Positions 1 to 39,445 of a DNA stretch of 39,445 bases are shown piece after piece. Source of the DNA: Candidatus Zixiibacteriota bacterium (GTDB lineage: Bacteria; Zixibacteria; MSB-5A5; WJJR01; JAJRUJ01). Under the pieces are notes generated by a model, which saw nothing but the letters and a program-made list of their open reading frames with translations, searched no databases and was not told the origin of the DNA. The position numbers and the translations under genes are program-made. The stretch's first letter is position 1. The number at the start of each line of letters is the position of its first letter. Where the stretch lies: positions 1-39,445 of the forward strand of contig JAJRUJ010000002.1 in assembly GCA_024277855.1 (NCBI GenBank), in the 5' to 3' direction.

Positions 1-42
1 ATTTGTGCGCTGCTCACTTTAAGTACACTGAAAATCAGATGA
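1..42 (+). CDS. mraY: MraY C-terminus (partial, runs off left edge)
   Basis: Reading from base 1, the frame gives 13 residues ending ALLTLSTLKIR and a TGA at 40-42. This matches the typical end of phospho-N-acetylmuramoyl-pentapeptide transferase (E. coli MraY ends in ATLKVR), the membrane enzyme that makes lipid I. The TGA overlaps the murD ATG as ATGA, the usual mraY-murD coupling in dcw clusters. Only the tail is present, so the identification rests on the short motif plus the gene order. Confidence 0.75.
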   Translation: MCALLTLSTLKIR

Positions 43-1445
43 ACACACTGGTCATGCCGTCATCGGAAAAGCAAAACAGGCCGGTTCTGCTGGTTGACAA
101 ACAGGTCGCTGTGGTAGGACTGGCCCGGGCCGGGCAGGCCTGCGCACTGCTTTGTCGCGCACAGGGCGCCGAGGTATTTGTTACCGATGTCAAAGCGGCT
201 GAGCAACTCGGAGGTGCCCTGTCTGCCCTCGAAAGTAAGGGTATCGCCTACGAAACCGGCGGCCACACGACCCGTGCCCTCCAGAATTGCGATCTGCTTG
301 TTCTCTCACCCGGTGTGTCGTTGGATCTTCCGCTGTTAATTAAGGCCAGAGAAAAAGGCATCACGATAATCTCCGAAATTGAGCTTGCCTACCTCTGCTC
401 ACCTGTTCCGGTGCTGGCGGTGACCGGTTCGAATGGCAAGACAACGACCACGACCTGGTTGGGCGAAATATATCGTGTCGCGAAAATCGACGCCGAGGTC
501 GGCGGCAATATCGGACGACCATACGCCGATGCCGTTCTGCACAATCCGGGGGCACGGCGGTATATCCTCGAGATTTCCAGTTTTCAATTGCAAACCGTTG
601 CAACTTTCGCGCCCCTGGTCGGTGTTCTCCTCAATATTTCGGCGGATCATCTCGATCGTCATGGCTCACTTGATGCATACGCCCGGGCCAAGTATCGGAT
701 GTTTGCCAACCAGCGCCCCACCGATTTTGCGATCCGCAATAACGATGACCCTTATTTAGCTCAGCACAAACTTCCCGGCGCCGGGCGGGAGTTGGTCTTT
801 TCGCTCAAGGCCCCGGTGTCCGAGGGTGTCTGGCTGGAGGACGGTCAATTGCGATATCGCCTCGGTGCCCGCGAGGGCCAATTGTTGCCCGTCGACCAGC
901 TTGGTATTCCCGGCCGGCATAATCTGGCCAACGCGGCGGCAGCGGCCTGTGTCGCTTTGGCCGATCAGGTCGATCCCCAGGTGATTGCCCAGGCCCTGAG
1001 AGATTTCCGGGGTGTCGAACATCGGCTGGAATTTGTCGAACAAATCGACGGCATCCGCTATGTCAACGATTCAAAAGCCACCAACCCCGATTCGGTCCGC
1101 GTGGCGCTGGAGGCGGTTCCCGCGCCGATCGTGCTGGTGATGGGCGGGCTGGACAAGGGCACCGATTTTTCGGTGTTGTTCGATCAGGTAAAAGACAAAG
1201 TACGGCGGCTCATCTGTACCGGGAAAGCCGCAGATTTGATCGCCGGTAAGCTGGGACAGGCGACCGGCACGATGATCATACGAGATTTTCACAATGCAAT
1301 CGAAGCGGCGCACAAAGCCGCGCAAGCGGGCGACACGGTACTGCTTTCGCCGGGATGTGCGAGTTTTGATGCGTTTGCTAATTATGAAGAACGAGGACGA
1401 GTATTTAAAAATGTCGTTGCTGGATTCAAAAAGAAAACGGCGTAG
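39..1445 (+). CDS. murD: UDP-N-acetylmuramoyl-L-alanine:D-glutamate ligase MurD
   Basis: Cytoplasmic Mur ligase that adds D-glutamate to UDP-MurNAc-L-Ala in peptidoglycan precursor synthesis. The N-terminal Rossmann part has VAVVGLARAG, the central ATPase domain has the P-loop GSNGKTTTT, followed by EISSFQL and NISADHLDRH. The C-terminal domain carries HRLEFV and the NDSKATNPDS segment typical of MurD. The frame is open from base 3, but ATG 39 is chosen because it overlaps the mraY stop as ATGA. This gives 468 residues, near the usual 440-470. The end overlaps the start of ftsW. Confidence 0.95.
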   Translation: MNTLVMPSSEKQNRPVLLVDKQVAVVGLARAGQACALLCRAQGAEVFVTDVKAAEQLGGALSALESKGIAYETGGHTTRALQNCDLLVLSPGVSLDLPLLIKAREKGITIISEIELAYLCSPVPVLAVTGSNGKTTTTTWLGEIYRVAKIDAEVGGNIGRPYADAVLHNPGARRYILEISSFQLQTVATFAPLVGVLLNISADHLDRHGSLDAYARAKYRMFANQRPTDFAIRNNDDPYLAQHKLPGAGRELVFSLKAPVSEGVWLEDGQLRYRLGAREGQLLPVDQLGIPGRHNLANAAAAACVALADQVDPQVIAQALRDFRGVEHRLEFVEQIDGIRYVNDSKATNPDSVRVALEAVPAPIVLVMGGLDKGTDFSVLFDQVKDKVRRLICTGKAADLIAGKLGQATGTMIIRDFHNAIEAAHKAAQAGDTVLLSPGCASFDAFANYEERGRVFKNVVAGFKKKTA

Positions 1446-2529
1446 GGCTGTCCCGAGTGCCGATCCGAGTATTTGGGTCCCGGCTGTCGTATTGATGGCT
1501 GCCGGCACGATTCTCGTTTTATCCGCGTCGGCGATTCTGGCCTCCGATGAGTTTTCCGGCCCCGCCTTTTTCTGGATCAGGCAGTTGATCTGGCTGGTGG
1601 CGGCAATGTGCGCGATGTACGTCTGTTCCCGGATCGACTACCGGCGGCTTTCCCGCTTTGCGCCCCTGCTGTTAGCGCTCGGGTTCCTGGCCCTGGTCAT
1701 CGTCCTGGGTATGACCCCGGTGCGTGGTGCGCGGCGCTGGGTGGGGATCGGGCCGCTCGGGGTCCAGCCGTCGGAATTGTTCCGGCTGGCCTACCTGTTC
1801 TTTTTGGCCTATTCGCTGGCGCGCCGTCAGGAGCGAGTGCGTCAACCCAAATATCTTATCTCGTATCTGGTGATTCTGCTCACCGCAAGTGCTTTGCTCT
1901 TGGCCCAGCCGAGTTTCTCTTCGGTGCTTTGTTTGTGGGCCACGACAATTCTCCTGCTCTGGATTGCCGGTACCCCCAAACGCTATACCATTGGCATTGC
2001 GGGGATGTCAATTGTTGCCGCGGTTATCGTGGTATTTGGTTTTGGTTACAAAAAGTCGCGGGTGGAAAATTATGCCGCGATGGTCGCCGATCCGATTGAG
2101 GGCTGTTACCAGGTCCGTCAGGCCTCAATCGCGATGGGGGTCGGGGGATGGATCGGGAGCGGGCTGGGATCCGGTTGGGGAAAGATGCGCTATATCCCCG
2201 ATCCACACACCGATTTCATTTTTGCCTCGATTGCCGAGGAGACCGGATTGCTGGGGGCATTGTCGATCCTGTTTTTATACCTGATAATTATCTACCGGGG
2301 GTTTGCCGTCGCCGCCCGGGCGCCGGATCGTTTTGGCTTTTTCCTGGCCGCGGCGGTTGCCTCGTCGCTGACGGTACACGTGGCGATGAACCTCGGCGTG
2401 GTGTTGGGGTTGGTGCCGACAACCGGCCTGCCGTTGCCGTTGCTGTCGTATGGCGGGTCGTCGCTGTTGTTCACCGCAATCGGGATCGGTTTGTTATTGT
2501 CGGTTTCACGGGAGGCCAACCGGGCCTGA
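1411..2529 (+). CDS. ftsW: Lipid II polymerase/division protein FtsW (SEDS family)
   Basis: Integral membrane SEDS glycosyltransferase that polymerises lipid II at the division septum with a partner class B PBP. About ten hydrophobic segments are visible. Family signatures include the RRWVGIGPLGVQPSE loop, the large loop with FIFASIAEETGLLGAL, and the C-terminal GLPLPLLSYGGSS. The start is uncertain: ATG 1411 (372 residues) has GAGGACGAG upstream, whereas in-frame ATG 1384 has no visible ribosome site. Either way it overlaps the end of murD. The N-terminus is short and basic (KRKRRR) before the first membrane helix. Confidence 0.93.
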   Translation: MSLLDSKRKRRRAVPSADPSIWVPAVVLMAAGTILVLSASAILASDEFSGPAFFWIRQLIWLVAAMCAMYVCSRIDYRRLSRFAPLLLALGFLALVIVLGMTPVRGARRWVGIGPLGVQPSELFRLAYLFFLAYSLARRQERVRQPKYLISYLVILLTASALLLAQPSFSSVLCLWATTILLLWIAGTPKRYTIGIAGMSIVAAVIVVFGFGYKKSRVENYAAMVADPIEGCYQVRQASIAMGVGGWIGSGLGSGWGKMRYIPDPHTDFIFASIAEETGLLGALSILFLYLIIIYRGFAVAARAPDRFGFFLAAAVASSLTVHVAMNLGVVLGLVPTTGLPLPLLSYGGSSLLFTAIGIGLLLSVSREANRA

Positions 2530-2545
2530 CCGGTTCGGGAGTGTG

Positions 2546-3655
2546 ATGAATGTCATATTTGCCGCGAGTGGGACAGGGGGACATCTGGTACCGGCGATCC
2601 GTTTGGCGCGCGGTGTCAGGGAACGAATTGACAATTGCCGCATCTTGTTTATCGGCGGCAAGCATGGTTTGGAAAATCAAATGATCGGTGCGGCAGGATT
2701 CGAACTCGAACAGATTCCGGTCAGAGGGTTTGACCGGCGGCGGCCGTGGAAGAACATTGCCGTTCTCTGGGCGTTGCGGCAGTCGATTGTCGCCTGTCGA
2801 CGAATTATCCGGCGATTCGCGCCGGATGTCGCCGTCGGCACGGGCGGGTATGCCGCCGGACCGGTAATCCGCGTTGCCCACCAGTCGGGGGTTCCCACAC
2901 TGATCCAGGAACAGAATCGTCAACCCGGCCTCACGACAAATCTACTCTCCCGGGTGGCCGATATTGCCTGTGTCGCCTTTGCCGAGACCACCGAAAAACT
3001 GGCACATCCCACGCGGGCAAAAACACTCGGTAACCCGATCGATACCGCAACGTTGAGCCGTAACCGGGCCGCCGCGGCGCGCGATTTGGGCCTGTCGCCG
3101 GAAAAACAAACCGTGCTGGTGACCGGCGGCTCGCAGGGAGCCCACTCAATCAACAATAATATCGCCCGGCATCTTGCCCAAGGTGAATTCCCGTCGGAGC
3201 GCCAGCTCCTCTGGCAGACCGGCCAACGTGATTTTGAACTCTACCAACGCTTTTCTTCTCCGGAAAAGGGTGTGATAGTCAAGTCGTTTATCGAAGACCT
3301 GTCCGGTGCGATGGCCGCGTGCGATCTGGTTATTGCCCGGGCAGGCGCCTTGACTATTGCCGAAATCACCGCGCGCGGGCTGCCCTCGATTCTGGTGCCC
3401 TATCCTTTCGCCGCGGCCGACCATCAGAGTGCAAATGCCAAAGCCCTCGCCGAGGCCGGGGCCGGTGAGATGGTCGCCGACAGCGAGCTTGACCACCATG
3501 ATTTATTGCAAATGGCCGGTAAGATTCTTACCGACTCCGGGCGGGTGACGAAGATGGCCGCCCAGGCGAAATCACTCGGGCGGCCCGATGCCACCGAACG
3601 AATAGTCGACGAAATTATCTCCCTTGCCCGTCGCGGTAAGGGACTGGACGGATAA
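2546..3655 (+). CDS. murG: UDP-GlcNAc:lipid I N-acetylglucosaminyltransferase MurG
   Basis: Peripheral inner-membrane GT-B enzyme that converts lipid I to lipid II. The N-terminal glycine loop is ASGTGGHLVPA, followed by GGKHGLENQMI, GTGGYAAGPV and IQEQNRQPGLTN-type sequence. The C-terminal donor domain has TGGSQGAHSIN, RAGALTIAEI and PYPFAAADHQ. The start at ATG 2546 follows GGGAGTG and lies 16 bases after ftsW. Upstream in-frame codons run back into ftsW and do not resemble MurG. The length of 369 residues is normal for the family. Confidence 0.95.
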   Translation: MNVIFAASGTGGHLVPAIRLARGVRERIDNCRILFIGGKHGLENQMIGAAGFELEQIPVRGFDRRRPWKNIAVLWALRQSIVACRRIIRRFAPDVAVGTGGYAAGPVIRVAHQSGVPTLIQEQNRQPGLTTNLLSRVADIACVAFAETTEKLAHPTRAKTLGNPIDTATLSRNRAAAARDLGLSPEKQTVLVTGGSQGAHSINNNIARHLAQGEFPSERQLLWQTGQRDFELYQRFSSPEKGVIVKSFIEDLSGAMAACDLVIARAGALTIAEITARGLPSILVPYPFAAADHQSANAKALAEAGAGEMVADSELDHHDLLQMAGKILTDSGRVTKMAAQAKSLGRPDATERIVDEIISLARRGKGLDG

Positions 3656-3659
3656 AACG

Positions 3660-5060
3660 ATGACGTTATTGCAGCAGCGAATCAAGAAATTACATTTCGT
3701 CGGGATCGGCGGGATCGGGATGTCCGGTATTGCCGAGGTGATGCATGCGATGGGCTATTCGGTTACCGGTTCGGACCTGGCCAAGACCGAGATTACCGAC
3801 CACCTCGAAAAACTCGGCATCACAATCGTCGAGGGTCACGCCGAGGCCAATGTCGAGGATGTCGATGTCGTGGTAATTTCCTCGGCTGTCGACCAGGGCA
3901 ATCCCGAGGTGCAGGCCGCCCGTGAACGCTCGATCCCGGTCATCCGCCGTGCTGAGATGCTCGGTGAACTGATGCGGCTCAAATTCTCCGTCGGCATCTG
4001 CGGCACACACGGTAAGACCACGACGACCTCGATTCTCGGACATATTTTGGCCGAAGCCGGTTATGACCCGACCTTGATCATCGGCGGCCGGTTGATTTCC
4101 ATCGAGACCAATGCGCAACTGGGCAAATCAGATTATCTGATTGCCGAGGCCGACGAGTATGATCGCTCGTTTCTCGAACTGTTTCCGTCGTTGGCGGTCG
4201 CAACCAATCTCGAACCGGAACATCTCGACTGCTACCGGGATTTCCGCGATCTCTCCGATTCGTTCGCCGCATTTTTGAATCGAGTACCTTTCTGCGGTAC
4301 GGTGATCTACAATGCCGATGATCCCGGCCTCCGGGCGGTAGTCCCCGACGTTAAACGTCCATTGCTGCCGTTTGGCTTCTCGGAACGCGCGCGAATGCGC
4401 GGTATCGATTCGGTTAATGAACAAAAAAGCGGGTCGTTTGGCCTGACCCTTGACGGCCGTGATCTCGGGCGGTTTACCTTGAATATCCCCGGCGCGCATA
4501 ACCTTGAAAATGCCCTCGCGGCGACGGTCTGCGCCTACGACCTTGAAGTCCCCATCGAAACAATCCAGACTGCGCTGGCCTCATTTGCCGGTGTCGTTCG
4601 TCGATTTGAGATCAAAGGCGTCACTGAAGGTGTAACCGTTGTTGACGATTACGCCCATCACCCGACCGAAGTACAGGCGGCGGTAACCACCGGTAAGAAT
4701 TTTGCCGATGGCCGTTTGATTGCGGTTTTCCAGCCGCATCTATTTTCGCGCACCCGGTTTTTCTATCGCGAATTTGCCTCGGCTTTGGCGATTGCCGACG
4801 AAATCATCCTGGCCGAAATCTATCCGTCCCGCGAGAAACCGATTGCCGGTGTCGACTCCGGGTTGATTCTCGATGTGCTTAAAGAGAGGGGCTATCGGCG
4901 GGTCATTTATGAACCGGACATGGCTCGGATTCCCCGGTTGATCGCCGGAACCGCCCGGTCGGGCGATGTAGTGATGACCATCGGCGCCGGTTCGATCTAC
5001 CGCATCGTACCACAAATCCTCAATGCACTCGCCGGGCGCAAACAGGGGGCGTCAATATGA
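3660..5060 (+). CDS. murC: UDP-N-acetylmuramate:L-alanine ligase MurC
   Basis: First Mur ligase, adding L-alanine to UDP-MurNAc in the cytoplasm. The start MTLLQQRIKKLHFVGIGGIGMSG is the standard MurC N-terminus. The P-loop is GTHGKTTTTS, and YAHHPTEVQA and FQPHLFSRTR mark the C-terminal domain. The protein has 466 residues. It begins 5 bases after the murG stop and ends in an ATGA overlap with ftsQ. murB usually follows or is fused to murC in many bacteria, but neither arrangement is present here. Confidence 0.95.
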   Translation: MTLLQQRIKKLHFVGIGGIGMSGIAEVMHAMGYSVTGSDLAKTEITDHLEKLGITIVEGHAEANVEDVDVVVISSAVDQGNPEVQAARERSIPVIRRAEMLGELMRLKFSVGICGTHGKTTTTSILGHILAEAGYDPTLIIGGRLISIETNAQLGKSDYLIAEADEYDRSFLELFPSLAVATNLEPEHLDCYRDFRDLSDSFAAFLNRVPFCGTVIYNADDPGLRAVVPDVKRPLLPFGFSERARMRGIDSVNEQKSGSFGLTLDGRDLGRFTLNIPGAHNLENALAATVCAYDLEVPIETIQTALASFAGVVRRFEIKGVTEGVTVVDDYAHHPTEVQAAVTTGKNFADGRLIAVFQPHLFSRTRFFYREFASALAIADEIILAEIYPSREKPIAGVDSGLILDVLKERGYRRVIYEPDMARIPRLIAGTARSGDVVMTIGAGSIYRIVPQILNALAGRKQGASI

Positions 5061-5863
5061 CCTATCGCCCTAAATGGCAACACCGTCTGCGCCGGGTTGT
5101 CCTGCCGACCTTCCTGCTGTTGGCGATTGGTGTCGGCCTTTGTCAGTGGTATCCTCTTTGTACCTTGCGGACGGTGGATGTTGCCTATACCGACGGTCGG
5201 GATATTACAGCCGAAATGTATGATCGTCTGACGCAAATTATCGAGGTCAGTCCCGATTCAAATTTATTCTCTGTCGATGAAAAACAGATTGCCGATGTAT
5301 TGATCGCCGATCCGGCGATTGCGGCAGCCGCTGTCCGGCTTGCGCCGCCGCACACTCTCAAAGTCCGGTTGACCGCCGCCGAGCCGGTTCTTTGGTGGTC
5401 GGGTGACCAGATCATCGGCCTGGGTGGTAACGGCGAACCGGTGCCATCGTCTGCCTCATACGTACCGGCCGATCATCCGCTTGCCGCCAGCCCGGACGCC
5501 GTCGATACAATCGCCGCTCGCTGGCGGCTGGTGAATTTCCGGCAGCAGTTGATCGAGCATGATCCACGTTGGGAAAACATTATTTCACAAATCGAATGGA
5601 ACGATGATTCGGGGTGGCTGCTCATTCTCAATCGGGGAGCCGAACGGATTCTGCTCGGCGGCACCCCCGGCCGGGAAACACTCGACTTGCTCGCCGGTTT
5701 TTTACAATCGGTACCGGAAGAGCAGTGGGAAAATGGGAAAATAGATGCCCGTTTCGACGGGAGGATTATACTTACACCGCGACGCTATCAATCCCGCAAG
5801 GAACAAAAGGCGTATCAACCGGCCGCGCGGGAGCTGACAGACGCATCGGGGGGGAGGTCATAG
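5057..5863 (+). CDS. ftsQ: Cell division protein FtsQ/DivIB-like
   Basis: Bitopic divisome protein that recruits FtsL/FtsB and links early and late division proteins. There is a short basic cytoplasmic start, one membrane helix at about residues 14-32 (LPTFLLLAIGVGLC), then a POTRA-like region. That region has the LFSVDEKQIADVLIADPAI pattern and the VRLTAAEPVLWW end typical of FtsQ. The C-terminal beta domain is weakly conserved. The call rests on position (murC-ftsQ-ftsA), topology and the POTRA pattern. The start is coupled to the murC stop by ATGA. It has 268 residues, normal for the family. Confidence 0.88.
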   Translation: MTYRPKWQHRLRRVVLPTFLLLAIGVGLCQWYPLCTLRTVDVAYTDGRDITAEMYDRLTQIIEVSPDSNLFSVDEKQIADVLIADPAIAAAAVRLAPPHTLKVRLTAAEPVLWWSGDQIIGLGGNGEPVPSSASYVPADHPLAASPDAVDTIAARWRLVNFRQQLIEHDPRWENIISQIEWNDDSGWLLILNRGAERILLGGTPGRETLDLLAGFLQSVPEEQWENGKIDARFDGRIILTPRRYQSRKEQKAYQPAARELTDASGGRS

Positions 5864-5867
5864 ACCG

Positions 5868-7097
5868 ATGGAGCAACAGGAACATATTATCGCTGGATTG
5901 GATATCGGCAGCAGCAAAGTCGAGGCGATCATCGCCGAGGTTACTCCCCCGGGACCACCCAAAATCATTGGGGTGGGCCGCTGTCGCTCGGAAGGGTTAC
6001 GGCGTGGTACGGTGGTGGACCTCGACCGCACGACGCGCACAATCCGCGACGCGATGTCCGAGGCCGAACTGATGGCCGGCTGTTCGGTGGCTACCGTCAG
6101 CGCCACCATTGCCGGTGAACATATCCGCAGCATTAACTCTCGCGGTGTAGTCGCGGTTTCCCGTCACTCCGATGAAATCGGCCCGGCTGACATCGAACGG
6201 GTAGTCGATGCCGCCCGCGCCCTGCCGATCCCGCAGGACCGCGAAATCATCCATGTCCTGCCGATGGAATACGTGATCGACGACCAGTCGGGCATCAGGC
6301 GTCCCGAGGGGATGTATGGCTCGCGGCTTGAAGCCGAAGTGCTGATTGTCACCGGCGCGATGACTGCGGTGCGCAATGTCTACAAATCAGTGCAGAACGC
6401 CGGGTATGAAATCGCCGAGTTGGTGCTCGAATCGCTGGCCTGCGGCCGCACTTTGCTCGACCGGTCGGAGCAGGATATGGGTGTCGCGATCATCAACATC
6501 GGCGGCGGAATAACCGATATCGCGATTTTCTTTGACGAATCGATCCGCTACAATTGTACGCTTGCCGTGGGCGGCCGCAGTGTAACCAACGATATCGCTA
6601 TCGGCTTGCGCACGCCGGTCGATGACGCCGAACAACTCAAACTCAAACACGGCATCGTCGCCGCAGATCCCGATACGACCGTCGAACCGTTGGTCGTTCC
6701 CGGAGTCGGTGATCGACCGCCGCGTGAAATTTCACCGGTTCTGCTCAGTTCAATCATCGAGCCGCGCGCCGAGGAAATTCTCGAGATGGCCCTGCGGGAA
6801 ATCAAGAAGACGCCCTATTATGAATTGCTCACCTCGGGGATTATTCTCACCGGCGGCGGGGCGTTGTTACCGGGGATTGTCGATCTTGCCGAGCGGATTT
6901 TCGACCTGCCGGTGCGGGTCGGCCGTCCGACCGGCGTGGAGGGGATGAATGACCTTACCGCCTCCCCGGCGCATACCACCGCTGTCGGTTTGATGTTACA
7001 TGCGGCCGAAAAAGTCGAGTCGATACCGCTCGTCCATCCCGGCTTGATCCGGCGTTGGTCGAGAAAAATGGAAAATATTATGAATGAGTTTATATAG
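5868..7097 (+). CDS. ftsA: Cell division protein FtsA
   Basis: Actin-fold ATPase that tethers FtsZ to the membrane and recruits later divisome proteins. The N-terminus has IAGLDIGSSKVEAII (phosphate 1 loop), followed by the FtsA-specific 1C/SHS2 region. AIINIGGGITDIAIF is the second phosphate loop and LTGGGALLPGI the adenosine loop. The C-terminus ends in an amphipathic helix, RRWSRKMENIMNEFI, the expected membrane-targeting sequence. The start ATG 5868 follows a strong GGGGAGGTCA. It has 409 residues and sits directly between ftsQ and ftsZ. Confidence 0.96.
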   Translation: MEQQEHIIAGLDIGSSKVEAIIAEVTPPGPPKIIGVGRCRSEGLRRGTVVDLDRTTRTIRDAMSEAELMAGCSVATVSATIAGEHIRSINSRGVVAVSRHSDEIGPADIERVVDAARALPIPQDREIIHVLPMEYVIDDQSGIRRPEGMYGSRLEAEVLIVTGAMTAVRNVYKSVQNAGYEIAELVLESLACGRTLLDRSEQDMGVAIINIGGGITDIAIFFDESIRYNCTLAVGGRSVTNDIAIGLRTPVDDAEQLKLKHGIVAADPDTTVEPLVVPGVGDRPPREISPVLLSSIIEPRAEEILEMALREIKKTPYYELLTSGIILTGGGALLPGIVDLAERIFDLPVRVGRPTGVEGMNDLTASPAHTTAVGLMLHAAEKVESIPLVHPGLIRRWSRKMENIMNEFI

Positions 7098-7114
7098 CCG
7101 TCAGGGAGGGCAGC

Positions 7115-8314
7115 ATGTCGTTTGATTTTGCGTATGATGAGGAACTCGCAGCCAAGATCAAAGTGGTCGGTGTGGGGGGCGCCGGGTGCAATGCGGTCAA
7201 CCGCATGATCGAGGCCGAACTGGCCGGTGTCGAGTTTTTGGCGATCAACACCGATGCGCAGGTATTGGAGCACGCCAAGGCCGACACCCGCATCCAAATC
7301 GGCAACCGGGTGACCAAGGGACTGGGCGCCGGTGCCGATCCGGATATCGGCCGTCAGGCCATTGAGGAAGACGCCGACATCGTCGCCGAGGCGATTGTCG
7401 GCGCCGATATGGTTTTTGTCGCCTGCGGTCTGGGGGGCGGCACCGGCACCGGCGCCTCGCCGATTATTGCCGAAATGGCCAAACGCGCCGGCGCACTCAC
7501 CGTGGCCGTGGCGACCAAACCGTTTGAATTCGAGGGCACCAAACGCAGTCAGCGCGCCGAAGTCGGGGCGATGGCGCTAAAGGAGCAAGTCGATACCCTG
7601 ATTTGTATCCCCAACCAGCGCCTGATGTCGGTGGTCGACAAGACGACCCGCCTGACCGACGCATTTTGCATCTGCGATGAGGTCCTCTACCAGGCGACCA
7701 AGGGGATCTCCGATTTGATCACCGTGCCCGGCCTGATCAACTGTGACTTTGCCGATGTACGCACCGTGATGAAAGAAATGGGCGATGCGATCATGGGTAC
7801 CGGCACCGCCGAGGGCGAGGGCAAAGCCGGGGCGGCCGCCAACGCCGCGATCTCGTCGGCGCTGTTGGAGAATGTCTCGATTACCGGCGCGCGCGGCGTG
7901 CTGGTCAACATCACCGGCGGTGCGGACCTCACGCTGTTCGATGTCAACGAGGCGACCTCGATTATCAATGAAGCCGCAGGTGATGAAGCCAATATTATCT
8001 TCGGCGCGGTGATCGATCCGGCCATCAAAGAAGAAATCCGGGTCACCGTTATCGCCACCGGTTTCGGGGACGACCGTCCGTCGGAGACGGTTACGGTCCA
8101 GGAACGGGTGCGTCCCGCGCTCAAACGGGCGCTCGGCGGGCCGATTGATCTGTTTGGCATGTCGGCCGGCGGTGGTAAAGAAAAAATCCAGGTTTCGTTA
8201 ACCGAGCAAAGTGAACTTGAGGTTGACGCGGCCGAAGATTTCAATGTTCCGACTTTCATGCGCAAGCATCTAAAGGGTGAGGCGCGGGAGGCCGATGGTT
8301 TAACCGAAGAGTAA
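7115..8314 (+). CDS. ftsZ: Cell division GTPase FtsZ
   Basis: Tubulin homologue that forms the division ring. [15 protein letters not shown] starts the GTP-binding domain, the tubulin signature GGGTGTG is at residues 107-113, and [11 protein letters not shown] gives the T7 loop aspartate region needed for GTP hydrolysis. After a linker the C-terminal peptide [12 protein letters not shown] resembles the conserved FtsA/ZipA-binding tail. The ribosome site AGGGAGGGC lies before ATG 7115. It is the last gene of the cluster and is followed by a strong terminator. It has 399 residues. Confidence 0.97.
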
Positions 8315-8363
8315 AATATGGAAGTGCGGAAGACAACGGTATCGGCGTAGCGTCACTGTTGCA

Positions 8364-8405
8364 GCGGGTTTCGCGGGGGCAGGACACCGGGGGCGAAACC
8401 ACCGC
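8364..8405 (+). other. Hairpin in the ftsZ 3' region
   Basis: GGTTTCGC (8367-8374) and GCGAAACC (8393-8400) form a perfect 8-bp inverted repeat around an 18-base purine-rich loop. The flanks GCG (8364-8366) and CGC (8403-8405) can add three more pairs across a two-base bulge. It lies between the ftsZ stop and the terminator, so it would be part of the 3' untranslated RNA. No known riboswitch class is recognised. Confidence 0.5.
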
Positions 8406-8413
8406 ACGATTCA

Positions 8414-8442
8414 GGGGTGGGAGCAATCCCGCCCCTTTTTTT
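8414..8442 (+). terminator. Intrinsic terminator of the dcw cluster
   Basis: GGGGTGGGA (8414-8422), a GCAA tetraloop and TCCCGCCCC (8427-8435) form a 9-bp stem with one G-U pair, followed by seven Ts. It lies about 100 bases after the ftsZ stop and closes plus-strand transcription of the cluster. Confidence 0.92.
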
Positions 8443-8562
8443 GTATGCAAAAAGTGATTGCGATGTGTGAATCCGAAACCAATATTATTCATGAGTTTGA
8501 TATTTCAAGGTATTGATGATGTCTGAGAATTTCGGAACTCACTTCCAATTGACAGATGCCTT

Positions 8563-9231
8563 ATGAACTCAGTTCATGGGCAATGGTGTAATTCGAGAGT
8601 ATGGTCTACCAAATGTCCTCATTGTGGTCATCCTGTTTATTTCTTTTGCTGTGATTGTGGCTCGAGGATTTATTTTGATGAGCTTGGCAACCTTGGTCTG
8701 TTCACGAATGTGATAGTTCATGGACAAGAAATTTAATTCGCGAACGAGACAATGCGGGCGGCATCGTTGTACATCTAAAAGAGGGGATAACAGTACAGCG
8801 ACCTCCGAACACCTTTTCTGTTGACCCCTCTATTATTGGTAGAACCAGGCGGTGTGAAAATAAACTCGGACAATTCCCTATCAGAGCTATTGCCCCGAAA
8901 GGTATTACAAAAATTATCGGGACCTTGAGAGAAAACGGAAAAAGTCGATGTTGCCAACGCGTTCAAACTAACCGGATCATGGATTATGATCTCAGCGTTT
9001 CTCGGAAAATTGGGCAAGGGAGAATGGGGGAGGGTGACTTTGCACACGCAATCCCTAGATGAGGACTCGTTGCTCAGTTACACCTTCTGGGTTCCAAGTG
9101 GAATACTTAGTGGCCCCATGAATGTTAGGGGCATTACAGTGTCGGCAGAGATCGCGTCTCACTTTCTACCGATAGTAGAAAACATCTGGGTATGTGAAAA
9201 TTATGAGGTGATTGATACGATTCGTTTTTGA
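8563..9231 (+). pseudogene. Broken zinc-ribbon protein gene (two frameshifts)
   Basis: No single frame spans this gene, but three segments join into one protein of about 222 residues. Segment 1 (8563-8688) has CPHCG and CCDCGSRIYFDELG, a zinc-ribbon. The next motif, PWSVHEC, appears only after a shift at about 8689-8692, as if one C of a CCC run were lost. Segment 2 is open from 8691 to about 8940. A run of five As (8939-8943) restores the first frame, as if one A had been added. Segment 3 continues LGKLGKGEWGRVTLHT and DEDSLLSYTFWVPS to TGA 9229-9231. The DELG-PW-H-C pattern resembles a family of uncharacterised zinc-ribbon proteins I recall, whose function I cannot give. GC is in the low 40s, below the neighbours, suggesting a transferred gene. 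Both lesions are at homopolymers, so sequencing error is possible. Confidence 0.75.
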
Positions 9232-9315
9232 ACCAAAAACTCGGCTGAATTGGATAATTCTTGGATGAATCAATAAGGACTACTGAAATCGTTTTCTAAT
9301 CACTGTCACTTACCC

Positions 9316-11556
9316 TCACCCCAGCCCGAACAGCTTTGTGGTCTGGTAGACTGCCACCGCCAGGAACCACGCCAGGAAAATCGTATAGCCAATCGAAAAC
9401 GCCGACCATTTCCAGCCGCCCAACTCACGCCGGATTACCGCCTGCACCGCCATGCACGGCGCGTAAACCAACACGAAAACCATCAGGGCCAGCGCCATTG
9501 CCGGATTGTAATGCGGATCGGCGGCAAGCAGGCCGGTCAAACCGTTGCCGTTCTCATCGCCGCCCACGCCATAGACAATCGCCATTGTGGCGATGATTAC
9601 CTCTTTGGCCGCAAAACCGGCAAAGAGGGCAATATTGATTTTCCAATCAAATCCCGCCGGGCGGAAAACCGGCTCCAGCGCCTGTCCGACTCGTCCGGCG
9701 ACGCTATAGTTTAATTCTTCGGCGGCGCGCTGGTTTTTCACCTCGGCCAGTTGCTTATCGCGCTGTGCAATCAGATCGTCTTTGGTCCCGCCGCTGGCCA
9801 CTTTCACGCGGGGCGCAAACGATTGCTCGATCTGTGCCAGATGAGTGTCATAATCGCGGGTATATTCTTTGGGTTTCGGGAAATAGAGCAGGAACCAAAT
9901 GATAATTGAAATCGCCAGGATTATCGTGCCCGCTTTGCGCACGTACATCCAACTGCGTTCCCACATATGGGTAAACACACCGCGCGGAGTGGGCAGCCGG
10001 TAGGGGGGCAGTTCCATCACAAACGGAGATGATTCTCCCCGGAACATTGTCTTGCGCAACAGCCAGCCAACAACGAACGCCAACAGCCAGCCAAAGAGCC
10101 AGACCGACCAGAAGATCAGACCCGCGTTTTGGGGAAAAAACGCCGCCGCCAGCATCGCGATCACCGGAGTTTTTGCTCCGCAAACCATGATCGGCGCCAC
10201 CAGCACCGTAATGACCCGGTCCTTGGGATTGACCAGCGTCCGTGCGCTCATCACGCCCGGTACCGCGCAACCGGTAGAGACCATGAAGGGGATGAAGCTG
10301 CGGCCGTGCATGCCGAAAATATGGAAGAATTTATCCATGACAAACGCCGCCCGTGCCATGTAACCAACATCTTCCAAAAACGACAGCCCCATAAACAACA
10401 GGACGACAATGGGGAAAAACATCAGCACCCCCCCGACCCCGCCGATGATCCCGTCGACCAGTAAATCGCGTAACATCCCCTCGGGCATCACCGCAGAAAT
10501 AAAATTGCCTAACTGTCCGGTCCCGGCATTGATCAAATCGGCCAGCGGATTACCCAGCGCGAAGGTCAACTGATAGATGCCGAACATAATCCCAAAGAAA
10601 ACCAGTACCCCCAGGTACCGATTGAGAATGACCGCATCGATTTTTTCAGTCAGGTCAAACCGCTTTTTTACCCGGCCGATAGCCACTGTCTCGCGCAGCG
10701 CTCCCCGGATATAAGCGTACCGCTGTTCGCCGACCACCGTCGGGCTGTCCTCGCCGAAATGTCCGGCAATCCACTCTCGTGAACTCTTCGCGGCGGCAAG
10801 GACATCGTCCGCGTTATGGTGTTCCTTCTTGATCTTGAGAAATGCGTCGTCGTCCTCTTCGAGCAGTTTGATTGCCATCCAGTGTGAGGGATATTTGGCA
10901 ACAAAGGTCTCGTCTGACTTAAGAACCTCAATAATCTTATCGTGTTCAGTTTCCAGTTCACGGCCATAATTCAGATGGCGGACATTCGATGAAATCTCAC
11001 CGGAGGCAACCTGACCGATCACCCGGAGTAGATCGAGCTTACCGCGGCCGGTGCGACCGACGGTTTTCACAAACGGGATGCCCAGAATTTTGCCCAGTTG
11101 GGCGTGATCGATCTCGATGGCCTGTGCCTCGGCCTCGTCGGTCATATTCAAAGCGCCGACTACCGGTACACCCATTTCCTGGAATTGCAAAAGGAGATAC
11201 AGATTGCGTTCGAGATTGGTCGAGTCGATTACATCAACGATGATATCGGGGGTTTCTTTGAGCAGGTAATTGCGGGCAACGACCTCTTCGAGTGAATACG
11301 CCGTCAGTGAATATGTCCCGGGCAGGTCGATAAACTCAATTTTCAGACCGCGATATTTGGTGATAGCAGACTTCTTCTCGACTGTTACGCCGGGATAGTT
11401 GCCGATATGATGGTGGCCGCCGGTGAGGGCATTAAACAGACTGGTCTTGCCGGAATTTGGATTACCGGCAATGGCGACACGGATGGTCTTACTTTGGGAA
11501 AATGCGGGGTCGAGCGTCAGATCTTGCTCTTCCGGTCGAGAGGACCGCCGGTTCAT
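9316..11556 (-). CDS. feoB: Ferrous iron transporter FeoB
   Basis: Inner-membrane Fe(II) uptake protein with an N-terminal G-protein domain. G1 is GNPNSGKT (residues 31-38), G3 is DLPGTYSLT and G4 is NMTDEA. A helical insertion domain follows. The membrane part has paired Gate motifs, including STGCAVPGVMSARTL and LVYAPCMAVQAV, and about ten helices. A soluble, charged loop after KPKEYTRDYD separates two membrane blocks. It has 746 residues, within the usual 700-780. The start ATG overlaps the feoA stop as ATGA, so the two are translationally coupled. Confidence 0.96.
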   Translation of the reverse strand: MNRRSSRPEEQDLTLDPAFSQSKTIRVAIAGNPNSGKTSLFNALTGGHHHIGNYPGVTVEKKSAITKYRGLKIEFIDLPGTYSLTAYSLEEVVARNYLLKETPDIIVDVIDSTNLERNLYLLLQFQEMGVPVVGALNMTDEAEAQAIEIDHAQLGKILGIPFVKTVGRTGRGKLDLLRVIGQVASGEISSNVRHLNYGRELETEHDKIIEVLKSDETFVAKYPSHWMAIKLLEEDDDAFLKIKKEHHNADDVLAAAKSSREWIAGHFGEDSPTVVGEQRYAYIRGALRETVAIGRVKKRFDLTEKIDAVILNRYLGVLVFFGIMFGIYQLTFALGNPLADLINAGTGQLGNFISAVMPEGMLRDLLVDGIIGGVGGVLMFFPIVVLLFMGLSFLEDVGYMARAAFVMDKFFHIFGMHGRSFIPFMVSTGCAVPGVMSARTLVNPKDRVITVLVAPIMVCGAKTPVIAMLAAAFFPQNAGLIFWSVWLFGWLLAFVVGWLLRKTMFRGESSPFVMELPPYRLPTPRGVFTHMWERSWMYVRKAGTIILAISIIIWFLLYFPKPKEYTRDYDTHLAQIEQSFAPRVKVASGGTKDDLIAQRDKQLAEVKNQRAAEELNYSVAGRVGQALEPVFRPAGFDWKINIALFAGFAAKEVIIATMAIVYGVGGDENGNGLTGLLAADPHYNPAMALALMVFVLVYAPCMAVQAVIRRELGGWKWSAFSIGYTIFLAWFLAVAVYQTTKLFGLG

Positions 11557-11870
11557 TCCATATCCTCGACAATGATATCCCGTGCCTCGGCCAGCCGCAG
11601 CGAGACTTTATATCCGTTCATCTCCAGTTCGATCGGGTCTCGCATTAATGCCGCCCGTAAAACGCGCCCCGTGGCTCCCCGGATGAACCCCATGTCCAGC
11701 AGTCGCTGACGGATTTCGCCGATGGCGGTCAGATGCACGACCCGGAACCGATCCCCGTAACGAATACAATCGAGCGTCAGCGGCCCGGTCCGGCCCCGTC
11801 GATGACGGCGGCGGCGTCCCGGACCTCGGTCGTGGTTGAATTCATTCCTCCCCAGACGGAAAAAATTCAC
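11553..11870 (-). CDS. feoA: FeoA family SH3-like protein
   Basis: Small cytoplasmic partner of FeoB. The SH3-like domain runs from LTLDCIRYGDRFRVV to ARDIIVEDME, with the family pattern RQRLLDMGFIRGATGRVLRAA. The start is GTG 11870, with GGGAG nine bases upstream. This gives an unusual Arg-rich leader of about 30 residues (GPGRRRRHRRGRTGP) before the domain. No ATG/GTG lies closer in frame. In another frame ATG 11845 would give a less odd leader but would need a frameshift near 11790. The start is therefore less certain than the gene. Confidence 0.88.
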   Translation of the reverse strand: MNFFRLGRNEFNHDRGPGRRRRHRRGRTGPLTLDCIRYGDRFRVVHLTAIGEIRQRLLDMGFIRGATGRVLRAALMRDPIELEMNGYKVSLRLAEARDIIVEDME

Positions 11871-11981
11871 GCGTTGTCACTCCCGTGGAGGCGGCAGGCC
11901 GAATATGATTCATTCACCCAATTCATAATGGATTTTAAGTAGCTCATCAGTCGATCCTTGCCCACAGCAAACTACAGTGAT

Positions 11982-12016
11982 GTTAGGCGCAGCCAATAAA
12001 GTTCGGCGTGCCTAAC
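11982..12016 (-). promoter_or_regulatory. Palindromic operator candidate over the feo promoter
   Basis: Outer repeats GTTAGGC (11982-11988) and GCCTAAC (12010-12016) are perfect inverted copies. Each also forms a smaller palindrome with an inner GCC/GGC: on the minus strand TTAGGC-AC-GCCGAA lies inside the -35/-10 spacer and TTGGC-TGC-GCCTAA starts at the -10. Known DtxR/IdeR iron-regulator boxes share the TTAGG...CCTAA ends. An iron-dependent repressor site is my inference from the half-sites and the feo context. Confidence 0.5.
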
Positions 12017-12023
12017 TTGTCAA
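11995..12023 (-). promoter_or_regulatory. Promoter for feoAB (minus strand)
   Basis: Read on the minus strand, a perfect -35 TTGACA (12018-12023) is followed by a 17-base spacer and a -10 TTTATT (11995-12000, four of six matches). Transcription would begin near 11988, leaving a leader of about 118 bases before the feoA GTG. Confidence 0.7.
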
Positions 12024-12205
12024 GTACCCAGCAAATATACTCTAAAATTTGCCGGGGTCATTGACAATGATTTAGCTTAGTCTTTTGGCTTCGAACTTTT
12101 TGCGGCCCGTAAAGTAAGGCCTATCCCTCAACATGTTGTCTCCAAGCAAGATGGAGGTCAGATTGATTGGTGCCGTTTTTGGCGAAATTCCACAGGAAAC
12201 GGGTC

Positions 12206-12988
12206 TTACTTGCCCTGGAAATCGGGTCTTCTCTTTTCCAAAAACGCGCCAAGTCCTTCGTCTTTATCGCGTGTTGCGCAAATCAAACCAAAACGCGTGG
12301 CCTCGTACTCCATCCCGGTCCACGGATCGACCGACAACCCGGTATACACACTTTTCTTGGCGGCAATGATTGCCAGCGGGCCTTTGGCCGCAATCTTTCC
12401 GGCCATTTTCTTTGCCTTATCCAACAACTCTTCTTGCGGATAAACTTCGTCGACCAATCCACAGGCCTTTGCGGCATCGGCTTTAAGCGCATCGCCGGTC
12501 AAAATCATCTGCAATGCTTTACCCTTGCCGACCAGCCGTGGCAACCGCTGTGTCCCGCCGTATCCCGGAATAATCCCGAGATTGACCTCCGGCTGACCGA
12601 ACAGGGCGTTCTCCGAAGCCAGGCGAATATCACAGGCCATCGCAAACTCGCACCCGCCACCGAGGGCAAAACCATTGACTGCGGCGATCGTGACCAGCCG
12701 TGAGGTTTCCAGACGGCTGAACACTTTTTGTCCGCGTCGCGCCGTGGCCAAACCGCCGGCGGCATCGCATTCTTTCAATTCACCAATGTCGGCCCCGGCG
12801 ATAAATGCTTTGGAGCCGGCGCCGGTAAAAATGACCACCCGCACGGTTTCCTCGGCTTCCAGTTCGTTCAAGGCGACCTCGAGTTAACCCAACACCTCTG
12901 CCGAGAGGGCGTTCAGGGCCTTTGGTCGGTTGATCGTTACCAGCGCGGTTGGCGCATCGGTTTCCACCAGAATATGTTGAAATGCCAT
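12206..12988 (-). pseudogene. crt: Enoyl-CoA hydratase (crotonase), interrupted by an in-frame TAA
   Basis: Crotonase-fold enzyme hydrating short-chain enoyl-CoA in fatty-acid or butyrate metabolism. From ATG 12988, with AAGGAG at good spacing, the frame reads MAFQHILVETDAP and TINRPKALNALSAEVLG. It then hits TAA at codon 35 (plus-strand TTA 12884-12886), where homologues read LGELE. The same frame continues intact to 12206: AFIAGADIGEL and ALGGGCEFAMACDIR (oxyanion hole and first Glu), then FGQPEVNLGIIPGYGGTQRL (second catalytic Glu). Without the stop it would have 260 residues, the normal length. One G-to-T change from GAA/GAG explains the lesion. It may be a true nonsense mutation or a sequencing error. 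A restart at TTG 12871 is possible but would lose the first strands. It follows hbd by 23 bases. Confidence 0.85.
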
Positions 12989-13011
12989 TTTTCACTCCTT
13001 ACTTTCGACCT

Positions 13012-13866
13012 TCAGGCCGAGTAATCGTAAAATCCACGCCCGCTTTTCTTGCCGAGCAGCCCGGCATTGACCATCCGTTTCAACAGCGGGGGAGAGGCGT
13101 AGCGGCCGTCTTTGAATTCGTCAAAGAAAATCTCGGCAATGTAGTAAATCGTATCCAGCCCGATGAAATCCAGCAAAGTGAGCGGGCCCATCGGATGACC
13201 GCAGCCGAGTTTCATCCCGGTGTCGATATCCTCCCGGCTGGCCAGCCCGGCCTCAAAGGCGCGCACGGCATCGAGCAAATAGGGCACCAATAACAAGTTG
13301 ACGATAAACCCGGGGCTGTCCTTGGCGGTCACCACGACCTTACCAACCGACTCGGCAAAGCCCTTGGCGGCTTGGTAGGTCGCATCGTCAGTCGAGATCG
13401 TCCGGACGACTTCCACCAGTTTCATCAGCGGCACCGGGTTAAAAAAGTGCAAACCGCAGAACTGCTGCGGCCGGGAGGTATGCGCGGCAATGTCGCCAAT
13501 GGGCAGCGAGGATGTGTTCGAGGCAAAAATCGTTTCCGGTTTGCAGGTTTTGTCTGCCTCTTTGAACATTTTCACTTTTTCGTCGGCATTTTCGATGACC
13601 GCCTCGATTACCAGGTCACAATCGGCAAGGTCTGTCATCTTTGTCGTGCCGATCAACCGCCCCATTGCCTCTTCTTTTTGCGCGGCGGTCAGTTTTCCTT
13701 TTTCGACAAACTTAGCCAGGCTCTTTTCGATCCGGGCAAAGCCCTTTTGCCAGAAGGCATCTTCGATTTCCCGCGAGATTACCGAATAACCCGCCACGGC
13801 GCTGACCTGGGCGATCCCCGAACCCATCTGTCCGCAGCCGATTATCCCGACTTTCTTGATCTCCAT
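13012..13866 (-). CDS. hbd: 3-hydroxybutyryl-CoA dehydrogenase
   Basis: NAD(P)-dependent oxidation of 3-hydroxyacyl-CoA, the step after crotonase. The Rossmann loop GCGQMGSG is at residues 10-17, ASNTSSLPI follows, and the catalytic His is at residue 140 in GLHFFNP. The C-terminal dimerisation domain has DSPGFIVNLLLVPYLLDA and GCGHPMGPLTLLDFIG. It has 284 residues, typical for the bacterial short-chain enzyme. The ribosome site GGAG precedes ATG 13866. It is first of a two-gene minus-strand unit with the interrupted crotonase. Confidence 0.95.
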   Translation of the reverse strand: MEIKKVGIIGCGQMGSGIAQVSAVAGYSVISREIEDAFWQKGFARIEKSLAKFVEKGKLTAAQKEEAMGRLIGTTKMTDLADCDLVIEAVIENADEKVKMFKEADKTCKPETIFASNTSSLPIGDIAAHTSRPQQFCGLHFFNPVPLMKLVEVVRTISTDDATYQAAKGFAESVGKVVVTAKDSPGFIVNLLLVPYLLDAVRAFEAGLASREDIDTGMKLGCGHPMGPLTLLDFIGLDTIYYIAEIFFDEFKDGRYASPPLLKRMVNAGLLGKKSGRGFYDYSA

Positions 13867-14198
13867 CAGACCAACTCCTTCATCATGTATAATCTGATCC
13901 GCTCATCAATTGTGGTACCTGACGGCCGCCATTGCAGCCACACCCAATTTGACAAAATACGCAAATCCCTAATTGCGGGAAACGCCTTTATGGTTTCCAC
14001 TGTCATAATGCAAGTATTCTTCAAGTAGATGAAATCGCTCTGGATTTACCGTTTGAAGTCATTGATAATTTGCCGGATAGCTCACCATTTTCAGCTTGGT
14101 CCGTTTGTTGAATTAATCGGTGTGGGACACTTGCTCCGGAGGCTGAATTCGTCGTACCTTGCCTGTCCGGTGAGCAATCAAACAGAGGAGGAACAAGG
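13867..14198. other. Divergent intergenic region between hbd and the M16 peptidase
   Basis: 332 bases between divergent genes, so it should hold promoters for both. I see no -35/-10 pair that I trust on either strand. A separated 7-bp inverted repeat, GCTCACC (14080-14086) and GGTGAGC (14169-14175), is present but may be chance. Reading frames crossing it are shadows of hbd. Confidence 0.5.
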
Positions 14199-17036
14199 AT
14201 GAAGAAAGTTTTCCTATCGGCGGTCGCCGTGCTATGTCTTGCGGTTATCGCTCACTTGCCGTCACAAGCCCAGGAGAAACCGGCGGTCGACACGCAACCG
14301 GCGCTCCGGCTTGATGACTCCCTGTCTCTCGATCACGATATTATCTACGGCAAACTCGACAACGGCCTCACGTACTATATCAAAGTCAACAAGCGGCCCG
14401 AAAACCGCGCCGAACTGCGGCTGGCAGTTAATGCCGGTTCGGTGCTTGAGGATGACGACCAGCAGGGGCTGGCCCATTTGGGCGAGCACATGGCTTTCAA
14501 CGGCACCAAACATTTTGAAAAACAGGCGCTGGTCAAATATCTCGAATCGACCGGCACGCGGTTTGGACCGGATCTCAATGCCTACACCAGTTTCGATGAA
14601 GTGGTCTATATGCTGCAGGTTCCGACCGACAGCATCGAACTGGTGACGACCGGCTTACAGATTCTCGAGGATTGGGCCCATAACGTCAGCTATGACAATG
14701 AAGAAATCGACAAGGAACGCAACGTTGTCATCGAGGAATGGCGGCTGGGTCGTGGGGCCAATGCCCGCATGCGTGACAAACAATTTCCGATAATTTTCAA
14801 GGGATCGCAATATGCCGACCGGTTGCCGATCGGGAAAAAAGAAGTCGTGGAGAGTTCCGACTATGAGACAGTTAAACGTTTCTATAGAGATTGGTACCGT
14901 CCCGACCTGCTGGCCGTAATTGCCGTCGGCGATTTCGACCCGGTCTGGATGGAAGGGCTGATCAAGGAACATTTTTCGCGACTTCCCCGGGCGGAATCCC
15001 CGCGCGAGCGGACTGTCTTTGCCGTACCCGAACACGATGAGACCCTGTTTGCTATTGCCACTGATCCGGAGGCCACCAATTCACAAGTGACGGTCTATTA
15101 CAAGCACCCCCTGACCAAAACGGCGACAGTGGCGGACTATCGACGTGATATTGTCCAGGCGCTTTACAATGGGATGATCAACCAGCGGCTGCATGAACTC
15201 ACCTTGCAGGCCGACCCGCCGATTACCTATGGCTACTCAGCCAAGGGGAGTTTTGTCCGCTCAACCGATGTTTACGTGCTCTCGGCCGGCGTGCAGGACG
15301 GCGGCGTCGAGCGCGGTCTGGCAACGTTGCTGGCTGAGGCCGAACGAGTCAAACGCTACGGCTTCACCGAGTCCGAACTCGAACGTCAAAAGAAAGAGAC
15401 TCTCCGGCGTTTTGAACGGATGTACAACGAACGAGACAAGACCGAATCGCGCCAATTGGCCTCTGAGTACATTCGCAATTTCCTCTCCGATGAACCGGCC
15501 CCCGGGATTGCCTACGAATATGGGCTTTATCAGCAATATGTCCCGACGATTACGCTGGACGAAATCAATGCGCTTGCCGGAAAGTGGATTCGCGACAAGA
15601 GCCGTGTTGTCGCGGTTAACTCACCGGAAAAACCAGATCTCCCGGTGCCGACAAAAGACGATCTCCTCGCGGTTTTTGCCGATGTCCGGCAACAGGAAAT
15701 CCTGCCCTACCAGGATGCCACAACCGACCGCGCATTGATCGAGAACCCGCCGACAGCGTCCGCGGTAGTCAGCGAAGAATATCTTGAGCCGATCGGTGTG
15801 ACCAAATGGACACTCGGCAATGGCATCAAAGTCATCCTCAAACCGACCGATTTTAAAAATGACGAGGTCCGTTTCAATGGATTCAGTTCCGGCGGAACAT
15901 CGTTGATCCCCGATGAAGATTATATCCCGGCAATGACTGCCTCGATGGTTATCCAGGAGGGTGGGATCGGTGATTTCAACCAAATTGAACTTCAGAAGAT
16001 GCTGGCGGGACAGGTGGTCCGGGTCTCTCCGTGGATCAGCGATCTCGAAGAGGGATTCTCCGGCGAGGGGTCTCCGAAAGATCTCGAAACTATTTTTCAG
16101 TTGATCTATTTGTATGCCACGGAGCCGCGTCTCGACGAGACGACGTACGAGGCGTGGCGTTCACGGATTACCGCTTATCTGGAAAATCGTCGTTCGAATC
16201 CCGAACTTGTTTTCCGCGATACTGTTCAAGTCACCATGGCTCAGCATCACCCCCGTGAACAGCCGCTGTCGTTGGCGACTCTGGATGCGATGGACCTGAA
16301 CAAATCGTTTGATTTTTACCGGGACCGCTTTGCCGATGCCGATGATTTCACTTTCGTTTTTGTTGGGAATTTTGATCTTGAAAAGATCAAACCACTGGTT
16401 GAAACCTACCTCGGCGGTTTGCCCGTCACCGACCGTGAGGAGACCTGGCGAGATGTCGGAATTGACCCGCCAACCGGAATTATCGACAAGACCGTAAAAA
16501 AAGGCCTCGAGCCGAAAGGCCGCGTCCAGTTTATCTTCAGCGGTGACTTCGATTGGACCCCGCAGAATCGCTATGACCTTGAGTCGATGACCTCGGCATT
16601 TCGGATTAAACTGCGTGAGGTTCTCCGTGAAGACCTCGGTGGGACATACGGTGTCCGGGTTTCGGCCCGTCCGAGTCACTACCCGAACGGGGAATATCAA
16701 CTATCGATCGCCTTTGGCTGTGATCCGGCGCGGATCGACGAACTTTCTGCGACAGTGATGACCCAGGTGGATAGTCTGCGCGAGTTTGGCCTCCCCGACG
16801 AGTACGTGCAAAAAGTCCAGGAAATACAGAGACGGACTCGTGAGAAAGACCTTAAAGAAAACCGATTTTGGCTCACTTTGTTGACCAGCCGGGCCCGGCA
16901 CGGCGAGGACCCGCTTGATGTTCTCAAATTTGATGAGACTGTCGCGGGCCTGAATGCCGAGACGATAAAAAACACGGCCCGGCGATATTTCAACCTGGGA
17001 AATTACGTTAAAGTAGTTCTCTTACCCGAAGGGTAA
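14199..17036 (+). CDS. Secreted M16 (pitrilysin-family) zinc peptidase
   Basis: Exported metallopeptidase with two M16 halves. A signal peptide with a basic start and hydrophobic core ends near LPSQAQ (residues 20-25). The inverted zinc motif HLGEH is at residues 93-97, and the third ligand Glu is at residue 173 (DKERNVV), exactly 76 residues after the second His as the family requires. The second half, from about residue 540 (TLGNGIKVILKPTDF), lacks HxxEH and would be the inactive partner domain closing the chamber. It has 945 residues, typical of bacterial M16B proteins. GAGGAGG precedes ATG 14199. It stands alone with no operon partner. Substrates are probably peptides in the periplasm. 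Confidence 0.92.
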   Translation: MKKVFLSAVAVLCLAVIAHLPSQAQEKPAVDTQPALRLDDSLSLDHDIIYGKLDNGLTYYIKVNKRPENRAELRLAVNAGSVLEDDDQQGLAHLGEHMAFNGTKHFEKQALVKYLESTGTRFGPDLNAYTSFDEVVYMLQVPTDSIELVTTGLQILEDWAHNVSYDNEEIDKERNVVIEEWRLGRGANARMRDKQFPIIFKGSQYADRLPIGKKEVVESSDYETVKRFYRDWYRPDLLAVIAVGDFDPVWMEGLIKEHFSRLPRAESPRERTVFAVPEHDETLFAIATDPEATNSQVTVYYKHPLTKTATVADYRRDIVQALYNGMINQRLHELTLQADPPITYGYSAKGSFVRSTDVYVLSAGVQDGGVERGLATLLAEAERVKRYGFTESELERQKKETLRRFERMYNERDKTESRQLASEYIRNFLSDEPAPGIAYEYGLYQQYVPTITLDEINALAGKWIRDKSRVVAVNSPEKPDLPVPTKDDLLAVFADVRQQEILPYQDATTDRALIENPPTASAVVSEEYLEPIGVTKWTLGNGIKVILKPTDFKNDEVRFNGFSSGGTSLIPDEDYIPAMTASMVIQEGGIGDFNQIELQKMLAGQVVRVSPWISDLEEGFSGEGSPKDLETIFQLIYLYATEPRLDETTYEAWRSRITAYLENRRSNPELVFRDTVQVTMAQHHPREQPLSLATLDAMDLNKSFDFYRDRFADADDFTFVFVGNFDLEKIKPLVETYLGGLPVTDREETWRDVGIDPPTGIIDKTVKKGLEPKGRVQFIFSGDFDWTPQNRYDLESMTSAFRIKLREVLREDLGGTYGVRVSARPSHYPNGEYQLSIAFGCDPARIDELSATVMTQVDSLREFGLPDEYVQKVQEIQRRTREKDLKENRFWLTLLTSRARHGEDPLDVLKFDETVAGLNAETIKNTARRYFNLGNYVKVVLLPEG

Positions 17037-17066
17037 CGACCTGTAATTGAGAGCGGATTATGGAAT

Positions 17067-17095
17067 GCGGCCACCCGTCACTGGCGGGTGGCCGC
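17067..17095. terminator. Likely bidirectional terminator between convergent genes
   Basis: GCGGCCACCCG (17067-17077) and CGGGTGGCCGC (17085-17095) form a perfect 11-bp stem with a 7-base loop. It lies between the converging M16 peptidase and prohibitin-like genes. The T-runs on either side are weak, so termination strength is uncertain. Confidence 0.65.
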
Positions 17096-17134
17096 GTCAT
17101 TTATCCGGGAGAATTATCGCCGGCTAAACAAACA

Positions 17135-17935
17135 TCACTGCAAGCCGCCGAGGATCAGCGGCAGCCCGTCCTTGGCATTGCCGATCACCACGATTTTCGC
17201 GTTGGGAGACATACTGAGTTTTTCAGTCGTCTCAATACCTTTCCAGCGCAACAACATCGGATTAAGGCCGGTAGAGACAATTTTCTGGAAATCGGCTATT
17301 CCCCGTGCTTCAATCCGTTTGCGCTCGGCCTCCTGTTTTTCTTTCTGCAGGGTAAAAACCATCCGCTGGGCCTCCTGCTGGGCCGAGAGTTTCTCGTTGA
17401 TCGCGTCGGATATCTTCTTGGGCAGAATAACATTGCGGAAAATTACGTTTTCCAGGTGGATGAATTTGTCGGCCATCAGCTCTCTCATCGACTTCAGGAG
17501 TTCAACGGCAATTTCATCTCGTTTGGTCGAATAGATTTCCTCCGGTTTGTATTTGCCGCAGACCTCCCGCGATTTTCCCCGCACTGCCGGGGCAATGATA
17601 ACCTGATAATACCGTGGACCAACAGTGATTTGCAAACTATCGAGTTTGGCATAATCCGGGCGGTACCAGATTGAGAGTTCCAATCCGATCGATGCTCCGT
17701 CCGATGAAAGAACAACCACGTCTTCTTTTTTTTCGGAAATCTGGGTCTTATAGACGTACATCGAGTTCCAGGGCATATGCCAGCTGAAACCCTCATTGTA
17801 GACCTGACCCATTTCCGTGCCGCCGCCAAAACGTTTGTAGAGTACGGCGTGATGACCTGAAGGGACATTAGTCCCGCAGCCGATGGCAATCAGCAACAAC
17901 GGCAGGAGCACCAACAGCTTCATCCGTTTGCTCAT
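17135..17935 (-). CDS. Prohibitin/SPFH-domain lipoprotein
   Basis: SPFH (band 7) protein of 266 residues. The start is ATG 17935, preceded by AAGGAGG six bases upstream; longer in-frame starts lack this. The N-terminus MKLLVLLPLLLIAIGCG looks like a lipoprotein signal with Cys at the end of the hydrophobic stretch. VPSGHHAVLYKRFGGG opens the SPFH domain. A charged helical region (LSAQQEAQRMVFTLQKEKQEAERKR in part) is the usual coiled coil. The C-terminus has SPNAKIVVIGNAKDGLPLIL. SPFH proteins form membrane-bound rings that scaffold proteases or microdomains; the client is unknown. Lipid anchoring in place of a transmembrane helix is my inference from the lipobox. Confidence 0.85.
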   Translation of the reverse strand: MSKRMKLLVLLPLLLIAIGCGTNVPSGHHAVLYKRFGGGTEMGQVYNEGFSWHMPWNSMYVYKTQISEKKEDVVVLSSDGASIGLELSIWYRPDYAKLDSLQITVGPRYYQVIIAPAVRGKSREVCGKYKPEEIYSTKRDEIAVELLKSMRELMADKFIHLENVIFRNVILPKKISDAINEKLSAQQEAQRMVFTLQKEKQEAERKRIEARGIADFQKIVSTGLNPMLLRWKGIETTEKLSMSPNAKIVVIGNAKDGLPLILGGLQ

Positions 17936-18250
17936 GCATTCCTCCTTCACTTTTTGATTATGATTTGACAACAAATGTCGTATCAGCGATTGAGATTGAA
18001 TCTGGTTGTATCCAGTCTTGCGGCTGAAGCGACCGCTGATTTCCTTTAAATATAAATCCCCCTGTTAGAGGAAATAACGTCCATTTCGCCGAAATGCCAG
18101 TGAAATATCTTTTATCGATTACACCTCGCTACCGGCAGGTATTCATTGCTCCATTCCGGTCTTCCCGGGATTACGCCGCCGATAATTCATTAGCCCGTCC
18201 CCGTTTAACCACCTTTTGCCCGGCCGGGGCGCTGACTCCCGGATTGCCGG
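17936..18250. other. Divergent intergenic region upstream of the pyr promoter
   Basis: This stretch separates the prohibitin-like gene from the pyr promoter. It should hold the promoter for the minus-strand gene, but I found no convincing -35/-10 pair. A 60-codon open frame at 18094-18276 has no ribosome site and runs into the pyr promoter, so I do not call it a gene. Confidence 0.5.
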
Positions 18251-18279
18251 TTGACCTGACGGCCGATTTTTCCTAAACT
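18251..18279 (+). promoter_or_regulatory. Promoter of the pyr operon
   Basis: -35 TTGACC (18251-18256), a 17-base spacer and -10 TAAACT (18274-18279). Transcription would begin at about 18286, immediately before the PyrR-binding hairpin, which fits a leader attenuator. Confidence 0.7.
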
Positions 18280-18286
18280 GCATTGA

Positions 18287-18386
18287 CCTTTTAATCCGAT
18301 CCGGGAGGTCGGGAAAGGCAGGAGATGTCGCCCCGGTATTACCACATAGATCACAATCGCCGATTTCCCGCGTTGCGGGTTTTTTT
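18287..18386 (+). promoter_or_regulatory. PyrR-dependent transcription attenuator
   Basis: The leader has the parts of a Bacillus-type pyr attenuator. The PyrR-binding hairpin at 18287-18318 pairs CCTTT with AAAGG and CCGA with TCGG around the loop TCCGGGAGG, which fits the known PyrR-site core (CNGNGAGG). The terminator pairs CCCGC (18367-18371) with GCGGG (18375-18379), followed by seven Ts (18380-18386). The antiterminator pairs CGGGAAA (18310-18316) with TTTCCCG (18364-18370), excluding both other hairpins. By the known mechanism, PyrR with UMP would stabilise the first hairpin, free the terminator and stop transcription into pyrR-pyrB-pyrC. Confidence 0.88.
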
Positions 18387-18404
18387 AGATAACGAAAGGC
18401 ATGA

Positions 18405-19004
<600 letters not shown>

Positions 19005-19042
19005 TCAAAAAAAAGAAACGCCCGACAAGCGATGGAACCATA

Positions 19043-20056
19043 ATGCCCAAAAGTACTCCGATTGCCAAGGCCGAAAAGAAGTCGGCCGGTTCGCGGCGAC
19101 GAAAAAAGCGACAAGCCGCGCGGTTGTCCTCCCGACACTTGCTGGGGCTGGAGAATATGCCCGCGGCGGACATTGAATTGATTATACGCACGGCGGTTTC
19201 CTTTAAGGACGTTCTCGACCGGCCGATTAAAAAAGTCCCGCCTCTGCGTGGGATGACAGTCGTCAATTTGTTCTATGAGCCATCGACCCGCACCCGCATT
19301 TCCTTTGAGTTGGCCGAAAAGCGGCTCTCGGCCGACGTGGTCAGCTTCACCACCTCGACTTCTTCGGTGCAAAAAGGGGAGACACTCCGCGATACGATTA
19401 ACAATATCGAGGCGATGAAAACCGACGTCGTGGTTATTCGCCATCGCTATCCCGGCGCGGCGCATTATCTGACTCGCTGTTGTAATTCGATTGTGATCAA
19501 CGCCGGTGACGGCGCCCATGAACATCCGACGCAGGGTCTCCTTGATATTTTCACCCTCTGGGAAATTTTCGGCTCGCTGGAGGGCAAAACCGTCGTGATC
19601 GTCGGCGACATTGCCCATTCCCGAGTAGCGCGTTCCAATATTTTCGGCCTGGTCACCCTCGGGGCGAAGGTTCGGGTCTGCGGCCCGCCAACTCTGATCC
19701 CGGTAGGGATCGAGGACCTTGGCGTCGAGGTATACTATAATCTCGACAACGCGATAAAGGGTGTCGACGCGATCAATGTCCTGCGAATCCAGCGTGAACG
19801 GCAATCGGGCGCAGTCTTACCTTCCTTGCGCGAATATACCAAACTTTTCGGCTTGAACCGATCTCGGCTGGCTGCGGCCGGTCCGGATGTCGTCGTGATG
19901 CACCCCGGACCGATCAATCGTGGTGTCGAAATGACGCCCGAAGTAGCCGACGGGCCGCAATCGGTAATTCTCTCGCAGGTAACCAATGGGCTGGCCGTGC
20001 GGATGGCCGTGCTCTATTTGCTCTGCGGCGGTGAGACAACAGTGGCGGAGAGGTAA
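19043..20056 (+). CDS. pyrB: Aspartate carbamoyltransferase catalytic subunit PyrB
   Basis: Catalyses carbamoyl phosphate plus aspartate to carbamoyl aspartate, the committed step of pyrimidine synthesis. The carbamoyl-phosphate motif STRTR is at residues 81-85 and HPTQ at 161-164. VVIVGDIAHSRVARSN and VMHPGPINRGVE are PyrB signatures. A Lys/Arg-rich N-terminal extension of about 28 residues precedes the fold. It has 337 residues. No pyrI follows, so an unregulated trimer or a PyrC-associated form is likely. It lies 38 bases after pyrR in the same operon. Confidence 0.95.
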   Translation: MPKSTPIAKAEKKSAGSRRRKKRQAARLSSRHLLGLENMPAADIELIIRTAVSFKDVLDRPIKKVPPLRGMTVVNLFYEPSTRTRISFELAEKRLSADVVSFTTSTSSVQKGETLRDTINNIEAMKTDVVVIRHRYPGAAHYLTRCCNSIVINAGDGAHEHPTQGLLDIFTLWEIFGSLEGKTVVIVGDIAHSRVARSNIFGLVTLGAKVRVCGPPTLIPVGIEDLGVEVYYNLDNAIKGVDAINVLRIQRERQSGAVLPSLREYTKLFGLNRSRLAAAGPDVVVMHPGPINRGVEMTPEVADGPQSVILSQVTNGLAVRMAVLYLLCGGETTVAER

Positions 20057-20063
20057 GAATATC

Positions 20064-21386
20064 GTGGCTGCAAAATCAACAAAATCAATATCAGTCATCG
20101 CCGGCGGCCGGATTATCGATCCGGCAACGCAATTGGACGTTATCGGTGATATCTATCTTAAAAACGGCCTGGTTGAACGAATTGAGACAAGGAAGAGATC
20201 ACTAAAGTCGGCCGAAAAGATAAAATCCGAACGCGGTGTCTATGACGCTCGGAAGAAAATCGTCGCACCGGGCCTGATTGATCTGCACGTTCATCTGCGG
20301 GAACCGGGACGCGAAGACGAAGAGACCATTTTGTCGGGGGCGCGGGCCGCCGCCGCCGGCGGATTTACCTCGATTTGCTGTATGCCCAACACCGATCCGC
20401 CGATCGACGATCAGGAAACTGTACAGTTTGTCATCGACCAGGCGCGGGACGCCGCCTGCCGGGTCTATCCGATCGGCGCGGTTACACAGGGACAGAGAGG
20501 CGAGTCCTTAACCGAGATCGGCGACATGGTCCATACCGGCGCGGTGGCGATATCCGAGGACGGGATGTCGGTCGTCTCCGCCGAAATTAAGCGCCGGGCA
20601 ATGGAGTATATCCGGATGTTTGACATTCCGGTTATCGCTCATTGTGAGGACGCGTCTTTATCGGCGGGCGGCGTGATGCACGAGGGCGCCATTTCCACCC
20701 GGTTGGGGATGCGCGGTATCCCGGCTGCGGCCGAGGAAATCATCGTCGCCCGTGATATCCAGCTGGCCCGGGCCACCGGCGCCCGGTTGCATATTGCTCA
20801 TGTCTCTACCGCCGATTCGGTGCGGCTGATCAAACGCGGCAAACGCGATGGGGTCAAGGTCACCGGTGAGGCCACTCCACATCATTTTTCGCTCATTGAT
20901 GCCAGCATTGCCGAATCGTTCGATACCAATTTGCGGGTCAGCCCGCCATTGCGTACCGAGAAAGACCGCAAGGCGATTATTGCCGGGCTGGCCGACGGCG
21001 CGCTCGATTGTATTGCCACCGACCATGCGCCCCACTCGGTCGAAGAGAAAGACAACGAGTTCGACATTGCCCCCAACGGTATGATCGGGCTGGAGACTGC
21101 CCTCGGTCTGGTCGGCAAAAATCTGGTCAACGCCGGCCACCTTGACTGGCCGCGAGCACTCAGGTTGATGACGATCAATGCTGCGAGAATCACCAATCTT
21201 CCCGGGGGTAAATTGGCTGCAGGTGAAGCGGCGGATATCGTCGTGTTCGACCCTGAGGAGGAGTGGGTGGTCGATCCTGAACAATTCTACTCCCTCTCGA
21301 AGAACTCGCCATATGTCGGCTGGACGCTGACCGGGCGGGTCAAGTTGACTGTCTGCGGCGGAAAAGTGACCCACGAAGACCGCTAA
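20064..21386 (+). CDS. pyrC: Dihydroorotase PyrC (class I type)
   Basis: Zinc amidohydrolase interconverting carbamoyl aspartate and dihydroorotate. The HxH metal motif is at residues 75-77 (LIDLHVHLREPG). Further signatures are AHCEDASL, LHIAHVST and the catalytic Asp segment ATDHAPHS. GTG 20064 is chosen because it begins 7 bases after the pyrB stop with GAGAGG upstream; longer frames run inside pyrB. It has 440 residues. The adjacency with pyrB matches bacteria in which the two enzymes form a complex, but a complex here is only inference. Confidence 0.95.
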   Translation: MAAKSTKSISVIAGGRIIDPATQLDVIGDIYLKNGLVERIETRKRSLKSAEKIKSERGVYDARKKIVAPGLIDLHVHLREPGREDEETILSGARAAAAGGFTSICCMPNTDPPIDDQETVQFVIDQARDAACRVYPIGAVTQGQRGESLTEIGDMVHTGAVAISEDGMSVVSAEIKRRAMEYIRMFDIPVIAHCEDASLSAGGVMHEGAISTRLGMRGIPAAAEEIIVARDIQLARATGARLHIAHVSTADSVRLIKRGKRDGVKVTGEATPHHFSLIDASIAESFDTNLRVSPPLRTEKDRKAIIAGLADGALDCIATDHAPHSVEEKDNEFDIAPNGMIGLETALGLVGKNLVNAGHLDWPRALRLMTINAARITNLPGGKLAAGEAADIVVFDPEEEWVVDPEQFYSLSKNSPYVGWTLTGRVKLTVCGGKVTHEDR

Positions 21387-21408
21387 GGTATATAACGGAG
21401 AGTTCTTC

Positions 21409-22059
21409 ATGTCTCGTGAGACGGTCGCCGCTCGGAAAAAGCGAATAACTAAAATCAACAAAATCCTTGCCGAGATTCACCCCGATGCGCAGACTGCATT
21501 GAGTCATCGGTCACCATTACAGTTATTGGTGGCGACAATTCTCTCGGCTCAGTGTACCGATGAGCGGGTCAATCAGGTTACTAAAACACTCTTTAAGAAA
21601 TATAAAACCGTTGGCGATTATGCCGTTACCGACCCGGAAATCCTGCAGGAGGACATCCGCTCCACCGGTTTTTTTCGCAACAAGGCAAAAAGTATCCAGG
21701 GGTGTTGTCGTGCCCTGCTGGAGAATCATAACGGAAAAGTCCCGAAATCGCTGGAGGAGTTGGTTAAGCTCCCCGGCATCGGCCGCAAAACCGCCAATGT
21801 TGTGCTTGGCTCGGCTTACGGGATTGTCTCGGGAATCGTCGTCGATACTCATGTGTCGCGTCTCGCGCAGCGAATGGGATTTACCAAACAAAAGGATCCG
21901 GTTAAAATAGAGGCCGACCTGATGAAACTTCTCCCCGAAGACGAGTGGATTGCTTTTTCTCACCGGATGATTTTCCACGGTCGCCGGGTTTGCAAGGCCC
22001 GTAAACCCGATTGTGTCAATTGTGCCGTCGGAAAGCTGTGTCCCTCCTTCACCCCATAG
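21409..22059 (+). CDS. nth: Endonuclease III (DNA glycosylase/AP lyase)
   Basis: Base-excision repair enzyme for oxidised pyrimidines. The helix-hairpin-helix LPGIGRKTANVV contains the catalytic Lys127, and VDTHVSRLAQR contains the catalytic Asp146. The C-terminal iron-sulfur cluster cysteines are at residues 195, 202, 205 and 211, spaced Cx6Cx2Cx5C as in the family. It has 216 residues, the normal size. GGAGAG precedes ATG 21409, 22 bases after pyrC, so it is probably transcribed with the pyr operon although its function is unrelated. Confidence 0.96.
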   Translation: MSRETVAARKKRITKINKILAEIHPDAQTALSHRSPLQLLVATILSAQCTDERVNQVTKTLFKKYKTVGDYAVTDPEILQEDIRSTGFFRNKAKSIQGCCRALLENHNGKVPKSLEELVKLPGIGRKTANVVLGSAYGIVSGIVVDTHVSRLAQRMGFTKQKDPVKIEADLMKLLPEDEWIAFSHRMIFHGRRVCKARKPDCVNCAVGKLCPSFTP

Positions 22060-22104
22060 GTCACGTCCGGTTCCCAGGCAATGAAAGTGTTTCACGGAAC
22101 ATCT

Positions 22105-22134
22105 TTGATGTGTATAATCAAACTATGGTATGAT
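22105..22134 (+). promoter_or_regulatory. Promoter for the HEAT/cyclophilin-like gene
   Basis: -35 TTGATG (22105-22110), an 18-base spacer and -10 TATGAT (22129-22134) with an upstream TG, an extended -10. Transcription would begin near 22141, about 20 bases before the start codon. Confidence 0.65.
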
Positions 22135-22161
22135 GACCTGATGATCGGGAGGAAATATTCA

Positions 22162-24162
22162 ATGAGGAAATTTACAACTTTGGCGGTCTTGTGGTTGCTC
22201 ATCACCGCTTTGATCTCCGGTTGTGGCCTTTTCAACGGTGGGGCCAAGGAGAAAAAACTGGTTGATATTGCGATCTGGGAAGACCAGGCCACGCTGCATA
22301 ATTATGACCTCACCGGCTATCTTGCCGATTCCGATGTCAATGTCCGTCGGCAAGCGGCCATCGCCTGTGGGCGGGTCGGCGACACCATGGCCTATGAGGC
22401 GCTGGGACGCGCGCTCACCGATCGAGACAGCGTCGTTCGCGCCAATGCCGCCCTTTCGCTGGGATTCCTCCGGTATAAACCGGCGAAACCTTTGCTCTAT
22501 CAACAGATCAAACAAGAAAAAACCCCCTTTGCTCTGGAGTATCAACTCTGGGCGATCGGGCGGCTATACGGCAAGGAATATGCCGACAGTCTCCTCATAT
22601 TTCTCGAACATCCCGCCGCCAATATCAGAGGTCAGGCCGCTCTGACCCTCGGCCTTCTTGCTCAGAAATCTGCCGCCGACCAGGTGATCGAGTTGTTGGA
22701 CGACCCGGACTTGACTGTTCGTCGTCGTGCCGCCGCCGTGCTGACTCGGCTCGATCCGAAGGATCACGAAGAGAAGATATTTGCCAAAGCAAATGCTCTC
22801 GATCCACTGGTTCGCGGTCGGATGGCTCTGGCTCTGGGCGTAACTCGGGATCCCGTGTATTACCCGCGGCTGGTTGAGATGTTAGCTGATTCGAACCGGA
22901 GTGTTCGTCTCGATGCCGCGCGAGGTTTGCGTAGTTTGCGGGATACGACCGCGGTCGACGATCTCGGTGGTTTATTGAGCAGTGTCGACGATCCGGTCGT
23001 TCTGGGACTGCTGGTTGACGCAATGGGATTGCTCTGGCAGGAGAAAAGCGCACCCTACCTCAGACCGCTGAAGACATACCCGGATATCGGTGTGCGGATG
23101 AAACTCGCTCAGGCATTCCTGCGCAGTCTCAAGAAAGATTCTTTCGCTGATCTGGCGGATTTGGCCGACGATCCTGCCTGGCCGGTTCGGGCTTTACTGC
23201 CCGCCCAGTTGGAATATTTCGCCGGTCCGGGGTGGGGGCACACCGACGGACTCGTTCGGATATTCGCCAAATTGGCGAGCGACTCCGTTCCCGCGGTCCG
23301 GGCCAGCATCATTAAGTCGGCGATGCGTTTCGGTTCCGTCGTGCGGGGTGGGGTCATCGAGGCGTTGCATGACCCCGACGAATTAGTCCGCTATTACGCC
23401 ATTACGGTGTTGCCCTTCGTTGGCGGCGCCGCCTACCTCGATTCGACGGCGGCGTGGTATGACGAGCATCGCGACGATCCGAATCCGAGTTTCCGCATGG
23501 CGGTGCTGGCCACACTCGGCAATCTTTCGCCCTCGGTGACCATCGGCGATCTGCAGCGTAAGGTTTTTGGTTGGGGAATCAACGATCCCGACCGCCTGGT
23601 CCGGGCGTATACCGCAGCCGTGTGGCTGAAATTCCGCGAAGATCATCGCGACAGCATCGGTGTTTTCGACTCGCCGATCAACGCGTCGACATACGGTGAG
23701 TATTATCGTGATTATGACCCACCGCCGCGTATACGGTTTGTTACCAACCGGGGAGAATTTGTTGTCGAGTTATATGCCAACGAAACTCCGCGTACGGCCC
23801 ATCATATCCTGTCATTGGTGAACAAGGGCTTCTATGACGATTCGCCGGTGGGCCTGAACGATGACGGCTGGACCACATATCTTGGCGACCGGCGTGCCGA
23901 CAGTTGGGGACTTTCCGATGAGACCGTCCGTGATGAGATCACTCTTCGGCGAACGGAACGAGGATCATTGGTCATGCAACCTGTGCAGCGACATGATGCG
24001 CGCAGTCAGTTCGGCATCTGTCTGACCCCGCAGCCCTTGAACGATTTTACCCGCACGGTTTTCGGCAAAGTGGTTGAGGGGATGGATGTGGTCGATTTGC
24101 TTCGCCCGCTGGACACCATCGTCAAAGCGGAGGTCATTTCTACCGATATTGTGGCACGGTAA
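22162..24162 (+). CDS. HEAT-repeat lipoprotein with C-terminal cyclophilin-like domain
   Basis: A 666-residue exported protein. MRKFTTLAVLWLLITALISGC is a lipoprotein signal with the lipobox ISGC, and GGGAGGAA lies eight bases before ATG 22162. Residues about 45-500 are tandem HEAT/PBS-lyase-like repeats of roughly 30 residues, for example SDVNVRRQAAIACGRVGD and PDLTVRRRAAAVLTRLD. Residues about 524-664 resemble cyclophilin: FVTNRGEFVVELYANETPRTAHH, GSLVMQPV, SQFGICLTPQPLNDF and TVFGKVVEGMDVVDLL. The active-site region FHRxxxxFMxQGGD is not conserved (WTTYLGDRRADSWG instead). It may be a non-catalytic peptide-binding domain. A role as an envelope scaffold is inference. Confidence 0.85.
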   Translation: MRKFTTLAVLWLLITALISGCGLFNGGAKEKKLVDIAIWEDQATLHNYDLTGYLADSDVNVRRQAAIACGRVGDTMAYEALGRALTDRDSVVRANAALSLGFLRYKPAKPLLYQQIKQEKTPFALEYQLWAIGRLYGKEYADSLLIFLEHPAANIRGQAALTLGLLAQKSAADQVIELLDDPDLTVRRRAAAVLTRLDPKDHEEKIFAKANALDPLVRGRMALALGVTRDPVYYPRLVEMLADSNRSVRLDAARGLRSLRDTTAVDDLGGLLSSVDDPVVLGLLVDAMGLLWQEKSAPYLRPLKTYPDIGVRMKLAQAFLRSLKKDSFADLADLADDPAWPVRALLPAQLEYFAGPGWGHTDGLVRIFAKLASDSVPAVRASIIKSAMRFGSVVRGGVIEALHDPDELVRYYAITVLPFVGGAAYLDSTAAWYDEHRDDPNPSFRMAVLATLGNLSPSVTIGDLQRKVFGWGINDPDRLVRAYTAAVWLKFREDHRDSIGVFDSPINASTYGEYYRDYDPPPRIRFVTNRGEFVVELYANETPRTAHHILSLVNKGFYDDSPVGLNDDGWTTYLGDRRADSWGLSDETVRDEITLRRTERGSLVMQPVQRHDARSQFGICLTPQPLNDFTRTVFGKVVEGMDVVDLLRPLDTIVKAEVISTDIVAR

Positions 24163-24228
24163 CGTATTGCGGGCAAGAGTAAGAGCCGCATGAAATTCGC
24201 CCGTCGGGTATCGCCGGAGGATAAGCCC

Positions 24229-24711
24229 ATGGAACTTTCCGCAGTCAAACTGGAATTTCCCGAGGAATGGAATATTATTTTTGGCCAATCGCACTTCATT
24301 AAGACAATCGAAGATCTTTATGAAATCCTGATTACCGGGTCGACAGAACTGAAATTCGGCGTGGCTTTTGCCGAGGCCTCGCAGGACCGGCTGATCCGAC
24401 ATGCGGGCAACGATCCGGAAGCGGAACAGGTGGCCATTGATAATCTGCAACGGGTTGGTGCCGGCCATAGTTTTCTGATTGTCCTGAAAGCGGGCTACCC
24501 GATCAATATTCTTAATGCCGTCAAAGATTGCTCCGAAGTTTGCCGCATCTTCTGCGCGACCGCCAACCAGGTCGAGGTAATTGTAACCGAAACCGCCCTG
24601 GGCCGCGCGGTGTTGGGGGTAGTCGACGGCTTGCCGCCGCTGGGCGTGGAAAATGATGAGCAAATCGCCGCACGTAAGGACTTTCTGCGGATGATCGGAT
24701 ATAAATGCTGA
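24229..24711 (+). CDS. Adenosine-specific kinase family protein (DUF355)
   Basis: Small 160-residue protein matching the adenosine-specific kinase family known from archaea (PAE2307 type). Recognisable stretches are MELSAVKLEFPEEWNIIFGQ, HFIKTIEDLYEIL, GVAFAEASQDRL, LKAGYPINILNAVK and CRIFCATANQVEVIV. ATG 24229 follows GGAGG nine bases upstream; the earlier in-frame ATG 24190 lacks a ribosome site. The biological role in bacteria is poorly known. It follows the HEAT-repeat gene by 66 bases with no terminator, so co-transcription is possible. Confidence 0.85.
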   Translation: MELSAVKLEFPEEWNIIFGQSHFIKTIEDLYEILITGSTELKFGVAFAEASQDRLIRHAGNDPEAEQVAIDNLQRVGAGHSFLIVLKAGYPINILNAVKDCSEVCRIFCATANQVEVIVTETALGRAVLGVVDGLPPLGVENDEQIAARKDFLRMIGYKC

Positions 24712-24727
24712 TTCTTTGGTCGGACGT

Positions 24728-24934
24728 ATGTTTTATCGATTAATCGGCTCGGCCCTGTTGTGGGCGGCGCGGTTTTTCCGTTTGGCGCTTGGCTGGCAAA
24801 AGTGGTCGCGGCGAATCGACTCATTGCCCCTCGGACGGTCAACCGGCATATTTGCCGACCGTATTTTTATTTGTTGGTGCCCGATCGTATTTATCTGGAT
24901 GGTTCGCGGCTTCTTTGATCGGCCCGGACGATGA
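24728..24934 (+). CDS. Small hypothetical membrane protein (68 residues)
   Basis: Not recognised. Reads MFYRLIGSALLWAARFFRL, a basic hydrophobic N-terminal segment, then a basic linker and a second hydrophobic segment FICWCPIVFIWMVRGFF. Its TGA overlaps the ATG of the next gene as ATGA. It starts 16 bases after the adenosine-kinase gene. The coupled overlap and lack of any better frame support a real gene. A membrane partner of the downstream metallo-beta-lactamase protein is possible but only inferred from context. Confidence 0.55.
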   Translation: MFYRLIGSALLWAARFFRLALGWQKWSRRIDSLPLGRSTGIFADRIFICWCPIVFIWMVRGFFDRPGR

Positions 24935-25941
24935 TCCTCTCCTGCAACAACGGGTTGAAGCTGGAGGGTCTGCCGTTTGCCCTCGATGCCACCCGCGCGG
25001 TTGATTTTTCCTACGTCTCGCACGCCCATGCCGACCATTGCGGCAGGCATAAAAAAATCCTGGCGTCAGCGGCGACGGCGAAATTGGCCCGTGTCCGTTT
25101 CGGCAAGCGCGAGTTTGTCACTCCGCCAATAGGCAGCCCGACAGAAATCGCCGGTGTGCCGGTCGAACTCTGCCATGCGGGTCATGTCCTCGGCAGCACA
25201 CAGCTTCGCCTGCGTCTCGCCGGTCGTTGGGTACTGTATGCCGGCGATTTGAAACCCAATGGCGGTCGTACCGCCCCTCCCGCCGACACGCCGGATTGTG
25301 ATGTTCTCATCGTCGAAGCCACTTTTGGTCGACCGGGATTCGTGTTCCCGCCGGTCGAGGAAACTCTCGAAAAGCTTGTCCTGGCGATCAAGCGGGCGTT
25401 CGTCCGTGGTTTGACACCGGTGATCATGGCGTATGCCCTCGGTAAGGCCCAGGAGGCGATTGCGTTGCTGGCCGGTGAAGGGTTCCAGTTCGCCTGCCAG
25501 CGCTGGGTTTATGAGATGGTCGAGGTTTATCGTGATTGCGGTATTGACCTTCCCGGTGCGGAACTATTGGATGGCGACCGCCTTGCCGGTAAAGTCGTTA
25601 TTTTGCCGCCGGGGCACGGTTCGCGCCGGGAATGGAAACTGGTCCGCAATCCTTTTTCCATTTTTCTTACCGGGTGGGCGCTGGACAATTCGCGTCGCAA
25701 CTCGGCCGATTTGGTCCTGCCCCTTTCCGATCACGCTGATTTTCAGCAACTCCTCGAGTTTGTCAAACAGACCGACCCGGCATTGGTGTGCACCCATCAC
25801 GGCTATCCCGAATTTGCCGCCATCCTGGCCGAACAAGGGCGGCAGGTGTGTCATCTTGAAAGAGGAGACGCAGTCGATTTGCTTACCGGCCGTAAAGTGA
25901 ACCGACAAGGCTCAAATGATCTATTCCAAAATCCTGCCTGA
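24931..25941 (+). CDS. Beta-CASP metallo-beta-lactamase-fold nuclease-like protein
   Basis: 336 residues with the zinc motif HAHADH at residues 31-36, then ELCHAGHVLGS (motif 3 His) and LYAGDLKPNGG (motif 4 Asp). The beta-CASP part has VEATFG (Asp/Glu motif), SDHADF (motif B-like His) and CTHHG near the end. The family includes RNA-processing exonucleases/endonucleases (CPSF73, RNase J relatives) and ligase-associated exonucleases. No ligase or helicase gene is next to it, so I keep the call general. The start ATG 24931 is coupled to the small upstream gene. Confidence 0.85.
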   Translation: MILSCNNGLKLEGLPFALDATRAVDFSYVSHAHADHCGRHKKILASAATAKLARVRFGKREFVTPPIGSPTEIAGVPVELCHAGHVLGSTQLRLRLAGRWVLYAGDLKPNGGRTAPPADTPDCDVLIVEATFGRPGFVFPPVEETLEKLVLAIKRAFVRGLTPVIMAYALGKAQEAIALLAGEGFQFACQRWVYEMVEVYRDCGIDLPGAELLDGDRLAGKVVILPPGHGSRREWKLVRNPFSIFLTGWALDNSRRNSADLVLPLSDHADFQQLLEFVKQTDPALVCTHHGYPEFAAILAEQGRQVCHLERGDAVDLLTGRKVNRQGSNDLFQNPA

Positions 25942-26049
25942 CCAGGCCTCGCCGCCGGTCTGCTGATTTTCCGCGAACTGCCGGTAATCAAACGACCTCC
26001 GGGCCTCGGCTTCGCGCTGTTAAACATCTGTTTTTTATAGTCATCGACC

Positions 26050-26075
26050 CGATCGCACCTTCTCAGATGCGGTCG
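26050..26075 (+). other. Inverted repeat in the leader of the PilZ-PilT gene
   Basis: CGATCGCA (26050-26057) and TGCGGTCG (26068-26075) pair over 8 bases with one G-T wobble and a 10-base loop, about 100 bases before the next gene. No T-run follows. It could be a weak terminator for the upstream gene or a leader structure. The conserved GEMM c-di-GMP riboswitch core is not present. Confidence 0.4.
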
Positions 26076-26176
26076 ATTCCTTTCCGTCGCTGGACTGTGC
26101 CGCCAACTGGCCGATAATTTTACAGGGGGTGTTTTTGCCCGCAAAAGCCATTGGCAGTAAAACGGAGGGTTGAGAG

Positions 26177-27601
26177 GTGTTTGACTATTCTCATGGATCG
26201 GAAAAACGTTCAGACCGTCGCCTGCAAACCGAATATGCACTCGAATTTTGCCTGACCGAACAAGACCGGCTTATTCCCGGACATACTGTGGATTTATCTG
26301 TCGGTGGTTTGCGTCTGTTCACTACCGAGAAAATTCCCGTCGCCGCCGATGTCGATGTCCGTCTGTCTGTCGGCGAACCGCCGCTGATTCTCGAATTCTC
26401 CGGCCGCGTGGCCCATGTTTCCGAATCCGGGGAAGACGGATATCTTGTCGGGTTGCGCTATACGAATATTGACACAAAGACCCGGGCGATGCTGGATGAA
26501 CATCTCAAATCGATTGACGTTATTGCATTGTTGTCGGTGATGGCGGATAAGAAGGCCTCCGATCTGCACCTGGTTGTCGACCACCCGCCGATGTACCGTA
26601 TTCAGCAAGAACTGCTCCCGCAGGGTACCGAACAACTTTCGGCTGAGCGGGTTCGCCGAATGATTTATTCGGTCATGGATTCCGAACAGGCGGCCCAACT
26701 GCGCCGCCGTGGCGAGATCACTTTTGCGCTGACGGTTTCCGGTGTCGGTCGCTGGCGGGTAAATGTCCATCGACAGCAAGGTCGGATCGAGGCTGTTTAC
26801 CGTGCGATTAATGATGAAATCGTTTCACTCGACCGCCTCGGTCTCCCGCCCCAGGTCACCGAACTGGCACGCACTCCCGACGGGCTGGTTATCGTTGCCG
26901 GGGGAGGCGACAGTACGACCCTGACAGCGATGATCGATCTGATCAACGGCGAATCCCGCAAAGTGATCGTCACGCTGGAAGACCCGATTGAATTTGTCCA
27001 TCAGGGGAAAATGTCTGTCATCAAGCAGCGGGAAATCGGCAGCGATATCCGGTCTTTCGCCGATGGGCTGAACAACATTTTACGGCTGGATCCCGATGTC
27101 ATCGTCATCGGCGAAATCCGGGATTGCCACACCCTCTCGGCCGCCCTGAAAGTGGCCGACAGCGGACGGCTGGTCCTGGCCTCGTTACCGGCGTCGAATA
27201 CTATTCAAGCGGTCAATCGTCTACTCGGAATGTATCCGCCTGACCAACGGCCGGGAATCGCCGTCGGGCTTTCCGGCACATTGCGTGGGATTATTGCTCA
27301 ACGGTTGATTCCGCGCGCCGACAGATCCGGGATGGTCGTGGCCACCGAGATTCTCCTCGCCAATTCGGCGGTTCGGGCTGTAATCCGGGAGATGGAAATT
27401 CATGAAATCCCCAAACTGATCTTGGCGGAATCACCGGTGGGCATGCACAGCATGGATTCATCCCTGTGGGACCTTGCCGCCCGTGGCTTAATCACAATCG
27501 ATACCGCCCGCGCCCTTGCTGAGGAGCCGCTGGCATTCGAAGGTGTGCCTGATGAGATTGGTGAGCATCTCCAGGCAAACCCTCAGCCGATTGTGGTCTG
27601 A
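26177..27601 (+). CDS. PilZ domain fused to a PilT/PilB-like ATPase with altered P-loop
   Basis: 474 residues. The N-terminal PilZ domain (about 1-110) has the c-di-GMP motifs RSDRR and DLSVGG. Residues about 115-440 resemble PilT: KASDLHLVVDHPPMYRI, the Walker A region, TLEDPIEFVHQ (Asp box), IKQREIGSDIRSF, and Walker B DPDVIVIGEIRD at 305-316. The Walker A site reads VAGGGDSTT (240-248). The usual GPTGSGKSTT is three residues shorter here and its Lys is Asp245. The His-box TLHTN is SLPAS. ATP hydrolysis is therefore doubtful. A c-di-GMP-sensing non-catalytic partner of a pilus motor is a reasonable inference. GTG 26177 follows GGAGGG. No pilus genes are adjacent. Confidence 0.88.
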   Translation: MFDYSHGSEKRSDRRLQTEYALEFCLTEQDRLIPGHTVDLSVGGLRLFTTEKIPVAADVDVRLSVGEPPLILEFSGRVAHVSESGEDGYLVGLRYTNIDTKTRAMLDEHLKSIDVIALLSVMADKKASDLHLVVDHPPMYRIQQELLPQGTEQLSAERVRRMIYSVMDSEQAAQLRRRGEITFALTVSGVGRWRVNVHRQQGRIEAVYRAINDEIVSLDRLGLPPQVTELARTPDGLVIVAGGGDSTTLTAMIDLINGESRKVIVTLEDPIEFVHQGKMSVIKQREIGSDIRSFADGLNNILRLDPDVIVIGEIRDCHTLSAALKVADSGRLVLASLPASNTIQAVNRLLGMYPPDQRPGIAVGLSGTLRGIIAQRLIPRADRSGMVVATEILLANSAVRAVIREMEIHEIPKLILAESPVGMHSMDSSLWDLAARGLITIDTARALAEEPLAFEGVPDEIGEHLQANPQPIVV

Positions 27602-27751
27602 ATATCGGAGAGGCCCCAGGAAGCCCACGGTGACCTTTCGCTCAGTGACTTGCCGTCGTCTATGTCCGCCCGGTGCCGGGGTAGTTAAGGCATCTCATTG
27701 TTAACAACCATCTTACCCCCTCTTTTTCCTTTGGACTGACGGCAAAACATT

Positions 27752-27779
27752 TTGCGATTGTCCCGGTAAGGCGTATAAT
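27752..27779 (+). promoter_or_regulatory. Promoter for the polysaccharide gene
   Basis: -35 TTGCGA (27752-27757), a 16-base spacer and a perfect -10 TATAAT (27774-27779). Transcription would begin near 27786, giving a short leader of about 24 bases. Confidence 0.7.
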
Positions 27780-27809
27780 GCAAAACTGGCTGGATCAGTG
27801 AGGGATCCA

Positions 27810-30122
27810 ATGGACGAGCAAGCAAAAAGAAACGAACGGCGACGGGTCGCTCGATTGTTGGTCGCCTGGGACTTGGTGGCGATCCAGGCGTCTCTATTAC
27901 TGGTTTACTGGGTGCGTTACAAATCGACCTGGCTGGGGCCGGTGATAGCCGATGGAATTTCCATCACTAAATATGCCGTTCCCGCGCTGTACCTGACTAT
28001 CGGTTGGATGTTGTTATTTGCGTTGTTCGGCCTGTACCGGCAGCGGTCGGTGACGACCCCTTTCCGCGAATTGACCCGGGTCTTCAACGCCGTATCTTTC
28101 GGGACGCTTATCCTGGCGATTCTGACCTTTGATCCGGTCAATCCGATCTCCACCACCCGTAGTGTGTTGTTGGCCTATTGGGCGGTTTTGATCCTGTTAC
28201 TGGGTTTTCCGCGTTGGGAAATTTTCCGTCGTCTAGACCCGGCCCCGGGGCCGGAAACCGGCGGCTGGGAGGGCACCTATCGTCGGCGATTACTGGTGCT
28301 GGTCAATGACCTGGCATTGATTGTCCTGGCCTATTTTCTCGCGTTCTGGCTGCGCTTCGATGGTGATATTCCTCCTGACCAGATGTCGCTGTTTGTGCAC
28401 ACCCTGCCGGTTGTGATCATCATCCGCGCGGCCTCGCTTACCTATTTTCGTTTGTATACCGGGTTGTGGCGCTACGCCTCAATCAACGACCTGCTCTCCA
28501 TCGTCAAGGCGGTCAGCGTGGGCACCGGGCTGCTGGTCTTGCCGATTTTCTTCGCCCAGACAACCGGGTATCCCCGGTCAGTATTTATTATCGACTGGTT
28601 TTTGTTGATTGTTTTTCTTGGTGGTTCACGTTTTATGATTCGCGGCCTGCATGAGTTTACCCCGCAATTTTTCCGGTCGGGTCGCCGGGTCCTCATTATC
28701 GGCGCCGGTGATGCGGGGGAGATGATTGTCCGCGAACTCAGGAAAAATCCCGATTGGAACCAACTCCCGGTGGGGATGATCGATGACGATCCGACTCGTC
28801 GGGGTACTCGGCTGCATGGCGTGCCGGTTTTGGGTAACACCGATGAATTGGAGTCGATTGTTGCGCGCCACAACATTGATGAAATCCTGATTGCCATCCC
28901 GTCGGCATCGGGTGCGCAGATGCGCCGGATAGTCACGCATTGCCGTAAGAGCAATGTCGGCTATAAAACCGTCCCGGCGCTGAAAGAAATTATCGGCGGG
29001 CAGGTTAGTGTGGCGCAGGTCCGCGATGTCCATGTTGAGGATTTACTCGGGCGGGAGGCGGTGGTGCTGGATACGCCCAAAATCGCGGAATTCATGCAAA
29101 ATCGTGCGGTGATGATCACCGGCGCCGCCGGTTCGATCGGTTCAGAACTGGCCCGCCAGATGCAGCGCTTTTTCCCCTCGCGTGTCGACTTGGTCGACCG
29201 TTCGGAAAATGGCCTGCATGATCTCGCCGACGAGTTGCGGCGTAAGTTTCCAGACCTGCCGTTTCGGATACTGGTCGCCGATATCGCCGACCCGATCCGG
29301 TTTGAGCGTCTATTCACCGGGACACCGCCGGAAATTATTTTCCACGCCGCCGCCTACAAACAGGTGCCGTTAATGGAGTCGCACCCCGATGCGGCCGTGT
29401 TAAATAATATCGGCGGCTCGGCATTTTTGCTGCGCTGGGCGGACCAGGTCGGTGTGCGCGCTTTTGTTCTGATCTCGACTGATAAAGCCGTCCATCCGCG
29501 CAGTGTGATGGGGGCGACCAAACGGACTGCCGAAATACTGGCCGGGATCACTGCCCGCCAATCGTTGATGAAGGTGGTGACCGTGCGGTTCGGTAACGTT
29601 CTCGGCAGCCAGGGATCGGTTGTGCCGTTATTCAAACGGCAAATTGCCTCCGGCGGGCCAATCACCCTCACCCATCCGGACATCACCCGCTATTTTATGA
29701 CCTGCACCGAGGCAGCTCTCCTGGTCGTCCAGGCCGCCGCGATCGGCGAGAGTGGAGATACCATGGTGCTCGATATGGGTGAACCGGTAAAAATCATCGA
29801 CCTGGCCCACGATTTAATCACTCTATCGGGATTGACTCCCGGTGTCGATATCCAGATAAAGATTACCGGCTTGCGCAAAGGGGAGAAGATGCGCGAACGG
29901 CTTTTCGAAAACGCCGACTGTGGACAGTCGTCCGAACACCCAAAAATCTGGATCGGCCCGCGCGACCCTGTCCCGCCGAAAAACTTTATTGATCGTGTCG
30001 ACGATCTGCTCGAAACTGCGCGCACCGGCGACCGGGCGGCAACCAAAAAACGTCTGATCGAGTTGGTGCCAAACTACCGGATCGCCGATCCGCCGATTGT
30101 GGAAGAGCAGTCTCACGAATAA
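27810..30122 (+). CDS. Polysaccharide biosynthesis protein, CapD/WbpM/PglF type, with extra membrane module
   Basis: Membrane-bound nucleotide-sugar 4,6-dehydratase family, acting on UDP-GlcNAc-type substrates for surface glycans. Residues about 15-150 form a membrane module (LLVAWDLVAIQASLLLVYWVRY and following helices). Residues about 160-280 repeat that pattern (LLVLVNDLALIVLAYFLAFWLRF). A first Rossmann fold starts near 294 (VLIIGAGDAGEMI). The catalytic SDR domain starts near 436 (ITGAAGSIGSE) with STDKAVHP and Met567-x3-Lys571, the WbpM-type replacement of the usual Tyr-x3-Lys. It has 770 residues, against roughly 600-670 for relatives, the excess being the first module. GAGGG precedes ATG 27810. 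Confidence 0.9.
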   Translation: MDEQAKRNERRRVARLLVAWDLVAIQASLLLVYWVRYKSTWLGPVIADGISITKYAVPALYLTIGWMLLFALFGLYRQRSVTTPFRELTRVFNAVSFGTLILAILTFDPVNPISTTRSVLLAYWAVLILLLGFPRWEIFRRLDPAPGPETGGWEGTYRRRLLVLVNDLALIVLAYFLAFWLRFDGDIPPDQMSLFVHTLPVVIIIRAASLTYFRLYTGLWRYASINDLLSIVKAVSVGTGLLVLPIFFAQTTGYPRSVFIIDWFLLIVFLGGSRFMIRGLHEFTPQFFRSGRRVLIIGAGDAGEMIVRELRKNPDWNQLPVGMIDDDPTRRGTRLHGVPVLGNTDELESIVARHNIDEILIAIPSASGAQMRRIVTHCRKSNVGYKTVPALKEIIGGQVSVAQVRDVHVEDLLGREAVVLDTPKIAEFMQNRAVMITGAAGSIGSELARQMQRFFPSRVDLVDRSENGLHDLADELRRKFPDLPFRILVADIADPIRFERLFTGTPPEIIFHAAAYKQVPLMESHPDAAVLNNIGGSAFLLRWADQVGVRAFVLISTDKAVHPRSVMGATKRTAEILAGITARQSLMKVVTVRFGNVLGSQGSVVPLFKRQIASGGPITLTHPDITRYFMTCTEAALLVVQAAAIGESGDTMVLDMGEPVKIIDLAHDLITLSGLTPGVDIQIKITGLRKGEKMRERLFENADCGQSSEHPKIWIGPRDPVPPKNFIDRVDDLLETARTGDRAATKKRLIELVPNYRIADPPIVEEQSHE

Positions 30123-30176
30123 CCCCTGTAGATTGGTTATCAGATATTGACCGGGACAAAAAGGACGTAACCGACA

Positions 30177-31442
30177 ATGTTGGACATCAAATTTATTCGA
30201 GAAAACCCGGAGGCGGTTCAGACCGCCGCCCTACAGAAACGGATGGAGATCGATCTTGACGGTATTTTGCGGCTCGATCGCCGGCGGCGGGAAAATATTA
30301 CCGAGGCCGAGCAACTCAAAAAACAACTTAATGCCGCGTCCGCCGAAATCGGCAAAAAGAAAAAAGCCGGGGAGGATACTTCCGGCGCGATTGCGGCGAT
30401 GAAAGAGGTCTCGGCGCGCATCGGCGAGATGGACGACGCTTGCCGCGAGATCGAGGCCGAACTGCGCCGGAAAATGCTGCGGGTCCCGAATATTCCCGAC
30501 CCGTCTTCGCCTGTTGGCGGTGAAGACAAAAATATCGATCTGCGCTCCTGGGGAGAGAAACCGGAATTTACTTTCACCCCGGCGCCCCATTGGGAATTGG
30601 GCGAGAAAATGCGCATGCTCGACTTGCCGCGAGGGGCCAAAGTTTCCGGCAGCGGCTTTTTTGTCCTGACCGGTATCGGCGCGAAATTGCAGCGTGCCGT
30701 GATCAACTTCATGCTCGATCGCCACGTCGCCGCCGGATACACCGAGGTGCGGCCGCCCTATCTGGTCAATACCGCGACGATGACCGGTACCGGGCAGTTG
30801 CCTAAGCTCGAAGACGATATGTATCGGATCGCCAATGACGACCTCTACCTGATTCCCACCGCCGAAGTCCCGGTGACCAACATGCACGCGGGGGAAACAC
30901 TGAGGGCCGAAGACCTGCCGCTCAAGTATGTCGCTTATACACCCTGCTTCCGTCGTGAAGCCGGCGCGCACGGCAAAGATACGCGGGGAATGATCCGGGT
31001 GCACCAGTTTGACAAAGTCGAGTTGGTCAAAATCGTCCGGCCCGAGGATTCCTGGAATGAGCTTGAATCGCTGTTGGCCGATGCCGAAAATATTTTGCAA
31101 TTGCTCGAACTGCCTTATCGCGTCCGCGTCCTGGCCACCGGCGATTTGTCCTTCGCCGCCGCCAAATGTTACGATCTCGAGGTCTGGGCGCCCGGTGTCG
31201 GCAATTATCTGGAGGTGTCGTCCTGCTCGAATTTTCTTGATTTCCAGGCCCGGCGGATGAATGCCCGCTACCGTCCCGCGCCCAAAGAGAAATTGCAGTT
31301 TGTGCACACCCTAAATGGATCCGGGCTGGCCCTGCCGCGCACAATAATCGCCCTGCTGGAGAACCATCAGACCAAACAGGGCACTGTCCGCATTCCCGAA
31401 GCGTTGCGGCCGTATCTCGGCGGTATCGACCAAATCAAGTAA
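30177..31442 (+). CDS. serS: Seryl-tRNA synthetase
   Basis: Class II synthetase charging tRNA-Ser (and tRNA-Sec). MLDIKFIRENPEAVQTA starts the N-terminal tRNA-binding coiled coil (to about residue 105). The core has TGTGQLPKLEDDMY, motif 2 in CFRREAGAHGKDTRGMIRVHQF and motif 3 in NGSGLALPRTIIALLENHQ. It has 421 residues, the usual size. AAGGACG lies upstream of ATG 30177. It follows the polysaccharide gene by 54 bases. Confidence 0.97.
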   Translation: MLDIKFIRENPEAVQTAALQKRMEIDLDGILRLDRRRRENITEAEQLKKQLNAASAEIGKKKKAGEDTSGAIAAMKEVSARIGEMDDACREIEAELRRKMLRVPNIPDPSSPVGGEDKNIDLRSWGEKPEFTFTPAPHWELGEKMRMLDLPRGAKVSGSGFFVLTGIGAKLQRAVINFMLDRHVAAGYTEVRPPYLVNTATMTGTGQLPKLEDDMYRIANDDLYLIPTAEVPVTNMHAGETLRAEDLPLKYVAYTPCFRREAGAHGKDTRGMIRVHQFDKVELVKIVRPEDSWNELESLLADAENILQLLELPYRVRVLATGDLSFAAAKCYDLEVWAPGVGNYLEVSSCSNFLDFQARRMNARYRPAPKEKLQFVHTLNGSGLALPRTIIALLENHQTKQGTVRIPEALRPYLGGIDQIK

Positions 31443-31478
31443 ACCGGCGGTCACAAACGCCGATTCAGGGCGGAGACA

Positions 31479-32801
31479 ATGTCTGCTAAATTCCTGCGCA
31501 ATCGTGGTTGGCTGGTCTTTTATGATCCTGCGGGCTATACCGGCCTGCCGCTGATATTTAAGGGGTTTCTGATTTTCGGCATTGCCGTGATTGCCGGTGT
31601 GATGGCCTACTATACGCAGGCGGTAGTCGGCCAGTTGCAAATCGCCGACCGCCGGATGGCCAATACCTACGCCGAGCAGTGGAAACGCGCCGTCGAAACG
31701 CAGTCGGAGGAGGTTACCGGTTTCCTCTTTGACGAAATTATTCGTCAGCGTTCATTCCCCCTGGTGGTCACCGACCGGGAGGACAATCCGCTCCACTGGC
31801 GCGACTTGCCGGATATTGCCGATTCCGATTCGACATCCACACCTGCTGCTGTCGAAAAAGTGCGTAAGATCATGCACACGATGGATAAGTCCTATCCGCC
31901 GGTGCCGATTCTCTACGAGGGAGAAATTCTCCATTATTTACACTACGGCAACTATCGCTTGATCCGTGACCTCCAGTTGCTGCCGTTTTTCGAGGTCGGG
32001 CTGGTTGTCTTACTCCTGATCATCGCTTACATCGGGTTTCGCAATCTCAAACGGGCGGAACAGCGGTATATCTGGGTCGGCATGGCCAAGGAGACCGCGC
32101 ATCAACTCGGGACTCCGTTGTCTTCGTTGTTGGGCTGGTTGGAGATCATGCGCGAAAAAGACCGCCGGGGAGAAATTGAGGTCAAGCTCGAAAATGGTCT
32201 CGGTCTGTCCGATATCGTGGATCGGATGCTGGCCGACACCCATCGGCTCGAACAGGTCGCCAACCGCTTCGGTCTGATCGGCTCCGAACCGACCCGGTCG
32301 GTCGTCGATCTCTGTCAGGTCGTGACGGAGACCGTCGAGTATTTCCGGATCCGTCTTCCTTTCAAGGGAAAAGGGGTGACCATTACCGCCGAATGTGCCG
32401 GACCGGTAGGTGCGCTCATCAACACCGAATTGATCGGCTGGGTCTTGGAAAACCTGATTAAAAATGCGCTGGAAGCGGTTGACTCCCGCACCGGCAAAGT
32501 TACCGTGGCGTTGGCCGAAAACCGTGACCGACACGTCGCCATCGTCCGCGTGATCGATGACGGTCGCGGAATTCCCTCCGCACAAAAGAAAAAGATATTT
32601 TCACCCGGCCACACGACGAAGAAACGCGGTTGGGGCCTGGGTTTAACCTTGTCGCGGCGCATTGTTTCTGAATATCACGGTGGGCGGATCTATCTCGCCG
32701 AAAGCACGCCTGACCGGAAAACCGAGTTTGTCGTCGAACTCCCGGCGGCAACCGAACAATTCGAGGCGGGCAAACAATCCGGCGGACATGAAGTACCATA
32801 G
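31479..32801 (+). CDS. Two-component sensor histidine kinase, PorY-like
   Basis: 440 residues. One membrane helix at about 27-46, an extracytoplasmic sensor segment, and a second helix at about 170-190 (FFEVGLVVLLLIIAYIGF). The H-box has phospho-acceptor His208 in GMAKETAHQLGTPLSSL, a form I know from Bacteroidetes kinases such as PorY. The ATPase domain has ENLIKNALEAV, VIDDGRGIP and GWGLGLTLSRRIV. The PorX-like gene follows by 35 bases, so these are probably cognate. The signal sensed is unknown. Confidence 0.9.
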   Translation: MSAKFLRNRGWLVFYDPAGYTGLPLIFKGFLIFGIAVIAGVMAYYTQAVVGQLQIADRRMANTYAEQWKRAVETQSEEVTGFLFDEIIRQRSFPLVVTDREDNPLHWRDLPDIADSDSTSTPAAVEKVRKIMHTMDKSYPPVPILYEGEILHYLHYGNYRLIRDLQLLPFFEVGLVVLLLIIAYIGFRNLKRAEQRYIWVGMAKETAHQLGTPLSSLLGWLEIMREKDRRGEIEVKLENGLGLSDIVDRMLADTHRLEQVANRFGLIGSEPTRSVVDLCQVVTETVEYFRIRLPFKGKGVTITAECAGPVGALINTELIGWVLENLIKNALEAVDSRTGKVTVALAENRDRHVAIVRVIDDGRGIPSAQKKKIFSPGHTTKKRGWGLGLTLSRRIVSEYHGGRIYLAESTPDRKTEFVVELPAATEQFEAGKQSGGHEVP

Positions 32802-32836
32802 TCGACTGTGGTGGCAACCGGATGAAAGGTGGAACA

Positions 32837-34399
32837 ATGAAACCGGATGGCAAGGTCATCCTTTGGATCGATGACGAGATCAATCTTCTTGAATCGCATA
32901 TGATGTTTTTGCGCGAACGCGGTTATATCGTTGACGGGGCGACCTCCGGCGATGAGGCGATCGAGATGATTGCGGAAAATCGATACGACTTGGTCCTGCT
33001 TGACGAAATGATGACCGGACGCGACGGCCTGTCCACCCTCGAGGAACTCAAGCAGATTAAACCCAATCTGCCGGTAGTGATGGTCACCAAGTCCGAAGAA
33101 GAGGACTTAATGGAGCAGGCAATCGGCAAGAAGATCGACGATTACCTGACCAAGCCGGTCAACCCCTCCCAGGTTCTCTCCGTAGCCAAGCGAATCCTCG
33201 ACGCCGGCAAGATTCGCACCGAACACCTGGCGCGGCAATATGCCCAGGAGATCGGCCGGATGCGCAACGATCTTTCCGGCCCGATGGAATGGGCGGACTG
33301 GATCGATGCCCATGTCCGCCTTTCCCAGTGGGACATCGAAATCGACCGTTTCCGCAATCTCGGCCTGGAGGAAATTCACAAAGAGCACCAGCGTGAATGG
33401 ACGGCCGAGTTCGGCAAATATGTCGAACGGCACTATCTTGACTGGATCCATGACAGCCCCAACCGGCCGCCGCTCTCGACTGACGTTGTCGAACGCTGGG
33501 TTGCCCCGCACCTGAAAGCCGGGCGGCGCGTGTTCTTTTTTGTTATCGATTGCATGAGTCTCGATCAGTGGCTCCATATCGAGCCGGAAGTCGCTCAATT
33601 TTTCAATGTCACCCGCGATCACTATTTCTCGATCCTGCCGTCGGCTACCCCATTCTCGCGCAACGCGATTTTTTCGGGTCTGTTTCCCGCCGATGTCAAA
33701 CGTCTCTACCCTGAACTTTGGCAGGTTGGGGATAAGGACGAATTTTCCCGCAACCGACTCGAACGACGGTTGCTGGACGAACAGCTGGCCCGACTCGGTA
33801 TCCGGTTGAAGCCCGAAGCGAAATATGTCAAAGTGCTTGAGCAAACAGAGGGCGAACGGCTGGCCCGTAAAATCGGCGGTTATCAGAGTACCCCGCTATT
33901 GTCGGTTGTTTATAATTTCATCGATAACCTGACCCACGGCCGGTCAGAATCCGAATTGTTGAGTGAATTGGCTCCGGACAAAGGCGCGTTTCGCGATCTG
34001 ATGAAAACCTGGTTTACCAATTCTTCCTGGTTCAAGGTTCTGCGGTATCTCTCAAGACAGGATTGCGTTGTGGTGGTTACCACCGACCATGGCAGCATTG
34101 TCGGCTCGCGGGGGACGGTTGCGCGGGGCAAAAAAGATACCTCAACCAACCTGCGTTACAAATATGGTGACAACCTCAGAGGTGAGCCGAAAGAGTCGAT
34201 GTTTATCCGCGACCCCGACGAATACCGTTTGCCGAGATTTACCATGTCGACGACATATTTGCTGGCCCGGGAAGATTTCTATTTCGTCTATCCGACTCAG
34301 TTCAACGAATATCAACGCCGGTTTGCCGGGACACTACAGCACGGCGGAATCAGTCTCCCTGAAATGGTCTTGCCGGTGGCCACCCTCGAACCAAAATGA
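32837..34399 (+). CDS. porX: Response regulator with PglZ/alkaline-phosphatase-like output, PorX-like
   Basis: 520 residues, near the length of Porphyromonas PorX. The receiver (about 1-120) has IDDE, phospho-acceptor Asp56 in LVLLDEMMTGRDG and the DYLTKP lysine. A helical linker leads to a PglZ-type phosphatase-fold domain. Metal and nucleophile motifs are VIDCMSLDQW (Asp238), ILPSATPFSRNAIFSG (Thr271), DNLTHGRSE and VVTTDHGS. PorX controls type IX secretion in Bacteroidetes and hydrolyses oligonucleotides; the same role here is inference. ATG 32837 has AAAGGTGG five bases upstream and is preferred over ATG 32822. Its stop overlaps tsaE. Confidence 0.88.
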   Translation: MKPDGKVILWIDDEINLLESHMMFLRERGYIVDGATSGDEAIEMIAENRYDLVLLDEMMTGRDGLSTLEELKQIKPNLPVVMVTKSEEEDLMEQAIGKKIDDYLTKPVNPSQVLSVAKRILDAGKIRTEHLARQYAQEIGRMRNDLSGPMEWADWIDAHVRLSQWDIEIDRFRNLGLEEIHKEHQREWTAEFGKYVERHYLDWIHDSPNRPPLSTDVVERWVAPHLKAGRRVFFFVIDCMSLDQWLHIEPEVAQFFNVTRDHYFSILPSATPFSRNAIFSGLFPADVKRLYPELWQVGDKDEFSRNRLERRLLDEQLARLGIRLKPEAKYVKVLEQTEGERLARKIGGYQSTPLLSVVYNFIDNLTHGRSESELLSELAPDKGAFRDLMKTWFTNSSWFKVLRYLSRQDCVVVVTTDHGSIVGSRGTVARGKKDTSTNLRYKYGDNLRGEPKESMFIRDPDEYRLPRFTMSTTYLLAREDFYFVYPTQFNEYQRRFAGTLQHGGISLPEMVLPVATLEPK

Positions 34400-34851
34400 G
34401 CGCCTCCCGTCAGTTGATCAGCGAATCGGCCGAGCAAACCGGGAAAATGGCCGAAAATTTCGCCGCCGAAATTGCGCCGGGAGACTGGATTGGCTTAACC
34501 GGCCCATTGGGTGCGGGCAAATCGGTCTGGGCGCGCGGTATCGGGCGGGGATTGGGGATCACCGATCACATCGTCTCGCCAACGTACAATCTGGTTAATT
34601 TCTATGTCGGGACAGTCAGACTATGCCACATCGATCTCTACCGCGTCCGTTCGGCTGAGGAATTGATCGATTTTGATCTTGAATCCGTTGCCGATGGCGA
34701 CACCATTGTCATTATCGAATGGGCCGACAACCTGCCCGATATTGATCTCCCGCTGCGCTGGCAGATTGCCATTGAGCGACTCGGCGAACACCGCCGCACA
34801 ATCAGTATTCTGGAAAAATCGCCGCGGCCGGAAGGCGAGACGCAGTCGTGA
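34396..34851 (+). CDS. tsaE: tRNA t6A synthesis ATPase TsaE
   Basis: ATPase of the TsaBDE complex that makes N6-threonylcarbamoyladenosine in tRNAs reading ANN codons. The P-loop is GPLGAGKSVWARGIGRGLG, followed by the family motifs SPTYNLVNFY, CHIDLYRV and IIEWADNLPD. It has 151 residues, normal for the family. The start overlaps the porX stop (ATGA) and its own stop overlaps the tsaB start (GTGA), so translation is probably coupled. Confidence 0.95.
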   Translation: MSASRQLISESAEQTGKMAENFAAEIAPGDWIGLTGPLGAGKSVWARGIGRGLGITDHIVSPTYNLVNFYVGTVRLCHIDLYRVRSAEELIDFDLESVADGDTIVIIEWADNLPDIDLPLRWQIAIERLGEHRRTISILEKSPRPEGETQS

Positions 34852-35522
34852 ATATCCTGGCGCTGGATTGTTCGGGTGACGATCTGCTGATCGGTCTGGC
34901 GGCTGACGGCCGGGTCAACCAATCATGGCGGATCACCGCCCGCCGTCGACATTCCGAATTGCTGCCCGGGCAGATTGGTAGTTGCCTGGCCGAATGCCGG
35001 TTGACCTTTGCCGATCTCGACGGTTATACCATCGTAAGTGGTCCGGGGTCATACACCGGTTTGCGGGTGGGGGCGGCGACAGTCATGGGGTTGATCGCGG
35101 CTGGTGATTTGCCGGTGGCGGCATTGTCTACTTTCGAATTTCTCCGGCGATTATATCAGTCAGCCGACCGTCCGCTGGGCTGTGTCCTTCCCTGCCGGGG
35201 AGATTTGTACTACTGGACAGTGTTCGAACCCGGTGAGAAAGAACACTCGCCGGTCGAGGTTCTGACGCTCGCTGAAATTATTGCGACTCTAGATTGTCCC
35301 TATCGGTTGGTTGGGCCGCGAGTTTCTGCCATTGCTGAGTTGACTACCTCCGCCGAATTTTCTCATGAAATCCTCACCACCACGATGCCGGAAGCTGCCG
35401 GTAAGCTGGCGCTTTGGGGTGAGCAGGAAATTTTGGCCGGACGGATAGTTGACCCGAACAATTGGCGGCTCGATTATGGCCCGATGCCCGGATTTCAAAA
35501 ATGGTCGAAACCACAACGATGA
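34848..35522 (+). CDS. tsaB: tRNA t6A synthesis protein TsaB
   Basis: ASKHA-fold scaffold that pairs with TsaD. It begins NILALDCSGDDLLIGL and has VSGPGSYTGLRVGAATVMGLI, the TsaB signature. GTG 34848 is fixed by the GTGA overlap with tsaE. It has 224 residues, close to the usual 220-230. tsaD is not in the window. The end overlaps rimI as ATGA. Confidence 0.94.
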   Translation: MNILALDCSGDDLLIGLAADGRVNQSWRITARRRHSELLPGQIGSCLAECRLTFADLDGYTIVSGPGSYTGLRVGAATVMGLIAAGDLPVAALSTFEFLRRLYQSADRPLGCVLPCRGDLYYWTVFEPGEKEHSPVEVLTLAEIIATLDCPYRLVGPRVSAIAELTTSAEFSHEILTTTMPEAAGKLALWGEQEILAGRIVDPNNWRLDYGPMPGFQKWSKPQR

Positions 35523-35983
35523 CAATTACCATCCGCGAGATGATTGGTGACGATCTCGATATCGTCCACACGATCGAAAAGCGGCTGTTCGACGATCCGT
35601 GGTCAAAAGATGTCTTTGCCGATCATCTCGGCCGGGATTGTACCGCCTGTTTTGTCGCAACACTCGGCGATACAATCATCGCCTATCTCTGCGCGGTCGG
35701 GGTCGGCGACGAATTACACCTCCACAATATCGCCGTTGCCGCCTCTTATCAGAAAATGGGAGTCGGTCGCCAACTGCTCGACATTGCCGAAAAATGGGCG
35801 ATAGATCGTGGAAAACTTTGTATCCTCCTCGATGTCCGCGAATCGAATACGACGGCAAAAGGACTCTATCTATCAGCCGGTTACGAGGAAATCGGGCGGC
35901 GAAAAAATTATTATCAAACTCCCGGTGAGGATGCCGTCGTAATGCTTAAAATCCTGCCGCCTAACCTGGAAACCCTTGCGTAG
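35519..35983 (+). CDS. rimI: Ribosomal-protein-alanine N-acetyltransferase RimI-like
   Basis: GNAT acetyltransferase, expected to acetylate the N-terminal Ala of ribosomal protein S18. The acetyl-CoA site is in LHNIAVAASYQKMGVGRQLL (QxxGxG). DVRESNTTAKGLYLSAGYEEIGRRKNYY is the typical RimI C-terminal half; 20 of those residues suffice to recognise it. ATG 35519 makes an ATGA overlap with tsaB, but ATG 35501 is also in frame. It has 154 residues. The tsaE-tsaB-rimI order is common in bacteria and supports the call. Confidence 0.9.
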   Translation: MTITIREMIGDDLDIVHTIEKRLFDDPWSKDVFADHLGRDCTACFVATLGDTIIAYLCAVGVGDELHLHNIAVAASYQKMGVGRQLLDIAEKWAIDRGKLCILLDVRESNTTAKGLYLSAGYEEIGRRKNYYQTPGEDAVVMLKILPPNLETLA

Positions 35984-35992
35984 GGTGTTTTT
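35972..35992 (+). terminator. Weak intrinsic terminator after rimI
   Basis: ACCCT (35972-35976) and AGGGT (35982-35986) form a perfect 5-bp stem with a 5-base loop, followed by GTTTTT. It overlaps the rimI stop codon. Confidence 0.5.
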
Positions 35993-35994
35993 CG

Positions 35995-36023
35995 TTGGCA
36001 AGCCGGGCGCGGATGGGTATGTT
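35995..36023 (+). promoter_or_regulatory. Promoter for accD-folC
   Basis: -35 TTGGCA (35995-36000, five of six matches), a 17-base spacer and -10 TATGTT (36018-36023, four of six). Transcription would begin near 36030, about 27 bases before the accD ATG. Confidence 0.6.
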
Positions 36024-36056
36024 GATTTCAGCGAATAAAAGGGGATAAGTTAACCC

Positions 36057-36944
36057 ATGGAATGGTTCCGTAAGAAAAAAGAGCCACTGGTCCGTCAGAC
36101 TAAAAAAGAAATCCCCGACGGTCTCTGGACAAAATGTAAATCCTGCGGTGAAGTAATCTATGGCCGCGAACTCGAGCAACGGCTTTGGGTTTGCCCGGCC
36201 TGTGGTTACCATTTCCGTATCCGTTACAATCAATATATCGAGTTGCTGCTCGATGACGGGAAACTTGAAGAGTTTGATGCGTCTCTCACCAGCCGTGATC
36301 CGCTCAATTTCAAAGACCGCATCAGCTATACCGAACGGATCCGCAAATCGCAAGCCAAGACCGGACTTAAAGATGCGATTGTCTGCGGAATCGGCCGGAT
36401 CGGCGGCCGGACGATCAGTTTCGGCGTAATGGATTTTGCCTTTGTCGGCGGGAGTATGGGGTCGGTAGTCGGTGAAAAAGTCGCCCGGGCAATCGAACGT
36501 TCGCTTGAACGCAAAATCCCCCTCGTGCTGGTTTGCTGTTCCGGCGGCGCTCGCATGCAGGAGGGGATATTCTCGCTAATGCAGATGGCCAAAACCGGCG
36601 TACTGCTCTCCGAGCTTAAAGCCGAGCGCATCCCCTATATCGCGGTCTTAACCAACCCGACCACCGCCGGTGTAACCGCCTCTTATGCCTCGCTGGGGGA
36701 TGTAATCATCGCCGAGCCGCATGCCCAACTCGGTTTTGCCGGTCCGCGGGTAATCCGCCAGACGATTGGCCAGGAATTGCCCGAGGGATTTCAATCATCG
36801 GAGTTCTTTCTCGAGCATGGTTTCCTTGATGCCGTCTGTCCACGCCGTGATTTACGCCACACCGTATCCCTGCTGATCGAATACCTCTGTGGTCCGACCT
36901 CGGGGGTGCATGAGACCCTCAAAGCGCCCGCGCCGGAGAGTTGA
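36057..36944 (+). CDS. accD: Acetyl-CoA carboxylase carboxyltransferase subunit beta AccD
   Basis: Transfers carboxyl from carboxybiotin to acetyl-CoA with AccA, the first step of fatty-acid synthesis. The N-terminal zinc ribbon has CKSC and CPAC (Cx2C-x15-Cx2C). The crotonase-like core has FGVMDFAFVGGSMGSVVGEK, CCSGGARMQEG and TNPTTAGVTASYA. It has 295 residues, the normal size. accA is not in the window. The spacing to folC is short, and accD-folC is a common pairing. Confidence 0.96.
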   Translation: MEWFRKKKEPLVRQTKKEIPDGLWTKCKSCGEVIYGRELEQRLWVCPACGYHFRIRYNQYIELLLDDGKLEEFDASLTSRDPLNFKDRISYTERIRKSQAKTGLKDAIVCGIGRIGGRTISFGVMDFAFVGGSMGSVVGEKVARAIERSLERKIPLVLVCCSGGARMQEGIFSLMQMAKTGVLLSELKAERIPYIAVLTNPTTAGVTASYASLGDVIIAEPHAQLGFAGPRVIRQTIGQELPEGFQSSEFFLEHGFLDAVCPRRDLRHTVSLLIEYLCGPTSGVHETLKAPAPES

Positions 36945-36983
36945 TTTTTCCGTTTGCTCTCCCAATATCAGGCGAACCCCCCC

Positions 36984-38267
36984 ATGCGATACACCGAAGC
37001 CATAGAAATCCTCTTTGGTCTGGAGAGTTTTGGGGTTAAGCTCGGCCTGCACAATATCCGCCGTCTCGCCGATCGATTGGGCAATCCACAGGACCGAATC
37101 CGGACAATCCATGTCGCCGGCACCAACGGTAAGGGGACGGTCTGTTCGACCCTGGCTGCGGTATTGCAGGCGGCCGGCTATAAAACCGGGCTTTTCACTT
37201 CGCCGCACCTGGTCGACTACCGCGAGCGGATTCGTGTGGATGGCCAAAGGATTCCCCGGCGCGAAGTGGTTCGTTTTATGCGCACGCATGGTGATTTTAT
37301 CACCGAACACAAAATCACCTTTTTTGAAACGGCGACGGCCATGGCCTTTGATCATTTCCATCGTTCCGAGTGCGATGTTGCCGTATTTGAAGTCGGCCTG
37401 GGGGGACGACTCGATGCGACCAATGTGCTCACCCCTGAATTGTCGGTGATTACCTCGATTGACTTCGATCATACTAAATCATTGGGCCGGACTCGGCGCA
37501 AAATTGCCCGCGAGAAAGCCGGCATCGTCAAACCGGGCGTGCCGGTTGTTTGTTCGCCGATGGCTCCGGCGGCGCTCGATGCGATCTTCCGTATCGCCCG
37601 CGCGCACCGTGCGCCCTTCATTGACGCGGGGCAGACCGTGGCGTTGAACAACCTTGGCACGCCCCATCGCCGTCTGATCGATACGCGGGGAAAATTCCCC
37701 AATAAAATTGACTGGTCGTATCCCGGGAGAGTGCATGAGGACAACCTGCGCACGGTGATCGCCGCGCTTATGTGTCTGCGCCGGGATGGTTTTTGCCTGT
37801 CGGATACCGCTATCAAACGCGGACTGGCCGAAACGCGCTGGCCGGGCCGATTTCAACAACGCCGGGGCAAGCCGCGAATGATCTTTGATGTTGCCCACAA
37901 TGCCGCCGCGGCTCGCGGACTGGCCGATTCGCTTAAAGATATTGCCGCCGATACTTATCTCTCGGCGGTCTGTGCGGTGGCCAACGACAAGCGCTGGGAT
38001 AAGATGATCGGCTCGTTGGCCCCGTTGGTAGACCGCTGGTATTTTACCCGTTTCCCCAACCGCCGGTCCTGGCGGATTACCGAGGTATCCGCCTGCGCCC
38101 GCAAGTTGGGCTTATCGTTCACTCGCAGCAAAAATCCAAATGTAATGCTCGCGCGGGCCAGGGCCGAAACGCCGCGCGACGGCATCGTGTTGGTCTTCGG
38201 TTCCCACTACTTGGTCGGCCATCTCCTCCCGCCGTCGGCTGTCGATCCCGCGCCTTTGGCCCGATAA
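36984..38267 (+). CDS. folC: Folylpolyglutamate synthase / dihydrofolate synthase FolC
   Basis: Mur-ligase-fold enzyme that adds glutamate to dihydropteroate and folates. It opens MRYTEAIEILFGLESFGVKL and has the P-loop HVAGTNGKGTVCS, FTSPHLVDYRERI, VFEVGLGGRLDATNV and FDVAHNAAAARGL. It has 427 residues from ATG 36984. No ribosome site is clear here; the frame also extends to a TTG at 36954. The ATG is chosen because its N-terminus matches the family. It lies 40 bases after accD. Confidence 0.93.
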   Translation: MRYTEAIEILFGLESFGVKLGLHNIRRLADRLGNPQDRIRTIHVAGTNGKGTVCSTLAAVLQAAGYKTGLFTSPHLVDYRERIRVDGQRIPRREVVRFMRTHGDFITEHKITFFETATAMAFDHFHRSECDVAVFEVGLGGRLDATNVLTPELSVITSIDFDHTKSLGRTRRKIAREKAGIVKPGVPVVCSPMAPAALDAIFRIARAHRAPFIDAGQTVALNNLGTPHRRLIDTRGKFPNKIDWSYPGRVHEDNLRTVIAALMCLRRDGFCLSDTAIKRGLAETRWPGRFQQRRGKPRMIFDVAHNAAAARGLADSLKDIAADTYLSAVCAVANDKRWDKMIGSLAPLVDRWYFTRFPNRRSWRITEVSACARKLGLSFTRSKNPNVMLARARAETPRDGIVLVFGSHYLVGHLLPPSAVDPAPLAR

Positions 38268-38375
38268 TTGTCGTTAACCGGCCCCTGACGCATTTCTTGA
38301 CATAATCGGCCCTGCGGCATAGGCCCTTTTTCGTATATCAGAAAACAGTTTTCGACAGGCAGTGTGAAATAACCG

Positions 38376-38403
38376 TTGACAGACCGGCCGATTGAAATTT
38401 GAT
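38376..38403 (+). promoter_or_regulatory. Promoter for trxA
   Basis: A perfect -35 TTGACA (38376-38381), a 16-base spacer and -10 TTTGAT (38398-38403, four of six matches). It is followed by an AT-rich leader and AAGGAG before the trxA ATG. Confidence 0.6.
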
Positions 38404-38438
38404 TAGTGAGAAATAAATAAGGGTATAAGGAGAATACA

Positions 38439-38765
38439 ATGGCTGAAGCGATCGAGATCACCGATGCTACTTTTGAGCAGGAAGTTCTCAAATCAGACAC
38501 ACCCGTCCTCGTCGATTTTTGGGCCGTCTGGTGTGGCCCATGCCGGATGATCCATCCGATTGTTGAAGAGTTGGCCAAGGAATACGACGGCAAACTGAAA
38601 GTTGCGCGGGTCGATGTTGACAAGAACAGCCAGACCGCAACGCAGTTTCGCATCATGTCAATCCCCAGCTTGTTATTTTTTAAAAATGGGGAAAAAGTCG
38701 ATCAGGTTATTGGCGCGGTTCCCAAACAGCAGTTGGTTGAGAAAGTCGACAGTCTGCTGGGCTAA
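38439..38765 (+). CDS. trxA: Thioredoxin
   Basis: Cytoplasmic dithiol-disulfide oxidoreductase of 108 residues. The active site WCGPC has Cys32 and Cys35, the N-terminal strand is VLVDFWAVWC, and MSIPSLLFFKNG contains the cis-Pro loop. All core thioredoxin residues are present and the length is standard. AAGGAGA lies six bases before ATG 38439. Its own promoter is visible upstream, so it is probably transcribed alone. Confidence 0.96.
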   Translation: MAEAIEITDATFEQEVLKSDTPVLVDFWAVWCGPCRMIHPIVEELAKEYDGKLKVARVDVDKNSQTATQFRIMSIPSLLFFKNGEKVDQVIGAVPKQQLVEKVDSLLG

Positions 38766-38863
38766 CCCCCATCGCCGTATGCCGTATCCTGGTTGTAATG
38801 GCAGGGGTGGATGCCTTGTCGGTACCGATCATCGGCGTTTTTGATGGAGATTATTGATTCTTG

Positions 38864-38895
38864 CCGCCTGCGCGGATGTGTGGGCGGTGTTTTTT
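38864..38895 (+). terminator. Likely terminator downstream of trxA
   Basis: CCGCC (38864-38868) and GGCGG (38883-38887) form a 5-bp GC stem with a 14-base loop, followed by TG and six Ts. A smaller hairpin just upstream, CCGA (38825-38828) with TCGG (38832-38835) followed by CGTTTTT, could also act. Confidence 0.5.
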
Positions 38896-39087
38896 GCCCG
38901 GCAATGAATAACCGGGAACGGGACTTGTCTGGCTGGGGCAATTGTCGATAATAATAGCATAGAGGTGATTAATCCGGTCGTTCCCGCGTACCAGAAAGGG
39001 GATCGATCGGCCGGTGAAACCGAATTACGCGTTGACCGTAAAATGATACTGAAACGATGAGATACTAAAAAATAATAAATACCAGTT
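38896..39087. other. Non-coding stretch containing the composition break
   Basis: Up to about 39040 the sequence keeps the GC-richer character of the window (for example CCGGTCGTTCCCGCG). From about 39060 it becomes AT-rich and stays so to the end. I see no gene here and no repeat or IS end at the change point. The exact join cannot be fixed by eye and lies somewhere in 39035-39080. Confidence 0.6.
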
Positions 39088-39445
39088 ATGGATTTTACTT
39101 ATACCATTTTAATACCTTTAATTCCGCTGGCGGTTTTCCTGCTTCTGGGAATTAATTATAATAAAATTAGACCGGCAATTTCAGGTTGGATAGGTTCTTT
39201 GGGATTATTTAGTTCTTTAGCCCTTTCGTACTATACAGCTTATCAATACTTTTTTAAAGTTGGTAAAAATACGGAGGGTGTTTACCAGCAATTTGTTTTG
39301 AAATGGAGGTGGATGAGTTTTACCGATACCCTTCAAATTGATATGGGTGTAATGATAGATCAAATTTCTGTAATGATGTTGATTGTGGTTTCTACAATTT
39401 CATTTATGGTACATCTTTACTCTAGAGGCTATATGAAAGGAGACC
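39088..39445 (+). CDS. nuoL: NADH-quinone oxidoreductase subunit L, N-terminus (partial, runs off right edge)
   Basis: ATG 39088 opens a frame that runs to the window end, giving 119 residues of proton-pumping complex I subunit NuoL. It has two N-terminal membrane segments (ILIPLIPLAVFLLL and GSLGLFSSLALSYYTAY). Then comes LQIDMGVMIDQISVMMLIVV, followed by STISFMVHLYSRGYMKGD, a NuoL core pattern in the form I associate with Bacteroidetes. By count, 103 of 300 bases (34%) in 39121-39420 are G or C, and codons end mostly in A/T. This is unlike every other gene in the window. No nuo gene lies upstream. It probably belongs to a different genome joined at the contig end. Confidence 0.88.
   Translation, partial: MDFTYTILIPLIPLAVFLLLGINYNKIRPAISGWIGSLGLFSSLALSYYTAYQYFFKVGKNTEGVYQQFVLKWRWMSFTDTLQIDMGVMIDQISVMMLIVVSTISFMVHLYSRGYMKGD

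Follow-up and report, generated by a model that had tools for sequence, protein, structure and literature searches.

Is a PilT-type motor that is joined to a PilZ domain and altered in its ATP-binding loop a working regulatory protein, or a motor gene on its way to being lost? This question is raised by one gene in the window, the whole stretch of 39,445 nucleotides analysed here, which is an entire contig of the 3.07 Mb genome of a Candidatus Zixiibacteriota bacterium.

Domain organisation and ATP-site motifs

The gene has the sequence GGAGG upstream of its GTG start and encodes 474 amino acids (Table 1). A sequence-only reading of the DNA had described a PilZ domain fused to a PilT-like motor in one chain, and the profile matches confirm this. 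The PilZ domain scores 48.7 bits against PF07238 (gathering cut-off 22.5), residues 119-384 match the Pfam family T2SSE (PF00437) with an E value of 3.7e-31, and the protein reaches 349.8 bits against the PilT/PilU family profile TIGR01420 (cut-off 319.1). PilZ and T2SSE were the only domains found in the Pfam scan of the protein, in which the MshEN/T2SSE_N domain was absent. The nearest solved structures are PilT proteins, with Geobacter PilT4 being the best. An AlphaFold2 model, obtained with an alignment of 26 related sequences, has a mean pLDDT of 89.2, and its top fold match is PilT4 (TM 0.90 normalised to PilT4). The two-domain PilT fold is predicted with confidence. Since the rows of the alignment are mostly intact PilT proteins, the model speaks for the compatibility of the sequence with this fold and not for the harmlessness of the short loop. 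The protein resembles the PilT and PilU type IVa pilus retraction ATPases (TIGR01420; 6ojx, 3jvv, 9n32) in the two-domain motor fold, the Asp box and Walker B, and differs from them in the added N-terminal PilZ domain and in the loss of Walker A and the His box.

Table 1. Coordinates of the PilZ-PilT fusion gene and of its encoded domains and motifs in the window
Feature	Position	Strand	Remarks
PilZ-PilT fusion gene	26177..27601	+	GTG start, 474 codons plus stop
PilZ domain, residues 9-110	26201..26506	+	Pfam PF07238, E 1e-12
PilZ RxxxR motif (R11-R15), intact	26207..26221	+	alignment with homologues
PilZ DxSxxG motif (D39, S41, G44), intact	26291..26308	+	alignment with homologues
PilT-type motor, residues 117-451	26525..27529	+	NCBIfam TIGR01420; PilT proteins are the best PDB matches by sequence and by fold
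Degenerate Walker A loop VAGGGDSTT, residues 240-248	26894..26920	+	shortened by 3 residues; K->D at 245
Asp box TLEDPIEF, residues 266-273, intact	26972..26995	+	alignment with homologues
Walker B region RLDPDVIVIGEIRD, residues 303-316	27083..27124	+	catalytic Glu 313 kept; Q304L, F310V changed
Degenerate His box DSGRLVLASLPAS, residues 328-340	27158..27196	+	both histidines lost: H331R, H338P

The two PilZ motifs listed in Table 1 are those that contact c-di-GMP (PMC7288161). In the motor, the loop VAGGGDSTT stands in place of VAGPTNVGKSTT. In the alignment, GPTNVGKST of all seven Zixibacteria homologues becomes GG---GDST, which no longer contains the pattern GxxxxGK[ST]; the P-loop is three residues short and its Lys is replaced by Asp, as the sequence-only reading had it. 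The His box had been read as SLPAS. This is correct, and the change extends further than had been noticed, as the His of the preceding GHL has been replaced too: ETGHLVLTSLHTS of the seven same-phylum homologues is replaced by DSGRLVLASLPAS, giving GRLVLASLPAS against GHLVLTSLHTS, with GRLV...LPA at the place of GHLV...LHT. Walker B and the Asp box had been reported to remain, and both do. Walker B DPDVIVIGEIRD is intact, TLEDPIE and E313 are kept, and the acidic residues of both boxes are retained.

In P. aeruginosa PilT numbering, K136 is replaced by Asp, E219 by Asp, T220 by Ser, H222 by Arg and H229 by Pro. E204, whose replacement by Ala abolishes twitching in P. aeruginosa (PMC6858323), is kept, and so are the invariant arginines (R239 in the same numbering; 81, 83 and 98 in Geobacter numbering). 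The P. aeruginosa PilT interface residues D31, K58, R123, D242, E258 and R294 are not conserved across the PilZ-PilT fusions and are therefore uninformative here. The retention of both catalytic acidic boxes, the Asp box and Walker B, would agree with ATP still being bound or hydrolysed through a non-canonical P-loop. However, this is highly improbable, given the Asp in place of the phosphate-binding Lys, the three missing loop residues and the absence of both His-box histidines; H229A alone abolishes twitching in P. aeruginosa (PMC6858323).

The fusion family and the direct orthologue

In the searches of genome contigs, matches were found with an alignment as the query and none with a single protein. 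Full-length PilZ-PilT fusions are present in 8 of 132 Zixibacteria genomes, the class and phylum searches giving identical genomes. The 384 sampled Omnitrophota genomes yielded several dozen full-length matches; 31 Omnitrophota fusion sequences were read, among them one or two that are truncated. The viral contigs searched gave no match. All 39 fusions cluster in a tree that also includes unfused PilT, but at a weak node (0.55); the Zixibacteria group is firm (1.0).

The intact Zixibacteria and Omnitrophota fusions have a domain order identical to that of the window protein. Unlike it, they keep GK[ST] in every case read, namely in seven out of seven other Zixibacteria fusions and in 31 out of 31 from Omnitrophota (about 38 proteins from two phyla). 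A conserved clade sharing the altered P-loop, which the sequence-only reading had suggested looking for, was not found: among the fusions read from the 132 Zixibacteria and 384 Omnitrophota genomes searched, there is no second genome with a lost Walker A. The loss is a one-off within the fusion family as read, which leaves no way to demonstrate that the altered state is conserved.

In many Omnitrophota fusions it is the Asp and His boxes that are altered: Arg or Lys replaces the Asp of the first (LERPIE, LEKPIE), FHA or LHA replaces LHT in the second, and the fusion L144 has the same replacement of His by Pro as the window protein. In the unfused Omnitrophota PilTs that were read, Walker A, the Asp box and LHT are all unaltered. 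The changed boxes possibly reflect a more general tendency of the fusions towards altered catalysis. An altered Asp box (LERPIE, LEKPIE or LEHPIE) was read in the Omnitrophota fusions L127, L128, L135-L144, L152-L154, L157 and L158, in most of which LHT is replaced by FHA, LHA or similar and Walker A is intact. At another Omnitrophota locus (L164:2900-5125), the gene adjoining the PilZ-PilT fusion encodes a pyridine nucleotide-disulphide oxidoreductase (Fer4_20, Pyr_redox_2) and a ketopantoate hydroxymethyltransferase in a single chain.

One of the intact fusions is found in G001, the nearest relative of the host genome. Its contig C37 is syntenic with the window over about 17 kb, with the shared gene order pyrR, pyrB, pyrC and nth, followed further on by a metallo-beta-lactamase-fold gene, the PilZ-PilT gene, a polysaccharide gene, serS, a histidine kinase and a response regulator. 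The G001 protein is fully canonical (GPTNVGKST, SLHTS). The synteny indicates that the window gene is the direct orthologue of an intact motor gene and not an old paralogue. The sequence-only reading had itself taken homologues with an intact GKS P-loop as a sign that the window gene is a decayed copy; by that measure, with the syntenic orthologue among them, it is a derived copy of an active motor. A sequencing or assembly error in the P-loop was also considered and is thought unlikely, because several of the altered codons require at least two base changes, the reading frame is uninterrupted and synteny with the nearest relative is preserved.

Two further arrangements were observed in the window. 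The histidine kinase gene (31479-32801) adjoins a gene (32822-34399) whose product joins a receiver domain of the response regulator type to a PglZ domain, a PorX-like arrangement, and both genes are conserved in G001. The 693 aa product of the gene at 22081-24162 combines, in a single polypeptide, HEAT-repeat-like matches with a peptidyl-prolyl isomerase-like match at the C-terminal end.

In the window and in G001 alike, the fusion gene is flanked by the metallo-beta-lactamase-fold gene and, downstream, by the polysaccharide biosynthesis gene. No pilus operon surrounds the fusion gene where its neighbours were read (the window, G001 and other genomes), and in other genomes the fusions sit among varied genes, outside pilus operons where examined. 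Such surroundings would fit a protein whose PilT part is a structural platform for the PilZ sensor and whose output is not pilus retraction but, for example, envelope polysaccharide synthesis, the function of the next gene downstream. We consider this explanation unlikely. The neighbours differ in other Zixibacteria and in Omnitrophota, so that no partner is conserved across the family, and PilC-type platform proteins are present in nine of nine fusion-bearing genomes tested.

The pilus genes to be expected in the same genome under the sequence-only reading are indeed there. A normal pilus motor locus on the host contig C43 contains genes for a PilS-like kinase, PilC, PilT, PilB, Roadblock, Arf-like and TPR proteins, and a second PilB-like gene lies on contig C75. 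The genome also has three GGDEF matches and one further PilZ match besides the fusion. The arrangement at the C43 locus (L042), where a TPR protein, an Arf-like GTPase and two Roadblock proteins accompany PilB, PilT and PilC, is reminiscent of a polarity module of the MglA/MglB type beside the pilus motors. The second PilT paralogue, which is PilU-like and lies on contig C71 (L003 / L043:7969-9009), contains one in-frame TAA (AVNTIVP*FEELNLP), where G001 has AVNTTVPSFSELNLP; the portion after the stop is 82% identical to G001. The TAA is either a recent nonsense change or an assembly error.

Rate and pattern of change on the window branch

The window fusion shares 56% identity with its G001 orthologue, whereas PilB, PilT and PilC share 81-84% between the two genomes. 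Its branch length is 0.546 versus 0.287 for the sister, while the corresponding values for two PilT paralogues are 0.10/0.09 and 0.16/0.15. At sites fixed in the outgroups, 43 changes were counted on the window branch and 13 on the sister branch (p 7e-5), and the acceleration is seen in every domain including PilZ. These rates are in line with relaxed selection on a gene on its way out, the motor being dispensable in this lineage, the ATP site being the first part to go and stops having yet to appear. That the window copy alone has lost Walker A among the fusions read also agrees with decay, and the in-frame TAA in the PilU-like paralogue of the same genome may hint at a loosened demand for retraction motors. 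We regard decay as possible, though not as the probable outcome, in view of the following observations.

The 474 codons contain no stop or frameshift, and the single gap relative to the sister within the motor domain is in frame. Several of the lost catalytic codons carry second hits (at least two base changes), which implies that the loss of the ATP site is old. If the neutral distance since the loss is set to 0.2, a stop-free frame has a probability of 0.006, and with shorter distances the fit to the lost codons is worse; this clock is rough, as it uses nine codons only, which were chosen because they had changed. Conserved-site replacements outside the two boxes are more conservative than under neutrality at every distance tried (P 0.0016 or lower), whereas those within the Walker A and His boxes look neutral. 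Change is enriched in Walker A and the His box, with 10 of 20 sites against 34 of 153 elsewhere (p 0.011, the boxes having been picked after the alignment was viewed); pooling all four motifs gives no significant enrichment (p 0.29).

A wholly neutral window branch was rejected: omega = 1 is excluded with p 1.6e-6, and the branch is not different from the background, although the branch omegas are rough, synonymous sites being saturated (branch lengths near 10 or more). With such saturation, a period of function and any decay that came after it are averaged in the omega result. We read the pattern of replacements as constraint that was probably kept on the fold and the sensor after the ATP site had been let go. 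A mixed history, in which the gene was functional for most of the branch and has been decaying lately, is a further possibility.

A candidate c-di-GMP-responsive pseudo-ATPase

The explanation that we put forward, at about an even chance, is that the window protein is a pseudo-ATPase specific to this lineage and responsive to c-di-GMP, and that it descends from an active PilZ-PilT fusion motor. The findings that count for it are the intact PilZ motifs, the lost Walker A and His box, the predicted PilT fold and the intact direct orthologue, together with the open frame, the conservative replacements, the box enrichment, the omega result, and the motor locus and GGDEF genes of the host. The fast evolution of the whole protein and the position of the gene outside a pilus operon count against it. 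The pseudo-ATPase proposed in the sequence-only reading thus stands in part: the constraint continuing after the loss keeps the idea alive, while the homologues with an intact GKS P-loop weigh against it.

In the proposed mechanism, the protein would have lost the binding and hydrolysis of ATP in the usual way, and its PilZ domain would still bind c-di-GMP. It would remain in contact with the pilus machinery, whether it forms a separate ring or mixes with the ordinary PilT of the genome. Its part in retraction would be that of a scaffold or brake gated by c-di-GMP and not that of a power source. The V. cholerae PilT variant K136A serves as the precedent for such a role. This PilT with a dead ATP site keeps a structural role in retraction: it supports PilU-driven retraction when it replaces PilT, and it disrupts the native motor when overexpressed (PMC6821130). 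This variant is engineered and has no c-di-GMP sensor; the window protein, in contrast, occurs naturally and its His box is lost as well. V. cholerae PilT is listed as c-di-GMP non-binding in a review table (PMC10333796).

The combination of a c-di-GMP receptor domain and a pilus or secretion motor in one chain is shared with MshE of V. cholerae and PilF of T. thermophilus. Their receptor, however, is the MshEN/GSPII domain and their motors belong to the extension/GspE group, in contrast to the PilZ domain of the window protein, which has no MshEN match. In the FimX-PilZ-PilB complex of Xanthomonas citri a PilZ-fold protein likewise acts on a pilus motor (PMC8389850). A literature search, with most subscription papers outside its scope, found no paper that describes a PilZ-PilT fusion or uses the terms 'PilZ-PilT' or 'PilT-PilZ'. 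Pfam lists 221 PilZ architectures (PMC7288161), and the PilZ-PilT architecture may already be among them.

Only tentatively, as a somewhat doubtful extension to the whole family, can the PilZ-PilT fusions be seen as a c-di-GMP-gated branch of retraction motors that has repeatedly traded catalysis for regulation, with a natural dead PilT subunit or ring that brakes or scaffolds retraction. What suggests this is that the Asp and His boxes are changed in Omnitrophota and that the window protein has lost its ATP-binding loop altogether. Described cases of direct c-di-GMP input to pilus motors, as far as we found them, concern extension-type ATPases and their partners (MshE, PilF and FimX-PilZ-PilB). 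A family with PilZ covalently joined to PilT would give c-di-GMP a direct route to a motor of the retraction type; in a member that is naturally ATP-dead, the structural role of PilT would be separated from the power stroke.
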